The notes under the pieces were generated by a model. It worked only from the letters and a program-made list of their open reading frames with translations, was not told the DNA's origin and made no database searches. Source: Bacteroidetes bacterium HLUCCA01 (GTDB lineage: Bacteria > Bacteroidota > Rhodothermia > Balneolales > HLUCCA01). From it: 64,000 bases of DNA. Of this stretch, positions 1-64,000 are shown piece by piece; positions within the stretch are counted from its first letter, which is position 1, and every line of letters starts with the position of its first letter. Both the position numbers and the translations under genes were made by a program. The stretch covers positions 1 to 64,000 of the forward strand of contig LIHN01000009.1 of NCBI GenBank assembly GCA_001314545.1. Reading direction: 5' to 3'.

Positions 1-48
1 TAATACGTTCTCTGTCATGAGCTGTGAGTCTTTTGTGTGTTGCCATAG

Positions 49-72
49 GTTGAGTTTAGCATTAAACTCAAC
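49..72. repeat. Perfect 10-bp inverted repeat, 4-nt loop
   Basis: Arms GTTGAGTTTA (49-58) and TAAACTCAAC (63-72) are perfect complements around the loop GCAT. It lies in the AT-rich leader ahead of the Fic gene. It could be a weak hairpin or part of a regulatory region; there is no U-run that would make it a clear terminator. Confidence 0.6.
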
Positions 73-150
73 GTGTTGCATTAAAAACTTGAGACCGCCC
101 TCCTCATCCTTTGATAATTTCTTGCCAACTATTCATTTCTCCTCGGGGAT

Positions 151-188
151 ATCGTATCTAAATCGTATATTATCGTATCATATCGTAT
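151..188 (+). promoter_or_regulatory. Four helically phased ATCGTAT repeats upstream of fic
   Basis: ATCGTAT occurs at 151-157, 162-168, 172-178 and 182-188, so the copies start 11, 10 and 10 bp apart, about one DNA turn each, on the same face of the helix. The last copy ends 17 bp before the chosen ATG at 206. Such an array in a promoter suggests cooperative binding of a regulator. The Fic protein itself ends in a winged-helix-like domain, so autoregulation is a natural guess; the binder is inferred, the repeats are seen. Confidence 0.6.
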
Positions 189-205
189 ATGCTCGCTGTT
201 CTTAC

Positions 206-1246
206 ATGAAAACATCCGTACATAATTTAACGCTCAATCTCAGTTGGGAGTTGATCAAACGAATTAGTCAAATAGACCGATTTGATGCGTCTTGGTCATC
301 TATTGAGAAAAGAGAAGGACAAACCCTAAAACAGTTAAAATCCATAGCTACGGTGCGCAGTGTCGGGGCATCAACTCGTATTGAGGGTTCTCAATTAAGT
401 GACGAACAAGTGGAGGCGCTACTGTTGGACGTTGATATCACAACGCTTGTCGATCGTGATTCGCAGGAAGTCGTTGGGTATTTTAACACCCATGATATGA
501 TTTCAGAATCGTGGAAGGAAATCGATATCACCGAAAATAGCTTGAAGTTTTTACATCAAACGCTACTGCGTTTTAGCCAAAAAGATGATTGGCATCGTGG
601 TAATTACAAACAGCAAAGTAATGCGGTAGAAGCGAGAATGCCCGATGGTACATCACAGACAATTTTCCAAACGACACTACCGGGATTTCCAACACAGGAT
701 GCAATGGGTGCTCTCATTGATTGGTACGCCAAAGACCAACAAACACATCCTTTGGTTAAGTGTGCGTTGTTCTGTTATGAGTTTGTGACTATTCATCCGT
801 TTCAAGATGGGAATGGGCGTTTAAGCAGGTTACTAGCGACCTTATTGCTGTTGAAACATAAATATGCCTGGATTGAGTATGTGAGTTTTGAGCATGAAAT
901 TGAAAGTCGTAAAGCGGAGTATTACAGGGTATTGCGTAGTTGTCAGGCCGGCAGACCCAATGAAGATGTTACCGAGTGGGTTGCTTTTTTCTTCGATGCT
1001 TTAGTTAATATTCAACAATTATTGACCGAAAAACTTAACATTACTGGTGTGGCAGCAACGCTATCTCCACGTGATAAAGCAATTATAACCTTTATTGAAA
1101 ATCATCCTGGTAGTCGATCAGGTTTGATTGCAGAGCAGTTGAATATTCCAAGCCCTACGGTTAAGAAAGCATTAGCCGAACTTGTAGCGAAAAAGCTTTT
1201 GAAAAAACATGGATCCGGTCCGGGTACGAACTACTCGGTTTCATAA
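206..1246 (+). CDS. Fic-family AMP transferase, inhibitory helix and C-terminal winged helix
   Basis: Fic enzymes usually transfer AMP from ATP to a hydroxyl on a target protein. The catalytic loop HPFQDGNGRLSR starts at His197 and matches HPFx(D/E)GNGRxxR completely. A regulatory motif STRIEG (Ser56 to Gly61) fits the (S/T)xxxE(G/N) inhibitory helix placed N-terminal to the Fic core (class II), so the protein carries its own antitoxin. Residues about 290-346 look like a winged helix-turn-helix. The open frame extends upstream to 17, but that part has no Fic-like sequence and includes the phased repeats, so I start at ATG 206 (MKTSVHN, 346 aa). The gene is the first cassette of the array, followed 13 bp later by an attC-like site, and its AT-rich codon use differs from the host genes further right. 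Confidence 0.88.
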   Translation: MKTSVHNLTLNLSWELIKRISQIDRFDASWSSIEKREGQTLKQLKSIATVRSVGASTRIEGSQLSDEQVEALLLDVDITTLVDRDSQEVVGYFNTHDMISESWKEIDITENSLKFLHQTLLRFSQKDDWHRGNYKQQSNAVEARMPDGTSQTIFQTTLPGFPTQDAMGALIDWYAKDQQTHPLVKCALFCYEFVTIHPFQDGNGRLSRLLATLLLLKHKYAWIEYVSFEHEIESRKAEYYRVLRSCQAGRPNEDVTEWVAFFFDALVNIQQLLTEKLNITGVAATLSPRDKAIITFIENHPGSRSGLIAEQLNIPSPTVKKALAELVAKKLLKKHGSGPGTNYSVS

Positions 1247-1259
1247 GCATTTGTTTGCG

Positions 1260-1374
1260 CTGTAACAAGCGGACAGTGGCTGCCTGGCGTTGTTTGGTTT
1301 TGGCGGGCATCTAACTACATTGCAGTTGTTATTCAAACCATAACCACGCCCGCTTAATCGCTGTGCCGTTACAT
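1260..1374 (+). other. attC-like recombination site 1 (integron cassette)
   Basis: R''-like CTGTAAC (1260-1266) and R'-like GTTACAT (1368-1374) pair at 6 of 7 positions. Inside, AAGCGG near 1267 pairs with CCGCTT near 1350. The central segment CTGCCTGGCGTTGTTTGG recurs almost unchanged in the two other sites, as in chromosomal integrons where attC sites of one array are closely related. The predicted exchange point is after G1368. Confidence 0.75.
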
Positions 1375-1456
1375 GCCTGAAGAGTACCGTTCGTCACCAC
1401 ATCTGTATACGTAAGCTTGCTATTGCATGCATTCCGTGAATGTGTTAATCTTAGGT

Positions 1457-1735
1457 ATGATCAAATCATTTAATGACAAAGCGACGCACGATTTATTTCA
1501 CGGTTTATCCAGCGCGAAAGTTCGAAAGATTCCTACTCAGGTAAAAGAGTCGGCAATCTACAAGCTGGATATTCTGAGTGCCGCCACATCATTAGATGAT
1601 TTACGTTCTCCGCCGGGTAGTAGACTTGAAGCTTTGCAGGGTTTTTATAGCATACGGATTAATGCCCAGTGGCGAATTATTTTTCGATGGCTTGACGGTC
1701 AAGCTCACGATGTGCAAATTATTGATTATCACTAG
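1457..1735 (+). CDS. higB: HigB/RelE-type toxin
   Basis: A 92-aa protein starting MIKSFNDKATHDLF. The pattern (LDDLRSPPGSRLEAL, then YSIRINAQWRIIFRW and a C-terminal DVQIIDYH) is that of HigB/RelE-family ribosome-dependent mRNA interferases, which cleave translated mRNA. The open frame begins at 1427, but the ATG at 1457 matches the family N-terminus. HigA follows 15 bp downstream, the usual toxin-first order of hig loci. It sits between attC-like sites 1 and 2, in the same orientation as the cassette, with its own promoter region between 1375 and 1456, as most toxin-antitoxin cassettes need. Confidence 0.88.
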   Translation: MIKSFNDKATHDLFHGLSSAKVRKIPTQVKESAIYKLDILSAATSLDDLRSPPGSRLEALQGFYSIRINAQWRIIFRWLDGQAHDVQIIDYH

Positions 1736-1750
1736 TAACCGGAGTTCATT

Positions 1751-2035
1751 ATGATCCCCAAAAATAGAATAGCAACACACCCCGGAACTATTCTTCTCAA
1801 AGAGTATCTCGAGCCTATGGGAGTTAGTCAAAAGCAACTATCTACGCATTTGGGCATTCCAGTGCAGCGCGTCAATGAAATTGTGAAGGGAAAGCGTGGT
1901 ATTTCACCAGATACCGCATGGCTATTTTCTCAGGCATTCAATACGTCGCCTGAATTTTGGTTAAATCTACAAACTACGCACGACTTGAGTGTTCATCGTC
2001 CTGCGAAAAAGGTTAAAACGTTGACAATGGCGTAG
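1751..2035 (+). CDS. higA: HigA-type antitoxin, Xre/HTH
   Basis: A 94-aa helix-turn-helix protein with the HigA signature: HPGTILLKEYLEPMG, then LSTHLGIPVQRVNEIVKGKR as the DNA-recognition unit and SPEFWLNLQTTHDL at the end. It should bind and neutralise the preceding toxin and repress the pair. A GGAG 8 nt before the ATG is a good ribosome site. Cassette 2 runs from the exchange point of attC 1 to that of attC 2; about 100 bp of AT-rich DNA between the stop codon and attC 2 holds nothing recognisable. Confidence 0.92.
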   Translation: MIPKNRIATHPGTILLKEYLEPMGVSQKQLSTHLGIPVQRVNEIVKGKRGISPDTAWLFSQAFNTSPEFWLNLQTTHDLSVHRPAKKVKTLTMA

Positions 2036-2131
2036 AAGTTTGGGTTAAATCGAAGAATCTAAAGTCCACTTGAAAGCTTCCCCTAACTAGCTACGTTTGT
2101 GATTTGACATGAAATTTATCGCTCGATAGTG

Positions 2132-2255
2132 CACTAACACGTGGTTCAAGCGCACGATGGCTGCCTGGCGTTGTTTGGTTACGGAGGACAATTCACTACA
2201 TTGCGGTTGTCATAAATCCCACAGCCTCTCCCGCTTAACCGCAGGGCCGTTAGTA
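2132..2255 (+). other. attC-like recombination site 2
   Basis: R''-like CACTAAC (2132-2138) and R'-like GTTAGTA (2249-2255) pair at 6 of 7 positions. The spacer ACGTGGTTC before AAGCG resembles the classic layout of attC sites (TAAC...GTTCAAGC). The core CTGCCTGGCGTTGTTTGG is shared with sites 1 and 3. The exchange point is after G2249. Confidence 0.78.
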
Positions 2256-2272
2256 GCCCTTCGGGCTAAGAG

Positions 2273-2611
2273 CTATGCAGGTTGGAGTGCGAATCGAAAT
2301 TTACCTGTGAGTAATTCTCCTAACTCCTGCTTGGTTACACCAAGGCGCAACAATCCCTTCAACATCAAGTCCAAAGATGTACTCGGATCGCCAACTTCCA
2401 TTTTCGCTACCCGCGATTGACTGGATCCCAAGGCGCGAGCTAGTTGCACTTGCGTCCAACCACGTTTTTTTCGCTGGTAACGAATAAGTTCACTAACCTC
2501 TAGGCGAATCTCCAAATACGCTTCTTCTTCGGGAGACAATTCTAAAAAATCCGCGGTTGATCCAACGCGGAATCCAGCTTTTTCTAAGTTTTGACGTTTT
2601 AGCTTATCCAT
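2273..2611 (-). CDS. Xre-family antitoxin with N-terminal extension
   Basis: A 112-aa protein. Residues about 40-95 form an Xre helix-turn-helix (RYQRKKRGWTQVQLARALGS, SQSRVAKMEVGDPS, LDLMLKGLLRLGV). The N-terminal part (MDKLKRQNLEKAGF, then FLELSPEEEAYLEIR) is typical of antitoxins partnered with HigB-like toxins of the Gp49 group. It follows its toxin by 3 bp on the same strand. The pair is read opposite to the cassette direction, which is unusual in integrons, where most cassette genes follow the attC polarity. Confidence 0.88.
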   Translation of the reverse strand: MDKLKRQNLEKAGFRVGSTADFLELSPEEEAYLEIRLEVSELIRYQRKKRGWTQVQLARALGSSQSRVAKMEVGDPSTSLDLMLKGLLRLGVTKQELGELLTGKFRFALQPA

Positions 2612-2614
2612 CTT

Positions 2615-2956
2615 TCAATCTCCTGTAATCTGTTTGTAACGTGATAATCGCTTTTTACACTGATCTATCACTTCTTTCGGGGTTTGTTGAGTCTTTTTGA
2701 GAAATACTTCCAGAATAACAATCGCCTCACTATCTATGTAATACACAATACGCCAAATCTTATTGGCATCATTAATGCGTAGTTCGTGACAGTTTTTGCC
2801 AATCGATGGCATTGGTCTGGAATCAGGCAACTCCAAATGCTCACCTTGCTGCAGTCTTCGCATCAAAAAACCGGCTTTCAGCCTAGAGTCAGCCCCGAAC
2901 GGTGGAGTCTTTATTTCTCCGTGTAGCCAAACGATGTATTTGTTAGTGACTGCCAT
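2615..2956 (-). CDS. Gp49-like/HigB-type RelE superfamily toxin
   Basis: Core motifs are HGEIKTPPFGADSRLKAGFL, LPDSRPMPSIG, CHELRINDANKIWRIVYYID and FLKKTQQTPKEVIDQC, which identify the phage-derived Gp49-like (DUF891) RelE-superfamily toxins. The frame opens at 2980, but that ATG lies inside a perfect palindrome (2974-2990) likely to be the operator. The next ATG at 2956 (MAVTNKYIVW) matches the start usual in the family, so I use it (113 aa). The toxin precedes the antitoxin by 3 bp. Confidence 0.85.
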   Translation of the reverse strand: MAVTNKYIVWLHGEIKTPPFGADSRLKAGFLMRRLQQGEHLELPDSRPMPSIGKNCHELRINDANKIWRIVYYIDSEAIVILEVFLKKTQQTPKEVIDQCKKRLSRYKQITGD

Positions 2957-2973
2957 TCCTAAATATGTCACAT

Positions 2974-2990
2974 TTGACATATAATGTCAA
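2974..2990. promoter_or_regulatory. Operator-like palindrome of the reverse TA pair
   Basis: TTGACAT-ATA-ATGTCAA is a perfect inverted repeat with 7-bp arms. It lies 18 bp upstream of the toxin ATG at 2956. The sequence also holds a TTGACA hexamer and a TATAAT hexamer, so promoter elements may overlap the palindrome. Autorepression by the Xre antitoxin is the likely use. Confidence 0.55.
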
Positions 2991-3004
2991 CTACTAAAAG
3001 GGGC

Positions 3005-3128
3005 TACTAACATGCGGTTCAAGCGGACAGTGACTGCCTGGCGTTGTTTGGTTTTGGCGTGTAATTCACTACATTGCGATTGTTATTATTACCATAGCCC
3101 CTTCCGCTTAACCACCAGGCCGTTAATT
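3005..3128 (+). other. attC-like recombination site 3
   Basis: R''-like TACTAAC (3005-3011) and R'-like GTTAATT (3122-3128). When cassette 3 is imagined as a circle, its own R' would be G plus the TTAGTA that follows the exchange point at 2249, giving GTTAGTA, an exact complement of TACTAAC. This is what a cassette that moved as a unit should show. The core CTGCCTGGCGTTGTTTGG is again present. Confidence 0.78.
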
Positions 3129-3173
3129 TGCTATTCTTCTACCAGCCAGAGAATCAAGTCTCAATACGAACTC

Positions 3174-3205
3174 TACGCCATTGATTTACATGTGCCAATG
3201 GCGTA
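3174..3205. promoter_or_regulatory. 10-bp inverted repeat upstream of higB2-like gene
   Basis: TACGCCATTG (3174-3183) and CAATGGCGTA (3196-3205) are perfect complements separated by 12 nt, ending 25 bp before the toxin ATG. The position and symmetry fit an operator for autorepression by the HigA2-like antitoxin. Confidence 0.55.
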
Positions 3206-3230
3206 CATTTAGGTAGTTCAATTACAACAT

Positions 3231-3548
3231 ATGCCGTTTATTGAAACACCCATTTTTACGAAACGGATTACCTCACTGTTGGGCGAGCAAGATTACAGGT
3301 TACTTCAGTTGGAACTTGCTCTTAGACCTGATAGTGGGGATTTGATCAAACAAAGTGGGGGTTTGCGGAAGATTCGATGGGCTGGTTCCGGACATGGCAA
3401 GCGAGGTGGTATTCGCGTTATATATTACTTTGTTGACACCAAACAGCAGATATACATGCTCTTCGCTTACGCCAGGAATGAATCGGACGATTTAACGGCT
3501 GATCAACTAAAACTGTTAAGAAACATGGTTATGGAGTATTTAAAATGA
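3231..3548 (+). CDS. higB2: HigB2-like RelE-family toxin
   Basis: A 105-aa protein with FTKRITSLLGEQDYRLLQLE, SGGLRKIRWAGSGHGKRGG, IRVIYYF and a C-terminal AYARNESDDLTADQLKLL, the pattern of the HigB2 mRNA interferases known from Vibrio superintegrons. The last codons overlap the antitoxin by 4 bp (ATGA), so the two are translationally coupled. It is the only gene pair of the fourth cassette and runs in the cassette direction. Confidence 0.9.
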   Translation: MPFIETPIFTKRITSLLGEQDYRLLQLELALRPDSGDLIKQSGGLRKIRWAGSGHGKRGGIRVIYYFVDTKQQIYMLFAYARNESDDLTADQLKLLRNMVMEYLK

Positions 3549-3829
3549 AACAAGAACTGTTCAACGAGCTGCTGGAAAGTATTCGCCAGGCTGGCGAGAT
3601 TCGCAAAGGCAAACAAGTTGCTTCACGAATGAATAACATTGAAGATCCGGACGTACGTCAAATCCGCGACTCATATGATATGAGTCAGCATCAATTTGCC
3701 AGCTTACTTGGAATAAGTGTTGCAACACTAAGAAATTGGGAACAAGGCCGGCGCAAACCACAGGGTCCGGCAAAGGTCTTATTAAGAGTAGCTGCTAAAC
3801 GTCCAAAGGCTATCCTTGAATCGCTATAA
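3545..3829 (+). CDS. higA2: HigA2-like antitoxin
   Basis: A 94-aa protein: an N-terminal toxin-binding segment (LFNELLESIRQAGEIRKGKQ) followed by an Xre-like helix-turn-helix (IRDSYDMSQHQFASLLGIS, ATLRNWEQGRRKPQGPAKVL). It should neutralise the HigB2-like toxin and repress transcription at the upstream inverted repeat. No attC-like site follows it. Instead its last 14 bp overlap, in another frame, a TTG-started host-like lipoprotein gene, which marks the right-hand edge of the cassette region. Confidence 0.9.
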   Translation: MKQELFNELLESIRQAGEIRKGKQVASRMNNIEDPDVRQIRDSYDMSQHQFASLLGISVATLRNWEQGRRKPQGPAKVLLRVAAKRPKAILESL

Positions 3830-4505
3830 CCAAGGTCTGCTTTGGGTTAGCCTCATGACGATGATTTGCCTTGGCATCCCGGCCTGCACATATAGCCCCG
3901 AGGAGCATCGAGTGGTGATTGATCAGGTCGTGAGACCGGGAGACACGTACACAGGCTATGTACTGGTAGAGTCTAACGTATTGCGCAATCCAACTGGATT
4001 TTTAAACACGTTTCCCAATGGAGGCATACCCCGGATTTTAAGCCAGGAAGTAAAAGTATTTGAAGTGCATGCAGATGACCGGGAGTCCAGGTTGCTGGCC
4101 GATATATCAGCTAATGATGCAACATGGGAATCCTTTTCAGGACACATTGTTGGTTTCGATGCTCAAAACAATCTATTTCTTGAATTGAGTGGCTGTGAAA
4201 AAGGTGGAGATTGCTATAATGGATTACGTAATCGTCGGTTTTTCCGCATCAATCGGGACAGACGTCTTGAACCAATTTCTAACGTACCTTCAGACATCAG
4301 ACTACCAGGTATAATGCTGGCGAGGCGCCAGGGAGAGGTCAACTACGTTCGCTTTTCTATTCGGCAGGATACCCTGAAAGCCAGGTTTCAGGAAGATGGG
4401 GAATATACTTCTGTATTTGTAACGGACGAAGAAGGAATGCTCATACCGGTTCTAACAACTACGAGCCATCAGACCGTTATACCGGAAATGGCTGAAATAC
4501 CCTAA
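3816..4505 (+). CDS. Lipoprotein of unknown function
   Basis: A 229-aa protein with a signal peptide and lipobox (LLWVSLMTMICL then IPAC, Cys24), so probably a lipid-anchored envelope protein. The TTG at 3816 is the only start that gives a basic N-terminus (NRY); ATG 3855 would leave a very short signal. I recognise no family. Features seen are a central LSGCEKGGDCYNGLRNRRFF with two close cysteines and an all-beta-looking rest. The 5' end overlaps the foreign antitoxin gene, so the native start and promoter may have been lost or replaced when the cassette DNA arrived. Confidence 0.65.
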   Translation: MNRYNQGLLWVSLMTMICLGIPACTYSPEEHRVVIDQVVRPGDTYTGYVLVESNVLRNPTGFLNTFPNGGIPRILSQEVKVFEVHADDRESRLLADISANDATWESFSGHIVGFDAQNNLFLELSGCEKGGDCYNGLRNRRFFRINRDRRLEPISNVPSDIRLPGIMLARRQGEVNYVRFSIRQDTLKARFQEDGEYTSVFVTDEEGMLIPVLTTTSHQTVIPEMAEIP

Positions 4506-4537
4506 GAACTCCGTAATCTTTGGTATTTTCAGCCCCT

Positions 4538-5491
4538 ATGAATACCTACTTCAAGCATGTTATCCTGCAGTGTACCGGTGCGGAGTCTATTGGCAATACA
4601 ACCCTGATTCAGGAGCTCTGGAGCGGTTACGGTCAGATCCTGCGGATGGAACCGCAGGGCGGACCTTACCAAAGCATCGTAGTCAAACATATCCAAACGA
4701 AAGCGACCGGCGACCACCCCCGGGGCTGGAATACCGACATCGGGCACCAGCGCAAGCTGAAATCGTACCAGGTCGAAACCACCTGGTATGAACGCTACAG
4801 TACAACAAGCAAAGCCCGGGTACCCCGCTGCCTCGCCGTGGCACATCACAATGACGATGTACTCATCGTTCTGGAAGACCTCAACTCCAGCGGGTATCCC
4901 CTGCGAAAGTCACGGCTCCGGTGGACCGAAATCGATCGGGTTTTGCAGTGGCTTGCACAGTTTCACGCCAGCTTTATGGGTATCGCTCCGGATGGATTAT
5001 GGGAGCAGGGCACCTACTGGCACCTGAAAACCCGTCCGCAGGAGCTGGAGGCGCTCACGGATAAACGACTCAAAAACGCCGCCGAATTGATAGACCACAC
5101 CTTACGTTCCTGCTCCTACAAAACCCTCGTTCACGGCGATGCCAAGCTGGCCAATTTCTGTTTTTCCAGCGAGGATGCCGTTGCCGCCGTGGATTTTCAG
5201 TATACGGGCGGAGGCTGCGGGATGCAGGATGTAGCGTACTTTATCGGAAGCTGTCTGGATGAAGACGCATGCGAGGTCACGGAAAAACGGATTCTGGATA
5301 CCTATTTTGAACACCTCCACCGTGCCATAGGCACCGAAAATACGGCGCTGGAATCCGAGTGGAGGGCACTGTACCGGGTGGCCTGGGCCGATTTCCATCG
5401 ATTTTTAAAAGGCTGGAGCCCGGGCCACTGGAAAATCAACAGCTACAGTGAGCGGGTAACCAACGAAGTGATCAACCATCTTTTGCCATGA
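4538..5491 (+). CDS. Kinase-fold small-molecule phosphotransferase (APH/CHK-like)
   Basis: A 317-aa cytoplasmic protein of the aminoglycoside/choline-kinase-like fold, closest in feel to the ecdysteroid kinase-like/DUF1679 group. Seen: Lys-containing VVKHI in the N lobe, a hinge [13 protein letters not shown], the Brenner-type catalytic loop [12 protein letters not shown] and the metal-binding [13 protein letters not shown]. The substrate is unknown; these enzymes phosphorylate hydroxyl groups of small molecules. The stop overlaps a relic ATG (ATGA at 5488-5491), and an intact CysQ-like phosphatase follows, suggesting that the two act on related phosphorylated metabolites. Start at ATG 4538 rather than TTG 4520. 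Confidence 0.75.
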
Positions 5492-5589
5492 AGTTACTGC
5501 CCCTGAAACAAACTGAACGTGAACGGGTTACCAACGCAGTCGTAAACCATCCTATACAATGAATCTGTTACCCCTGAAACAAACCGCCA
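5448..5589 (+). repeat. Imperfect 71-bp tandem duplication of a gene junction
   Basis: Unit 1 (5448-5518) holds the last codons of the kinase gene, ATGA and a start reading MKLLPLKQT. Unit 2 (5519-5589) repeats it with ATGA and a start reading MNLLPLKQT, which is the real phosphatase start. Between them a 24-codon frame (5488-5562) begins like the phosphatase and ends like the kinase (ERVTNAVVNH), with an ATGA overlap at each end. The period is 71 bp, not a multiple of 3. Confidence 0.85.
5488..5562 (+). pseudogene. 24-codon relic frame created by the junction duplication
   Basis: Reads [20 protein letters not shown] and four more residues before TGA. The first 9 residues copy the phosphatase N-terminus, the rest copies the kinase C-terminus. 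It overlaps the kinase stop and the phosphatase start by ATGA, so ribosomes may pass through it by termination-reinitiation. It is most likely a by-product, though it could affect the translation ratio. Confidence 0.6.
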
Positions 5590-6392
5590 TTGAAGCCGCT
5601 CTTGCAGCGGGGAAAATCATCCGGTCGTACATGGATCTGGAGATCCGTTTTCAACAAAAAGACGGGGGCAGCAATTATGCATCCCAGGTGGTCACACACG
5701 TAGACAAGGAATGCGAGGCGGAAATACTCCGGCACTTGCGACCTACCTGCGAAACGCATAACCTCGCCCTGCTCACCGAAGAAACCGATGACGATGGAAG
5801 CCGGTTTGAAAAAGACTACTTCTGGTGCATTGATCCCATCGACGGAACCCTGGCTTTCATCCGGAAAGAGCCCTGGTTTTCGGTCTCCATCGCGCTGGTA
5901 TCCCGGCAGGGTGAATCGGTGATCGGGGTGGTGTATGATCCCAGCACCGATACCCTCTACCATGGGGCTAAGGGGCACGGTGTGTACCGGAATGACAGCC
6001 CGTGGGTTGTTCCGGAGCCGAATGACTACCTGACCTACCTGACCGACAAACCCATCGATATAACGCCTCATCCGGAAGAGCTTCGGCAGCTGCTGGAGGG
6101 GACCGTAGATGCACTTGACCTTTCGGGAATGCGGGTGATTCAGGGCGGGGGATCGGTGCTGAATGCCATCCGGGTGCTGGAACATCCCCCCTCCTGTATG
6201 ATCAAACATCCCAAGAAGGAAATCGGGGGTGGCAGCATCTGGGATTTTGCTTCCACGGCCTGTCTGTTTCAGGAGCTCGGCTTCCGGGCGACCAACTTTG
6301 AGGGCGGTCCGCTGGATTTAAACCGGGAAGACAGTACGTTTATGCATCACGAGGGGGTTTACTATGCGTGTGAGCCCCGGGAAAAGGGGTAG
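5559..6392 (+). CDS. Inositol monophosphatase/CysQ-family phosphatase
   Basis: A 277-aa Mg-dependent phosphatase of the IMPase fold. Metal-binding motifs are seen: LLTEETDDDG, then CIDPIDGTLAFIRKEPWFS (DPIDGT box) and, near residue 225, GGSIWDFASTACLFQELG (WD box). The closest subgroup is CysQ/3'(2'),5'-bisphosphate nucleotidase-like, which hydrolyses PAP or inositol phosphates; the substrate cannot be fixed from the sequence. The gene is coupled to the kinase upstream through the duplicated ATGA junction. Confidence 0.8.
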   Translation: MNLLPLKQTAIEAALAAGKIIRSYMDLEIRFQQKDGGSNYASQVVTHVDKECEAEILRHLRPTCETHNLALLTEETDDDGSRFEKDYFWCIDPIDGTLAFIRKEPWFSVSIALVSRQGESVIGVVYDPSTDTLYHGAKGHGVYRNDSPWVVPEPNDYLTYLTDKPIDITPHPEELRQLLEGTVDALDLSGMRVIQGGGSVLNAIRVLEHPPSCMIKHPKKEIGGGSIWDFASTACLFQELGFRATNFEGGPLDLNREDSTFMHHEGVYYACEPREKG

Positions 6393-6420
6393 ACAGCTGG
6401 CTTTTCCGTCTCAGATTCGC

Positions 6421-6549
6421 CTACACATCCGCAACGCCCCGGCTATCAGGTACCATTACTTTATAAGTGGGGTCTTCCATGACATTGACTTCAATAATAT
6501 CCCGGGCGTTGGTCAGTAATTTGCGGCTGCACGACCACAGTTCAACCAC
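6421..6549 (-). pseudogene. Possible gene remnant in the 6393-6681 gap
   Basis: The 289-bp gap has no convincing gene. On the reverse strand a GTG-started 42-codon frame reads VVELWSCSRKLLTNARDIIE then VNVMEDPTYKVMVPDSRGVADV before a stop. The residue mix is protein-like, but there is no good start or ribosome site and I recognise no family. It may be the tail of a decayed gene or chance. Confidence 0.25.
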
Positions 6550-6681
6550 TGCAAAACCGTAACATTATTTGACATTCTTGTGCCGATATTGCTTTGTACT
6601 ATGCCCGTTCGTTGGTAAACTTAACACTAAGTAATATCATCTACAGCTCCTGTCTTTGGCTGAAACCGCATTCGCACTACC

Positions 6682-8043
6682 ATGAATCTAGCTACACGCT
6701 TCCTGGGTTTAGCAACCCTGTTATTTCTCATCAACGCTGCATGCCTGTCAGCCCAGGACAAGGTTGTAAAAGGCTATTATATGTATTGGTCGAAGTCGAC
6801 CCTGCCGGCCTCCCAGGTTCCGTGGGATGACCTTACCCACCTGGCGTATGCCTTTATCTGGCCGGATGCCAACGGCAACCTGGTAACCAGTCAGGCCGAA
6901 CATCCCGAAATGATACAACGGGCACATGATGAGGGCGTGCTGCCGATTATTTCTGTAGGTGGATGGGGGCAAAGTGACGCCTTTCCGGCCATTGCAGCCG
7001 ACTCCGTGCTGCGGGCTCGGTTCATCGGCAACCTGGTTGACTATGTGGTATCGAAGGGATATGGTGGGATTGATCTGGATTGGGAATATCCGGCTGCAGG
7101 CGACCGCGACAACCTTACGGTGCTGGTGCGCGAGCTGCGTGAAGCTCTGGACGAGCTGCCGGATGCCTATGAACTTTCCATGGCCATGCCATCGGTCGAC
7201 TGGCGGAATGGGTACAATGTGTTTGCGCTGAACCAGTACGTTGACTGGTTCGGGTTGATGACCTATGATTTTCATGGCTCCTGGACCAACCGCGCCGGGC
7301 ACAATTCCCCTTTGTTTGCTCCGTCCAACTCCCAATGCAACACGGGTTCCATTCACCAAAGTGTGCAGCATTACCGTCAAAAGGGTCTGCCCCGCAATAA
7401 AATTGTAGTCGGACTGGCCAGTTATGGTCGCCAGTTTAATGCGGGTGTACTGTGCGGTGTGGTGTCCAGTACAACCGGTAACGGGGCGGCCGTGCCCTAC
7501 CACGAAGCCATGCGCCGGATAGACAACGGCTGGACCCGGGAATGGGATCCGGTCAGTCAGGGAGTGTATCTGTTGAATCCCGATTCCACCCGCATTGTAA
7601 CCTTTGATGACAGCACCACCTTTCGTCTGAAGGCGGATTACATCGTTGATAATGAGCTGCGTGGTGCCATGGTCTGGGCCCTTGGCTACGACCGCATCGA
7701 CGCGCGGCATCCGCTGATGCATGAATTAGGGACCTTACATAACAGGACCGTCAGCGTAGCGGAATCGACCGAGCTTCCGGCATCCGTTGAACTCCTGCCT
7801 AATTATCCCAATCCGTTCAATCCCGTAACAACCCTATCCTACCGTTTATCGGAAGCTGGTACCGTGCAATTGGCGGTCTACGATCCCCTGGGCCGGGAGC
7901 TGGCGGTACTCGTGAATGGAAACCGTCCGGCCGGACTCCATTCGGTTCGGTTTGACGCCGGTCAACTGGCCGGAGGGGTCTATTTTTACAAACTGCGTTT
8001 CAACGGAGAAACGCTGACCGGGAAAATGATGCTCATGAAGTAG
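6682..8043 (+). CDS. Secreted GH18 chitinase-like protein with T9SS sorting domain
   Basis: A 453-aa protein: signal peptide (ending CLSAQ), a GH18 barrel (about 28-355) and a C-terminal type A sorting domain of the type IX secretion system (about 370-453, with NYPNPFNPVTTLSY and ending GKMMLMK). GH18 landmarks are SVGGWGQS, GGIDLDWEYP with the catalytic Glu, MTYDFHGSW and the barrel-closing Trp in GAMVWALGYD. The first Asp of the usual DxxDxDxE motif is Gly here. Likely role is breakdown of chitin or related glycans, exported across the outer membrane and attached to the surface or released. The gene stands alone. Confidence 0.88.
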   Translation: MNLATRFLGLATLLFLINAACLSAQDKVVKGYYMYWSKSTLPASQVPWDDLTHLAYAFIWPDANGNLVTSQAEHPEMIQRAHDEGVLPIISVGGWGQSDAFPAIAADSVLRARFIGNLVDYVVSKGYGGIDLDWEYPAAGDRDNLTVLVRELREALDELPDAYELSMAMPSVDWRNGYNVFALNQYVDWFGLMTYDFHGSWTNRAGHNSPLFAPSNSQCNTGSIHQSVQHYRQKGLPRNKIVVGLASYGRQFNAGVLCGVVSSTTGNGAAVPYHEAMRRIDNGWTREWDPVSQGVYLLNPDSTRIVTFDDSTTFRLKADYIVDNELRGAMVWALGYDRIDARHPLMHELGTLHNRTVSVAESTELPASVELLPNYPNPFNPVTTLSYRLSEAGTVQLAVYDPLGRELAVLVNGNRPAGLHSVRFDAGQLAGGVYFYKLRFNGETLTGKMMLMK

Positions 8044-8224
8044 CTTTTTGCCGTTGAGAATGCTACTATACTACGGCACCTGTGTTTTCCGTGTGTACCT
8101 ACCGGACATTGACCATGAACGACTTGCGGTCATGGCTGCCGCCTGCGATGGCGCTGGTCCGGTAGCATCCTGAGGTTGACTCATGTGCTTCAGCAACCCA
8201 TTTGAACCAAGAAACTCAGCACCT

Positions 8225-8944
8225 ATGAGCACCAGCAAAGATAATGGAATCGGATTCATCGGCATTGGCCTGATTGTCGGGCTTACCATTTTTGGATTTT
8301 TCCTGAATAGTGCGGTAAAAACGTACCGAAGTTTTGACCGAACCGTCACTGTACGGGGCCTGGCGGAGCAGGAACATCTGGCTGATGTAGTCATCTGGCC
8401 CATTCAGTTTACCCAGGCCAGCAACAGCCAGGAAGAAATTTATCGCCTCCTGGATGATGGTGCCCAGCGTGTTGTAACCTTTCTGAAGGAAAACGGCCTT
8501 GATGACACCGAAATTTCGGTGGATGTACCTTCGGTCACCGACCGGTCGGCACAACGATGGGGCGGTGAAGCGGCACCGGTATTTCGTTATGTCGGTTCTC
8601 AGTCGGTTACCGTGTATTCTACCCAGGTTGAGCAGATACGGGAAGTGATGACCCGGATCGGCTCTTTAGGCAGACAGGGGGTTATCATCTCGGCAGAAGA
8701 CTATCAGTATCGGGTAGAGTATCTGTTTACCCGTTTGAATGAAATTAAGCCGGTGATGATTGAAGAGGCTACCATGGAGGCCCGCAAAGTTGCCGAAAAG
8801 TTTGCAGAAGATTCGGATAGCAGGTTGGGAAAAATCAAGACCGCCTCACAGGGACAGTTTGCCATTACCAATCGGGACATGAACAATCCGCATATCAAGA
8901 AGGTGCGTGTGGTGTCCACCATCGTGTATTATCTGACCGACTGA
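8225..8944 (+). CDS. SIMPL (DUF541) domain protein, membrane-anchored
   Basis: A 239-aa protein. Residues about 9-28 form one transmembrane segment (IGFIGIGLIVGLTIFGFFL), followed by a SIMPL/DUF541 domain: RTVTVRGLAEQEHLADVVIW, conserved TDRSAQRWGG, and the end MEARKVAEKFAEDSDSRLGK, then VRVVSTIVYYL. SIMPL proteins are periplasmic or surface proteins of poorly known function, some linked to oxidative stress. ATG 8225 is chosen because it directly precedes the membrane segment; the frame is open from 8183. The 180 bp upstream hold no gene. Confidence 0.82.
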   Translation: MSTSKDNGIGFIGIGLIVGLTIFGFFLNSAVKTYRSFDRTVTVRGLAEQEHLADVVIWPIQFTQASNSQEEIYRLLDDGAQRVVTFLKENGLDDTEISVDVPSVTDRSAQRWGGEAAPVFRYVGSQSVTVYSTQVEQIREVMTRIGSLGRQGVIISAEDYQYRVEYLFTRLNEIKPVMIEEATMEARKVAEKFAEDSDSRLGKIKTASQGQFAITNRDMNNPHIKKVRVVSTIVYYLTD

Positions 8945-8954
8945 GCCATAATGG

Positions 8955-9145
8955 CAAAAGCCGGACGCGTCGGTGGTACAGGCAGAGCCACGCCGGATGC
9001 GGGTGCCCGCTACGCTGAGCAAAAAGCCGGACGCAGCGGTGGTACAGGCAGAGCTACGCCGGATGCCGGCGTCCGCTACGTTGAGCAAAAAGCCGGACGC
9101 ATCGGTGGAACAGGCAGAACTACGCCTGATGCGGGTGCCCGCCGG
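8955..9145 (+). repeat. 66-bp GC-rich tandem repeat, nearly three units
   Basis: The unit starting AAGCCGGACGC recurs with its GCCGG at 8960, 9026 and 9092, exactly 66 bp apart. Each copy contains a small palindrome (GCGGGTGCCCGC or GCCGGCGTCCGC) and the block ACGCCGGATGC or close to it. The DNA is open in frame (22-aa repeats of KAGRxGGTGRxTPDAG), but that frame has no protein-like partner and runs into the promoter of the next gene, so I treat it as an intergenic repeat. Related blocks appear near 45641 and 54553. Confidence 0.8.
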
Positions 9146-9237
9146 AAAATCCACAGGCATACGCACTTGCAGCCCCTGAAAGCAGCGCTATACACCCGAA
9201 TGATTGCGTTTTTGAGGGCGGGGCCAAATATCAGTCT

Positions 9238-9283
9238 AACATTCAATAAAAATATTGAATGTTATTCCGCGACTTTCTATATT
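9238..9283 (+). promoter_or_regulatory. ArsR-type operator palindrome and overlapping promoter
   Basis: AACATTCAATA (9238-9248) and TATTGAATGTT (9253-9263) are a perfect 11-bp inverted repeat with an AAAA centre, the typical ArsR/SmtB operator shape. TTGAAT (9255-9260) and TATATT (9278-9283) are separated by 17 bp and could be the -35 and -10 elements, so a bound repressor would cover the -35. The ATG at 9307 encodes an ArsR protein, hence autoregulation is likely. Confidence 0.75.
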
Positions 9284-9306
9284 CGATGTGTATCAACCAC
9301 CCATAT

Positions 9307-11286
9307 ATGAAATCGCGCGACGTAAAAACGGCTCTCTACAAAGAAGCAGCCTCGGTCACCAAGGCCCTGGCCAATCCCCATCGCCTGGAAATTCTGGATT
9401 TACTGGCGCAGGGAGCGGTATCGGTGGAGTACATTGCCGAGCAAACGCGGATGCCCGTTGCCAATGCTTCACAGCATTTGCAGGTGCTGCGCAAGGCCGG
9501 AATAGCCGTTGTTGAACGACGGGGCAAATACAGCTTTTACCGCCTGGCTGGCAGGCAGGTATACGATGTCTGGCATTCGCTTCGGAATCTGGGTTTTGCC
9601 CAAAACCGGCAGGCACAGGAGCTGTTAGACAGCTACCATCGGGAGCGGACCGACCTGCGCATATTGCCTGCGCGTGAATTTGCGCAGAAACTCGGCAATG
9701 AAAAACTCATCATTCTGGATGTTCGACCAGACGAAGAATATCAGATCAGCCACATCCGTGGAGCCATATCCATGCAGGCAGACCGGATCCACGACTATCT
9801 GGAGACCGTTCCGGACGGAGCTGAAATTGTGGCGTACTGCCGGGGCCCAATGTGTATGATGGCCGATACGGTAGTGCAGCAGCTGAACCAGCGTGGACAT
9901 CAGGCCTGGAGGCTCGACATCGGCGTTGCCGAGTGCGCGTACTATGGAATTGCCGTAGACCACGACCCGGAGCAGGGTTGTCTGGAAAGTCCGGCCTCTT
10001 CGGAATTGAACGACCAGCAGTCCGCAATGCCTGCTCAAGTCACAAGCGTTGCTGCAGATGCAGCCCCAACCGAATCATTTTTGCAACAAAACAAAACAAT
10101 CGATCAACACAATAACATGGAGAACGTGATGGAACATACAATTTTAGTACTCGGCGGCGGCATAGGCGGATTATGTGCAGCCCGTGAACTCAGTGCGCAG
10201 CTCGGCAATGAAGACGATGCCCGTGTAGCCCGTATTCTGGTCTTTGAAAAGGAACAGAAAAGCACCTACTCCCCTTCGCTGACCTGGCTGATGGTGGGTA
10301 AACGCAAGGAATGGCAGATAGAACGTGAGCTGAGCTCCACCTCCGGAGCCGGAATCGAGTTTATTTTCGGTCAAATTGAGCATGTGGATCCGGCCGAATT
10401 AACGGTTACCTCCGCAGGCACCACCTACAAAGGAACCCATATGGTGGTTTCACTGGGTGTACAGCAGGTTATTGAACAAAAACTTGATACGTTCGGACAC
10501 AACTTTTACACCATCGACGGGGCTAAGAATTTTCATGACAATCTTATACACTATAAAGGTGGCAATCTGGTAGTGATGGTCTCGTCATTGCCGTACAAGT
10601 CGCCGGTGGCCCCGTACGAGGCCGCGATGCTGCTGGACAGCTACCTTCGCGAGCATGATATCCGTGATGCATCCACCATTACGCTGGTCACTCCGGAAGA
10701 CGAACCCATGCCCTTTGCCGGTGATGAAGTTACCCGAAACATCGTGGAGCTGATGAAAGAACGCGGAATTACCTACCTGCCCGGCCATCATTTCTCCAGT
10801 GCCTCGGAAGGTAAACTGACCTTCACCACGTCCGATGGAAATACGGCCGAAGTTCCCTTCGACCTGCTCGCTTTCACACCAAAACATGAGGCCCCGCAGG
10901 TCATCCGCGAGGCCGGACTCACCGGCGAATCGGGTTGGGTTGAAGTAGACCGCCAGTCGCTGAAAACCGGTTTCGAAAACGTCTATGCCATTGGCGACAT
11001 CACCACCATTCCGCTGGATGGCAACGAAAAATTGCCCAAAGCCGGTGTTTTCGCGCAATTTCAGGCACACATTGTGGCGCACCACATCACGCGCGGCATC
11101 TATGGCAAGACTCCTGAGAAGGTTTTTGACGCCGAGGGCAACTATATTCTGGATCTGGGCGATGGAAAGGCACGGAAGGTTGGCGGTAATTTCTACGATG
11201 ACGAGGTCAATATCAACAATGCGGGTGTAATGACCCAGTGGATGAAGCAATTGCAGGAGAAATCCTGGTTTGCGAAAAACTTTTAA
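9307..11286 (+). CDS. ArsR repressor - rhodanese - SQR-like flavoprotein fusion
   Basis: A single 659-aa frame. Residues about 8-90: ArsR winged helix (ALANPHRLEILDLLAQGAVS, then VANASQHLQVLRKAGIAVVE). About 115-215: rhodanese with the loop YCRGPMCMMAD holding Cys178 and Cys183. About 216-273: a linker. About 275-659: FAD/NAD(P) oxidoreductase of the sulfide:quinone reductase-like group (ILVLGGGIGGLCAAREL; NVYAIGDIT for FAD). ArsR-rhodanese proteins are known one-component regulators; here the flavoenzyme is joined on. The flavoprotein half has only one Cys, in the nucleotide loop; where relatives have a Cys before PxAPYE this one has Ser433. A second start with its own GGAG lies at ATG 10129. 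I begin at ATG 9307 because the frame start at 9259 lies in the operator. The DsrE gene follows 20 bp later. Confidence 0.88.
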   Translation: MKSRDVKTALYKEAASVTKALANPHRLEILDLLAQGAVSVEYIAEQTRMPVANASQHLQVLRKAGIAVVERRGKYSFYRLAGRQVYDVWHSLRNLGFAQNRQAQELLDSYHRERTDLRILPAREFAQKLGNEKLIILDVRPDEEYQISHIRGAISMQADRIHDYLETVPDGAEIVAYCRGPMCMMADTVVQQLNQRGHQAWRLDIGVAECAYYGIAVDHDPEQGCLESPASSELNDQQSAMPAQVTSVAADAAPTESFLQQNKTIDQHNNMENVMEHTILVLGGGIGGLCAARELSAQLGNEDDARVARILVFEKEQKSTYSPSLTWLMVGKRKEWQIERELSSTSGAGIEFIFGQIEHVDPAELTVTSAGTTYKGTHMVVSLGVQQVIEQKLDTFGHNFYTIDGAKNFHDNLIHYKGGNLVVMVSSLPYKSPVAPYEAAMLLDSYLREHDIRDASTITLVTPEDEPMPFAGDEVTRNIVELMKERGITYLPGHHFSSASEGKLTFTTSDGNTAEVPFDLLAFTPKHEAPQVIREAGLTGESGWVEVDRQSLKTGFENVYAIGDITTIPLDGNEKLPKAGVFAQFQAHIVAHHITRGIYGKTPEKVFDAEGNYILDLGDGKARKVGGNFYDDEVNINNAGVMTQWMKQLQEKSWFAKNF

Positions 11287-11306
11287 TCTAATAAGGAAAC
11301 AATACC

Positions 11307-11747
11307 ATGAAAAAACCAATGATAGTTCTTGGCGCCCTGACCATGATGCTGATGATAGCAACAGGTACCGCCGTGCAGGCGCAGGAATCGGATGAAACCC
11401 TGTTTGTGATGATTACCACCGGTGACGCAGAAACCCAGATGATGGCGATGGTGCTGGCAACGCAGTCGGCCAATCAGGGCGCTGACGTGCGCATTCTGCT
11501 GTGCGGCGACGGTGGGTATCTGGCTGTGAAAGGACATGAAGCCCCCTCGTTTGCGCCGGCTGGTCGTACACCGGTACAACTCATGGCCGGATTGATGGAG
11601 CGTGGGGCTACCGTGGAGGTGTGCGGCATTTTCCTGCCGAACCGCGAACTGACATCCGATGACCTGCTGGATGGCGTAACGGCTGCCGCTCCGCCTGAGG
11701 TTGCCACATTTATGCGCCGACCTGACGTTCGATTATTTACGTTTTAG
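11307..11747 (+). CDS. Exported DsrE-family protein
   Basis: A 146-aa protein: signal peptide (about 1-26, ending AVQAQ) and a DsrE/DsrF-like sulfur-carrier domain. Two cysteines are placed as in that family: ILLCGDGGYL and EVCGIFLPNRELT. DsrE-like proteins bind or pass persulfide sulfur; the signal peptide puts this one in the periplasm. It lies 20 bp after the ArsR-rhodanese-flavoprotein gene with an AAGGA ribosome site and is almost certainly in its operon, which would place it under the same sulfur-responsive control. It ends in front of a hairpin at 11762. Confidence 0.82.
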   Translation: MKKPMIVLGALTMMLMIATGTAVQAQESDETLFVMITTGDAETQMMAMVLATQSANQGADVRILLCGDGGYLAVKGHEAPSFAPAGRTPVQLMAGLMERGATVEVCGIFLPNRELTSDDLLDGVTAAAPPEVATFMRRPDVRLFTF

Positions 11748-11761
11748 ACGTTGATGCGGGT

Positions 11762-11796
11762 AACAGCTGCCTTCGATTCACCCGGGGGCAGCTGTT
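11762..11796. terminator. Hairpin between the sulfur operon and the convergent EEP gene
   Basis: AACAGCTGCC (11762-11771) and GGCAGCTGTT (11787-11796) are perfect complements around a 15-nt loop. There is no long U-run, so terminator strength is uncertain. It sits where the operon ends and a convergent gene's stop lies at 11872. Confidence 0.5.
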
Positions 11797-11871
11797 GGTG
11801 ACTTTTGCCTGCTGAAAAAGCACACCATGGTACCCGTTCTTCGGCATCGATCCAACGACCACCAGCTGTCT

Positions 11872-12858
11872 CTACGGTGTAGTCACAAATCGTGCGATAA
11901 CCGGCAGGTGATCACTGATGAAATCCATCGTAACCGGGTCGAATGGCGTTAAGATCTGCTTGGAACCCGGCACCAGATCGCGATTCATGTTCACGTTGGG
12001 AAGCACATAGTCCAGCTGACGGGTTGGGTTATCGGCCGGATGGGTGAAAGAATCGACATCGCCCAGAGGATCCACAAATTCCACAGCTGTGCCCTGTCCC
12101 AGGGCGTGGTGGTATTCCGGGTGATCGTTCATGATATTCAGATCGCCGGTGAGCAGAATGCGGGCTTCCGGATTCATAGCCAGCACCTGAGCGTAATGAT
12201 CGCGCAGCAGGTTAAGCTGGCCGACACGCCAGTTGCGGTCGGTTTCGCTGCGACCTGCCTTCAGGTGTACACCCGTGAGCAGGAAGTGGTAGCCGGGTCG
12301 TACCAGCACATCCACGGATACCAACCGGTTATTGGTATGATGTTGCAGGGAGTTGTCATCGCGATAGGTGTAGATATTGGCATAGCTGTAGAGCATTCCC
12401 AGGGGGATGCGGCTCATAATAACCACGTTCATATACCAGGTATCACTTTCACGGCCCGTGAACAGCTGGTATCCCATTTCTTCGAGGAAATCGCCGGCGA
12501 GGGATGTGATGAAGGCCGAACTTTCTACCTCCTGAAATACAACAATATCGGCGTCAATAATCCGGAGGGCTTCCATGGCAAGTTCCCGGCGGCGGACGAG
12601 GTTGGAATCCGGATTGTTTTCACGGGGATGGCTGATGTAGGGACTGTCATGGTCGTCGGTAAAGTGTTCCAGGTTCCAGGTGAGCACGGAAATGGTATCA
12701 TACAGGGCAGGATCGTACCATTCGGGGGTGTGGATGGAGGTCCATTCGGCGGAGGGGACTGCCTGCGGACGATCGGTGGCGGATCGGGTACCGCTGCAGG
12801 CCGACACGAACATAATCAGGAGCAGGGATGTTGCGAGGGTGACGTTGATGCGAATCAT
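11872..12858 (-). CDS. Endonuclease/exonuclease/phosphatase-family lipoprotein
   Basis: A 328-aa lipoprotein (signal ending FVSAC, Cys21). The EEP fold motifs are all seen: LTWNLEHF, VVFQEVES, LLTGVHLKAG, ILLTGDLNIM and ISDHLPVIARF, which carry the metal and catalytic Asn, Glu, His, Asp and His residues. EEP proteins hydrolyse phosphodiesters or phosphomonoesters (DNA, sphingolipids, inositol phosphates). As an envelope lipoprotein it could act on extracellular DNA or on lipids. It is preceded by the P1 peptidase gene 63 bp away on the same strand. Confidence 0.85.
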   Translation of the reverse strand: MIRINVTLATSLLLIMFVSACSGTRSATDRPQAVPSAEWTSIHTPEWYDPALYDTISVLTWNLEHFTDDHDSPYISHPRENNPDSNLVRRRELAMEALRIIDADIVVFQEVESSAFITSLAGDFLEEMGYQLFTGRESDTWYMNVVIMSRIPLGMLYSYANIYTYRDDNSLQHHTNNRLVSVDVLVRPGYHFLLTGVHLKAGRSETDRNWRVGQLNLLRDHYAQVLAMNPEARILLTGDLNIMNDHPEYHHALGQGTAVEFVDPLGDVDSFTHPADNPTRQLDYVLPNVNMNRDLVPGSKQILTPFDPVTMDFISDHLPVIARFVTTP

Positions 12859-12921
12859 GGAAACGGGTTTTAATGAGAGTTGAGCGTGGATGGGTGCCGG
12901 GAGGCACCTGAGGTTTTGAAT

Positions 12922-14268
12922 TTATTCCGACAACCGGTTGTACCGGCGCATGATTTCCAGAACCCGGTCCACGGGCAGCTGCTGCATGGTGCGGCCGTCA
13001 GCACCGGACATGGTTTCTGCCATGAACAGAGAGTTTAAAATAGCTTCCTCGGTGGCCTCCACTGCGGCAAGAAATAGCGGAGAGACGGCGGCATTGGGAA
13101 GTTCACGGTTGACTTGCACATCGGAGCCGGCACCCGGGCGAATTCGGACAGCGGGATGCGTACTGAATGCAATTACATAATCGCCGCTCCCGTTGGAGGC
13201 GAAGCCACCGGTTTTTGCGATACCCATGAACGCCCGGCGGGCGAGTCGTTCGAGGTTTCGGGAGGTTAACGGCGCATCGGTGGCTACGATGATCATGATG
13301 GACCCGTCAACATCGAAATCGTATCCGTCGGGGTGGGTCGATGTACCGGCGGCAGGTTGCACTCCAGACGCGCGGAGCGATTCCCCTGCAGGGGTATGCA
13401 GGTCCGATGCTTCACTGAGACCACCGCCCGGACCCGCCGTATCGGCTGTTTCACGGACCGGGTTTCCCTCCGCGGCGCCGGTTGGTTGACCGGGAACGCT
13501 GTAAGGCACGTCCTCCGACAGATAAAAATTCCCGAGTTCCACGCCTACCGGAACTCCCGCCACTTCCAGAACACCTCCAAAGTTACTCTGAACCAATACG
13601 CCAACGGTATATCCGCCATGTTGTTGGGGCAGCACTCTGGATGATGTACCAATGCCCGCCTTATAACCTAGTGCCCGGGTACCGGTTCCGGCCCCGACGT
13701 TTCCCTCCGGTACCGGACCTTCCGAGGCAGCATCCAGCGCAGCCTGAACATCGGACTGCGTTACGACCCGGGCGCGGATATCATTGAGCCATCCGTCGTT
13801 GGTCTCACCCACTACAGCATTCACCGAGCGTACCTCCTCATTTCCGGGCAGCGAGAGCATGTAATCCGCCAGTCCGGCAGCGACGTCATAGACACTCAGC
13901 GTATTGGTCAGTGCGACGGGGGTTTCCAGTTCGCCCAATTCCTGAATCTGGGTGAAACCAACAGCTTTACCGAAGCCATTGCCGACGTAAACTGCGGCGG
14001 GAACACGGTTTTGGAACAGGTTTCCGTTGTGCGGCATAACGACGGTCACTCCGGTTCGCACGGAGTCGCCCTGAATCCGGGTGGCATGTCCAACCCGTAC
14101 CCCATCTACATCGGTAATGGCATTATAGTGACCTGGTGTGAGAATGCCGGTGTGTATGCCCAGATCGCGGGCGCGTTGCTGCGCGGGTACAGTATTGGCC
14201 AAAAGTGTCATAAGCAGCAGGGTCAGGATTCCGGTTCGGTACAACATGGGGGATTGCGACTTTATCAT
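12922..14268 (-). CDS. Exported P1-family (DmpA-like) peptidase
   Basis: A 448-aa protein with a signal peptide (ending NTVPAQ). Motifs of the DmpA/L-aminopeptidase-D-esterase family: ITDVDGVRVGHAT, GVTVVMPH, VVGETNDGWLND with Asn157, GAGTGT and GVLVQSNFGG with Ser228. In DmpA the precursor cuts itself just before this Ser, which then becomes the N-terminal nucleophile. It should release N-terminal residues, including D-amino acids, from peptides in the periplasm. Residues about 257-312 are a Gly/Ala/Thr/Pro-rich insertion not expected in the family. It probably shares a transcript with the EEP gene. Confidence 0.85.
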   Translation of the reverse strand: MIKSQSPMLYRTGILTLLLMTLLANTVPAQQRARDLGIHTGILTPGHYNAITDVDGVRVGHATRIQGDSVRTGVTVVMPHNGNLFQNRVPAAVYVGNGFGKAVGFTQIQELGELETPVALTNTLSVYDVAAGLADYMLSLPGNEEVRSVNAVVGETNDGWLNDIRARVVTQSDVQAALDAASEGPVPEGNVGAGTGTRALGYKAGIGTSSRVLPQQHGGYTVGVLVQSNFGGVLEVAGVPVGVELGNFYLSEDVPYSVPGQPTGAAEGNPVRETADTAGPGGGLSEASDLHTPAGESLRASGVQPAAGTSTHPDGYDFDVDGSIMIIVATDAPLTSRNLERLARRAFMGIAKTGGFASNGSGDYVIAFSTHPAVRIRPGAGSDVQVNRELPNAAVSPLFLAAVEATEEAILNSLFMAETMSGADGRTMQQLPVDRVLEIMRRYNRLSE

Positions 14269-14460
14269 GTATATTTGCAGGAATTTAATATAATGGTATA
14301 CCGCTGAAATATAGCGATGGTGATGTTAATGCTGGTACACGGCTCATTAAATCGCCTCCCGCTTCTCAGATCCTCCCGTTAACCGCTTTCTTCAGGACCT
14401 AAAAACCGAAGCAGGTTCCCCACCGGAAAACCTATCGTCCACCAAACTCCTACGTTGTCT

Positions 14461-15645
14461 ATGAACCGCCTGTCTGCCGCCTTCATCGCCATCCTGTCTT
14501 TAAGTTCCGTTGCCATTGCCCAAAGCCAGCCCGTCAATGAACTTTCCAGGGCCGTGGTACAGGTGACCGCCCCGGACGGGTCGGGTTCGGGCGTTTTGTT
14601 TGAACGCGATGGCGAGCTGATGATTCTGACCAACCGGCATGTGGCCGAGGGGTATACCAAGTTCGTCATCGGTGTTCTGGAGGATCTCCATCAGCCGGTT
14701 GTGCCCACGTTCACGGCTATTTTGCACTCTTTTTCACCCGAGCTAGACGCGGCCCTGCTTCGGGTTACGATGTACATGGACGGTCGCGAGGTAAACCTGC
14801 GCGAACTGCGCTGCCGCCGCAACGCCAGCGACTTCTGCATCCCTGAAATTCGCTTCGCAAGCGATGTACGCACGGTCAGCCGGGGCAATGAAATCGCCAT
14901 CCTGGGTTATCCGGACATCGGCGATGATGAGCTGATCTACAGTGCCGGCCATATTGCGTCCATTCTGTACGAAGAATTCGGCGGCGAATCCGTCCCCATG
15001 TGGTTTCGCACCAACGCCACGATTTCTTCGGGAAACAGCGGCGGACTGGCCTTCAATCCTGCTACCGGTGAAATGTTGGGCATGCCCACCTCCATTAGTT
15101 CAGATGCCGAGACCTCCACTAGTCTGGGTAGAATCCTGTCTGTTGAAGCTGTTTGGCGTGCCCTGGAACCCGATCGGGTGATGACGACCTGGGAGGAGTT
15201 TCTCCCACCCAATGACGGACTGGATCCCGCGATGGATCCACATTACGGTGGTACGGAGCTTGCGGCCGGATTTGAACCTGATCTTTTTGAAGTCGAGGTT
15301 CTGGCCGGTGGAAGCAACCGCATCCATACCCTGCCAATGGAATGTACCGGATACGTGGCCTCGGCGCCCGACTTCCGGCTCGACTGGTCGGGAGAGACCA
15401 CGCAGCTTCATCTGTTTTTCGAGGCTTTTGACAACAGCGATGATGCCACCATGATTGTGCAGGGACCGGGGGAAACCTGGTACTGCAATGATGACGGATC
15501 GGGTACACGCAATGGGTTGGATCCGGCCATTACCCTGGATAATCCGGCGGTCGGCACGTATTTCATATGGGTGGGCAGTTTTGGCGAGGGGGATTTCATC
15601 GACGGAACTCTTCGTTTTTCCGAAGTATCCCGGAATGATTTCTAA
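14461..15645 (+). CDS. Exported trypsin-like serine protease with PPC domain
   Basis: A 394-aa protein with a signal peptide (ending SVAIAQ). The catalytic triad of chymotrypsin-fold proteases is seen as TNRHVAEG (His), PELDAALLRV (Asp) and SSGNSGGLAF (Ser). The C-terminal part (about 265-390) is a bacterial pre-peptidase PPC-like beta domain (LFFEAFDNSDDATMIVQGPG, GTYFIWVGSF) often found on secreted peptidases. The start is ATG 14461; a TTG 6 bp upstream is open but unneeded. DUF3810 follows 15 bp downstream, so the two may be co-transcribed. Confidence 0.85.
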   Translation: MNRLSAAFIAILSLSSVAIAQSQPVNELSRAVVQVTAPDGSGSGVLFERDGELMILTNRHVAEGYTKFVIGVLEDLHQPVVPTFTAILHSFSPELDAALLRVTMYMDGREVNLRELRCRRNASDFCIPEIRFASDVRTVSRGNEIAILGYPDIGDDELIYSAGHIASILYEEFGGESVPMWFRTNATISSGNSGGLAFNPATGEMLGMPTSISSDAETSTSLGRILSVEAVWRALEPDRVMTTWEEFLPPNDGLDPAMDPHYGGTELAAGFEPDLFEVEVLAGGSNRIHTLPMECTGYVASAPDFRLDWSGETTQLHLFFEAFDNSDDATMIVQGPGETWYCNDDGSGTRNGLDPAITLDNPAVGTYFIWVGSFGEGDFIDGTLRFSEVSRNDF

Positions 15646-15660
15646 CAACCTGCTGACGTG

Positions 15661-16851
15661 ATGGGCGTTTTTCAAAAAGAAACCAAGCCTGAAACGGAGG
15701 GCTTGAACACTCCGCAGACACAACGGGACTGGTATACCGGATTGCGGCTCCCGGATGTCCTGGCCTTGGTCCCGGCCCTGGTGGCTTTTGGCGGGCAACG
15801 ACTGCTGGCCGGGTACCCGTCGTTTACAGAAACCTGGTTCTCGGCGCGATTATTCCGCTGGATAGCCGACCCCATTGCCTGGTTCAGCTCCATGGTTCCG
15901 TTTTCGCTGACCGAGTTTCTGGTATGGTCGGCCCTGCCGCTGATTATTGTGCTTGGTTCAAGGGTGTATCGTCGGGCGCAGGTGCATGGGAAACCGGTGT
16001 GGGTGCGTGCAGGGGTGCATGGGGTCTGGATCGTATCCATCGCCTACCTCGTGTTTATGTTGCTTTTTGGGTTTCATTACGGGCGGTTACCCATGGCGGA
16101 GCGTTATGGACTTGAGGTTAAAGAACGCCCTGTAGAAGAGCTGGCAGGGATGACGCTGATGCTGGCGAAGACCGCTTCCGAGTTCCGTCGCTTTGTTCAG
16201 GAAGATGAGGAGGGTGTGATGGTACTTCGCAAGGGCAGCACCGGTGCGCTATGGTCGGGTTATCTTGGGTTTCAGTATGCATCCGCCGCCTATCCGGAGC
16301 TGAAAATGCCCCGTCGACGGGCCAAGAGTGTACTCAGCTCCGGGCTTTGGTCGTACACGGGCATCAGCGGCATGTACTTTCCCTTTTTTGTGGAGGCCAA
16401 CGTCAACACGGACATGCCCTATTCGGCCATTCCTTCTACTACCCTGCACGAGCTGGCCCACACCCTGGGCTTTGCCCGGGAGGACGAGGCCGAGTTCATC
16501 GGGTTTCTGGCGGGAATCCACCATCCCGATCCGGATTTCAAATACAGCGCGAAACTGAATGCTTTCATCCACGCCAGCAACGCCCTTTATCGGGCTGATC
16601 CGGATACCTGGCAGGAAACCGCGGCAGTGCTAAGCGAGGGAGTTCGTCGGGATATCAACGCCCGCAGGCGCTACTGGCAGGAGTATCAGGGTCCGGTTGA
16701 GCGGGTTTCAACGCGTATCAACGACGCCTACCTGAAATCCAACATGCAGCGCGATGGGGTGCGCAGCTACGGGGCTGTGGTAGACTTACTGCTGGCGCAT
16801 TACGCCGCCGATCGACTCAATACACCGTCAGTCCTGCCCGACGGAAGATAG
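15661..16851 (+). CDS. DUF3810 membrane protein with HExxH motif
   Basis: A 396-aa protein with two to three membrane segments in the first 140 residues and a zinc-metallopeptidase-like motif TLHELAHTLGF followed by EDEAEFIGFLAG, where the Glu could be the third ligand. This matches DUF3810, found in Bacteroidota and relatives; its substrate is unknown. Its last 35 bp overlap the 3' end of the convergent pflA gene. The GTG just before the ATG at 15661 could also be the start. Confidence 0.8.
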   Translation: MGVFQKETKPETEGLNTPQTQRDWYTGLRLPDVLALVPALVAFGGQRLLAGYPSFTETWFSARLFRWIADPIAWFSSMVPFSLTEFLVWSALPLIIVLGSRVYRRAQVHGKPVWVRAGVHGVWIVSIAYLVFMLLFGFHYGRLPMAERYGLEVKERPVEELAGMTLMLAKTASEFRRFVQEDEEGVMVLRKGSTGALWSGYLGFQYASAAYPELKMPRRRAKSVLSSGLWSYTGISGMYFPFFVEANVNTDMPYSAIPSTTLHELAHTLGFAREDEAEFIGFLAGIHHPDPDFKYSAKLNAFIHASNALYRADPDTWQETAAVLSEGVRRDINARRRYWQEYQGPVERVSTRINDAYLKSNMQRDGVRSYGAVVDLLLAHYAADRLNTPSVLPDGR

Positions 16852-17551
16852 CCCGGGCCTGCTCCGCTTCATCGGGTGTGGGTTCCGGCGTGTCGGCCAG
16901 GCGGTTTTCAACCCCCAGTTCCTTCCACTTATACTCGCCCATTTTATGATAGGGCAGGATTTCAACCCGTTGTATATTCGGCATGTCGCGGATGAAATCA
17001 GCCAGGGCCTGCATCGCCTCAGGCTTATCGGTGTAGCCCGGCACCAGCACGTAGCGCAGACAGACGGGCTTACGCAGTGCAGCCAGCCGTTGGGCAAATT
17101 CGAGCGTGGGCTGCAGTTTTACCCCGGTCAGCACTTTATACTCGTGCGGATTGATATGCTTCACGTCCAGCAGTACCAGATCGGTGTAGCTGAGCAACTC
17201 ATCATCGGCCTTGTGGCCGGTAAAGCCCGAGGTATCCAGCGTGGTATGAATACCCATCCGTTTGCATCCCTCGAAGATGGCCTTTACAAAATCCGGCTGA
17301 CACAGAGGCTCCCCTCCTGATATCGTTACCCCTCCGCCGGTAGCCTGGAAAAACGCCCGCTGCCGGGCAATTTCACGCAGCTCCGTGAAGGCATCGGTCT
17401 TGCGACCCTGCTTGAACGGTCGGGCGTCCGGGTTGTGGCAGTACAGGCAGGCGAGCGGACATCCCTGCAGGAACAGGATCCGCCGCACACCGGGACCATC
17501 AACGGTTCCGGCCGACTCAACAGAATGGATATAACCGGTTGGATTTTGCAT
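16817..17551 (-). CDS. pflA: Pyruvate formate-lyase activating enzyme
   Basis: A 244-aa radical SAM enzyme with the CxxxCxxC cluster motif CPLACLYCHN (Cys31, Cys35, Cys38), the SAM-binding GGGVTISGGEPL and the family segments TSGFTGHKADDEL and RVEILPYHKMGEYKW. It installs the glycyl radical on PflB using SAM and reduced flavodoxin or ferredoxin under anoxia. The ATG at 17551 (MQNPTGYIHS) fits the family; a GTG at 17587 would add 12 residues. The partner gene pflB ends 51 bp upstream on the same strand. Its 3' end overlaps the convergent DUF3810 gene by 35 bp. Confidence 0.93.
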   Translation of the reverse strand: MQNPTGYIHSVESAGTVDGPGVRRILFLQGCPLACLYCHNPDARPFKQGRKTDAFTELREIARQRAFFQATGGGVTISGGEPLCQPDFVKAIFEGCKRMGIHTTLDTSGFTGHKADDELLSYTDLVLLDVKHINPHEYKVLTGVKLQPTLEFAQRLAALRKPVCLRYVLVPGYTDKPEAMQALADFIRDMPNIQRVEILPYHKMGEYKWKELGVENRLADTPEPTPDEAEQARAIFRRAGLTVY

Positions 17552-17567
17552 AGCAACAGGTGAGAAT

Positions 17568-17593
17568 GCGGCAGGCCTTAAGGGCACTGCCGC
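17568..17593. terminator. Hairpin between pflB and pflA
   Basis: GCGGCAG (17568-17574) pairs with CTGCCGC (17587-17593), with further GC pairs inside. Without a U-run it is more likely an attenuating or mRNA-stabilising hairpin between the two cistrons than a full terminator; it could set the excess of PflB over PflA. Confidence 0.45.
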
Positions 17594-17602
17594 TATTCCG
17601 AT

Positions 17603-19888
17603 TTAGTTGTTCTGGTGGAATGTGCGTGTAATCACATCCAGCTGCTGCTCTTTGGTGAGCTTGTTGAAATTCACCGCATAACCGGAAACACGAACCGTCA
17701 GCTGCGGATACAGCTCGGGGTGTTCCATGGCATGAACGAGGGTTTCACGGTCGAACACGTTCACGTTGACGTGGTGTCCGCCCTTGTTGAAATATCCGTC
17801 CATGAGTCCGACCAGATTCGAGACCTGATCTTCTTCGGTACGACCGAGGGCTTTCGGTACGATGGAGAAGGTGTAGGAAATCCCGTCCTGGGCGTATTCA
17901 TAGGGCAGCTTGGCTACCGACATCATGCTGGAAACGGCGCCGTTGCTGTCGCGACCATGCATGGGGTTGGCACCGGGAGCAAACGGCTCGCCCAGCTTAC
18001 GACCATCCGGCGTGCTGCCGGTTTTCTTGCCATAGACCACGTTGGAGGTGATGGTCAGGACTGACTGCGTGGCAACGGAGTCGCGGTACGTGGGCTGCTT
18101 GCGCAGTTTTTGCATGAACAGGCGGACCATATCGCGGGCGATGAGATCTACTCGGTCGTCATCGTTACCGAAGGTCGGGAATTCGCCGTCGACCTCATAA
18201 TCAACGGCCAGGCCACGGTCGTCACGGATGATGCGTACATCGGCGTATTTCATGGCGCTGAGGGAATCAGCCACCACGGACAGCCCGGCGATACCGCAGG
18301 CCATAGTCCGGAACACATCGCGGTCGTGCAGGGCCATTTCGAGGCGTTCGTAGTAATACTTGTCATGCATGTAATGGATGGCGTTCAGCGAGTTCATGTA
18401 CACGCCGGCCAGCCAGTCCATCATGGCGTCAAACCGGGGCATGACCTCCTCGAAGGTCAGGCGGTCGCCGGTGATGGGTGCGTAGATCGGGCCAATTTGC
18501 TCGCCGGTGATTTCATCCTTACCGCCGTTGATGGCGTAGAGCAGGGTCTTGGCCAGATTGGCGCGGGCCCCGAAGAACTGCATCTGTTTACCGATACGCA
18601 TGGCCGATACGCAGCAGGCAATACCGTAATCATCGCCCCAATAGCCACGCATGAGGTCGTCATTTTCATACTGCAGCGAAGAGGTTTTGATGGAGATATC
18701 GGCGCAGAATTTCTTGAATCCTTCGGGCAGACGTTCGCTCCACAGCACGGTGAGGTTCGGCTCGGGGGCCGGACCCAGATTCACCAGGGTATGCAGGAAG
18801 CGGAAGGAGGATTTGGTCACCATCGTACGACCATCAACGCCCATACCGCCAACCACCTCGGTTACCCAGGTGGGGTCGCCCGAGAAAAGCTCGTTGTAGT
18901 CCGGGGTACGCATGAAGCGCACCATACGGAGTTTCATGACGAAATGGTCGATGAGTTCCTGGGCACCGGCTTCATCCAGGGTTCCCTCGGCGAAGTCCCG
19001 CTCGAAATAAATATCGAGGAAGGTGGAAACCCGGCCCAGCGACATGGCCGCGCCGTTTTGCTCTTTCACAGCAGCGAGGTAGGCGAAGTAGAGCCACTGA
19101 ACAGCCTCGGTGGCATTCTCAGCAGGTCGACTGATGTCAAAGCCGTAGGATTTGGCCATGGCCTTGAGTTCTTTCAAGGCGCGGATCTGCTCGTTGATCT
19201 CCTCGCGGAGTCGAATGGTATGCTCATCCAGACTGGCGACTTCCAGGGAGTCCAGCTGCTCGATTTTATCGTCGATGAGTCGGTCAACGCCGTACAGGGC
19301 CGGCCGGCGGTAGTCGCCAATGATACGCCCGCGGGCGTAGGCATCGGGCAGTCCGGTCACGATACCGGAGGAGCGGCACTTGCGGATTTCCGAGGTGTAG
19401 GCATCGAAGACCCCGTCGTTATGGGTTTTGCGGATGGCGGCAAAGGCATCTTTGGTTGCTTCGGAGAACTCGAATCCGTTGCTTTCCAGGGCGTTTTGGG
19501 CCATACGCACCCCGCCGAAGGGCATCAATGCACGCTTGAGCGGTTTTTCTGTCTGGAGGCCGACTACTTTTTCCAGGTCTTTATCGATGTAGCCGGGTCC
19601 GTGGGAAACGACGGAAGAGACGATGGTGGTATCGGCATCGAGCACCCCTTTTTTCTGCTCTTCAATCATCAGATTCAGCACTTCCTGCCAGAGCAGCCGG
19701 GTATTGTCGGTAGGTTCGGCCAGGAACGTGCCGTCATCCTCGTATGGGGTGTAATTTTTCTGGATGAAATCACGGACGTTGATTTCATGGACCCATTCGC
19801 CGGTGGTAAACGAGCGATAACAGGTTGGGGTATCGGCAGCTAGGAAGGGAAGGTCGAGGGCGGCTTTGAATTTATTCGGTGCAGACAT
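17603..19888 (-). CDS. pflB: Formate C-acetyltransferase (pyruvate formate-lyase)
   Basis: A 761-aa glycyl-radical enzyme, the normal length for PflB. It converts pyruvate and CoA to acetyl-CoA and formate. The active-site pair IACCVSAM (about Cys424-Cys425) and the radical-bearing Gly736 in RVSGYAVNF are present, as are [15 protein letters not shown] and [16 protein letters not shown]. Its activase is encoded just downstream. The presence of the pair indicates anaerobic or micro-oxic mixed-acid metabolism in an organism that also encodes peroxidases and cytochromes. Confidence 0.96.
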
Positions 19889-20252
19889 GATAGTATAGTT
19901 TTACGTGGTCTTTTGGTGAGAACCTCGCAAAATCGCTGCGGCAAATATGTTGGGAATCGATGCGGGCCCGCGCAGAGCATCGCCGCATCAGGGGCGATTT
20001 CACGAAGCCTCTGGTTTAAATAGTAACGTGATAATATTTATCCCAAACTTCACCCTAAGTTACAAAATTTAACAGTGACCCCCAAGGATAATCGGACCAT
20101 ATCATCCAAAATCGCCGATTATGAAAAACCTATTCACATGATACGGAAAAGCGCTTCCACTATGTGCCGGAAGCAATTAGTACTTGCATCCCGTCAGAAA
20201 GATGCCTATTTGTGCAGGACACATTGACAAAACATTAACCTGATTAAAACTC
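19889..20252. promoter_or_regulatory. 364-bp divergent intergenic region between pflB and DUF4168 gene
   Basis: It must hold promoters for both flanking genes. I see an AT-rich tract at 20020-20075 and a partial palindrome GGAAAAGCGCTTCC near 20145. I could not find a convincing FNR site (TTGAT-N4-ATCAA) or a clean promoter, so no element is assigned. Confidence 0.4.
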
Positions 20253-20765
20253 ATGTTCATATCGACTATAAAACAACTTGTAACCGGAATTTGTACGATT
20301 CTTCTTTTTTCAACCGTTAGCATGGCCCAGATGCCCGGCCAGCAGCCCGCGCCACCAGTTCCGGCCGTTTCGGCTGATGTTACCGACGAGGAAGTGGGTA
20401 AATTTGCAACCATCGCCCTGGCTTTTGACGCTATTCAGGCCGACGTCGACCGTCAGATTCTTCAGGCGGTCAACGATGCGGGAATGACCACCGAACGCTT
20501 CACAGCCATCATGCAGTCGCAGCAAAACCCCACGGCCGCTGCCGAGCTGAATGTCACCGAAGAGGAAATGGAGCTGCTCAACGGTATTGGTCCGCAGGTA
20601 CAGATGATTCAGATGGGTTCACAGGAACGTGTTCTCGCCGCTATTGAAGAGGAAGACATGACCGTAGAACGGTTTCAGCAGATTGCGGCCGGATCGCAAG
20701 CCGATGAAGAGCTGGCAGAGCGCATCAACACGGAAGTTGAAAATCGGGCCGAAGACACCGAGTGA
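20253..20765 (+). CDS. Exported DUF4168 protein
   Basis: A 170-aa protein with a signal peptide (ending VSMAQ) and a helical, acidic body with two repeats of the pattern (M)TTERFTAIMQS and MTVERFQQIAAGSQAD, which is the DUF4168 signature. These small periplasmic proteins are of unknown function. The gene stands alone; an imperfect GC hairpin near 20805-20833 follows it and may terminate it. Confidence 0.8.
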   Translation: MFISTIKQLVTGICTILLFSTVSMAQMPGQQPAPPVPAVSADVTDEEVGKFATIALAFDAIQADVDRQILQAVNDAGMTTERFTAIMQSQQNPTAAAELNVTEEEMELLNGIGPQVQMIQMGSQERVLAAIEEEDMTVERFQQIAAGSQADEELAERINTEVENRAEDTE

Positions 20766-20951
20766 TTCGACTGAAACCTGGTTTGGGTAAGGCAACTTGT
20801 TGCAGCAGTCGCGGTCGTATCCGCTGCGACTGCGCACAGCCTTGTGCGATGGGCATCCCATCCTTGATAGCCGTGTGTTGCCGCATTGGGCAATGATTTC
20901 TACATCACCGTTCGTAGACAGCTAAATGACCGTTGTTGAACCGCACACCGT

Positions 20952-21656
20952 ATGCCCCTCATCCAATCCATAAAAAACGACCTGGAGCGTGCCGGCAGAC
21001 CCGAACGGGTGGCCGACCTTGCCCGGTTTTTCCAGTGCCATCCCGGCGGATATGGTGAAGGCGATTTCTTCTGGGCCGTAACCGTTCCTGCTCAACGGTC
21101 CATCGCCAAACGGTGGTACCGCGAAACGAGCCTGGGCGACCTCCAAGCCCTGCTGCGCGACCCGGTTCACGAGTGCCGGCTCACCGCGCTGTTTATGATG
21201 ATCCATCGGTACGACAGCGGTTGGAAACAGCAGGACCTCATCGACCTGTACTTCCGGAGCACCGACTACATCAACAACTGGGACCTGGTAGACTCCTCGG
21301 CCTACCAGCTGCCCGGCAAACACTATTTTCCCGACCAACCCGGCCATTTGTACGAACTGGCGCAGCGCGATCATCTGTGGGAACAGCGTATCGCCATGGT
21401 GGCTACCATGTATTACATCCGCAAAGGCGTTACCGAACATACCTTCGCCATTGCCGATACACTCCTGAATCACCCGCACGACCTCATCCACAAAGCGACG
21501 GGCTGGCTGATCCGGGAGGCGGCCAAGAAAGACTTCGAAGCAGCGTTGGGTTTTCTGCTGCCGCGCTACCAGCGTATGCCGCGGACTATGCTGCGCTATG
21601 CTATAGAACGGTTCGATGAACCGCTCAGGCAGGATTTTCTGAAGGGGCGGGTGTAA
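20952..21656 (+). CDS. AlkD-like DNA alkylation repair protein (HEAT-like)
   Basis: A 234-aa cytoplasmic helical protein with the AlkD-type pattern: KRWYRETSLGDLQALLRDPVH, the segment STDYINNWDLVDSSAYQLPG, and WEQRIAMVATMYYIRKG with HDLIHKATGWLIREAAKKD. AlkD enzymes excise bulky N-alkylated bases without flipping them. The Trp-Asp of NNWDLVD and the Trp of LWEQRIAMV are family hallmarks. The last codons (FDEPLRQDFLKGRV) are followed by two decayed copies of the same tail. Confidence 0.85.
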   Translation: MPLIQSIKNDLERAGRPERVADLARFFQCHPGGYGEGDFFWAVTVPAQRSIAKRWYRETSLGDLQALLRDPVHECRLTALFMMIHRYDSGWKQQDLIDLYFRSTDYINNWDLVDSSAYQLPGKHYFPDQPGHLYELAQRDHLWEQRIAMVATMYYIRKGVTEHTFAIADTLLNHPHDLIHKATGWLIREAAKKDFEAALGFLLPRYQRMPRTMLRYAIERFDEPLRQDFLKGRV

Positions 21657-21777
21657 TAGTACCGACAGTTCGATGAGCCGCTCAGGCAGGATTTTCTGGA
21701 GGGCAGGGTCTGAAACCATTTGCTCCGTCGTGCCGATGAACCCCTGCGGCAGAACTTCCTCTGGGGCGGGGGGTAAA
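21600..21777 (+). repeat. Triplicated 3' end of the AlkD-like gene
   Basis: The tail coding FDEPLRQDFLKGRV-stop recurs at about 21669 (FDEPLRQDFLEGRV-stop) and in a more decayed form at about 21732 (ADEPLRQNFLWGGG-stop). The offsets are 57 and 63 bp, both multiples of 3. The copies lie after the functional stop codon and end 13 bp before the stop of the convergent PI-PLC-like gene. Confidence 0.85.
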
Positions 21778-21789
21778 GGACTGCCTGGC

Positions 21790-22947
21790 TTACTCAGTTA
21801 TCCAGTCGTTATTACATCCAACCGGAGCAGTTACCGGGTTACACCGACCCGGACCGGTTGCGTCCGGTAGCTTCACAATAAATCCGGATCCGTACGGACT
21901 CTCTTCGGGATAATCTGTACTGACAAATTGAGCCCCGCTTGACAACGCACGATCGCGCCTTTCTGTATCACCCGTTTTGGCCTCCTGGTTGGGTATATCA
22001 GACCGGGTTCGTATGATCATACCCTGCTCCACTAATGCGACAATCTCATCAAAATCGTTTAGTACGTCATTCATCTTTACAAATCCTGCTGTAGGTTCAC
22101 CGGGTTTGGAGCTTACAAACATCGCCTTACCGCTCAAATTGGGTGATAATGACAGGTACATATCACGATGCCTTCCTGTATTATCGAGAGCCAGTAAAAT
22201 CCTTCCACGGCTTTCGGCAAGTGTTGGCCAGCCATCCTGCTTCAAGGCCTCTTCCAGTGTAGCATGATTGCCCCGGACCTGATACGGTGTTATGAGATGC
22301 TCCTCTTCAAAGACACTAAAAATTTCACGGTCAACTTCGACCATAATATCTTCAGTAAATGGAATGGGTTGGGTAAGTGGAAAATCTCCCCTGCCGCCAG
22401 CCGGACTATCTTTCATTTCTACCAGAATCATGATGGGAAGATGGTTAGGATTTTGCATGGACCAATCCCTTATTTCAGTAAGACACGCAACCAATGTGAG
22501 GCAGGTACTGCGGTAGTCGATGTCCTGAACATGAAGCACTTTAAAGCCGGGTGCATCCATCTTAGTTCGATCAATAAACAGTGAATCACCGGCAAGCAAG
22601 GCCCCGGCCGGGCGGGAGAACCGTCCGCCTGAAGTATCCGCAAAAATATCCAATTCGAACTGTCTGATGCCAAAGTTCGCTAGTTGCTCAGTCAAGGTCC
22701 GGTGTCCGTACTGAATATTTTCTGACCAACCCGGACTGAAAGGCTCAATAGCTTGAATCAATGATTCAGGCAGATCCAGTTTATAACTGTTATGGGTTCC
22801 AAGTACCTGAATCTGATTCAAACGAAGACATTGGTCGGTGTTATCCGCGGTAAGTTCATCGCAGTTAACCACCCGTTCTGCAGGAGTGCAGCTGATGCAG
22901 AGTAACAGAATTGCAACCGACGAAGCGATATAAACTGAAAATTTCAT
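21790..22947 (-). CDS. Ca2+-dependent PI-PLC-like lipoprotein
   Basis: A 385-aa lipoprotein (signal ending CISC, Cys20). The segment NQIQVLGTHNSYKLDLP gives the first catalytic His, FELDIFADTSGG the acidic metal ligands, and FKVLHVQDIDYRSTC the second His region, matching the Ca2+-dependent phosphoinositide phospholipase C1 family known from bacteria. It would cleave phosphodiesters such as glycerophospho-inositides at the cell surface. Its 3' end abuts the repeat tail of the convergent AlkD-like gene. Confidence 0.82.
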   Translation of the reverse strand: MKFSVYIASSVAILLLCISCTPAERVVNCDELTADNTDQCLRLNQIQVLGTHNSYKLDLPESLIQAIEPFSPGWSENIQYGHRTLTEQLANFGIRQFELDIFADTSGGRFSRPAGALLAGDSLFIDRTKMDAPGFKVLHVQDIDYRSTCLTLVACLTEIRDWSMQNPNHLPIMILVEMKDSPAGGRGDFPLTQPIPFTEDIMVEVDREIFSVFEEEHLITPYQVRGNHATLEEALKQDGWPTLAESRGRILLALDNTGRHRDMYLSLSPNLSGKAMFVSSKPGEPTAGFVKMNDVLNDFDEIVALVEQGMIIRTRSDIPNQEAKTGDTERRDRALSSGAQFVSTDYPEESPYGSGFIVKLPDATGPGRCNPVTAPVGCNNDWITE

Positions 22948-23245
22948 ACTTAATATCCTTGGTTTTGAACTAAATAACCTGATTCAATTTGAGCGGTTTC
23001 AGTGAGAGCATTTGGGGAGATATTTAATTTTATTGACTAACCTTATTTCACGTAATTACTGGAGCTGGATGACAACTGTATGCCCTGGCGATACATCAGT
23101 AGGTACAAGTTCAGGTTTGATTCCCCAAAGCGCTGTTTAGATAGTATTATACTTGTGTTAACCCAGCATTATCGACCGCAGATACCCATTTTCGTAACAA
23201 TTGGACAACGTAATTAGACGTATTCCGTTGACATAGAGGTATGTT

Positions 23246-23374
23246 ATGCAATTCATCTATGCAGATACTGAATTGGAAATTCTGCACGCTCTTACTAATT
23301 GCCGGTTCGGTACCATAAAAAAGGCCGGTTACCTGCCAGGTAACCGGCCTTTTTTATGGTACCGAACTCCGTAG
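23246..23374 (+). CDS. Doubtful 42-codon frame through the large palindrome
   Basis: ATG 23246 is preceded by AGAGG at a workable distance and by a TTGACA hexamer. The frame reads MQFIYADTELEILHALTNCR and then runs through the 63-bp palindrome. The second half is therefore dictated by the palindrome, so this is either a truncated gene start or chance. No family is recognised. Confidence 0.2.
   Translation: MQFIYADTELEILHALTNCRFGTIKKAGYLPGNRPFLWYRTP
23305..23367. terminator. 63-bp perfect palindrome, likely bidirectional terminator
   Basis: The left arm 23305-23335 and the right arm 23337-23367 are perfect 31-bp complements around the single base C23336. The core GGCCGGTTACCTG / CAGGTAACCGGCC is flanked by A6 and T6, so RNA from either strand would have a GC stem followed by U residues. 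It lies in the 538-bp gap (22948-23485) downstream of the tricorn-like gene and upstream of the PI-PLC-like gene, both on the reverse strand. The rest of the gap is AT-rich with no clear gene. Confidence 0.85.
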
Positions 23375-23440
23375 TGGGGTTGCAGATAGTAGGCGAAATT
23401 ATTTTTAGCTGGCCGATATACAACCCCACAAATGGCGCAC

Positions 23441-23477
23441 GTTTACACTGCCAACCTATGAAGCCGGCAGTGTAAAC
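23441..23477. terminator. 12-bp inverted repeat just after the tricorn-like gene
   Basis: GTTTACACTGCC (23441-23452) and GGCAGTGTAAAC (23466-23477) are perfect complements around 13 nt, 8 bp beyond the stop codon on the reverse strand. No U-run follows, so it may be a 3' stabilising hairpin preceding the stronger palindrome at 23305-23367. Confidence 0.55.
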
Positions 23478-23485
23478 ATCACGAC

Positions 23486-26400
23486 TTACTCGGCATCCAG
23501 CTGTCGCAACATCTCCTCGATGGCACGCTCCAGCTGCTCGTCACGACCGGCATCAATCACGCCCGGCATGTTCTTAACACGAATATCCGGCTCGGTCTGC
23601 AGATTCTCCATCCACTGATCGGCCTTATTACGGGCACTCACCGGTACCACTCCCCATCGCGTACCATCGGGCAATCCTGCCCAGGCCGCAAAACTGCACG
23701 TTCCCGGAACCGGCATACCCACGGTAACCCCGATGCCAAGCTCACGGTACATTTCGGCATAACAGTGGCCGTCGGAGTACATGGCTTCGTTGTACAGCGA
23801 AATGGTAGGCTTGGTCCAGCGGGATGTTGGTTCCCCGCCCACATCGCGGTCGGCGGTGGCATAGGTATTGAATTTCACCCCGGTGAAGAACATGGCCAGA
23901 TCCGCCACGAGGTCGCCCCCGCCGTTGAACCGGGCATCAACCACCACGGCTTCGCGGTCTACCCATCGACCCATCATTTCCGAGAATACATTACGGTACG
24001 GACCGTCACTCATGCCGGGAATGTGCACGTAGCCGAGTCGACCACCGCTGCGCTCATGGACTTCCCGCTCGTTCATGCGCACAAACCGCTGATACAGCAG
24101 CCGGCGCTCCTCGCCAAGGGAAATGGGTTTCACGGTGATTTGTTTGCGGTCGTTCCGACCCGGACCGGTAATATCCAGCAGGACAAACTCCCCGGCTTTA
24201 CGGTTCAGGAATCGGGCGATGTCCTGGTCCGGGGTGATCAGTTCGCCGTCGATGCGCTCAATGACCATGCCCGGCTCCAGATCAAAAGCAGCGCGGTCCA
24301 GCGGTCCGCCGGTAATCACCTCAGCAATACGGATTCCGTTTCCTTCATGCGCATAGTCCATGAAAACTCCCAATGACGCCGTGGCGTCGGCATTGTCGAT
24401 GGAGCCGCTGTAACGGGCACCGGAGTGCGATACGTTCAGCTCACCCAGCAACTCAGCAGCCATCTCGGCAAACTCGTAGGAGTTGCCCAGGTGGGGCAGG
24501 TACCGGCGATAATGCTCGGTCATAGCGTCCCAGTCGATGCCGTGGAAGGTGGGCTCGTAGAAGATATTGGTCACCCGCAGGGCGATGATGTCAAACATGG
24601 CTTCGCGCTCAGCCACGGCATCGTACTCCATTTCACCGGAAATACTGATGCGCGAGGAGCTTCCGGCACTCAGATTCAGCTTGGATATACTGCCGCCGGA
24701 AAGCAGGTACAGGTTTTCCATGTCCTTATCCCACATGAGCTGTCCCCAACGGGTATTCAGACGAATAAGCTGTTTGGTTTCGCGGGTGCGGATGTTGGTC
24801 TCCCAGAGGTTGGCATTGCCTTCAAAGCTGGTGAGGTAGTATAGCTTTTCCCCATCCTTCGACAGCACGGCATCGCTCAGGCTGCTGGAGTGAATAGTGA
24901 GTCGTGCGAGGCGGTCACGGACATGCTCCAGGTCAAATTCAACCTGCTCCGTGGCTTCCTCCTCATCCTCATCGTCATCGTCGTCCTCTTTTTTGAGAGC
25001 TTTCTCAACCTCTTGTGTCAGTTTGAATTCGGCCTCGGAAAGGTTGTGGCGGTCCCAGGCTTCCTGGTTCATGAAGAGCATGTACGCATCCCGCTCGGTT
25101 GAGCCGCTGGTGGCATAGCTGCGAAGCCCGTCGCGGTTGCTGAAAAACAGGATGCGGTCGCCATCGCCAATCCATTTCGGCATAACGTCATAGTAGCCGC
25201 TTTCGGTCAGATTGACCCGCTCCGAACCGTCGGCCGCCAGAAGCAGCACCTCGCTGCGATGCAGCACCGGGTCCCAGCCAAAGGCAATCCATTTGCTGTC
25301 CGGACTCCAGGTAAAGTAGTGCTCCGTTTCGTTCATGTGATACAGATCGGCGGGGGTGAGCAGATCGCGGGTACGACCCGATTCCAGGTCGCGTACCCGG
25401 AAGAAGCGACGATTGTAGATGTAGGCAATCTGCTTGCCGTCCGGAGAGAAGGCTGCATCGTACACATCGGCATCCTCTTCAAACAACATGGATTCCTGCA
25501 GGAGTGTGGAGGCAAAAAAGAAGGGCTCTGCTTCCGGGCGAACCCGCTCGGTCTTGAACAGGCTCCACTTGCCGTCGCGCTCACCGGCATAGACCACGCT
25601 GTTCCCATCGGCCGACCAGGTTACGAACTGCTCGCGGGTTGGGGTGTTGGTGATGCGCTTGGTGAATTCGCCATCGGTAGCGGTCACAAACACCTCGCCC
25701 CGTGCTATGAAAGCAATCTCTTTGCCGTTGGGCGAGATGGCCATTTCCTGCACGCCGCCGTTGATATCAATGAAGCGGTCGGCGTTGGCTACCGGCTGGG
25801 TGCGGATAATCACATTGACCTTCTCCGGCTCACCACCCTCGCGCAGGGTATACAGCTCCCCGTCAAATCCGAAGGAAAGGACCCCGTTGGCGTGGCTGAG
25901 AAATCGCACCGGATGCACCTCGAAAAACGTCACCTGCCGGCGGTCCGCGGGGTTTTCCAGCGACATAAACCAGACATTGAAGGTACCGCTCTCATCGCTC
26001 AGGTAGTAGACGCCGGTTTCATCGGCGTTGAATACGGGCTGACGATTTTCCCCTTCGAAGGTGGTCAGCTGAGTGTGGGTGTTGGTGGCCGCATCGTACG
26101 ACCAGATATCCCGGGCAACCGAGGAGCGATGGTGTTTTCGCCACTCGTTTTCACCGCCAACGCGGTCGTGATAGACCATGGTGTTGCCGTCAGCGGAAAC
26201 CTGTACATACTCAGCAGGGATGGTGAAGACCTGATCAACCCGTCCGCCGGAAGCGGGAACCTGATAGAGTTCAGGCAGGTAACCGGCCGGATACTGCCGA
26301 TGGGAGGCGAGATCCTGACGGGAGGCACCGAAGAGCACCTGCGCGTTGTCTGCGGTGAAGCTGTAGGGGAGTTCATCGTTGGAATGATAGGTGAGTCGCT

Positions 26401-26701
26401 CGGCCTGTCCGCCCAGGGCATCCATGATGTAAACATCGAAGTTTCCGTAGCGGTCGGAGGCGAAGGCGATACGGGAGCCGTCGTTGCTCCATACCGGCAT
26501 GAAGTCGTGAGAGGTGTGAAAGGTGAGCTGCCGGGCTTCTCCGCCGGTTACCGGAACCCGGTACAGGTCGCCTTTATAGGTGAAGGCAATCTGCCGGCCG
26601 TCCGGAGAAATAGCCTGATAGCGGATCCACCGGGGATTTTGCTGGGCCAAAGCCAGACCTGCGGTTAGTACCAACAGCAGGGTTGTCAGGAAGGTTTTCA
26701 T
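23486..26701 (-). CDS. Tricorn-like S41 peptidase with beta-propellers and PDZ
   Basis: A 1071-aa exported protein (signal ending GLALAQ). It has WD40-like PD40 beta-propeller repeats (about 25-560, e.g. AISPDGRQIAFTYKGDLYRV, AFSPDGKQIAYIYNRRFFRV), an acidic patch (about 567-582, KKEDDDDDEDEEE), a second propeller part, then the tricorn C1 region with LNVSHSGARY (Ser-His pair), a PDZ domain (about 795-880) and the S41 core (GRLGYVHIPGMSDG, VVDARFNGGGDLV, MPVPGTCSFAAW). Tricorn-type enzymes degrade peptides that reach them through the propeller. The signal peptide places this one in the periplasm. The nucleophile is probably the Ser of GTCSF, but I am not certain. Confidence 0.87.
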   Translation of the reverse strand: MKTFLTTLLLVLTAGLALAQQNPRWIRYQAISPDGRQIAFTYKGDLYRVPVTGGEARQLTFHTSHDFMPVWSNDGSRIAFASDRYGNFDVYIMDALGGQAERLTYHSNDELPYSFTADNAQVLFGASRQDLASHRQYPAGYLPELYQVPASGGRVDQVFTIPAEYVQVSADGNTMVYHDRVGGENEWRKHHRSSVARDIWSYDAATNTHTQLTTFEGENRQPVFNADETGVYYLSDESGTFNVWFMSLENPADRRQVTFFEVHPVRFLSHANGVLSFGFDGELYTLREGGEPEKVNVIIRTQPVANADRFIDINGGVQEMAISPNGKEIAFIARGEVFVTATDGEFTKRITNTPTREQFVTWSADGNSVVYAGERDGKWSLFKTERVRPEAEPFFFASTLLQESMLFEEDADVYDAAFSPDGKQIAYIYNRRFFRVRDLESGRTRDLLTPADLYHMNETEHYFTWSPDSKWIAFGWDPVLHRSEVLLLAADGSERVNLTESGYYDVMPKWIGDGDRILFFSNRDGLRSYATSGSTERDAYMLFMNQEAWDRHNLSEAEFKLTQEVEKALKKEDDDDDEDEEEATEQVEFDLEHVRDRLARLTIHSSSLSDAVLSKDGEKLYYLTSFEGNANLWETNIRTRETKQLIRLNTRWGQLMWDKDMENLYLLSGGSISKLNLSAGSSSRISISGEMEYDAVAEREAMFDIIALRVTNIFYEPTFHGIDWDAMTEHYRRYLPHLGNSYEFAEMAAELLGELNVSHSGARYSGSIDNADATASLGVFMDYAHEGNGIRIAEVITGGPLDRAAFDLEPGMVIERIDGELITPDQDIARFLNRKAGEFVLLDITGPGRNDRKQITVKPISLGEERRLLYQRFVRMNEREVHERSGGRLGYVHIPGMSDGPYRNVFSEMMGRWVDREAVVVDARFNGGGDLVADLAMFFTGVKFNTYATADRDVGGEPTSRWTKPTISLYNEAMYSDGHCYAEMYRELGIGVTVGMPVPGTCSFAAWAGLPDGTRWGVVPVSARNKADQWMENLQTEPDIRVKNMPGVIDAGRDEQLERAIEEMLRQLDAE

Positions 26702-26817
26702 AGCGATGTGTTGACGTTAAGGTTGATGATTCGGCGCAATTTAACGAAATAAACACTTATGCATGGGGTATTGCACGATAATTACTATGTTTTAACCAGT
26801 GTGGCTACAGGATAAAT

Positions 26818-28890
26818 ATGATACAAGATCAAGATTATTACCGCGACCTCGAACAGCTGGAACGACGTGTTTTCGAACAAAATCTGCGTGGTGAGGCCAT
26901 TGATGAGCTGCTTCACGCTTTCCTAAAAGGGTTGCAACGATTGCATCCCGGCATGCTTTGCTCGATTCTGGAAGTACGCGATAACCGTCTACATAATCTA
27001 AGTTCACCCGATCTGCCCGCTGCATACCTTCAGGCTATTGAAGGTCTCATTATAACCGACAACCTCGGATCCTGCGGAACCGCGGCCTTTCGTCGGGAGC
27101 AGATTATCATCGCAGACACCGTGAGCAGTGAAGCCTGGAAACCGGTACGGAAACTGGTAGAAGAACACCAGCTGCTGGCCTGCTGGTCGCAACCCATTAT
27201 CAGCACCAAAGGTGAGGTACTGGCAACCTTTGCCTGCTATTACCGGGAAATCAAGGCCCCTTCCGGGCGTGAAACCCAGACTATTGAACGGGTCTCCAAT
27301 CTGTTACAACTGATTCTTGAGAACCGGCAAATAACCCGGGAACTCCAGGAGTCCAACAACCGGCTGCGTCAGGTCAATATGGCCATTGATGAGACCATCT
27401 GGGAACACGACATCGAACGGAACACCAATTCCTACAACGAACGGTTTAAGTCGATGTTCGGCTACACACAAGACCAGGTGCGTGAAGCCGTTTCCTGGTG
27501 GTTTGGAAACCTGCACCCGGATGATGTGGACGCGGTCCGGATTAAACTGGACCAGATTCAGCGCAGCCCGGTCAACCGGTTTGAGCTGCGTTACCGGTAC
27601 CGATGCGCTGACGGCACCTACAAACCGGTTTTTGATCGTGCTCTCATCGTACGTGATGCGCATGACAAACCGGTTAAGCTGATCGGCGTGATGCAAGATG
27701 TCTCGGAACTGGAAGCGCTGGAGAACGTTCGCAATCGTCTGATGGATGCCGTACTCCGGATAGCGACCAGCGAACGAATCATGGCCGGGCATGACCCCGA
27801 ATTCGGGCTTCGTGCCGCACTCAAGGAAACCGTCCGTACCCTGAAAGCCGATTGGGGTGGCATCTGGCTGGTAGATGGTGCAAAAGACCGATGCATCAGC
27901 GCCGTTGGCCCGGTAGCTGCACTCCCCATTGATGAACGCCCCCTGCCGGTTCACGGAACATACCGCGAGATACTGGGAGATCAGACCCGCGTTGTCATCA
28001 ACGATACCAGACATCCTTCCCTGGATTTATTCGCCCGGGATACCTACTTCACCCCCAACGGCATCCGTAGTGCGGTGCTTCAAGCCATCCGTATCAAGGG
28101 GTCGCTCAAAGCCATTCTCTCTGTTGAACTGTGCGGCACCACGCGCGACTGGCTGGCCGATGAGCTGCAGTTTATCAGCACCATGGCCGACCAGATGGCG
28201 CAGATTTTTACCAATAGTGCCATAATTGAAAAAGAACAAGCCCTGGAGCAGTCACTCCATGAAAAAGAAACCCTCCTTCAGGAAATTCACCACCGGGTTA
28301 AAAACAACCTGGCTATTGTGTCCAGCCTGATGCAGCTGCAGGCGATGGAAACCGAAAGCCAATCGGTTCGTGAACAGCTTCTCGACAGCACCACACGTAT
28401 CCGGTCTATGGCACTCATCCACGAAGAACTCTATCAAAATGAAAATTTCACCTACGTTGACATCGACCAGACCATAAACGGTCTTCTGGATTACGTGAAG
28501 TCCGTCATGGAGTCGGATGTAGACATACAGGTGCGAAGGGAAATCGAAGCAGTGCGTATCAATATCAATCAGGCCGTCCCCCTTTCACTGCTGATTAATG
28601 AGGTGATTACCAATGCCTATAAACATGCCTTCCGGAACCGAAAAGAAGGTTGTATCTGCGTTAAAGTGACCAACCGGAATGGGCAACTGAATGTGGAAAT
28701 ACAGGACGATGGAGGTGGGTTCCCCGCAGGATTTAACCCGGGATCGGCTGCCAGCCTGGGAATGCAGCTGGTACAGACCCTCACCCAACAACTGGAAGGA
28801 TCGTCTACCCTGGACAACGGAGAAAAAGGCGCCCGTTTCCGACTAAACTTCCGTATCCAGGATGTAAGCGGAGCACATTCAGCCTTGTGA
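26818..28890 (+). CDS. GAF-PAS-GAF sensor histidine kinase (HisKA_2)
   Basis: A 690-aa soluble kinase without membrane segments: GAF (about 22-170, with GSCGTAAFRREQIIIADT), PAS/PAC (about 185-305, WEHDIERNTNSYNERFKSMF), a second GAF (about 315-465), a HisKA_2 dimerisation helix with LLQEIHHRVKNNLAIVSSLM (His491/492), and a HATPase_c domain (LLINEVITNAYKHAF, DDGGGFPAGF, SLGMQLVQTL). It should sense a cytoplasmic signal through GAF/PAS ligands and phosphorylate a response regulator. None is encoded next to it; the closest phosphorelay protein is a stand-alone Hpt at 39311. It is transcribed divergently from the tricorn-like gene. Confidence 0.93.
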   Translation: MIQDQDYYRDLEQLERRVFEQNLRGEAIDELLHAFLKGLQRLHPGMLCSILEVRDNRLHNLSSPDLPAAYLQAIEGLIITDNLGSCGTAAFRREQIIIADTVSSEAWKPVRKLVEEHQLLACWSQPIISTKGEVLATFACYYREIKAPSGRETQTIERVSNLLQLILENRQITRELQESNNRLRQVNMAIDETIWEHDIERNTNSYNERFKSMFGYTQDQVREAVSWWFGNLHPDDVDAVRIKLDQIQRSPVNRFELRYRYRCADGTYKPVFDRALIVRDAHDKPVKLIGVMQDVSELEALENVRNRLMDAVLRIATSERIMAGHDPEFGLRAALKETVRTLKADWGGIWLVDGAKDRCISAVGPVAALPIDERPLPVHGTYREILGDQTRVVINDTRHPSLDLFARDTYFTPNGIRSAVLQAIRIKGSLKAILSVELCGTTRDWLADELQFISTMADQMAQIFTNSAIIEKEQALEQSLHEKETLLQEIHHRVKNNLAIVSSLMQLQAMETESQSVREQLLDSTTRIRSMALIHEELYQNENFTYVDIDQTINGLLDYVKSVMESDVDIQVRREIEAVRININQAVPLSLLINEVITNAYKHAFRNRKEGCICVKVTNRNGQLNVEIQDDGGGFPAGFNPGSAASLGMQLVQTLTQQLEGSSTLDNGEKGARFRLNFRIQDVSGAHSAL

Positions 28891-29085
28891 TTATGCTTGA
28901 AAAATCTGTTATATTACATCGTTATTTAGACAGAGTCTGCGCAAGTAGATCGTATGTTTGAACCCGTTGTCCGTGGTTCCGGCACTCAGCTGAACTCGGG
29001 TCAGGGTTTTGCCGGGCTCAACCTGCTCTGGATGCACAACCGACCTCACCCACTACAATATATCTCAACCGAATAACCGATAGCC

Positions 29086-29547
29086 ATGAAATATGCCCTT
29101 TTGACACTGCCTGCCATCCTGCTCTTTACCGCCTGTACCCAACCCGATCCGAATGAAGGATGGGAGCTGTATGGCGATTACATTACTGCCACCGACTTTG
29201 TTGCACTGGATGAAGTGATTGACGAGTTCTCTGAAGAAGAGGAGAAAACAATGAAAATCGGCGGTACACTCAAACAGGTCTGCCAGAGTAAGGGCTGCTG
29301 GACCACCCTCGAAACACAGGACGGCCGGTCGCTGCGTATGACCTTTGCCAATTACAGCTTTTTCGTACCCACCGATGCGGCGGGTCGGGAAATCGTGGCG
29401 GAAGGACTTGCCTTCAAAAAAGTGACTTCCGTGAACGAGCTTCGCCACTATGCCGAAGATGCCAACGCACCGGAAGAGGAAATTGCGGCCATTACCGAAC
29501 CTGAAGTTGAGTACAGCTTTGAGGCCAGAGGCGTATTGCTGCGATGA
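29086..29547 (+). CDS. DUF4920 lipoprotein
   Basis: A 153-aa lipoprotein (signal ending LFTAC). The core KIGGTLKQVCQSKGCWTTLE, then RMTFANYSFFVPTDAAGREI, is the DUF4920 family pattern, with the two conserved cysteines of CQSKGCW that could bind a metal or form a redox pair. The function is unknown. The stop overlaps the start of the following heme protein by 4 bp (ATGA), so the two proteins are made together and may act together in the periplasm. The 195 bp upstream hold no gene. Confidence 0.85.
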   Translation: MKYALLTLPAILLFTACTQPDPNEGWELYGDYITATDFVALDEVIDEFSEEEEKTMKIGGTLKQVCQSKGCWTTLETQDGRSLRMTFANYSFFVPTDAAGREIVAEGLAFKKVTSVNELRHYAEDANAPEEEIAAITEPEVEYSFEARGVLLR

Positions 29548-29954
29548 AACGACTGTTGCTCATCGCTGTTGCGGTGCTGGCAGGCTTCAGCATCATGACC
29601 CTGTTGCCGGAACGCGAGACCTATGAACCGGCAACGGATCTGCGCGAAGCTATGCAGGAGCGTATGACCGATATGCTGCGGATTCACGCTGCGCTGGAAG
29701 ATGGTCGTACACCGGAGCCCAAACCGCTGACCCCGTTTGCCGGTCTGCCTCACTCTGAGCACGTGGATGACGTAAGCGAATATCAGGACTTTTTCGTCGT
29801 GTTTGAGTCGATGTACGATGATATTTACACCGCCGAAGATCCGCGGCAGCAGTTCAATATGGTCATGTCATCGTGCATAGCCTGCCATCAGAATGTATGT
29901 CCCGGACCGCTGCGCTCCATGAACCGGCTCATACTGCCCGCCACACTACCCTGA
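29544..29954 (+). CDS. Small exported mono-heme cytochrome-like protein
   Basis: A 136-aa protein with an N-terminal membrane/signal segment (about 3-22) and a helical body ending in the heme c motif SSCIACHQNVCPGPL (Cys111, Cys114, His115, with another Cys119). A heme motif close to the C-terminus behind a helical domain resembles cytochrome c' architecture, which can bind small gases, but the similarity is by layout only. It is coupled to the DUF4920 gene by an ATGA overlap. Confidence 0.75.
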   Translation: MKRLLLIAVAVLAGFSIMTLLPERETYEPATDLREAMQERMTDMLRIHAALEDGRTPEPKPLTPFAGLPHSEHVDDVSEYQDFFVVFESMYDDIYTAEDPRQQFNMVMSSCIACHQNVCPGPLRSMNRLILPATLP

Positions 29955-29969
29955 ATCAACCAACTTTAT

Positions 29970-31598
29970 ATGCATCAGATCACAGGTCGCATCGTCGACC
30001 TCCGCAACCGCCGTATCTATCCGGGGGAACTGACTATCGAGGGAGACTGCATCGCCGCACTGCGTGAAATCAGCGGTCCGGTACCGGAACGTTACATCAT
30101 GCCCGGCTTCACTGACGCCCACATCCACATTGAGAGCTCCATGCTGGTGCCCAGTGAATTTGCACGGATGGCAGTACGGCACGGTACCGTTGCCACGGTC
30201 AGCGACCCCCACGAGATTGCCAACGTCTGCGGGCTTGAGGGAATCGAATTTATGATTCAAAACGGGAATACGGTCCCGTTGAAGTTTTTTTTCGGAGCTC
30301 CGTCATGCGTGCCGGCCACTCCGTTTGAAACGGCCGGCGCAGTGCTGGATGCGGAGGCTGTGGCGACCCTGCTGGATCGTGACGACATCGTCTATCTCGC
30401 CGAAATGATGAACTGGCCGGGGGTGCTGAACCGGGATGCCGAAGTCATGGCCAAAATCAAAGCCGCCATCGACCGCGGTAAACCCGTTGACGGTCATGCG
30501 CCGGGATTGCGCGGTGATCTGGCCGGTCGTTACGCGGCGGCGGGCATCAGCACCGACCATGAATGCTTTACCCTGGATGAAGCCCTGGATAAAATCAAAG
30601 CCGGGATGACCATTATCATTCGCGAGGGGAGTGCGGCACGCAATTACGATGCCCTGCACCCGCTGCTCGGCCTGCACCCGGACCGCATCATGTTCTGCAG
30701 TGACGACAAGCATCCCGATGACCTTGTCAAAGGGCATATCAACCTGCTTGCAGCCCGGTCGCTGGCGCAGGGGTATGAGCTCTTTGACGTGCTTACCGCC
30801 ATGTGTATTCGTCCGGTGGAGCATTACAACCTGCCCGTGGGTACCCTGAAACCCAGCGACCCGGCAGATTTCATCATCGTGCAGGACATACAGGAATTTC
30901 GGGTGGAAGAAACCTGGATTGACGGTAAGTGTGTGTATGGGAAGGGCGAGGTGAACTTTGAACGGCCGGATGTGCAGCCGGTCAATAATTTTACCGCGTA
31001 TGCAGTCCGCCCGGACGATTTTGTCGTGCCAGCGGTGGAACCCGGGGCCGCTTCGGAGGTCCGCCGGGTCATTGTGGCCCATGACGGCGAGATTGTCACC
31101 GGCGCGGAGTCCCATGCCCTGCACATCCGTGACGGCAAGGTGCAGGCCGACCCGGAGCGCGACCTGCTGAAAATTGCGGTGGTGAACCGGTATGTGCAGG
31201 CGCCGGTCAGCTTGGGGTTCATCCGGAATTTCGGGATTCGTGACGGGGCCATAGCTTCCTCGGTAGCCCACGACTCCCATAATATCATCGCCGTGGGCAG
31301 CTCCGATGAAGATCTGAGCAGGGCTGTCAACCTGATCATGCAGGAAAAAGGTGGCATAGCGGCCGTACACGGAGATGCACAGCGGGTGGTCGGTCTTCCG
31401 GTAGCCGGAATCATGAGTGCCGCACCGGGCGGGGAGGTAGCCCGCGGGTACGAAGCCCTCAGCGCCATGGCGCGTTCCATGGGCAGCAACCTGCATGCAC
31501 CCTTCATGCTCATCTCCTTCATGGCCCTGTTGGTCATCCCCAAACTCAAGCTCAGCGATAAGGGCATGTTCGATGGAGAATCCTTCAGGTTTGTGTAA
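29970..31598 (+). CDS. ade: Adenine deaminase
   Basis: A 542-aa amidohydrolase converting adenine to hypoxanthine and ammonia in purine salvage. Metal site GFTDAHIHIESSML, then RHGTVATVSDPHEIANVCG, VDGHAPGLRG and the aspartate-containing FCSDDKHPDDL are all present, as is the C-terminal Ade domain (GASEVRRVIVAHDGE, VGSSDEDLSRAVN, GGIAAVHGD). The length matches bacterial Ade. It starts 15 bp after the cytochrome-like gene and may be in the same transcript, although no functional link is obvious. Confidence 0.93.
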   Translation: MHQITGRIVDLRNRRIYPGELTIEGDCIAALREISGPVPERYIMPGFTDAHIHIESSMLVPSEFARMAVRHGTVATVSDPHEIANVCGLEGIEFMIQNGNTVPLKFFFGAPSCVPATPFETAGAVLDAEAVATLLDRDDIVYLAEMMNWPGVLNRDAEVMAKIKAAIDRGKPVDGHAPGLRGDLAGRYAAAGISTDHECFTLDEALDKIKAGMTIIIREGSAARNYDALHPLLGLHPDRIMFCSDDKHPDDLVKGHINLLAARSLAQGYELFDVLTAMCIRPVEHYNLPVGTLKPSDPADFIIVQDIQEFRVEETWIDGKCVYGKGEVNFERPDVQPVNNFTAYAVRPDDFVVPAVEPGAASEVRRVIVAHDGEIVTGAESHALHIRDGKVQADPERDLLKIAVVNRYVQAPVSLGFIRNFGIRDGAIASSVAHDSHNIIAVGSSDEDLSRAVNLIMQEKGGIAAVHGDAQRVVGLPVAGIMSAAPGGEVARGYEALSAMARSMGSNLHAPFMLISFMALLVIPKLKLSDKGMFDGESFRFV

Positions 31599-31776
31599 AT
31601 TGGTTGGAGCCGGTCTGCCCTTCACCGAACTCCAGGCTGAGTTGATTCCTGCAGCCCACGTTTCTGTCAGGGTAGCGGCTGCGTCACGGTTTCCGGTGCA
31701 TTGGCCACGGTATTTACATGCCGCCAGAGCGCTGCATCCGTAATTTTTATTGAGTATTCATCCCAAGGCACCTGTC

Positions 31777-32769
31777 ATGTACATACCCGACGAAAAACGA
31801 TACGAATCCATCCCCTACCGCAGGACCGGCAAAAGCGGACTCATGCTGCCGGCCATTTCTCTGGGACTTTGGCATAATTTCGGAGAGATTGACGATTATA
31901 AAACTGCCAGGAACATGATTCACCGCTCCTTCGATATGGGAATCACCCATTTCGATCTGGCCAATAATTACGGTCCGCCACCGGGCTCCGCAGAAACCGT
32001 ATTTGGAAAAATGCTCAAGGATGGGCTGGGGACCTACCGGGATGAGCTGATTATCTCCACCAAAGCCGGCTGGAGGATGTGGCCCGGTCCGTACGGCGAT
32101 CTGGGCTCACGCAAGTATCTGATCAGCAGCCTGGACCAGAGCCTGCGACGAATGGGCATTGAATACGTTGACATTTTTTACCATCACCGCCGGGATCCGG
32201 ACACCCCATTGGAGGAATCGCTTGGAGCCCTGGATCACATCGTACGTTCGGGCAAAGCCCTGTACGTGGGGATTTCATCCTACGATGCTGCCTCAACCCG
32301 TCAGGCCGCACAGATGTTGCGTGAGATGGGAACGCCCTGCCTGATTCACCAGCCGGTGTACAACATGTTCAATCGCAGCATTGAAGCCGAGCTGATTGAT
32401 GCGTTGCGTGATACCGGCATGGGATGTATTCCGTTCTCACCGCTGGCGCAGGGTATGCTTTCCGACAAGTACCTGAAAGGCATCCCGAAAGGCTCCCGGG
32501 CCGACAAACCCCATGGTTTTCTGCAAAAAGATGCGATTACCGAAAACCGGCTGCGGCAGATTAAAGCCCTCAATGAAGTTGCAACCCGGCGCGGACAGTC
32601 GCTCGCGCAGATGGCCATTGCCTGGGTGCTTCGCATTCCGGAGGTCACCAGCGTACTCATAGGGGCCAGCTCGGTCGAACAAATAGAAGAAAACCTGGCT
32701 AGTCTGAAGAATTTGCACTTCACCAACGAAGAGTACGCCCAGATCGACCAGATTCTGCACGAGGGATAA
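31777..32769 (+). CDS. Aldo/keto reductase, YghZ-like (L-glyceraldehyde 3-phosphate reductase type)
   Basis: A 330-aa NADPH-dependent reductase. The start ERYESIPYRRTGKSGLMLP, then SLGLWHNFG, matches the E. coli YghZ group, which reduces L-glyceraldehyde 3-phosphate and methylglyoxal. Catalytic residues of the family are visible: Asp and Tyr in FDLANNYGPPPGSAE, Lys in ISTKAGWRM and His in DIFYHHRRD. The C-terminal cofactor segment is VTSVLIGASSVEQIEENL. ATG 31777 is chosen over TTG 31750 by comparison with YghZ. Confidence 0.88.
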   Translation: MYIPDEKRYESIPYRRTGKSGLMLPAISLGLWHNFGEIDDYKTARNMIHRSFDMGITHFDLANNYGPPPGSAETVFGKMLKDGLGTYRDELIISTKAGWRMWPGPYGDLGSRKYLISSLDQSLRRMGIEYVDIFYHHRRDPDTPLEESLGALDHIVRSGKALYVGISSYDAASTRQAAQMLREMGTPCLIHQPVYNMFNRSIEAELIDALRDTGMGCIPFSPLAQGMLSDKYLKGIPKGSRADKPHGFLQKDAITENRLRQIKALNEVATRRGQSLAQMAIAWVLRIPEVTSVLIGASSVEQIEENLASLKNLHFTNEEYAQIDQILHEG

Positions 32770-32796
32770 CAAATAAACGCCAACCGATCTCATCAC

Positions 32797-33339
32797 ATGA
32801 ATCACACCCGCCTGAACTCAAGTCGCCGGACCGGATGGATAACGGCAAGCACCCGTTTGGCTTGCACTGTCCGCACCATCGGTCTGTCGCTGGCAGCCCT
32901 GCTTATACTCAGCGGATGTGATATCGTAGAAACCGAGTTTTCAGAGATCGAGTTTGATACGGTTACATTTCAGACGTATACCGTTGCCGAACCACAGGTG
33001 GTGTACTTCAACGATTATGAGTCGTGGTCGATGTTCTACCGCCGCCATTACAGTGGCATAAGCAACGGAACCACGATTCCCACGGCCCCTCAGATTGATT
33101 TCGACCTGAACACTTTGGTAGGTATTTTCTGGGGCGAGCAGCCGTCGGGCTGCACCCATGATGCTTATGCCGTAGACATGGTAGAGCGGCGTTCATCCAC
33201 CCTGCGCATTACGGTTAATCCGCTCAACGACCTGGGCGACTGCCGGATGGTCACTTATCCCCAGCAATATATTGTCATTCCGGTGCGCACCCGTCTCATC
33301 CAGCTGGCCGGCAGTCCCCCCGCCGACATCGCCTCGTGA
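32797..33339 (+). CDS. Lipoprotein with PrcB-like C-terminal region
   Basis: A 180-aa protein. A long basic leader and a hydrophobic segment end in the lipobox ILSGC. The body (YFNDYESWSMFYRRHY, FDLNTLVGIFWGEQPSGCTH, AVDMVERRSSTLRITVNPLN, YIVIPVRTRLI) resembles the PrcB-type domain of proteins that assist surface proteases, but only in outline. Two cysteines (SGCTH, GDCRM) may form a disulfide. A start further inside (TTG near 32866) would give a more normal signal length. Confidence 0.6.
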   Translation: MNHTRLNSSRRTGWITASTRLACTVRTIGLSLAALLILSGCDIVETEFSEIEFDTVTFQTYTVAEPQVVYFNDYESWSMFYRRHYSGISNGTTIPTAPQIDFDLNTLVGIFWGEQPSGCTHDAYAVDMVERRSSTLRITVNPLNDLGDCRMVTYPQQYIVIPVRTRLIQLAGSPPADIAS

Positions 33340-33490
33340 ATGTTTAGCTACAAATTCGTGACGCTTTTGTGTGTGGCGTTCCGGCAGGAGCTGTGCTGCG
33401 GCTTTTTTTCCCCACCCACTTGACAGCGATATGCAGCTTTCTTATCTTTACTTGTAAATACAAGTACATTCAACTAAACACACCTAAGTA

Positions 33491-33970
33491 ATGAATAAGC
33501 AAACTATAGTGATGAGCGTTGGCGGATTGATCGTTGGCGCAGTATTGATGGGAATAATCGGTTTTTACAGTCTTCCGGGCATGATGATGATGGAAGATGA
33601 GTCGCGCTATGATTTTGACACTACCGTAGAAGTTTTCGAGGAAAAAGTACGTGAGGCAGGATGGAGCATCGTGGTTACCCACGATATGCAGGAAATTCTG
33701 CAACGTCACGGGCATGATGTGATTGGGGTTAAAATTTACGAATTATGTTCCTCCCGCTACTCCGCTGAAATCCTGAAGCTGGACGATGAGCGCATTGTAA
33801 CGCCAATGATGCCTTGCCGCATTGCTATCTACGAAAAAAGTAACGGCAAGACGTACGTCACCCGAATGGATTCGGAACTGATGGCCAGACCCTTTGGTGG
33901 CGTGATCAATGACGTAATGCAAAAAGCAGCGGTTGAAATGGAAGCTGTTGTGGAGCAGGTCATCCTGTAA
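33491..33970 (+). CDS. Membrane-anchored DUF302 protein
   Basis: A 159-aa protein with an N-terminal membrane segment (about 7-27, VGGLIVGAVLMGIIGFYSL) and a DUF302 domain: SRYDFDTTVEVFEEKVREAG, WSIVVTHDMQEIL, VIGVKIYELCSSRYSAEIL and PCRIAIYEKSNGKTYVTRM. DUF302 folds bind small ligands or metals in periplasmic proteins; the Cys residues in ELCSS and MPCRI are conserved in many members. It ends 66 bp before a strong terminator, so it forms its own transcript. Confidence 0.82.
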   Translation: MNKQTIVMSVGGLIVGAVLMGIIGFYSLPGMMMMEDESRYDFDTTVEVFEEKVREAGWSIVVTHDMQEILQRHGHDVIGVKIYELCSSRYSAEILKLDDERIVTPMMPCRIAIYEKSNGKTYVTRMDSELMARPFGGVINDVMQKAAVEMEAVVEQVIL

Positions 33971-34035
33971 ATCCGCTTTAAAAAAGCGGTCCCCGGCAAG
34001 GGTGCACCGCAAATAATAACGGTTTTGAGCGCCGT

Positions 34036-34074
34036 GAAAGCCTGCTGAATACGGTTTCAGCAGGCTTTCTGCGT
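34036..34074 (+). terminator. Hairpin terminator after the DUF302 gene
   Basis: GAAAGCCTGCTGAA (34036-34049) and TTCAGCAGGCTTTC (34056-34069) form a perfect 14-bp stem with a 6-nt loop. T-rich sequence follows shortly after (GCGTTTTTG). Confidence 0.8.
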
Positions 34075-34138
34075 TTTTGTTCCTATATTGATACAGGGAT
34101 GAGCAACCACAAAAACCGCCAAAAAGCCGCTATACATC

Positions 34139-37024
34139 ATGTACTTCAGCACCACCGACGACAGCCTGGATCTGCAGAAAATCCAGCATGACATTGACTT
34201 CCTGCGAACCTGCTATACCGAAATGCTCGAGGAAATAGGCGAGCATGACGTGGTTCGCCGTCTTGAGGGCGACCTCAGCGGCGATATCGACCCCCACAAA
34301 ATCAGCAAGGCGTATTCGCTCTATTTCCAGCTGCTTACCATTGTTGAGGAAAATGCGGCGGTTCAGCTGCGCCGTAAGCTGGAAAACGAGCACGGTCTTT
34401 CACGAATATCCGGCCTGTGGGGTAAAACACTGCGCGATCTTAAAGGTCGGGGACTGAGCGCCGAGCAGATTGCCGCCTCTCTGCCGGCCAATCGGATTGA
34501 ACCCGTGTTTACGGCACATCCCACCGAGTCGAAGCGCTCTACCGTAATTGACCAGCTACGGGCAACCTACCTGCTGATGGTCCTTCGGGAAAACCCGGTC
34601 TACACCTCCAGTGAGCAAAAGCAGATTGCCGAGGAAATCAAGGCAGCCATGCAGCGGCTGTGGAATACCGGTCAGGTATTCCTGGAAAAGCCTTCCATAC
34701 AGGATGAGCTTCGTAACGTGATGCACTACATGAAAAACGTATTTCCACAGGTTCTCCCCCTGCTCGATCAGCGACTGCGGGACGCCTGGGAACAAACCGG
34801 TTTTGATCCCGCCCTGATTGATGACCCCGGCCAGCTGCCCCGGGTGACCTTCGGCAACTGGGTTGGCGGCGACCGCGACGGACATCCTTTTGTCACGGCC
34901 GAGGTAACCCGTACAACCCTCAACGAATTGCGAAAGACCTCGTTGAATCTGATTCGGGCTGATTTGCGCGACCTCGCCCGGAAAATCAGTATTTCCGAGT
35001 TTGAGACAGACGCCCCGGAGATCCTCAGCGACGCCATTGCCCGCCTGTTGCGGGATTGCGGGGAAACCGGAATTCATGCCGCATCGCGCAATCCCAATGA
35101 GCCCTGGAGGCAGCTGCTCAATCTGATCATCGAAAAAATACCGCTTGACGGCGATGGCAACCCGATTCGTATGCCTATTTCAGAGCTGGGCGCCAGCCAG
35201 GAAGCAACCGCGCAGCAACGAAATCTGGAAAAACGCTACTACAGCAGGTCGACCCAGCTGCTGGATGATTTACATGTACTCTCAGAATCGCTCAGCGCTA
35301 TCAAGGCCGACCGAATCCTGAAATTCGATGTTGTACCGGTGGTCCGCAAAATTCAGTCGTTCGGCTTTCACCTCATGGCCCTGGATGTGCGGCAGAACAG
35401 TAAGTTTCACGATGCAGCCATGGCGCAGTTGCTGGTTGCAGCGGGGGTGGAAGACGGTGAGCATTTCGCTGACTGGACCGAAGAACGTAGGGTTGACTTC
35501 CTGAATAAAGAGTTGCAGAGCACCCGGCCTTTTGTACGGCGGCGGTTCAAGCTGGGGACGGAGGCCGATGCCGTATTGGATTGCTACCGCGTACTGTACC
35601 GCCACTGCTCCCGCTACGGCACCAGGGGTATCGGCAACCTGATTGTCAGTATGACCCGCAGCCTGAGCGATTTGCTGGTTGTGTACATTCTGGGTCGTGA
35701 AGCCGGGCTTCTGGAAACCACCGATGAAGGACTGGCCTCCATCCTGCCAGTCGTTCCCCTGCTTGAAACCATCGGCGACCTGGAAAAAGGTCCGCAGATT
35801 TTGCGTGATTTCCTTTCGCACCCGGTAACCCGGCGCAGTCTGCGGCTTCAGGCGGCTTTCCGGGAAAATCAAACCCGGCTGGGCGAAGGTCCTGTTTCGC
35901 TGAAAGCGCTCAAGACCGGTGCGGATGCTCCCGAGCAGGTGCAGATGGTTATGGTGGGCTATAGCGACAGCAATAAAGACGGCGGCATTATGGCCAGTTT
36001 GTGGAGCCTTAACAAAGCCCAGCGTGAACTTACTGCCGTGGGGAAGGAACTGGGCGTCCGCATCCGCTACTTCCATGGTCGCGGCGGGACGATAAGTCGC
36101 GGGGCTGGACCAACGCACCGTTTCATCGCCGGACTACCGGCAGGAACCATCGGCAATGACCTTCGGGTGACCGAGCAGGGCGAAGTCATCTCCCAAAAAT
36201 ATGCCAACAAAATCACCGCGCTCTATAACCTGGAACTGCTGCAGGCCGGTACCCTCGGACTCACCCTCGGGGCCTATGAGCCGCATGACCTTGAGACCGA
36301 TCGCTCAGCGGTTTACCAGCAGCTTGAACCCATCATCAACCGGGTCTATTCCTACAGTCTGGAACACTATCAGAAACTGGTACGCTCCGATGGCTTTGTG
36401 ACCTTCTTTTCCCAGGCCACTCCGCTGGATATCATCGAAAAAAGCAGTATCGGCTCGAGGCCGGCACGCAGAACCGGCAAACGAACTTTTGAAGACCTCC
36501 GGGCCATTCCCTGGGTATTCAGCTGGAGTCAGTCGCGCTTCTTCCTGACCGGCTGGTACGGTGTGGGTGCCGCCCTCGAGCGGCTAAAAAACGAACATCC
36601 CGCCGATTTCGATCTGCTGACCGAGCATGCCGTCGGGTTCTACCCGTTCCGGTATATCATTACCAATGCTTCCAGTGCCATCGCCCTGACCGACACCGAA
36701 ATCATGAATCAATATGCTTCTCTGGTGGGTGACGAAGCCCTTCGGGAGCGCATTCTGTCCATGATTTCTGAGGAATACGAGCGAACGCGGTCGATGCTGG
36801 AGATCCTGTACGGGCAGAAACTGCACGAGCGGCGCGGCCGGATGTACTCTATGATTGGCTATCGCGATGAAAAACTCCGACCGCTGCATCAGCTGCAGAT
36901 TGAACAGTTACGCACCTGGAGGGGACTCGTTGCCGACGGCAACACCGATGCGGCTGATACGATGCTTCCCGGGATGCTGCTGGTTCTGAATGCCATTGCC
37001 GGAGGGCTTGGCACAACCGGGTAA
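34139..37024 (+). CDS. ppc: Phosphoenolpyruvate carboxylase
   Basis: A 961-aa enzyme carboxylating PEP to oxaloacetate, the anaplerotic feed of the TCA cycle and of the reductive branch used with PflB in anoxia. Signature motifs are VFTAHPTESKR with the catalytic His, WVGGDRDGHPFV, MVGYSDSNKDGGIM, FHGRGGTISRGAGP and the C-terminal LNAIAGGLGTTG, which replaces the more common QNTG-type end but keeps the final Gly. The length and domain order are normal. The gene is monocistronic, with a terminator in front. Confidence 0.96.
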   Translation: MYFSTTDDSLDLQKIQHDIDFLRTCYTEMLEEIGEHDVVRRLEGDLSGDIDPHKISKAYSLYFQLLTIVEENAAVQLRRKLENEHGLSRISGLWGKTLRDLKGRGLSAEQIAASLPANRIEPVFTAHPTESKRSTVIDQLRATYLLMVLRENPVYTSSEQKQIAEEIKAAMQRLWNTGQVFLEKPSIQDELRNVMHYMKNVFPQVLPLLDQRLRDAWEQTGFDPALIDDPGQLPRVTFGNWVGGDRDGHPFVTAEVTRTTLNELRKTSLNLIRADLRDLARKISISEFETDAPEILSDAIARLLRDCGETGIHAASRNPNEPWRQLLNLIIEKIPLDGDGNPIRMPISELGASQEATAQQRNLEKRYYSRSTQLLDDLHVLSESLSAIKADRILKFDVVPVVRKIQSFGFHLMALDVRQNSKFHDAAMAQLLVAAGVEDGEHFADWTEERRVDFLNKELQSTRPFVRRRFKLGTEADAVLDCYRVLYRHCSRYGTRGIGNLIVSMTRSLSDLLVVYILGREAGLLETTDEGLASILPVVPLLETIGDLEKGPQILRDFLSHPVTRRSLRLQAAFRENQTRLGEGPVSLKALKTGADAPEQVQMVMVGYSDSNKDGGIMASLWSLNKAQRELTAVGKELGVRIRYFHGRGGTISRGAGPTHRFIAGLPAGTIGNDLRVTEQGEVISQKYANKITALYNLELLQAGTLGLTLGAYEPHDLETDRSAVYQQLEPIINRVYSYSLEHYQKLVRSDGFVTFFSQATPLDIIEKSSIGSRPARRTGKRTFEDLRAIPWVFSWSQSRFFLTGWYGVGAALERLKNEHPADFDLLTEHAVGFYPFRYIITNASSAIALTDTEIMNQYASLVGDEALRERILSMISEEYERTRSMLEILYGQKLHERRGRMYSMIGYRDEKLRPLHQLQIEQLRTWRGLVADGNTDAADTMLPGMLLVLNAIAGGLGTTG

Positions 37025-37269
37025 TCGTTTCCGGCATGAACCTTTCCCGGGGTGTTTCCACAGAGTGCGGGCCGACACGCTGAACTTCCCGGCGATGTTC
37101 AGAGCAGTGTAACAGGTTTTGTCTGAACGAGTCGGCCAGCTATCGGGTTGTTGTATAAAAAATGCTATATTGCATACTGTCTGCCACTGACGCGTGTATG
37201 TATGTTTTTTTTAAGGCCTTAGCCCTATCATGACACTACACGTAAACACTTAAAGCAAGGACTCCTGTT

Positions 37270-37485
37270 ATGGTAAAAAACGTAGGCACAACCGATAAAA
37301 TCATCCGCATCGCCATTGCTGTGGTCATGCTGGTTCTGTATTTCACCAATGTGGTAACCGGAACACTGGGTATTGTTGCCCTGGTGGCAGCCGGTATCAT
37401 GGTTTTCACCAGCCTGTTCAGTTTCTGCGGTCTGTATACGCTCATCGGCGTTAATACCTGTCCGTTGGAGCAAAAAAAAACCTGA
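37270..37485 (+). CDS. Small DUF2892 membrane protein
   Basis: A 71-aa protein with two membrane helices (about 12-27 and 32-52) and the DUF2892 pattern: NVGTTDKIIRIAIAVVM, then FCGLYTLIGVNTCP. In related proteins this two-helix unit is found alone or fused to rhodaneses (as in YgaP); here it is alone and its cysteines could bind or pass sulfur. AAGGA lies 8 nt before the ATG. It is followed 20 bp later by an amidohydrolase gene. The 245-bp gap upstream has no gene. Confidence 0.85.
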   Translation: MVKNVGTTDKIIRIAIAVVMLVLYFTNVVTGTLGIVALVAAGIMVFTSLFSFCGLYTLIGVNTCPLEQKKT

Positions 37486-37505
37486 TTTAATCTTACCTCT
37501 CTGTT

Positions 37506-39173
37506 ATGCGTGTCTTTGTCGTCATCCTGGCGGCTGCCCTTGTTGCAGCCGCTGCCTGTAATCGTGCGTCTGATACCCTGGTTATCCATAATGTTAACGG
37601 GTATACCCTGTCATCAGCTGACGGAAGCCTGCTGACGTTTGAGGCTATGGCCATCCGCGATGGGAAAATATTGGAAATTGGAAGCGATGACGGCATTGTA
37701 CTGGCCTATCCGCTGGCCGAAAAACGGGATGGCGAAGGTCGTACCGTATTGCCGGGCCTGACCGACGCCCACGCTCACGTGGTCCGTCTGGGCGAATCGC
37801 TTCTGATGGTCAACCTCATGGGAACCCAAAGTCTGGATGAGGCCCTTGAACGAATTCAATCCTACGCCGGCCAGTACCCGGATCTTCCCTGGGTTGTTGG
37901 TAGGGGCTGGAACCAGGTCCTCTGGGAGCAGGACTTTCCGACTGCAGCTGACCTCGACCGCATCATCCCGGACCGGCCGGTGTATCTGACCCGTGTTGAC
38001 GGACACGCCGCCTGGGTGAACACAGCCGCCTTGCAGGCTGGCGGCATTACAGCGGAAACCCCCGATCCAACGGGAGGCGCCATCCTGCGCGATCAGAACG
38101 GTGAGGCCACCGGAATCCTCATCGACCGTGCCATGTACCCTGTTCGTTCCCTCATTCCCGAGCCGACCGAGGATGAACAGCGTCTGGCCCTGGAACTGGC
38201 CCTTGAAGAAATGCGGACCGTGGGACTGACCGGAGCTCATGACGCCGGCACCAGTGTAGCCCATTACCGGATGTACAAAGAATTTGCAGACAATGGCACG
38301 CTGACAGCACGGATTTATGCCATGATCAGCGGATCGGGTGAGGTTTTTGACGAGCTGGCCGCTGACGGTCCGGTCATTGGTTATGCCGATGACCTGCTGC
38401 ACATGCGCAGTGTTAAGATATACTCTGACGGCGCGCTCGGAAGTCGTGGCGCGGCCCTGCTGGAAGACTACAGTGATGATCCCGGTAACCGCGGGCTGCT
38501 GTTCTACACCGAGGATGAGTTCACTTCCATGATTGAAAAGGTCAGTACGAGGGGATTTCAGGCGGGGGTCCATGCTATTGGCGACCGTGGAAACCGGATT
38601 ATTCTGAACGCTTTTGAGCGGGTACGGGATCAGTACGGCGACCAGGGTCTGAGGCACCGCATTGAACACAGCCAGGTAGTCAGTCCGCCCGATATACCCC
38701 GCTTTGCCGAACTGGATATCATTCCATCCATGCAGCCAACACACGCCACCAGCGACATGAATATGGCCGAAGACCGCCTGGGGCTGATTCGTATATTGGG
38801 CGCCTATGCCTGGCGCACGTTCCTGGATCAGGGCAGTGTTATTGCCGCCGGATCCGATTTTCCGGTGGAATTAAGCAATCCCTTCCACGGACTCTATTCT
38901 GCTGTTACCCGCACGGATCAGCGCGGGAATCCCGAGGGCGGCTGGTATCCGAGACAGAGCCTGACGCGTGAAGAAGCCCTGCACGGATTTACCATCGGTG
39001 CGGCCTATGCCGGACACCTTGAACACGTGACCGGCACACTGGAATCAGGCAAATGGGCTGATTTTATTGTACTTGACCGTGACTATTTCACCATCCCCGA
39101 ATCGGAGATCTGGCAGATACAGGTGCTTGAAACCTGGGTTGGCGGCCGGAAGGTCTTTGATCGCGATGAATAA
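37506..39173 (+). CDS. Amidohydrolase family 3 lipoprotein (YtcJ-like)
   Basis: A 555-aa amidohydrolase with a lipoprotein signal (ending AAAAC). Metal-site motifs are GLTDAHAHVVRLGESL, the lysine-bearing MRSVKIYSDGALGSRGAALL, HAIGDRGNRIILNAF, RHRIEHSQVV and AAGSDFPVELSNPFHGLY, characteristic of the YtcJ/NfdA-like group. These hydrolyse amide or N-formyl bonds of small molecules; the substrate here is unknown. The lipid anchor puts the enzyme in the periplasm or at the surface. Confidence 0.87.
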   Translation: MRVFVVILAAALVAAAACNRASDTLVIHNVNGYTLSSADGSLLTFEAMAIRDGKILEIGSDDGIVLAYPLAEKRDGEGRTVLPGLTDAHAHVVRLGESLLMVNLMGTQSLDEALERIQSYAGQYPDLPWVVGRGWNQVLWEQDFPTAADLDRIIPDRPVYLTRVDGHAAWVNTAALQAGGITAETPDPTGGAILRDQNGEATGILIDRAMYPVRSLIPEPTEDEQRLALELALEEMRTVGLTGAHDAGTSVAHYRMYKEFADNGTLTARIYAMISGSGEVFDELAADGPVIGYADDLLHMRSVKIYSDGALGSRGAALLEDYSDDPGNRGLLFYTEDEFTSMIEKVSTRGFQAGVHAIGDRGNRIILNAFERVRDQYGDQGLRHRIEHSQVVSPPDIPRFAELDIIPSMQPTHATSDMNMAEDRLGLIRILGAYAWRTFLDQGSVIAAGSDFPVELSNPFHGLYSAVTRTDQRGNPEGGWYPRQSLTREEALHGFTIGAAYAGHLEHVTGTLESGKWADFIVLDRDYFTIPESEIWQIQVLETWVGGRKVFDRDE

Positions 39174-39310
39174 CAGCAGCCCGTCAAAATTAGCGCTTGT
39201 TTTATAGGCGGGCAGATGCCTATAATTCCATGACGGGGAAAATTATGTGCACATGGCTCCCGGATTACAGCTGGGAATGAACACCGCGACAGATATTTAA
39301 CAGTTACATT

Positions 39311-39688
39311 ATGGAATCAACAGAAGGTCAATCCAGCCTGCCGGTATGGGATCGGGAGGGAATGCTGGAGCGCATCGGCGGAGATACAGACATCGCAATG
39401 GCCGTAATCGAAGGCTTTTTGGTCACCATCCCTGATCAGGTTACGGTTCTCAAAGATTTTCTGGAAGAGGGAAACCTGAACGGTATTACCCATACCGCAC
39501 ACAGCCTCAAAGGCGTGGCCGCCACGGTTGGTGGTGAGCGACTGCGGCAGGTAGCTCTCTTGATAGAGCGTGCTGGCAAAGATGGAGACACCGAAACGGC
39601 ACAAAATGCCTTTGCAGCGCTCAAACAGGAATTTGATACCCTTTTTGACGTAATCAACCAGTCTGATCTGAATCCGGAAAACGGATAA
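39311..39688 (+). CDS. Stand-alone Hpt phosphotransfer protein
   Basis: A 125-aa helical protein with an Hpt domain. The phosphoacceptor is His64 in HTAHSLKGVAATVGGERL. It would shuttle phosphoryl groups between a hybrid kinase's receiver and a response regulator. No kinase or regulator lies next to it; the nearest in this window are the GAF/PAS kinase at 26818, which lacks a receiver, and the LytS/LytTR pair. The gene is flanked by short gaps (136 and 174 bp) with no other features seen. Confidence 0.88.
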   Translation: MESTEGQSSLPVWDREGMLERIGGDTDIAMAVIEGFLVTIPDQVTVLKDFLEEGNLNGITHTAHSLKGVAATVGGERLRQVALLIERAGKDGDTETAQNAFAALKQEFDTLFDVINQSDLNPENG

Positions 39689-39862
39689 CCAACCATTCCA
39701 GGGCCGGTAACTCCGCGCCGCAAATTGGACAAACTGGTCCATTTTTTACATGAAATATGACTTTTGTCATGGTTAGCGCCTTGTAAAAGGCCTAAGTTGC
39801 ACATTGGTGTATTGCACTGACTGCACCTGAAAGCCGAAATCTGACATTAGTACTTTTTTTTC

Positions 39863-41671
39863 ATGCATCAATTTCACATACCGGTAATGGGAACCGGTCA
39901 CTCCATAGACACGCCCATGCGTGTTGCCCCATTTGGCATTGACTCCGTTATATCCATTGTAGACGACTTGCTGGTAGAACGCATCCGCAAGCATTACGCA
40001 GCCGAGTACAACCTGCCCTTTACCCAGATAGCCCGCAATGCCTATGACGGCAGGGCACGGCGTATCACCGCCTACCTTGATACCGTTCAGCACATCGTAC
40101 AGGAACGTTTTGAAGCCATCAAAAACAGTCCCTTTGATGAAGACAGCCTGAAAACACAGTTTTTCAATATGCTGCCCGATGTAAGCCCCCTCAAAGCACG
40201 GTGGCAGGAGATGCTGGCCGAGGTCGATGAGACCCGCAGGCGTATCATGCAAAATGAGCTTACCAACCTGATGAAACCCGGCTCCATCGATGTAAATATC
40301 ATGGCCAAGGTTGATCATCTGGCCAACGATCAGACCGGCACTCCCATGAGCCCGGAATTCAGTGATGCCTCGGCCGCACTACGCGGCTATGCCAACAGTA
40401 TTGTTGAGTCGGCCATGGTGCTCTCAGCGGGTTTCAATCCTCGTCTGTTCGGCTATATCGCCAATTTCCCCCAGTTTTATCGTGATACCAGCGGGGAAAT
40501 CAAGAAGAAGATTGTTCTGAAAGTCAGTGATTTCCGCTCGGCACTCATTCAGGGCAAATTTCTGGCCAAAAACGGGCTGGAAGTGTCGGAATTTCGTATC
40601 GAATCGGGACTGAATTGCGGCGGACATGCTTTTTACAGCGATGGCCGGCTGCTTCCCTCCATACTGGAAGAGTTTCGCGATAAAAAATCGGAGCTGAACG
40701 CTCAGTTTCGTCCGCTGGTAACGGCTTTTTATGAAAAAATGGGATGGGAGTATCCGGCCGACAAGGTTGAGGATGTGCCCAAGATTACCGTTCAGGGCGG
40801 CATCGGCACCTATGGTGAGACGATGCGATTGCTGGATGACTATCAGGTAGATGCTACCGGCTGGGGATCGCCGTTTCTGGTTGTACCGGAGGCTACCCCG
40901 GTTGATGATGAAACCCTGCAGCAACTCATTCACGCCGATGAAGACGACCTGTATCTGAGTAATGTCTCCCCTCTTGGAGTACCGTTCAACAACCTGAGAC
41001 GCAGCGGTTCGGAACGATGGAAGTCGGCCAAAGCCGATACGCCCAAGCCCGGTTCACCGTGCCCAAAAGGGTTTCTGAAAACGAATACGGAGTTTACCGA
41101 AAATCCGATTTGTACAGCATCTACCCAGTATCAGTTGCTGAAAATTGCACAAATTGAAACAGCGGATCTGTCGGCCGATGAAAAAACGAGCCGGAAAGCA
41201 GCCGTGCTCGACAAAGCCTGCCTGTGCGATCACCTGGGCAACGGAAGTCTGATCAAGCTGGGTATTATCCAAGATCACCGGGGTCCCCAGGCAATCTGTC
41301 CCGGACCCAACCTGGCCTGGTTCAAGGGCCCGTATACGCTGAAAGAAATGGTCGACCATATCTATGGTCGGGGAGTTTCGCTCACTCCGGCTGAACGGCC
41401 GCATATGTTTGCCAAGGAAATTGACATGAACATGGATTACCTCGAGCGGATACTTCCACAAAGCGATTTGGAAAACCCCAAAACCCGTAAATATCTGCAG
41501 ACGGTGCGGAAAAATCTGGAAGAAGGACTGCTGGCCTGTGAGCACATTGCTGCAGGTACGGCACGGATCAATGAAAACCTGGTCTCGGTACAGAAGGCTG
41601 TTGAGCGGGCGAGGTTGCAGTTGAACCGGCTGATGGAGTCCTATCTTGGAGAGCCTGCCGCTGCGGTATAA
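39863..41671 (+). CDS. 602-aa cysteine-rich protein of unknown function
   Basis: I recall similar uncharacterised proteins in Flavobacteria but no assigned function. The N-terminus HQFHIPVMGTGHSIDTPMRV looks conserved. Residues about 240-345 contain TIM-barrel-like elements: ESGLNCGGHAF, ITVQGGIGTYGET, and QVDATGWGSPFLVVPEAT, whose Gly-rich strands recall flavin-binding barrels. Cysteines cluster behind it: Cys400 (SPCPKG), Cys417 (PICTAS), Cys453 and Cys455 (KACLCDHLG) and Cys479 (AICPGP), which could hold an iron-sulfur cluster or other metal. There is no signal peptide, so it is cytoplasmic. A di-heme peroxidase gene follows only 21 bp later, so both are probably on one mRNA. A redox enzyme is a fair guess. 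Confidence 0.75.
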   Translation: MHQFHIPVMGTGHSIDTPMRVAPFGIDSVISIVDDLLVERIRKHYAAEYNLPFTQIARNAYDGRARRITAYLDTVQHIVQERFEAIKNSPFDEDSLKTQFFNMLPDVSPLKARWQEMLAEVDETRRRIMQNELTNLMKPGSIDVNIMAKVDHLANDQTGTPMSPEFSDASAALRGYANSIVESAMVLSAGFNPRLFGYIANFPQFYRDTSGEIKKKIVLKVSDFRSALIQGKFLAKNGLEVSEFRIESGLNCGGHAFYSDGRLLPSILEEFRDKKSELNAQFRPLVTAFYEKMGWEYPADKVEDVPKITVQGGIGTYGETMRLLDDYQVDATGWGSPFLVVPEATPVDDETLQQLIHADEDDLYLSNVSPLGVPFNNLRRSGSERWKSAKADTPKPGSPCPKGFLKTNTEFTENPICTASTQYQLLKIAQIETADLSADEKTSRKAAVLDKACLCDHLGNGSLIKLGIIQDHRGPQAICPGPNLAWFKGPYTLKEMVDHIYGRGVSLTPAERPHMFAKEIDMNMDYLERILPQSDLENPKTRKYLQTVRKNLEEGLLACEHIAAGTARINENLVSVQKAVERARLQLNRLMESYLGEPAAAV

Positions 41672-41692
41672 GCAAAAAAGAACGAGGCCTGT

Positions 41693-42721
41693 ATGAATGC
41701 AATAAAGAAACCCGGAGGAATATTATTAACTATTCTGTCCTCCGTTTTTATCCTGTTCGGTGTGATGAGCTGTCAGCAGGGTGCTGATCCGGTAACGGAG
41801 GCACCTGTTACCCCTCATCCGCTGTTTGAAGTACTTCCGGCAGATGCGGAAGATCCGGAAGATAATATTCGGACCCCTGAGCGGGTTGATCTCGGGCACA
41901 AGCTCTTTTTTGAGCCGAAATTGTCGCGATCGGGCATTATCAGTTGTAATACCTGTCATGTGGTGGGTGCTGCCGGTGTAGATCACCGGGAGCGTGCCAT
42001 TGGCGAGGGGGCCCGTGTGGGGCCGCGGAATTCGCCGACGGTGTACAATGCGGCCTTTCTGAAGGCGCAGTTCTGGGATGGCAGGTCGCCCACGCTGGAA
42101 GATCAGGCCATGGGACCAATCCAGGCTCACGTGGAAATGGACCTGACCCCGCAGGAGGCCGTTGACCGACTTCGACAGACCGGGTATATGCCTTACTTTG
42201 AAGCTGCGTTTCCGGATGAAGAGAATCCGCTTACCTTTGAAAATGTGGCCAAGGCTATTGCGGCCTTCGAACGTACCTTGCTTACACCGGGTTCCAAATT
42301 CGACCAGTATCTGGAAGGTAACCACGAGGTAATGACGGAAATCGAGCTGGCCGGTATGCAGCTTTTTCAGGAGAGCGGATGCGCCAGTTGCCATCACGGT
42401 CCGTTGCTTGGCGGAAACATGTTTATGGAATTCTCCCACATTGGCGGCGAGGATGTTGGTCGGGCGTCGGTGACCGGTTCTGAGAGCGACAATTTCGTAT
42501 TCCGGGTTGCTCCGTTGCGTAATGTGGCGCAAACGTTTCCCTACTTCCATGACGGTTCGGCTGCCACGCTGGAGGATGCCGTCGCCGTTATGGGCGAGTC
42601 GCAGCTGGGTCGGACGTTCAACGATGAGGAAGTGGAGAAGCTGGTCGCCTTTATGCACACGCTGACCGGTGAATTCCCAATGATTCCACATCCGTCACTG
42701 CCCCGGGTTCAGACCCCGTAA
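41693..42721 (+). CDS. Di-heme cytochrome c peroxidase, lipoprotein
   Basis: A 342-aa protein of the bacterial CcpA/MauG family with a lipoprotein-like signal (GVMSC, Cys27). The two heme c sites are CNTCH (Cys85, Cys88, His89) and CASCH (Cys230, Cys233, His234), preceded by the typical LGHKLFFEPKLSRSG and followed by PYFHDGSAATLEDAV. It would reduce H2O2 in the periplasm with electrons from a cytochrome. It shares an operon-like arrangement with the 602-aa protein and is a paralogue of the peroxidase at 43095. Confidence 0.9.
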   Translation: MNAIKKPGGILLTILSSVFILFGVMSCQQGADPVTEAPVTPHPLFEVLPADAEDPEDNIRTPERVDLGHKLFFEPKLSRSGIISCNTCHVVGAAGVDHRERAIGEGARVGPRNSPTVYNAAFLKAQFWDGRSPTLEDQAMGPIQAHVEMDLTPQEAVDRLRQTGYMPYFEAAFPDEENPLTFENVAKAIAAFERTLLTPGSKFDQYLEGNHEVMTEIELAGMQLFQESGCASCHHGPLLGGNMFMEFSHIGGEDVGRASVTGSESDNFVFRVAPLRNVAQTFPYFHDGSAATLEDAVAVMGESQLGRTFNDEEVEKLVAFMHTLTGEFPMIPHPSLPRVQTP

Positions 42722-42924
42722 ACAGTGATGATACCGGCAGATTCGGTGGCTAGCATATCTGGCCTTGCCTTACCTCAGCACAATGTCTGGTAGCTGCGCA
42801 CAGAACTTTGCCATGTAATTCGGCATAGCTGACTCAGCAGTTCAGGCTTTACCAGGCCGACTGCCTTTGGCCGGCGACGGTGGCTTTTCCAGGCCGGCTT
42901 TATCGGGCTGGCTTCCCCTATCCG

Positions 42925-42956
42925 GGTCCGCTGACCATCGGTCAGCGGGCCTTTTT
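42925..42956 (+). terminator. Terminator between the two peroxidase genes
   Basis: GGTCCGCTGACC (42925-42936) pairs with GGTCAGCGGGCC (42940-42951) around ATC, with one G-U pair, followed by TTTTT. This ends transcription of the first peroxidase operon and separates it from the second gene. Confidence 0.85.
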
Positions 42957-42986
42957 CGTTGGCGTCAGGCACGATTCTTGCTATTG

Positions 42987-43061
42987 AGTGATGTAACACT
43001 CACCCGGAAAAGGGTACCGGCAGTCGGGAGGCATGCCGTTGCCTGCTGTAATTACATCACT
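42987..43061 (+). promoter_or_regulatory. Structured leader candidate upstream of the second peroxidase
   Basis: AGTGATGTAA (42987-42996) and TTACATCACT (43052-43061) form a perfect 10-bp closing stem around 55 nt. Inside, AGGCA/TGCCT and GCAG/CTGC segments can pair (43022-43047), giving a branched fold. It ends 33 nt before the ATG. It does not match a riboswitch class I can name; it could alternatively be a long spaced operator. Confidence 0.45.
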
Positions 43062-43094
43062 TATGCTGTGCATAAATCGACCGATAATCCAGTT

Positions 43095-44228
43095 ATGAGT
43101 ACATCGTACAAAACTATACTCTCCAGCTTGGGCGTGTTCTGGAGCGAAAAGGCAGTACCCCGGGTAAAATCTGTTTTCGTTGCACGAGCGCTCTATTTCA
43201 TGGCAGGATTCGTATCCCTGCTCCTGGCTTTCTTTGTAGCCCGATGGTGGATTCATACACAGCCTTTTGCAACACCACCTGTTGAGGTGCATCCACTGAC
43301 GGTTCCCCTTCCTGCCGGTGTTCCTGATCCGGCCGATAATATCCGTACGCCGGAAAAAATTGCCCTCGGACACAAGCTCTTTTTTGATGCGCGTTTGTCG
43401 CGCTCAGGCACCATCAGCTGTAACTCCTGCCATACACTCAGCGGCGTTGGTGTTGACCATCGCACCGTATCGGTTGGCGAGCAGGGACGGGCAGGACCAC
43501 GCAATGCTCCAACGGTTTTCAACACCGGGTATCTTGCTATGCTTTTCTGGGACGGTCGCGCTGTCAGCCTGGAAGCACAGGCAGCCAGTCCGCTGACTAC
43601 ACCCCATGAAATGGACATGACCCCGGACGAAATTGTTCTCCGACTACTGCGTTCCGGCTACCTCCCGTACTTTGCAGCAGCATTTCCGGAGGATGACGAA
43701 CCGGTATCGTTCACCAACACGACCAAAGCCCTGGCTGCATTCCAGCGCACGCTCGTTACACCCAATGCCCCTTTCGACCAATACATGCGCGGTAACTATA
43801 AAGCGCTGAATGAACGTCAGCTCGCAGGGCTACACCTGTTTCAGGATGCCAAGTGCGCCTCCTGTCACCACGGACCGATGCTGGGCGGCGATACCTTCAT
43901 GGAATTCGCCCACGGTGTGAGCACCGACAAAGGTCGTGGCGAACTCCCGGGTCAGGAAGATGAGCAGTTTGTGTTCCGGGTAGCTCCGCTTCGCAACGTA
44001 ACCCTCACCTACCCTTACTTTCACGACGGTTCGGCAGCCACCATAGAACAGGCCGTGAGTACCATGATTAACCAGCAGGTAGGCCGACCATTTAACGAAC
44101 ACGAAGCGGGCCTGATTATCGAGTTTCTGCGCACGCTTGAGGGTGAATTTCCAAAAATTGACCATCCGGAACTCCCGGACAATGTACCCGACTACGCCGA
44201 CTTGTTCGGGGTAGAAGAACCTTATTAA
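43095..44228 (+). CDS. Di-heme cytochrome c peroxidase, membrane-anchored
   Basis: A 377-aa paralogue of the preceding peroxidase. It has an N-terminal membrane anchor (about 35-53, FMAGFVSLLLAFFVARWW) instead of a lipobox, then IRTPEKIALGHKLFFDARLS, heme sites CNSCH and CASCH, and PYFHDGSAATIEQAV. The open frame extends back to 42867 but that part crosses the terminator and leader, so ATG 43095 is used. Two peroxidases with different anchors suggest different electron donors or conditions; this one has its own structured 5' leader. Confidence 0.9.
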   Translation: MSTSYKTILSSLGVFWSEKAVPRVKSVFVARALYFMAGFVSLLLAFFVARWWIHTQPFATPPVEVHPLTVPLPAGVPDPADNIRTPEKIALGHKLFFDARLSRSGTISCNSCHTLSGVGVDHRTVSVGEQGRAGPRNAPTVFNTGYLAMLFWDGRAVSLEAQAASPLTTPHEMDMTPDEIVLRLLRSGYLPYFAAAFPEDDEPVSFTNTTKALAAFQRTLVTPNAPFDQYMRGNYKALNERQLAGLHLFQDAKCASCHHGPMLGGDTFMEFAHGVSTDKGRGELPGQEDEQFVFRVAPLRNVTLTYPYFHDGSAATIEQAVSTMINQQVGRPFNEHEAGLIIEFLRTLEGEFPKIDHPELPDNVPDYADLFGVEEPY

Positions 44229-44349
44229 CACCGGTTCCTGCCCGAACGTGTACCGGAACCGCACCCGGGTACCGACCAACATGCAGAATAGAGCCCTCCC
44301 CCGGGAACGGATCAGACTGTAACTACATCGACCGCCGGACAGCAGCCCG

Positions 44350-45585
44350 TCAGGGAAAAATCGTTTGACGGGTACGATCGAGCGAAGCACCTATACGTTC
44401 CAGCAGCGCATCATCCTGAATTCCGAAGTAGTCCGGATCGGCAACCACATTGGCCGCCGGCAGGATTTCATAAACGAGACGGCCATCGGCCCCTCCCTGC
44501 CAGTAGCGGTGTACCCAGGTTGGCATAACATGCACTTCGGTCACGGTTGTCTGATTCTGTTCATGATCTTTGCTGACCAATACATGCACCATAATGCCGT
44601 CTTCCGTGTCGCGATTTCGCAGACTCTCGTAGCGTTGATTGCTCAGAAAATTCCCCATCGACCAAACTACAAGTGTTTCATCCAGAAACTCAACTGCCTG
44701 TACCACATGGGGATGTGTGCCAAAGATGATATCAACGCCCTGACCGGCAAGCCATGAGGCAAGCTCCTGTTGGGCAGGTGTAGGTTCGTCAGCATATTCC
44801 TCGCCCCAGTGCATATAAAAAATGAGGAGATCGGCACCGGACGCCCGCATTTCCGTGATTTGTGATGCCATTCGCGGCAAGTCGGCGGTGGTGTTGGCGG
44901 GATTGTAGCTGTTTATAAGATATTCCTGACCTTCGGGGATGGGAATTCCGTTAATAGTACGTCGGTTTTGATGCGGCTCCGATTCGTACGTCCATGCGGC
45001 AAAAGCAACGGTTATGTCACGGATGGTGAACCGATTCCAGGTTGAGTCGGTGCGCGCTGTGCGGGTGCCGGCAGCAACCATACCATACGATTCAACACGG
45101 GAGGCGGTACGTCGGAGGCCGGCGGTTCCGGTATCCATGCTGTGATTGTTGGCCGTGACCAGGACGTCAAATCCGGACCGTTGCAGGTCCCGGGCCAGCG
45201 CATCCGGACTGTTAAAGGTCGGGTACCCGGTGAACGGACCGTTCGGTCGGCCGAGGGTGGTCTCCAGGTTGCCGATGGCCAGATCGGACAACAACAGGTA
45301 GGATCGGACCCAGCGGAAATTATTGGCAAAGCTGTAGTTACCCGTGAGCGGGTCGAGCTGGGCCCGAATCTGAGGTCCGTGCATCATGATATCGCCCACG
45401 GCGCTGATCACAATCTGTGAACTTCGGCCGGTGTAGACGATGGAGTCCGGAGCCGTAATTTCCGGCGCACCTGCGCTGCCGGGCAGCAGATCCCGGAGCC
45501 GGGTTGAATCACCGGTGCAGCCGCTAAGGAATAGCAGCAGCAGGACCAGGCAGGTGACATGGACCCTGCGAAGCTTCGTTGTCAA
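44350..45585 (-). CDS. CapA-family lipoprotein (poly-gamma-glutamate synthesis CapA-like)
   Basis: A metallophosphatase-fold protein: SAVGDIMMHGPQI, LAIGNLETTLGRPNGPFTG, VLVTANNHSMDTGTAGLRRT, IFYMHWGEEYADEPTPAQQ and FGTHPHVVQAVEFLDETLVVWSMGN are the CapA motifs that carry the Asp, Asn, His and Glu metal ligands. I start at TTG 45585, giving LTTKLRRVHVTCLVLLLLFL and then lipobox LSGC. The frame is open to 45750, but that stretch is a GC-rich repeat-like extension. CapA-type proteins act in capsule polyglutamate export or hydrolysis; the actual substrate is unknown. Confidence 0.83.
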   Translation of the reverse strand: MTTKLRRVHVTCLVLLLLFLSGCTGDSTRLRDLLPGSAGAPEITAPDSIVYTGRSSQIVISAVGDIMMHGPQIRAQLDPLTGNYSFANNFRWVRSYLLLSDLAIGNLETTLGRPNGPFTGYPTFNSPDALARDLQRSGFDVLVTANNHSMDTGTAGLRRTASRVESYGMVAAGTRTARTDSTWNRFTIRDITVAFAAWTYESEPHQNRRTINGIPIPEGQEYLINSYNPANTTADLPRMASQITEMRASGADLLIFYMHWGEEYADEPTPAQQELASWLAGQGVDIIFGTHPHVVQAVEFLDETLVVWSMGNFLSNQRYESLRNRDTEDGIMVHVLVSKDHEQNQTTVTEVHVMPTWVHRYWQGGADGRLVYEILPAANVVADPDYFGIQDDALLERIGASLDRTRQTIFP

Positions 45586-45640
45586 TGCGCGGGTACACAA
45601 CCGTCCGGTTATGAACCGGCACGGTCCATAGGGACATACC

Positions 45641-45700
45641 GCGTCCGGACGTAGCCCGGCTATACCTGCGGACCGGGCATCCGGCGGCACATCCGGCGCG
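45641..45700. repeat. GC-rich element related to the 66-bp repeat
   Basis: Contains GCGTCCGGACGTAGC (45641-45655) and GCGGACCGGGCATCCGGCGG (45668-45687). In the reverse complement of the repeat at 8955-9145 the same blocks occur in the same order: GCGTCCGG, ACGTAGC and GCGGACGCCGGCATCCGGCG, the last one differing by one gap and one base. It lies in the 177-bp gap between the S9 peptidase and CapA genes. Confidence 0.4.
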
Positions 45701-45762
45701 CGCGCTGCGGCCGGTTCCCCGCTTCTGAATGATGCTGCAGTTGCGCTCAATCAGGTCACCAC

Positions 45763-48531
45763 CTAGTTACGGTACGGCACACCCTCAGTTATCCAGGCCG
45801 GCGCCGGAGTCCCTTTCAGGTAATGATCGAAATATTCCTTCATTTTGATGGCATAGTCCAGTCGGTTGGCGAACACACGCAGGTGATGGGGTTCGCCGTG
45901 GTACTGCAGAAATACCGATTCCTTGCCGAGTCGGCGCATGGCCAGATACAGCTCGATACCCTGCTCCCAGGGTACCGCCTCATCTTCATCGCCAAACTGA
46001 ATGAGCAGGGGTGTCTGAATACGTTCAGCGAAGAAGACGGGTGAATTTTCAATGTAGGGCAGGTGATTATCATACATGTTCACCCCCAGCCTGCTCTGGG
46101 TCTGCTCGTACTGAAACTGTCGGGCCAGACCGGTTCCCCATCGGATGCCGCTGTATGCACTGGTCATGTTGGAGACCGGCGCTCCGGCTACCGCTGCTGC
46201 AAAAATATTGGTCTGGGTGATGACATGGGCGGTCAGATAGCCGCTCCAGCTGTGACCGTGTAAGCCGATGGCCGCGGGATCTGCAATGCCCATATCGATG
46301 AGCTTCTGCACGCCGGGAACCAGGCTTTTGGTGGCGGAGTAACCGGGAAGGGGCACATCGAACCAGACATCCGGATAAAAAACGATATACCCGTCGCTGG
46401 TGTACTGGGCGGTGACCGGACGATGATTGGTGACCGGGTGATTGAAATCGTGCAGGCGCTGGGAAAATCGCTCGTAGTAGTAGACCATCACCGGGTATTG
46501 GCGACCTTCCTGATAATCGCCGGGGTAGAACACCACGCCCTGTGTTTCCCGGCCGTCCAGGTCGTTCCAGCTGATGAGTTCAGCCCGACCCCAGTTCCAG
46601 CGCTCATGCAGGTTATCGTGGAGGGTTGTGAGTTGTGACGGACGACGGAAACGTGTGTCTTCAGCCAGCCAGAGATTCGGGTATTCATCGTACCGCTCGC
46701 GGGAGTACAGGATGTGTCCGGAATCAGCGGCCCGGGCAATGAACCGGAATCGTGCGTCGTCTTCCAGCAGCTGTCGGGTGCCGGACACGCCCACCTGAGC
46801 GCTGTAGAATCCATAGTTCTTGTTGCGATCGTGGTACATTTCCAGCAACAACTCCTCATCCGGGGCAAAGGTGATGCGGTTTTCAGACAGGTCCCGGATG
46901 CGGAAAATCCGGTGTTCCGCCCGACCTTCGGTCAGGTTCAGGGCCTGGCCGGTACGGGTGTTGAACTGCCAGATATCAAACTTGTCCTGAATCAGTACGG
47001 CCTCATCCTGCCCCACCCAGCCCGCAATTCCGTAGCTGCCGGATGGCATCGGCCGGTCATTTTCTTCATCAGCGAATGGTACCTCCAGCGCTTCGGTAAG
47101 CTTGCGGGTCTGACCGGAGGCCGTATCCAGCAAAAACCAGTGTTCGTTATCGTAGTAGGCGTAGTACCGGCCCGATGGCGACAGCTGTCCGCTGAAACGG
47201 GCCATTTCCCGGATTTGTGCGGCCCGGCCGGTCTGGAGGTCTACCAGGAAGTGATCGCTGTACCGACCGTCCCAGGTGATGAGTTTCCGGTAGGGCAGAT
47301 CCGACTCGCCCACCACCAGGTTGGGATTATGCGCACGCCGGATATCGGGCATTTCGAGGGTGGCCAGCTGCACGGCGCGGCGGTCGGCCAGGTGGATGAC
47401 GCCATCGTACAGATGATTTTTCCGTCGCGACCAGGTCTGCTTTTCGTTGGTCTTGATCAGGGGATCGTCGGTGTGCCACACATCGCTGCTGACTCCCCGG
47501 AGGATGGTGTCAAGGTCGTACAGGTTGCCTGCGGTCAGGGAGTCGTCGGGGGTTTCCTCCTCATCGATGGCAACCATTTCGGCGGCCATGACTCCGTAAA
47601 AGAGTCGCTGCCCGTCGCGGGTCCAGGTCAGGGCGTTGCGGGACCGCAGCCGGAAATCGGGGTGCACGTCTGCGGGTGAGAGCAGGGTATCCGGGCGGGT
47701 TACGGGTGCAGCGGGAACCGGGGCCGACCATTGCACGATGTGGGCATCACCGGGAGCGTACGACCGGGCGGTGTCCAGCCGGGACGCAGTGTAGGCAATG
47801 CGCATGCGGGTATGGTCCCAGGTGATGTTGGCGAAGTGTCCGAGGGGCTCGGTGTGCAGTGCTGCTGGTTGTGGCTGGTCAGCGCTGAGGTCGTATACAT
47901 GCAGGGCGTTGTTGGTGGTTGCGGTGTCAGAGATGGCGACCACCAGAAACCGGCCTGTGCTGTCGATGGCCGACTCCCGCACGAAGGGTATGGTCAGGCG
48001 CTGATCGCTGTTCAGACTGACCAGGGTAACGGGTGAGCCAATCGTGGCGTTGGTACGGGCGGCGCGGTCCAGGTCGTTGGGTCGGTGGTGCTCCAGGATC
48101 AGCCAGTCGGCGGCGGACGTAAATTGCATGGCGCGAACTTCATCAAAGGATGTCTGATTGCCGTTGCTCAGGTCTACCAGCACCGCACCGGATCGCGGCC
48201 GGTTATCACGGGGTGCGTTTTCGTAATCCAGGAAAGGCGGACGTTGTATAACGGCGCCAAAACGGGCGTCCGGGGAGAGACGAGGTCGTTCCCCGCGCTG
48301 CACGGTGTAGGTCCGGGCGCCGCGCCGGGCCCGTTGCTCAAAGCGTGCTTCACCATCGCCCCGCTCGGGCCACACGCTGTAGGCCAGCCAGCTGCCGTCA
48401 TCGGCCAGAACCGGATGCTGCAGGTTTTCGAATTGCATCACACCCTGAAAAGTGAATTGTTCCTGGGCGTGCAGGGGTAATGCAGCTACGCATATAACGG
48501 AAAATAGCACGAAGTAATAACGAATTATCAT
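45763..48531 (-). CDS. S9 family peptidase (prolyl oligopeptidase type), exported
   Basis: A 922-aa protein with a signal peptide (ending ALPLHAQ), an N-terminal beta-propeller and a C-terminal alpha/beta-hydrolase domain. The nucleophile elbow is GLHGHSWSGYLT, the Asp region FGDEDEAVPWEQGIELY and the His region YHGEPHHLRVF. Members cut peptides, often after proline, or act as acylaminoacyl peptidases. The elbow has GHSWSG where relatives mostly have GHSWGG. It is transcribed divergently from susC and upstream of the CapA gene. Confidence 0.9.
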   Translation of the reverse strand: MIIRYYFVLFSVICVAALPLHAQEQFTFQGVMQFENLQHPVLADDGSWLAYSVWPERGDGEARFEQRARRGARTYTVQRGERPRLSPDARFGAVIQRPPFLDYENAPRDNRPRSGAVLVDLSNGNQTSFDEVRAMQFTSAADWLILEHHRPNDLDRAARTNATIGSPVTLVSLNSDQRLTIPFVRESAIDSTGRFLVVAISDTATTNNALHVYDLSADQPQPAALHTEPLGHFANITWDHTRMRIAYTASRLDTARSYAPGDAHIVQWSAPVPAAPVTRPDTLLSPADVHPDFRLRSRNALTWTRDGQRLFYGVMAAEMVAIDEEETPDDSLTAGNLYDLDTILRGVSSDVWHTDDPLIKTNEKQTWSRRKNHLYDGVIHLADRRAVQLATLEMPDIRRAHNPNLVVGESDLPYRKLITWDGRYSDHFLVDLQTGRAAQIREMARFSGQLSPSGRYYAYYDNEHWFLLDTASGQTRKLTEALEVPFADEENDRPMPSGSYGIAGWVGQDEAVLIQDKFDIWQFNTRTGQALNLTEGRAEHRIFRIRDLSENRITFAPDEELLLEMYHDRNKNYGFYSAQVGVSGTRQLLEDDARFRFIARAADSGHILYSRERYDEYPNLWLAEDTRFRRPSQLTTLHDNLHERWNWGRAELISWNDLDGRETQGVVFYPGDYQEGRQYPVMVYYYERFSQRLHDFNHPVTNHRPVTAQYTSDGYIVFYPDVWFDVPLPGYSATKSLVPGVQKLIDMGIADPAAIGLHGHSWSGYLTAHVITQTNIFAAAVAGAPVSNMTSAYSGIRWGTGLARQFQYEQTQSRLGVNMYDNHLPYIENSPVFFAERIQTPLLIQFGDEDEAVPWEQGIELYLAMRRLGKESVFLQYHGEPHHLRVFANRLDYAIKMKEYFDHYLKGTPAPAWITEGVPYRN

Positions 48532-48600
48532 GTTGTTTACGAGGTTAGATCAAGGTGAACCGAATAAAAAGAAAATACTGGAAAACCATTTTGCAATTGG

Positions 48601-48614
48601 TTTACAATTGTAAA
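48601..48614. promoter_or_regulatory. 14-bp palindrome between S9 peptidase and susC
   Basis: TTTACAATTGTAAA is a perfect palindrome in the 169-bp divergent region, 87 bp before the susC ATG. It could be an operator for one or both genes; no regulator can be named. Confidence 0.35.
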
Positions 48615-48700
48615 TACCGTAAAATCGTGTACTTCTCTGAAGTTAGGAGAATTGGCTCATTGAGTCGTTAATAGATTACTTATCCATTTAATGTGAGCTC

Positions 48701-51700
48701 ATGAAAAGAACACTACTGTTTTTTGTGTTCCTGGGATTGGCATGGACCTCCTATGCCCAGAATCAGCAGGAACGAACGGTCACCGGCGTTGTTACTACCG
48801 CCGTTGATGACGCACCTCTGGCCGGTGTCACCGTTATGGTGAAGAACACCACCAGGGGGGTAATTTCGGGTCTTGATGGCACCTACTCTATTCAGGTTGC
48901 AGACGGTGAGACCCTGGTTTTCCGGTATATCGGTTTTGTATCGATTGAAATACCTGTGGAGGGTCAGTCCAATATCAGTGTCAGTATGCGTGAAGACTTT
49001 ACGCAGCTGGAAGATGTTATTGTGACGGCTTTCGGTTCGATTAACCGGGAAGAATTTGTGGGTTCTGCGGTGCAGATCAGTGCCCGGCAGCTTGAACAGC
49101 GCTCTATTACCAGTGCTACCCAGGCTGTTGAGGGTGCCTCTGCAGGCGTGCTGATATCTCCGGGCAGCGGACAACCGGGTTCCTCGCCCAGTATCCGGGT
49201 ACGTGGTATTGGGTCTGTGTCTTCCTCGAACGCACCGTTACTGGTAGTTGACGGATCCATTTTTTCCGGGGAACTGGCCAGTATCAACCCAAATGATATT
49301 GAGACCATTACGGTACTCAAGGATGCAGCTTCCACCTCGCTTTATGGCTCCGGTGCTGCCAACGGGGTTATTATGATCACGACGAAGTCGGGTCGGTCGC
49401 TATCCGGTACAGCACGTGAGCAGATTAATGTGCGTATGAGTCAGGGTGTCACCAGCAGATCGATTCCCGAATACGATCGTGTAGATGCCATGCAATACGC
49501 TCCGTTGATCTGGGAATCATACCGGAACAGCCTGAGCATGTCGGGCGATCTGAGCATGGAAGATGCCAGTCAGCGCGCCACTGACGACCTGTTCTCCCTG
49601 ATCCGTTACAACCCCTACGGCGTGCCCAACAACAATATTGTAGGAACCAACGGGCAATTGAATCCTGGTGCCAGCCTGTTATGGAATGACGACTGGCAGG
49701 AGGAAATCACCCGCGTTGGAGCACGTAGCAATTTTGACATGTCATACAGCGGACTGGCCGGTAATACCGATTATTTCGCTTCATTCGGTTATCTGGACGA
49801 GACCGGATACGTTGTCAACTCTGATTTTGAGCGCTACAATGCACGCTTAAACATCAACTCCAGGCTGCGCGACTGGATGAAGGTAGGTATTAACACAGCC
49901 GTAGCGTTGGGTGAATCCAATCAGGCCGTTGACGGAGTATCCAGCAATACCTCCTTTGTAAACCCCTATCGAAGTACCCGTCTGATGGGACCCATTTATC
50001 CCCTGTTTGTGCGGGACCCCATTACCGGTGAACGTGTAGCCGGAACCACCTATGATCCCGGAGACACCCGACCCGAACAGACCGGTCGTAATGTGGTACA
50101 AGAAAACCTTCTGAACAGTGAACTGGCTAAAAATACCAACCTGAATTTGCGTGGGTATGGCGAGTTTTACTTCCTTAACGATTTCACCCTGACACTGAAT
50201 GCAGCCGTTGACCGCCGTCAACTGAACGTTGACCGGTACCGTAATCCGATTATCGGAGATGCGGCTCCCGGCGGCGATGCCTATCGGGAAGCGATCATGT
50301 TCAACGGCTTGACCCTGAGTCAGCTGCTCAACTACCGCAAGAACTTCGGTCGGCATAACGTCAATGTGCTTCTGGGGCATGAAAGCTTCCAATATGAGCG
50401 CAACTATATGTTCACCCGTCGTGGGGGCGAGGTTACCGATGGCAACAACGAGCTGATTAACTATGTGGATCTGCTTGCCGGTACATCCAATACGCGGGAG
50501 TACCGCAAGGAAGGATATTTTACCCGAATCAACTACGATCTGGACAGTAAATACTTCATTTCGGCTTCGCTGCGCCGTGATGCTTCTTCCCGTTTCAACA
50601 GCGATGTACGCTGGAACAATTTCTGGTCGGTAGGTCTGGCCTGGCGGCTTGATCAGGAAGATTTCATTCGTTCGCTGAGCTGGGTTAACAGCCTGAAGCT
50701 GCGGGGTTCCTACGGTCAGGTAGGTAACGACTCCAACCTGAGTCATGCTTCCCTTTCGTTCTATGCGTACCAGGCTCTCTACCAGCTAGGCTATAACAAC
50801 GCCACCGAAGCGGGTATTCTGCTGAGTACTGCCGGTAACCCGAATCTGCAGTGGGAATCGAACGACCAGACCGATGTGGCCGTCGAGTTTGAGCTGTTTG
50901 ACAGCCGGTTTATTGGTACGCTGGAATACTACAACCGGGAAACAGCAGATCTGATTTTTGATGTACCACTGCCCCGTTCCTCCGGACTGGATTCCTATCC
51001 CGATAACATCGGTACCATGTTCAACCGCGGACTTGAGCTTACCGTTGGAGCAGATATTGTCCGAAATCGGGATATGGTCTGGAATGTTACCGTGAATGCG
51101 TCTACCCTGCGCAACGAGTTCAAAGAGCTCCCACAAGAAGAAATCATCACCGGGACCAAGAAACTCGTTGTCGGGGGTTCCATTTATGATTACTGGCTGC
51201 GACAGTGGTATGGTGTGGATCCGGCCGATGGTTCCGCCCTGTACGTCGCTTCCCAGGAGGCAATTGACGCCAACGGTGCCGACATCCGTCAGATTGATGG
51301 TCAGTTCCTAACAACCAACCATAACAATGCGGAGTATGGTTTTGTAGGCACGGCCATTCCCGATCTGTTCGGGAGCTTCAGCAGTACACTATCCTACAAA
51401 GGGTTCTCTCTGAGTGCGTTATTCACCTATCAGGTTGGTGGGAAAACCTATGACAGCAACTATGCCCTGCTCATGCACCCGGGCAGCGACTACGGTCGTG
51501 CAATGTCTACGGATATCTTAAACCGCTGGCAGCAGCCTGGTGACATCACCGATGTTCCACGACTGGACGCCAACCAGGCCGCGGCGTTCAATGCAGCATC
51601 AAGCCGTTGGTTGGTTGACTCAGATTATCTTGCACTGCGTAACGTGAACCTGTCTTATCAGCTTCCACGAACCTTCACTACCCAGTATGGAATAAGTCGG

Positions 51701-51844
51701 GCTACGGTCTATGCCAATGCTGAGAATTTGTTTCAGCGTACAGCGCGAACCGGTCTTGAAGCAGCACAGCAGTTTAACGGTACTACCCAGAACCGATACA
51801 CCCCATCGAGGGTATTTACTGCTGGCATCAACCTTACTTTTTAA
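48701..51844 (+). CDS. susC: SusC/RagA-family TonB-linked outer-membrane transporter
   Basis: A 1047-aa protein: signal peptide (ending TSYAQ), a carboxypeptidase-like regulatory beta domain (about 25-105, VTGVVTTAVDDAPLAGVTV, GTYSIQVADGETLVFRYIGF), a plug (IVTAFGSINREEFVGSAVQI, IRVRGIGSVSSSNAPLLVVDG) and a 22-strand barrel ending in a Phe (INLTF). With SusD it imports large ligands such as oligosaccharides or peptides, driven by TonB. No glycoside hydrolase adjoins it; a periplasmic S9 peptidase is encoded divergently, so peptide uptake is at least as likely as glycan uptake. Confidence 0.95.
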   Translation: MKRTLLFFVFLGLAWTSYAQNQQERTVTGVVTTAVDDAPLAGVTVMVKNTTRGVISGLDGTYSIQVADGETLVFRYIGFVSIEIPVEGQSNISVSMREDFTQLEDVIVTAFGSINREEFVGSAVQISARQLEQRSITSATQAVEGASAGVLISPGSGQPGSSPSIRVRGIGSVSSSNAPLLVVDGSIFSGELASINPNDIETITVLKDAASTSLYGSGAANGVIMITTKSGRSLSGTAREQINVRMSQGVTSRSIPEYDRVDAMQYAPLIWESYRNSLSMSGDLSMEDASQRATDDLFSLIRYNPYGVPNNNIVGTNGQLNPGASLLWNDDWQEEITRVGARSNFDMSYSGLAGNTDYFASFGYLDETGYVVNSDFERYNARLNINSRLRDWMKVGINTAVALGESNQAVDGVSSNTSFVNPYRSTRLMGPIYPLFVRDPITGERVAGTTYDPGDTRPEQTGRNVVQENLLNSELAKNTNLNLRGYGEFYFLNDFTLTLNAAVDRRQLNVDRYRNPIIGDAAPGGDAYREAIMFNGLTLSQLLNYRKNFGRHNVNVLLGHESFQYERNYMFTRRGGEVTDGNNELINYVDLLAGTSNTREYRKEGYFTRINYDLDSKYFISASLRRDASSRFNSDVRWNNFWSVGLAWRLDQEDFIRSLSWVNSLKLRGSYGQVGNDSNLSHASLSFYAYQALYQLGYNNATEAGILLSTAGNPNLQWESNDQTDVAVEFELFDSRFIGTLEYYNRETADLIFDVPLPRSSGLDSYPDNIGTMFNRGLELTVGADIVRNRDMVWNVTVNASTLRNEFKELPQEEIITGTKKLVVGGSIYDYWLRQWYGVDPADGSALYVASQEAIDANGADIRQIDGQFLTTNHNNAEYGFVGTAIPDLFGSFSSTLSYKGFSLSALFTYQVGGKTYDSNYALLMHPGSDYGRAMSTDILNRWQQPGDITDVPRLDANQAAAFNAASSRWLVDSDYLALRNVNLSYQLPRTFTTQYGISRATVYANAENLFQRTARTGLEAAQQFNGTTQNRYTPSRVFTAGINLTF

Positions 51845-51864
51845 CCGAGTTTCAGGATAGAATT

Positions 51865-53340
51865 ATGAAATACAATAAATTAACCCTTGTTACAGGATTG
51901 ATGATTCTCATGCTGGGTGTCTCAGCATGTGATGACCAGTTCCTGAATACCGTCCCTACCGAAGATGTTTCGGATGCGGTAGTAACGTCGAATCCGGCGA
52001 ATATGATGCTGGGTATCAACGGGATCCACCGTTCGCTATATGTACGGTACCTGTCGTGCCAGGGCTGCGTGGGTCTGGGTGCACTGATGATCTTTGCCGA
52101 TGCTATGGGTGAAGATGTGGTCATGACCCGAACTACCTCAACGTGGCACTACGGAGTCTATCAGTTCAACATTCAGCAGAATGCCAGCGCGCGTGATAAC
52201 CTCTTCCCGTGGCTTTTCTACTACCAGATTGTGCGTAACGCCAATGTCATCATCGCTGGTGAGGAAAATGCACAGGGTGACCAGGCGGCCATTGATGTAG
52301 CTGTCGGTCAGGCGCTTGTTTACAGAGCGTTCAGTCACCTGATGCTGGTTCAGCTGTATGGCGACCGCTACGTACCCGGTGGCGCCAACGGTCACGATGG
52401 GGTTCCCATCGTATTAACTCCCGAAAATGAGGGGCTTCCCCGTTCCAGTGTAGCGGATGTATACGCCCAGATTCATGATGATCTTGATGAAGCGGCCCGG
52501 CGGCTTGCCAATTACAGCCGACCCAATAAGTCACATCTGGATCGAAGCGTCGCTTACGGAATCCGTGCCCGTGCATACCTCGCTCAAGGTAATTATCCCG
52601 AAGCGGCGAACTACGCGGCTCTGGCCCGTACCGGTTATCCCCTCATGAGTCCTGCTGAATTGCTCAACGGGTTCAATGACTACAACGTTGGGGAGTGGAT
52701 GTGGGCTTCGCACATTACCCTGGATCAAACCGACCGTTTCGGAAACTTCGGTGCGAATATGTCGCGCAATAACAGCACCATCGTAAACCGTACCAATCCA
52801 CGGGCAATCAACACGTTACTGTACGACCAGATGGCAGCTACCGATGTTCGTCGTGACTGGTTTGACCCTACAGGTGAGCACACAGATTTGGAACTCCCCG
52901 GTTCGTTCAGCCGTCGACCCTACACGCACCAGAAATTCATCGCGGTGAGCGAGGTTGACAGTCGGATGGACGTACCCTACATGCGTGCGGCGGAAATGTA
53001 CCTGATTGAAGCCGAAGCCAAAGCCAGAACCGGTGATCCGACGGCAGCAGATGTGCTCTTTGACCTGGTTTCAACCCGGGACCCCAACTATGTTCGAAGT
53101 GCCAACACCGGGCAGGCGTTGATCGATGAAATCATGACGCATCGACGCATCGAGCTTTGGGGAGAGGGTTTCCGATACTACGATCTCAAACGGCTTGCCC
53201 AACCGCTGGACCGGACAGGAGCCAATCACTCAACCCAGGCAACCGGTGGTTTGTTTGAACTTGCCGCGGACGATCCGCGATGGACCTTCCTGATTCCACA
53301 ATCAGAAGTCGATGCAAATCCGAATATTAATACCAATTAA
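51865..53340 (+). CDS. susD: SusD/RagB-family surface lipoprotein
   Basis: A 491-aa lipoprotein (LGVSAC, Cys22) with the SusD features: DDQFLNTVPTEDVSDAVV at the start, TPR-like helices (VGQALVYRAFSHLMLVQLYG, YGIRARAYLAQGNYPEAANY) and the RagB-type C-terminus (MRAAEMYLIEAEAKAR, EIMTHRRIELWGEGFRYYDL, FLIPQSEVDANPNIN). It is the surface lid and ligand binder for the SusC transporter encoded 20 bp upstream. The operon ends at the terminator at 53370. Confidence 0.95.
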   Translation: MKYNKLTLVTGLMILMLGVSACDDQFLNTVPTEDVSDAVVTSNPANMMLGINGIHRSLYVRYLSCQGCVGLGALMIFADAMGEDVVMTRTTSTWHYGVYQFNIQQNASARDNLFPWLFYYQIVRNANVIIAGEENAQGDQAAIDVAVGQALVYRAFSHLMLVQLYGDRYVPGGANGHDGVPIVLTPENEGLPRSSVADVYAQIHDDLDEAARRLANYSRPNKSHLDRSVAYGIRARAYLAQGNYPEAANYAALARTGYPLMSPAELLNGFNDYNVGEWMWASHITLDQTDRFGNFGANMSRNNSTIVNRTNPRAINTLLYDQMAATDVRRDWFDPTGEHTDLELPGSFSRRPYTHQKFIAVSEVDSRMDVPYMRAAEMYLIEAEAKARTGDPTAADVLFDLVSTRDPNYVRSANTGQALIDEIMTHRRIELWGEGFRYYDLKRLAQPLDRTGANHSTQATGGLFELAADDPRWTFLIPQSEVDANPNINTN

Positions 53341-53369
53341 TACCCCGGTTTTTATCCGTATCTGACCTC

Positions 53370-53405
53370 AGGGGCTGGTGTTTAGTGCATCAGCCCCTTT
53401 TTTTT
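53370..53405 (+). terminator. Terminator after susD
   Basis: AGGGGCTG (53370-53377) pairs with CAGCCCCT (53391-53398), followed by a run of eight T residues. The 189-bp stretch from there to the stop of the convergent regulator gene (53595) holds no gene. Confidence 0.88.
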
Positions 53406-53594
53406 GGGGGGGGAAGGCGGAGGGTTAACGTTATATCCCCATAGCCTTTTGCACCCAGTCATAAACCACTGCATGATTTTCCGGCCGGGGAATCCGGCAT
53501 GGATGCATGAACTATATGGTGTAAACGCCTCTCGTTCGCCTTTTTTACAAACCCGGACACCAATCCGGTGGCAAATGCCAGATTCCTCAGTGCT

Positions 53595-54263
53595 TTACAA
53601 CAGCTTTTCTTCTACTTCGCCACGGTATGTTTTGCCGATGGGAACCGATTTACCATCGGTGAGTGAGATGGTATTTCCTTCGATGTAGGCCAGGTACGCT
53701 TTGTTTATTATCCACGATTTGTGAACACGGACGAACAGGGCGGCGGGAAGTGTTTCCTCAAAATGCTTCATCCGTTCGTTGACCAGGATGCGTTTATCAG
53801 TGCAATGAACGACCATATAGTCACCACCGGCTTCCACACATAACACATCCGGATAGGGAACCGACCAGATTTTTTTATCTGCACGCAAAAGAAGACGCTC
53901 CGGTGTTTTTTGCAGCATTGTTTCCAGTCGATGGACTGTTTTCAGAAATCGTTCAAAGGATATGGGTTTGAGCAGATAGTCAGCGGCCTGCAGATTGAAC
54001 CCTTCTACAGCGTAATCGGGATAGGCGGTGGTAAATACAATCAGGGGCGGATCGGGCAGCATTTTGACCAGGTCAACACCGGAAAGCCGGGGCATCTGAA
54101 TGTCCAGAAACAGCACATCCGGTTTGTGCTCGCGGACAGCCTGTATGGCCTGCATGGCCCCGGAGCAGGAGTGCAGCAGCTGCATGCCGGGCGTGTCGGC
54201 CACATACTGCTCCAGAATTTCCCGGGCGAGGGGTTCATCGTCTACAATCAGACAGCGGATCAT
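53595..54263 (-). CDS. LytTR-family response regulator
   Basis: A 222-aa regulator. The receiver (about 1-115) has CLIVDDEPLAREILEQYV, phosphoacceptor Asp54 in LFLDIQMP, Thr in VFTTAY and Lys in DYLLKPI. The LytTR DNA-binding domain (about 125-220) has CVEAGGDYMVVHC, LPAALFVRVHKSWIINKAYL and EGNTISLTDGKSVPIGKTYR. Its partner kinase lies just upstream, and its start codon lies in a 44-bp repeat with a strong GGAGG. LytTR/LytS pairs often respond to cell-envelope or metabolite signals. Confidence 0.94.
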   Translation of the reverse strand: MIRCLIVDDEPLAREILEQYVADTPGMQLLHSCSGAMQAIQAVREHKPDVLFLDIQMPRLSGVDLVKMLPDPPLIVFTTAYPDYAVEGFNLQAADYLLKPISFERFLKTVHRLETMLQKTPERLLLRADKKIWSVPYPDVLCVEAGGDYMVVHCTDKRILVNERMKHFEETLPAALFVRVHKSWIINKAYLAYIEGNTISLTDGKSVPIGKTYRGEVEEKLL

Positions 54264-54392
54264 GATTTTCCTCCGCGAATTTCAGGCATTACCACATGGT
54301 AAAACATGGTCTTCCTCCGTGGTTTTCAAGTATTTTCGTGCGGGTATTCATGATGTACCTCCCTGAATTTCAAGGGTAACCGTATAGCAGGT
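54261..54392 (-). repeat. Three 44-bp imperfect tandem repeats at the kinase/regulator junction
   Basis: Units start at 54261, 54305 and 54349 (exact 44-bp period). On the coding strand each reads roughly TTGAAA then GGAGG then ATG. The upstream unit (54349-54392) is the kinase 3' end with an ATGA overlap; the downstream unit carries the real regulator start. Between them lie relic frames such as MFYHVVMPEIRGGKS, which copies the kinase end (TVTLEIQGGTS) and whose stop overlaps the regulator ATG. Confidence 0.82.
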
Positions 54393-55571
54393 TGGACGGT
54401 GTTCGATGTCAAGTTTATGGGAGTCTTTGTAATAATACTCCAGTCGCTTGCGAAGGTGCATGATGCCGGTTCCGGTGCTTTGTACGGGAGGCGACGCCAG
54501 ACCGGGGGCCCCGGTTTGATGGGTGCCCGGGCTCCGGCCGGTTGCGCCCGCCGCAGTACGCCCGGATACGGGCACCGCCTCCCGGCCTCGCAACGACTCC
54601 CCGCGGTCGGTGTGGGCGACGACGGGCCCGCTTCCGGCCTTCACACTCACCGAGGGATAATCATCGATGGTATTGCTGACCGCAAAACGCAAGCTATCAT
54701 CCGTGAGCTTCAACTGCAAGGTTATGACCAGCTGGTCACCTGCAGGTGCGGCATGCTTGAATGCGTTTTCCACCAGATTGATCAGCAGCAAGGGTACAAT
54801 CTGCCATCGTGCCATGAGCTGTTCATCGGGATAAAGGTCGACCTCCACACGGGCTTCGGATTCAAGTCGGAGTTTTTGCAGGGTAATATAGCTTTTGATG
54901 TAGTCCAGTTCCTGGTCCAGCGGTACGGCCCGACTGCCGGCATGTGCAATGGTATACCGAAGAAGCTCGGAAAGCTCAAGAATGGCACTTTCGGCGTGGT
55001 CGCTCCGCTTTCGTACGAGAGCGTAGATGCTGTTCAAACTGTTGAATAAAAAATGGGGATGCACCTGTTGCTGGAGCAGCTGAAGTTCCTGTTCCTGCTG
55101 ATGGGCGTGCAGGGTCATGAGTTCCCGCTGCATGTCTGCCTCGCGGAACCAGCTTCTGGAAAACTGGATGAGGGTGGTCAGTAAGGTATAGGCAGCAAGA
55201 TAGGCCGCGATTTCAGGGTAGCTCAGGTAGGAAATGAAAAAATAATCGGGGAAAGTCCACCCCGCCAGGGAGTCGAACGTGAACTGGTGCAGCCAGATAC
55301 CGGCCAGCAGGGTAGCGGCCACAGCCACAGCGTATCGTAAGGGTCGGCGACGGGCAAGTAACATCGGAATCCACACAAAGCTGTTTAGTACCACAACCGA
55401 GCCTATACTCAGATGAAACAGCACGGAAAACCATACATCAATCCGCTCAAGACTGACTCCAATGGCAAAATGATAGGCCAGCAGACCCACCGAAGCCGAC
55501 CAGAACAGCAGATACTCTGTGGTTCTGCGCGCGAGGCTGCGGAATCCCGATACGGTTTGTTCAGATTGCAC
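54348..55571 (-). CDS. LytS/YehU-type sensor histidine kinase
   Basis: A 407-aa membrane kinase with four to five membrane segments in the first 140 residues, a short coiled segment, the His_kinase domain with VHPHFLFNSLNSIYALV (His171 likely phosphorylated) and a HATPase domain (LINLVENAFKHA as N box, GTGIMHLRKRLEYYY as G box). It phosphorylates the LytTR regulator encoded next to it. Residues about 312-366, between the N and G boxes, form an Arg/Gly/Thr/Pro-rich insertion not seen in typical members. The GC-rich DNA of that insert resembles the 66-bp repeat family. Confidence 0.92.
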   Translation of the reverse strand: MQSEQTVSGFRSLARRTTEYLLFWSASVGLLAYHFAIGVSLERIDVWFSVLFHLSIGSVVVLNSFVWIPMLLARRRPLRYAVAVAATLLAGIWLHQFTFDSLAGWTFPDYFFISYLSYPEIAAYLAAYTLLTTLIQFSRSWFREADMQRELMTLHAHQQEQELQLLQQQVHPHFLFNSLNSIYALVRKRSDHAESAILELSELLRYTIAHAGSRAVPLDQELDYIKSYITLQKLRLESEARVEVDLYPDEQLMARWQIVPLLLINLVENAFKHAAPAGDQLVITLQLKLTDDSLRFAVSNTIDDYPSVSVKAGSGPVVAHTDRGESLRGREAVPVSGRTAAGATGRSPGTHQTGAPGLASPPVQSTGTGIMHLRKRLEYYYKDSHKLDIEHRPTCYTVTLEIQGGTS

Positions 55572-55613
55572 TGCTGGATAAATTCAGGTTTTTTGCCATA
55601 ACTAACGGTGTAC

Positions 55614-56429
55614 TTACTCCATCTCAAAATCAAACTGCGGCTGGTCGGCAATCCTGCGGAACGTCTGGCTGTTGCGGTAAGCTTCTTCGATATCGCCGTA
55701 CCTGCGCACAAATTCGCGCAGTTCTGCCGTTGGTGCTGTCAGCAGTACAGCGCCCTCGCGATTGATCTCGTGACGGATTCGCACCTGCCGGTTGGAAATG
55801 AGTCCCTTCAGCCACTCATCGTTAAAATAGTGCATAACTATCGTGTTTTCATCCTCAAGGGAGGCCTTCATGAACAGGTGAACCGGGAAATGGAACATGT
55901 CATCAATGTCAAAAGTAAACGGCCTGAAATCAAAGTATAAATTTCCCTCAATCTGAACCAGACCGGCAATGAAGATTCCGGATTCACGCCCCTTTCGTTG
56001 AACCAGGTACAATTTTTCTGCCATGGAATCATCGTAGCCGAAGCTGAACTCCGTTTTTGCATCTCCTGAGATCTGCACCTGCCCGTCCGCCACCGAACCA
56101 TCCGGCAGTCCGGTGCCGTCCATGGTAACGGTGCGGGTGACCCGCGATGATGTTATGACCAGTGAGTCACCCTGCATTTCAGCCTCCTGATCAATCGACC
56201 ACGTACCCGTGGAGTCGTCGAGTTGGGTAATGTATGCTTCCAGATTCCGGATTGGCAGCACATGCCAGGTGTCTGAGGTATTGTTGCGCTGCCAGACTCC
56301 GGTCAGTTCTTCTTTTACGATGAGGTCCTGCTCTTCATACAGCGGGTGGACCGAGGGAATGCCGCAGCCGCTCAGCAGTATGATGGCCAGGAGGGCGTAA
56401 GGGTGTGAATGAGCGTAGGTGGTTTTCAT
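55614..56429 (-). CDS. Lipoprotein of unknown function
   Basis: A 271-aa protein with a lipoprotein signal (ILLSGC, then GIPSVHPLYEEQDLIVKEEL). The start after the lipobox (VHPLY, LTGVWQR) and the beta-rich body, with MDGTGLPDGSVADGQVQISG and VHLFMKASLEDENTIVMHYF, suggest a lipocalin-like or META-like fold, but I cannot name a family. It ends 42 bp before the kinase gene, so it may be the first gene of the kinase-regulator transcript and a candidate for an envelope sensor input. Confidence 0.7.
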   Translation of the reverse strand: MKTTYAHSHPYALLAIILLSGCGIPSVHPLYEEQDLIVKEELTGVWQRNNTSDTWHVLPIRNLEAYITQLDDSTGTWSIDQEAEMQGDSLVITSSRVTRTVTMDGTGLPDGSVADGQVQISGDAKTEFSFGYDDSMAEKLYLVQRKGRESGIFIAGLVQIEGNLYFDFRPFTFDIDDMFHFPVHLFMKASLEDENTIVMHYFNDEWLKGLISNRQVRIRHEINREGAVLLTAPTAELREFVRRYGDIEEAYRNSQTFRRIADQPQFDFEME

Positions 56430-56798
56430 ATCGAGGGGGTTTGTGGTGAATCGTGGCTGCCGAAGAGGGTTGTGTATTGGGGATTGGTCTTACGGTTTTT
56501 CGATGTGATTTCGAAGGAAGATTATGTTTGCGGTTTCGCTCCGGGCGTTTGAATACGGGTTCAGGGTTGTGATTCGACCGTAAATAACCGGATTACCGGA
56601 GTAATTCCCAGTTTAATCGACCAACGACCGTAATCCTTCGATGAACGGCATGAGTACGGTTGCCGGGACCGGCGCATGAATACTCCGTTCGGGTTATTGA
56701 GAGCGGGTAACGGGCTCGGTAACGTGTAGCGTGGGAGTTTCCCATTGTGATAACCATCAGTAGCCTCCACAAAAACCACTATCTAACCCATATCTGTT
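56430..56798. other. 369-bp intergenic region, no gene seen
   Basis: Divergent promoters for the two flanking lipoprotein genes must lie here. I found no clear -35/-10 pair, no operator palindrome and no protein-like frame. Confidence 0.4.
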
Positions 56799-58505
56799 AT
56801 GAACCCTGTTAAACTAACCCTCATCGCCCTGGCAGCGGTCGCGATCTCCGCCTGCTCGGTAGTAAGCCCCATTGTAGGCGACTACGCCGCCCGACTGGTC
56901 ACCTCCAAAGAGAGTGATTTCGGTAATATGAGTGTATCCGTAATCACCTCCAGCAACCTGGATCCCATCGACAAGATCGCCAATACCCGCTCCCAGCAGC
57001 AAAACTGGATCGTTGGCGGCAACGCCGTAGCCATTCTGGCCACCAATCCACGCGGTATCGGACTGGTTAACTTCGACGGCGAAGTCATCATTGACGGAGA
57101 ACCTGCCACGGTTATGTCGCTGCAAAATTTCCGCATCTATGAGGCGGGCGTAACCGGCACGAAAAATGTAATTATGCGAAATACCGCCGGACAGGAACTC
57201 AACATCAACGTGACCATCCCACCCGACATTCGGATAACTGCAGTGAATGACCAGTCGCCTGACGCCGTCACCCTGGACCTGCGGGAACCGGTTACCCTGC
57301 AACTGGAATACGATGCCGCCCTGGAAGGCAAAATTGCCACCGTATCGCTCGTTTCGGACACCGGTCTGCCAATGGGAACCCATCTTTACAATAATGTCGC
57401 CTCCTTCGCCGTAGCTTCTCAGGTCACCATCCCGGCCGGAGCATTCCGGAATCCGCACACCACCGGTGGTATCACTCTCGACGGGACCAGCAAAATGAAA
57501 TACCGGGAAGACGGCTACCTGCGCATCAAAGTTTCTCAGGTTGAGCACCCGCAAAATAATCCCGGATTCGCCGAATTCCGTGTAGTACAAGACAGCTACG
57601 ATACCGTTCCGCTGACCATAACTGCCCAGCCGGAAGGCATCCGAAATTCCAGTACTGTGCGGGCAAAACGCACCGTTGAAGGTGTTTCCGGAGAGTATGG
57701 CTACTTCGCCAGTGTGGCCAACGGCTATCATGGCGTGCCCCTGAGCGGTGCCGGTACCCGCATGGGCATTGCCTCCCTTTCCGTCACTGCCGACCTGTAC
57801 GAACAAACCAGCAGCACCACCAGTCGCGAGAATTACTTCCAGGAAACCATAACCTACACCACCATTACCACCACCTTCCAGTTTCCGCAGCTTGATGATG
57901 CATTTTGGGATCAGTTTCTCAGCAATGTACACGGTGATATTACAACGATGCTCCAAAACAACGGTCTGACCGTGGTTCCGACAGAACGATTCACCTCCAG
58001 TCCGGTATATGATGAATTTTTTGATGTTCGCGAGGAGAATACACAACGATTTCTGTCGAAAAAGTATGGCCAGACCAATAGACTGGTCCCATCCGGACTC
58101 AGTGAAACCCTGGGTAATATGGAAGCGGTGAATTTCATGCCGGAAGTTGGTCGCGATATTCGTCTTTTGAACGATGCAGGCGCTGATGCCTACCTGAGTG
58201 TGGACCTTAACTTCCAGGTAGCCGGCGGTCCGGATGACACCATCGTCTTGCTGCCACGGCTGAACTACATTGTGACTGGTCGGTCAATTGGTGGTGACGG
58301 GGCTGTCTCAGCGTTCGCCAACGGTACCATCGCGGGGCCGGGAGTCCCCTTCTCGGAAGCCGATTTTGAAGATTTGAACGGACTGGACCGGGCCACACAG
58401 CGTGTTCGGCTCATGGAATTCATGAAGGAGAGCCTCGACGGGCTGATGCAGGCTCAAAATGACATGCATGCCACCGAGGCCTGGGCAGTAGCACCACGCT
58501 TTTGA
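56799..58505 (+). CDS. 568-aa lipoprotein of unknown function
   Basis: A lipoprotein (AISAC, Cys19) of mostly beta character. The first half has Ig-like strands and a segment reading IGLVNFDGEVIIDGEPATVM. The second half (about 330-560) holds SLSVTADLYEQTSSTTSREN, a helical stretch and NDAGADAYLSVDLNFQVAGG, where the last resembles the YSD-type beta-hairpin of lipoproteins that report on a stored variable. No family is recognised. It stands alone, with a strong terminator 245 bp downstream. Confidence 0.65.
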   Translation: MNPVKLTLIALAAVAISACSVVSPIVGDYAARLVTSKESDFGNMSVSVITSSNLDPIDKIANTRSQQQNWIVGGNAVAILATNPRGIGLVNFDGEVIIDGEPATVMSLQNFRIYEAGVTGTKNVIMRNTAGQELNINVTIPPDIRITAVNDQSPDAVTLDLREPVTLQLEYDAALEGKIATVSLVSDTGLPMGTHLYNNVASFAVASQVTIPAGAFRNPHTTGGITLDGTSKMKYREDGYLRIKVSQVEHPQNNPGFAEFRVVQDSYDTVPLTITAQPEGIRNSSTVRAKRTVEGVSGEYGYFASVANGYHGVPLSGAGTRMGIASLSVTADLYEQTSSTTSRENYFQETITYTTITTTFQFPQLDDAFWDQFLSNVHGDITTMLQNNGLTVVPTERFTSSPVYDEFFDVREENTQRFLSKKYGQTNRLVPSGLSETLGNMEAVNFMPEVGRDIRLLNDAGADAYLSVDLNFQVAGGPDDTIVLLPRLNYIVTGRSIGGDGAVSAFANGTIAGPGVPFSEADFEDLNGLDRATQRVRLMEFMKESLDGLMQAQNDMHATEAWAVAPRF

Positions 58506-58749
58506 AAAGCACCCAAATCGTGTGAGGACCGGGATTGGCAGAACCGTTAACTGAGCACAGACTGTTCTGCCGGTGACCCGTAGAGGCTTCAGCTGAGTAT
58601 GACAAAACCAACGGTGCACCAGCCAGACAACCAAGCGAAGGCCACCCTGCTGCGCTCGGACCGGACCATACAACTGAGCACAGACCAACAATTCAGAGGG
58701 ACAGCTAAACACAAAAAGTGCCTTGAAGGGGTTAGATCAGGCACAATTA

Positions 58750-58783
58750 CGCCGGATGACTGGTTTGTCATCCGGCGTTTTTT
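58750..58783 (+). terminator. Terminator in the 58506-59028 gap
   Basis: ACGCCGGATGAC (58750-58761) pairs with GTCATCCGGCGT (58768-58779) around TGGTTT, followed by a run of T. The remainder of the 523-bp gap contains AACTGAGCACAGAC twice (about 58549 and 58672) but no convincing gene. Confidence 0.88.
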
Positions 58784-59028
58784 TAAGTAAAATCTGAGCA
58801 TATTTTGCGTCACTGTAGATTTTACCCATACCCTTGGTACGTTGTAAACTGGCAGACTGCAGATAAACTACCCTCAATCGACCTGATTCAAGGAATTATC
58901 CTGATACTGCAGGTTGACTTTCCTGGCAGACCTGTTTTCCGGCATCCCGACAATGATTGTGTAGCCATTAGCACTGATTATGTCTAAGCTGTTATATATG
59001 AATTTGTGCTAACGGATGGAGGTGAATT

Positions 59029-60168
59029 ATGAAACTATATACAATTGTTTTCTCATTACTATTTCTGGCCACATTGCCGGTATCTTCACAGTCTGTGGTG
59101 AGCAATAAACCCGAAATTTTCGGCAGCTTCCGTCCGGTGTATTACGTAACCGAAACGCGCGACCGGTCGGGTGACTACAACACAAACTACACCATAAATG
59201 CCCGGTTTCAGCTCAACGTGCGGTATGCTCTGCGTGATGACCTGCAATTCAGAGCCCGGCTTTCCAGTCGGTTAAGCAACACACAGGATGAACTTTCATT
59301 CCCCATACAAAGCTACACCGGCAGTTCCGGCAGTTACCCTGCCGGAACCACCACGTTCGACATCATCCAGTTGCAATGGGATGTAAATCCCACAATCAGA
59401 ATTACAGCAGGCCGTTTTCAGGGTCGCTATGCTTTGGCTGGCTTCATCCCCAAAGGCATGGACCGATATTATTCTGCCAATCTTAGTATCTCACACACCG
59501 ACGGCATCTGGGTTCGGTGGAATATGAACCGAAACTGGCGACTGGATGGCATCATAAGCTACAATCCTGACGAGGGCTCATCCCACGCCGCCCGAGCACC
59601 ATTGACCTTTACCGAACCCACATCACACATCACCACCTTTGCCAACCTTGCGCATCGCAACACCACCGGTCTTTGGGTACAACGCGAGCTGAGCGTATCC
59701 GTGTATCCGCAATCGTTTCAACGGGACGGATCCTGGCATAATCTTTCCATTTTCACTGCCCGAGCCATGCTCAGATTACCGATTCACGCTTCAACGGGTG
59801 AATACTGGGCAGGTGGTGAGCTGGGTTTCATACCGGATGCTCCTGATCCGGTCGATGCGGGAATACCCGTAGCGGAGCCCTTCTCGGCAACGTCTTCCAT
59901 CGCCTGGCAGGTGTCGGCGTATGCCAACAACCTGTTCGACCGGCATACGCTGGGAATCCTTTACGGTCAGACCGAACCAAACTGGGTCATATCTTCCAGC
60001 TACAGGCCGAATAATACCATGTCAGAAATCCGGTATCGGTACACGTTTACCTCCTGGCTGAATTTCGAAATCCGCTACCGTCTGCGCACCGATTTGTATC
60101 GTCGCACCGGGTCGGCATTTACACAGCGCGACAGCGATTACTACATGCGGTTTAATTTCCGTTTCTGA
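59029..60168 (+). CDS. Outer-membrane beta-barrel protein, paralogue 1
   Basis: A 379-aa protein with a signal peptide (ending PVSSQ), alternating hydrophobic/polar strands and a C-terminal Phe (MRFNFRF), as expected for a porin-type barrel. Landmarks are PEIFGSFRPVYYVTETRDRS, FRARLSSRLSNTQDELSFPI, DIIQLQWDVNPTIRITAGRF and NLFDRHTLGILYGQTEPNW. The pattern of residues resembles alginate-type or phosphate-selective porins only loosely. The next gene encodes a close paralogue, so the locus arose by tandem duplication. Confidence 0.75.
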   Translation: MKLYTIVFSLLFLATLPVSSQSVVSNKPEIFGSFRPVYYVTETRDRSGDYNTNYTINARFQLNVRYALRDDLQFRARLSSRLSNTQDELSFPIQSYTGSSGSYPAGTTTFDIIQLQWDVNPTIRITAGRFQGRYALAGFIPKGMDRYYSANLSISHTDGIWVRWNMNRNWRLDGIISYNPDEGSSHAARAPLTFTEPTSHITTFANLAHRNTTGLWVQRELSVSVYPQSFQRDGSWHNLSIFTARAMLRLPIHASTGEYWAGGELGFIPDAPDPVDAGIPVAEPFSATSSIAWQVSAYANNLFDRHTLGILYGQTEPNWVISSSYRPNNTMSEIRYRYTFTSWLNFEIRYRLRTDLYRRTGSAFTQRDSDYYMRFNFRF

Positions 60169-60321
60169 AAATACTTGAACAGAACGACACTTCGCTGGGG
60201 CAACCACGTGTGGTGACCTTATGGTCATTACCAGCTTTTAAATAGTTTAACTGGGTGATTTGGTTAAGTTATTGGTAGTATTGGGCGTAAAATAACGCCG
60301 TTAAATCCAACTACATACCCA

Positions 60322-61509
60322 ATGAAAATCTACCAGGAGATAACGAAGCTATGCCGGGCTTCCTTCTTGAAGCATATTCCGACTTTACTCTTCTTGCTGA
60401 CGGGAGTAACCGTTTTACCTGCGCATGCACAATCCGGAAATCAGGCAAAACCTGAAATCTTCGGCACCTTCCGACCGGTATATGCCGTTTCTGAGTCGCG
60501 CGACCGTGACGGAAACACAACTACCGTGTCACAGCTGGATGCCCGCCTGCAGGTAAATGTTGCCTACCGACTTCGAAGCGACCTGCAGTTCCGCGTCCGA
60601 CTAGCCGGTCGGTACTCCACCGAGCAAAGCGAATTTTCATTTCCGCTTCAGAGTTACACGGGGCCATCAGGCTCATACAGTGCCGGTGTGACCACCCTGG
60701 ACATCATCCAGCTCCAGTGGCAGGCACACCCCGATCTGCGCATCACCGCAGGGCGATTTCAAAACCGCCATTCCCTCGCCGGGTTTATACCACGCGGGCT
60801 CGACCGCTACTACTCGGCCAACGTTGGCATCGCCCATACCGACGGTATCTGGCTGCAGTGGAATATGAACCGCAACTGGCGGCTGGATGGCGTGCTGAAC
60901 CATAACTCGGTTAACGGAAGCTCCCATGCCGCCCGGGCACCTATGGTCTTTACCGAACCTGCATCCCGTGTCGGTGCCTTTGCGAACATCGGTCATCGCA
61001 ACACCTCCGGACTGTGGGTACAGCGCGAACTCAGCATCTCGGTTTTCCCCCGGACGTTTCGTCGTGACGGGCAATGGCGCAACCTGACGGTCATTACCTC
61101 CAGAGCCATGATGCGGCTGCCAATACACGGTGCCGGGGCCGAATACTGGGCCGGCGCTGAAATCGGCTTTGTACCGGATGCACCCAGTCCGGCCGATGCC
61201 GGCTTTCCCGTAGCCAGTCCCCTTTTCGAAACCTCCTCCTTTGCCTGGCAGGCCTCGGCCTATGCCAACAACCTGTTCGAGCGGCATACGCTCGGCGTTT
61301 ACTACGGTCAGACCGAGCCCAACTGGGTTTCATCATTCAGCTACCGTGCCAACCATACCGTTTCTGAATTTCGTTACCGCTATACCATCAACACCTGGCT
61401 GAACTTCGAGTTTCGCTTCCGACTGCGAACCGATCTGTACAAACGAACCGATGCGGCCTTTACCGCACGTGAGGGCGACTTCTACGCGCGGTTTAACGTC
61501 AGTTTTTAA
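60322..61509 (+). CDS. Outer-membrane beta-barrel protein, paralogue 2
   Basis: A 395-aa barrel protein similar to the preceding gene along its whole length: PEIFGTFRPVYAVSESRDRD, FPLQSYTGPSGSYSAG, DIIQLQWQAHPDLRITAGRF, LDRYYSANVGIAHTDGIWLQ and NLFERHTLGVYYGQTEPNW. By eye well over half the residues are identical. The signal region is longer (MKIYQEITKLCRASF and on, with ALPAHAQ-like cleavage near VLPAHAQ). The 153-bp spacer between the two genes is AT-rich with a possible separate promoter. Confidence 0.75.
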   Translation: MKIYQEITKLCRASFLKHIPTLLFLLTGVTVLPAHAQSGNQAKPEIFGTFRPVYAVSESRDRDGNTTTVSQLDARLQVNVAYRLRSDLQFRVRLAGRYSTEQSEFSFPLQSYTGPSGSYSAGVTTLDIIQLQWQAHPDLRITAGRFQNRHSLAGFIPRGLDRYYSANVGIAHTDGIWLQWNMNRNWRLDGVLNHNSVNGSSHAARAPMVFTEPASRVGAFANIGHRNTSGLWVQRELSISVFPRTFRRDGQWRNLTVITSRAMMRLPIHGAGAEYWAGAEIGFVPDAPSPADAGFPVASPLFETSSFAWQASAYANNLFERHTLGVYYGQTEPNWVSSFSYRANHTVSEFRYRYTINTWLNFEFRFRLRTDLYKRTDAAFTAREGDFYARFNVSF

Positions 61510-61634
61510 TCGTGGCAACAGCGGCAGGCGACGTAGACCACAGATCCGGAACCTTCCCGGCACCCGTTCTGACTACCCAAATACAACCCGTTTGCGACCT
61601 GCGGCCGGACGCTTCAACACAACGATCGTCCGGC

Positions 61635-64000
61635 TTAAAACACGATTCGGAGTGATGCTGAGGGCTGAAACCCCATGTCGTATACGGTCGCGCGCTCACT
61701 GCTGAGCCGGGACCATGGTCCCTCATTGGTCACCACCTGCCTGATCTCACTGTACCAGGGATTTTTACGGTTCAATGCATTGTAAAGCCCCAGCTGGATT
61801 TCCACAGACTGCACCCCGAACGAAGATCGGTTTCCTGAGCGACCGGTTTCAATCCGATATTGTAAACTCACATCAACCCGCCGGTACCCGCCCATCCGCT
61901 GCTGTGCGCCGGCCAGGCTGCTGAAATGAAGGCGGTCCGGGATGCCCGAAGCCAGGTAGTAACTCACCGAGAGATCCAGGCCTTCCAGCGGACGCAGCAT
62001 CAACGTGGAAGTGGACTGATGCCGGCGGTCGAAACCCGCGAAGAACCAGTCTCCGCCATCAATTATGTCATTACGGAGCCGGACTTCGCTGAACGTATAC
62101 CCTTGCATAAGCACAACATAGCGGTGATTATGCACCAGGGTAACCTCCACACCGCGGGCAAGCCCCTCGTTATCCGTGTACCAGGGCGATCCGGCCAGAG
62201 GACGCTCAATTTGCTGGATGTTGATTTCATGGAGTCGGAGGTTTTGTTGCCGACGGTAATAGGCCTCCACCGAAATCATTCCGCCCGACCAGGTCGCCAG
62301 TGAAAATCCGGAAGACCAGGTATGCGCCAGGGTTGGTCGCTGATCGGCATCGGCCTGAATCCACATATCGCTGGTGGTTGCATTAAAAAACCGGACTTTA
62401 TGCATGAACTGATGCGTTGTTGAATAACTGACGCGCGCCTGCAAACCCGGGGCAGCCTCCCAAAGCAATTTCACGCGGGGTGAGGCGCGCAGATACCCGC
62501 CGTTACTGAAATAATGCAGCCGAAATCCTGCATCGGCCTGTAAACCCAAACCAAGCTGCCATCGATTTTCAATAAAGGCTTCGTTGAGCCAGCTGTCAGA
62601 CAACAGGTAAAAATTCGGACGGTTCAGTGATTCCTCCAGATAAGCTGTACGATGCCGATGGATTGATGCACCAAAACGAAGCTGCGTAAATCCATCCGGC
62701 TGCACTTCCAATGAAAGATGACCGTGGTTCAGTTCACTCGCATTGCTGAAGGGTGTAACAAAAGTGACGGGCTGGTCATCACTGGCTGAAGGTCTCTGGT
62801 ACGTAAAATCTTCTCTGCTGAAATGGGTCAGATAATAACTGTAACCGGCCGTCAGTTGAAGTTGTGTCCCTCCAGCAGTACGGTGTGAAAGGTGCGTGGC
62901 GAGGGTATTGCTGCCCCAGTTATTTTCTGTTTCGAACTGCTGCTCCTGAAAGAGACGGACCAGGAAGAGTCCCTCCGCGGAAGGATCCGGAACCGTGGAA
63001 AATTCACCACGGGTGAGGCGACTGAGCTCCTGACGCGTGTCATCAAAACCGGAATAACCGGTAATGGTCCACTGCGTGCGCGAATCCGGTTCGAAAAAAA
63101 GTTTTCCATGCAGGTCATAGAACCGGGCATTGGCATCCAACCCCTGAACTACGGGTTGGCCGCCGAGCTGATCGGTAGAGGCAGGCCGATTCACATCCAG
63201 TCCCCAGGAAATCAGGTTATTGGTGGTGGCTAGCGGTGAGGTATTGACCAGGGATGTTCGTCCGGCAAGCATCCAGCTGGATTTCCCGCGTTGCAGCGGT
63301 CCGTCGAGGCTGGCACGTATAGATGTTCCTGTAACGGCCGCCGAACCACTATACTCGTGAAGCGACCCGGTTTTGGTTACCAGGTGAAGCAGTCCGCCGG
63401 GAGTTCCCTGATAGCGGGCCGGAATTACCGTGTAAAACAATGCCCCGGTTCGAATCACATCGTGATTGAATGCGTCGAGGAGGCCAAAAAGGTGCGACCG
63501 GTTGTAGACCACGGCCCCGTCCAGCAGTACCTGAAAGGCATCCTCGTTGGCACCGCGAACAAAGAGACCGTCACTGAGCGATCCACCCGTTGATACCGAT
63601 GGTAACTGTTGTACCGCCCGGATGGCGTTTCCTTCGCCGAGAGGACTAAATCGACCGGCCGACAACAACGTGGATCGCAATGTATCCGATGGGCTGCCGA
63701 GCGCGTGCCCCGTAATCACAATGCCGTCAGCCATAACTGTCCGGGGCTGCATCCGCACACTCAACTCACCGCCCAACGCCGCAACATCCCCCCCGCGCAA
63801 CGCCACCCGCTCCGTGCCATACCCCACAAACGACACCGAAACCCAGACCATCTCCCCCGCACGCACCGACAACTCCGCCGCAAAACGACCATCCGGACCC
63901 GAATGCAGCTCCCGCACCACACCCCCCTCCGTCTCAATACGCACACCCGCATACCCAAGCCGCTCACCACGCTCACCGTCCAGCACCACACCCCGCAACA
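61635..64000 (-). CDS. TonB-dependent receptor, N-terminus cut by window edge
   Basis: The frame stays open to the right edge, so the signal peptide and start are missing. The visible part begins in a carboxypeptidase-regulatory-like beta domain (LDGERGERLGYAGVRIE, GRFAAELSVRAGEMVWV, SFVGYGTERVALRGGDVA), then a plug (LGEGNAIRAVQQLPSVSTGG, GLFVRGANEDAFQVLLDG, PARYQGTPGGLLHLVTKTG) and a barrel ending PSASLRIVF. It is a non-SusC TonB receptor, of the type that often imports siderophores, metals or peptides; the ligand is unknown. The carboxypeptidase-like part is unusually GC-rich. Confidence 0.88.
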   Translation of the reverse strand, partial: LRGVVLDGERGERLGYAGVRIETEGGVVRELHSGPDGRFAAELSVRAGEMVWVSVSFVGYGTERVALRGGDVAALGGELSVRMQPRTVMADGIVITGHALGSPSDTLRSTLLSAGRFSPLGEGNAIRAVQQLPSVSTGGSLSDGLFVRGANEDAFQVLLDGAVVYNRSHLFGLLDAFNHDVIRTGALFYTVIPARYQGTPGGLLHLVTKTGSLHEYSGSAAVTGTSIRASLDGPLQRGKSSWMLAGRTSLVNTSPLATTNNLISWGLDVNRPASTDQLGGQPVVQGLDANARFYDLHGKLFFEPDSRTQWTITGYSGFDDTRQELSRLTRGEFSTVPDPSAEGLFLVRLFQEQQFETENNWGSNTLATHLSHRTAGGTQLQLTAGYSYYLTHFSREDFTYQRPSASDDQPVTFVTPFSNASELNHGHLSLEVQPDGFTQLRFGASIHRHRTAYLEESLNRPNFYLLSDSWLNEAFIENRWQLGLGLQADAGFRLHYFSNGGYLRASPRVKLLWEAAPGLQARVSYSTTHQFMHKVRFFNATTSDMWIQADADQRPTLAHTWSSGFSLATWSGGMISVEAYYRRQQNLRLHEINIQQIERPLAGSPWYTDNEGLARGVEVTLVHNHRYVVLMQGYTFSEVRLRNDIIDGGDWFFAGFDRRHQSTSTLMLRPLEGLDLSVSYYLASGIPDRLHFSSLAGAQQRMGGYRRVDVSLQYRIETGRSGNRSSFGVQSVEIQLGLYNALNRKNPWYSEIRQVVTNEGPWSRLSSERATVYDMGFQPSASLRIVF

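Follow-up and report, generated by a model that had tools for sequence, protein, structure and literature searches.

A conserved putative operator, an SQR-fold flavoprotein lacking both catalytic cysteines, and a possible stop-codon loss in an ArsR-rhodanese operon of HLUCCA01

The locus described here is best read, with moderate confidence, as an autorepressed ArsR-rhodanese operon that carries a paralogue of SQR without its catalytic cysteines and an exported DsrE-like protein, and in which the regulator and the flavoprotein have been fused by the loss of a stop codon in this genome. It lies in a stretch of 64,000 nt from Bacteroidetes bacterium HLUCCA01 that was analysed as a whole (the window). 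The reading is built on the sequence itself, the conservation of an operator, the linkage of the genes, the loss of cysteines, and a stop-codon difference from a congener (G002). ArsR-rhodanese operons are already known as loci of the reactive-sulfur or redox response, and we regard the loss of both SQR cysteines throughout the clade as a more interesting result than the fusion. The features of the locus are as follows.

9237–9264, no strand: operator palindrome TAACATTCAATA-AAAA-TATTGAATGTTA with perfect 12-bp arms (pattern search of window and genome, conservation)
9240–9261, no strand: operator core CATTCAATA-N4-TATTGAATG, conserved upstream of Balneolota operons
9255–9283, forward: predicted promoter, -35 TTGAAT 9255–9260, 17 nt, -10 TATATT 9278–9283 (consensus match and position relative to the operator)
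9307–11286, forward: fused ORF of 659 aa, ArsR-rhodanese plus SQR-fold flavoprotein (ORF reading, Pfam)
9307–9606, forward: ArsR winged-helix domain, residues 1–100, without Cys (Pfam, comparison with XfBigR)
9670–9930, forward: rhodanese domain, residues 122–208, with Cys178 (9838–9840) and Cys183 (9853–9855) in CRGPMC (Pfam, alignments)
9973–9975, forward: CAG codon (Gln223), in gap-free alignment with TAG, the stop codon in the congener
9976–10128, forward: 51-codon linker, the former intergenic spacer (congener alignment, codon score)
10119–10131, forward: retained start of the flavoprotein, GGAG 10119–10122, 6 nt, ATG 10129 (congener alignment)
10129–11286, forward: SQR-fold flavoprotein, catalytic Cys positions occupied by Ser (10600–10602) and Tyr (11143–11145) (profile alignment, structure model)
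11307–11747, forward: exported DsrE-like protein with signal peptide, Cys66 and Cys106 (Pfam, alignment)
11761–11797, forward: terminator-like hairpin of 15 pairs after the DsrE gene (5 such hairpins found, 3.3 expected)

One open frame on the forward strand spans 9259–11286. Because its first ATG sits in the right arm of the palindrome, upstream of the predicted transcription start, ATG 9307 (MKSRD..., 659 codons) is the likely translation start, and the N-terminus so defined agrees with those of the orthologues in alignment. Pfam places HTH_20/HTH_5 at residues 21–69, Rhodanese at residues 122–208 (E 6e-12), and Pyr_redox_2 at residues 278–570 (E 6e-17). A first-pass annotation of this DNA had described ArsR, rhodanese, and SQR-like parts in a single frame, with cysteines at 178 and 183, and the ORF and its domains bear this out.

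An N-terminal ArsR HTH followed by a C-terminal rhodanese is the domain layout of ArsR-rhodanese regulators, and both domains are found here. The CX4C pair of the rhodanese (CRGPxC; Cys178 and Cys183) is invariant in 20 aligned Balneolota regulators and is also present in a cross-phylum set of 27 paired loci. In the persulfide-sensing SqrR/BigR family, the rule is a cysteine in each of helices alpha2 and alpha5 (PMC10509353). That pair was sought in the ArsR domain of the window protein and is absent, the XfBigR cysteines aligning with D31 and F97. Therefore, sensing of the SqrR/BigR type is unavailable, and the rhodanese cysteines would have to do any sensing; the invariance of CX4C makes Cys178/Cys183 the likely sensing site. 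The window protein thus shares with SqrR/BigR repressors the ArsR fold and a sulfur-related gene context but not their alpha2/alpha5 pair. With ArsR-rhodanese regulators it shares both domains, the CX4C motif, a palindrome that by sequence and conservation appears autoregulatory, and DsrE and SQR-type neighbours, whereas the C-terminal extension into the flavoprotein frame is found in the HLUCCA01 genome alone. Among solved structures, the chain most similar to the ArsR domain is 2kko, a mycobacterial ArsR protein of the Rv0324 type, a type that likewise bears a rhodanese domain.

The operator pattern occurs once in the window, where none is expected from shuffles, and once in the whole genome. 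The predicted -35 falls within its right arm, although promoter-type consensus matches as such are no more frequent than expected (2 found, 2.2 expected). Upstream of the first gene of the operon, CATTCAA-N8-TTGAATG with at most two mismatches is present in 20/23 Balneolota loci, the regions being those upstream of ArsR-rhodanese operons or, where the flavoprotein is the first gene, upstream of the flavoprotein. In 200 shuffles the mean count was 0.035 and the maximum 1. In several loci the core occurs twice, and its distance from the start is mostly no more than about 110 nt. If a gene other than ArsR-rhodanese leads the operon, the operator is found ahead of that gene instead. This conservation is strong evidence that the motif would act as an operator and that the ArsR-rhodanese operon is autoregulated, in keeping with the earlier claims of a perfect palindrome over the promoter and of a system that sets its own level. 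It is reasoned that a dimer of the ArsR domain binds CATTCAATA-N4-TATTGAATG over the -35 and would thereby block transcription, and that modification of Cys178/Cys183 by sulfane sulfur or oxidants would release the repressor.

The same unit of operator and ArsR-rhodanese gene stands directly before RND efflux genes of the OEP/HlyD/AcrB type in several Balneolota (L044, L045, L046, L039, L049, L050, L051; the Pfam basis covers L044 and part of the others). Since the unit also precedes efflux genes, the inducing signal may not be sulfide alone and need not be specific to sulfur. Just 5' of the operon in the window lies a tandem repeat (8956–9142; 2.8 copies of a 66-bp unit with 88% matches), which would encode KAGRxGGTGRxTPDAGxRYxEQ units in a short unsupported ORF.

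The flavoprotein has the SQR/FCSD fold with an FAD-binding Rossmann motif, as seen with Pfam and in a structure model (pLDDT 92, from 42 homologues). The best structure matches of the model are SQRs (TM 0.90 to 3hyv, the A. aeolicus SQR), and the modelled fold ends in a C-terminal helix resembling that of membrane-bound SQRs. A profile alignment pairs two Cys columns of the family with those cysteines that are catalytic in human SQOR and in A. aeolicus SQR. The first (KCAGAP in human SQOR, SCFGP in A. aeolicus) is Ser in 15/15 Balneolota proteins and Cys in 39/39 relatives outside the group. The second, on the C-terminal strand (SCPLVTG and ICIADFG, respectively), is Tyr in 15/15 Balneolota and again Cys in 39/39 outside. 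The Balneolota flavoproteins form one clade (support 100/100) on a long stem of 0.96 changes per site. KCPAAPYE is retained in G352, the nearest of the outgroups covered, with 47% identity. The sole cysteine remaining in the flavoprotein lies in the Rossmann loop.

With both catalytic cysteines absent, sulfur processing of the SQR kind is not supported, and sulfide oxidation by the Ser/Tyr protein appears unlikely. By eye, the NDH-2-type GxGxxG of the NAD site is absent from the corresponding place, so that oxidation of NADH does not readily offer itself as an alternative. The best profile match of the flavoprotein is NF049943, the nearest named model (type III SQR, selenoprotein subtype), with 185.9 bits, which is below the cut-off of 525. 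The two have in common the fold, the FAD motif, and the C-terminal helix but differ in that the Balneolota clade carries Ser/Tyr for both catalytic cysteines and that the window copy is in frame with a regulator. Annotation would name such a protein sulfide:quinone oxidoreductase and thus credit the whole group with a sulfide oxidation that it probably cannot perform by this protein. A clade of cysteine-less SQR-fold proteins next to a rhodanese-bearing repressor raises the testable question of whether the fold serves here in redox signalling and not in catalysis. Gene linkage and this one fusion suggest that the flavoprotein is probably not a sulfide oxidase but serves, through its flavin, as redox partner to the regulator or to some electron carrier.

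The DsrE-like gene begins 20 nt past the flavoprotein stop and scores 33.5 bits against Pfam DsrE (cut-off 22.7, E 5e-8). Its product has a signal peptide recognised by eye, and it is the only DsrE of the genome; the exported DsrE-like protein 20 bp downstream, as first annotated, is thus upheld. The protein shares with the DsrE/TusD sulfurtransferases the fold family and, by sequence, the conserved position of Cys106, whereas it differs in its signal peptide and in reading CGIF where cytoplasmic relatives have CGxC. The hairpin at 11761–11797 would close a two-gene transcription unit.

Beyond HLUCCA01, 27 loci from different phyla have a separate ArsR-rhodanese gene ahead of the flavoprotein gene and in the same orientation, and DsrE often lies between the two. 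In several other phyla (among them Actinobacteria, Chloroflexota, Bacillota, and Proteobacteria), separate genes for ArsR-rhodanese, DsrE, and a cysteine-containing type III SQR-like protein are grouped. The Balneolota locus, in which DsrE is exported, derives from this arrangement. The first-pass annotation had proposed a sensor and processor of reactive sulfur. The sensor part gains from the CX4C-bearing ArsR-rhodanese and from the grouping of DsrE with an SQR fold across phyla, but the processing part does not survive the loss of both SQR cysteines.

Whether ArsR-rhodanese and the flavoprotein are fused is decided by the single codon CAG at 9973–9975. In the congener the two genes are 218 nt apart. 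The linker has a codon score of 0.05 bits per codon, which is equalled or exceeded by 41% of stop-free non-coding windows, and by this score it is not distinguishable from stop-free non-coding DNA; a first codon-usage test had indicated that the linker is coding, but the signal vanishes against such windows and the result was dropped. A window of 51 codons is open by chance in 13% of cases for intergenic DNA and in 19% for out-of-frame windows overall. The ribosome site and start of the congener flavoprotein, AGGAAACAACGTG-ATG, match GGAGAACGTG-ATG at 10119–10131, and the flavoprotein is probably still able to start at its own ATG 10129.

The idea of a dedicated three-part protein is not supported, as no second fusion was found among the homologues. 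Where both proteins occur, they are always separate among 98 relatives, in 394 genomes of the phylum, and in 69 loci from an alignment-based scan of 84,980 species. None of 227 plasmid records covers 80% of the fused query, and no relatives were found among viral contigs. The annotation had named two findings that would count against it, namely homologues that are always split and no protein of the fused size; as to the former, every homologue found in the Balneolota and other phyla is split. Open frames in two Balneolota genomes (G070, 650 aa; G072, 647 aa) had looked like further fusions and were rejected because the two genes are separated by a TAA in frame. L076, L100, L103, and L128 have long ORFs as well, but with over-extended starts and no ArsR or rhodanese sequence, and these too were set aside.

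The fusion could have arisen by a genuine and recent loss of the stop, or it could reflect an error in a single base; as an event in one genome it needs confirmation. An error of sequencing or assembly that turned TAG into CAG, with the organism making two ordinary proteins, is the most plausible of the competing accounts, though still doubtful. It fits the facts that all homologues are split, that one codon decides, that openness is the only coding signature of the linker, and that G070 and G072 have the two genes likewise in frame, one TAA short of fusion. On the other hand, the assembly is good (22 contigs, 98% complete) with base errors expected to be rare, and the frame is unbroken although the spacer differs in length from that of the congener. 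A decaying remnant is less likely again. Here the VKOR gene and a cysteine-containing SQOR-like gene would have been lost, and the fusion would be a neutral step, the loss of a stop, in a locus that is itself disappearing. Relative to G002, the window locus is indeed compacted and lacks the VKOR and Tat-type SQOR-like genes, while the same convergent Exo_endo_phos gene flanks both loci. A search of the HLUCCA01 genome found neither gene, apart from one distant VKOR-like match on another contig, and no other SQR. Yet the operator is perfect and every domain intact, and of 87 positions that do not vary among the other Balneolota flavoproteins, the window copy differs at 5 and G002 at 3, with no clear relaxation.

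An improbable but more far-reaching account holds that the fused chain is an autogenous flavorepressor. The SQR-type flavoprotein of the Balneolota would have lost both cysteines once and become the redox partner of ArsR-rhodanese; in this genome its half of the chain would dock on the membrane quinone pool, with the quinone or flavin state controlling DNA binding by the ArsR half. The open fused frame, the fusion of genes that are paired across phyla, which suggests physical interaction, and the modelled helix of the membrane-bound SQR kind are consistent with it. Against it stand the lack of conservation of the fusion, the retained start of the flavoprotein, and a linker without visible coding constraint; also, we know of no electron donor for a cysteine-less SQR fold. 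The precedent would be trifunctional PutA, an autogenous flavoenzyme-repressor of its own operon (PMC5293562), so that an enzyme repressing its own gene is not in itself new and the conceptual novelty implied by the annotation is not supported. What the two would share is the concept of a flavoenzyme that is joined to a DNA-binding domain and represses the operon encoding it, but the domains of PutA are unrelated (RHH, proline dehydrogenase) and the likeness is one of analogy only. Should the fused protein be produced, PutA would be joined by another, independent flavoenzyme acting in this way. For an ArsR-rhodanese/SQR pair or fusion, no description was found in a search of open papers, which misses most subscription ones. 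The original model, in which a single chain both senses reactive sulfur and, through SQR chemistry, oxidises it, is very hard to sustain. The domain content and the SQR fold speak for it, but both catalytic cysteines are replaced, the only other cysteine of the flavoprotein is the one in the Rossmann loop, and the rhodanese cysteines could substitute only from another domain. The autorepressed operon fused by stop loss remains the preferred reading.

Other Balneolota loci show further arrangements of these genes. In several operons, a second, Tat-type SQOR-like flavoprotein keeps the cysteines of KCGGAP and SGCPLL and adjoins a VKOR protein. In L052 (G002; 9366–10733 and 8140–8679), and also in L054, L057, L058, L059, and L062, the cysteine-less SQR paralogue is followed by VKOR and the Tat-type SQOR-like gene, and two SQR-fold proteins of opposite cysteine state thus stand side by side. 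In L048 (G009; 6015–7099), ArsR-rhodanese heads a series of DsrE, methyltransferase, and MFS transporter genes, next to a hemerythrin-type ScdA_N protein.
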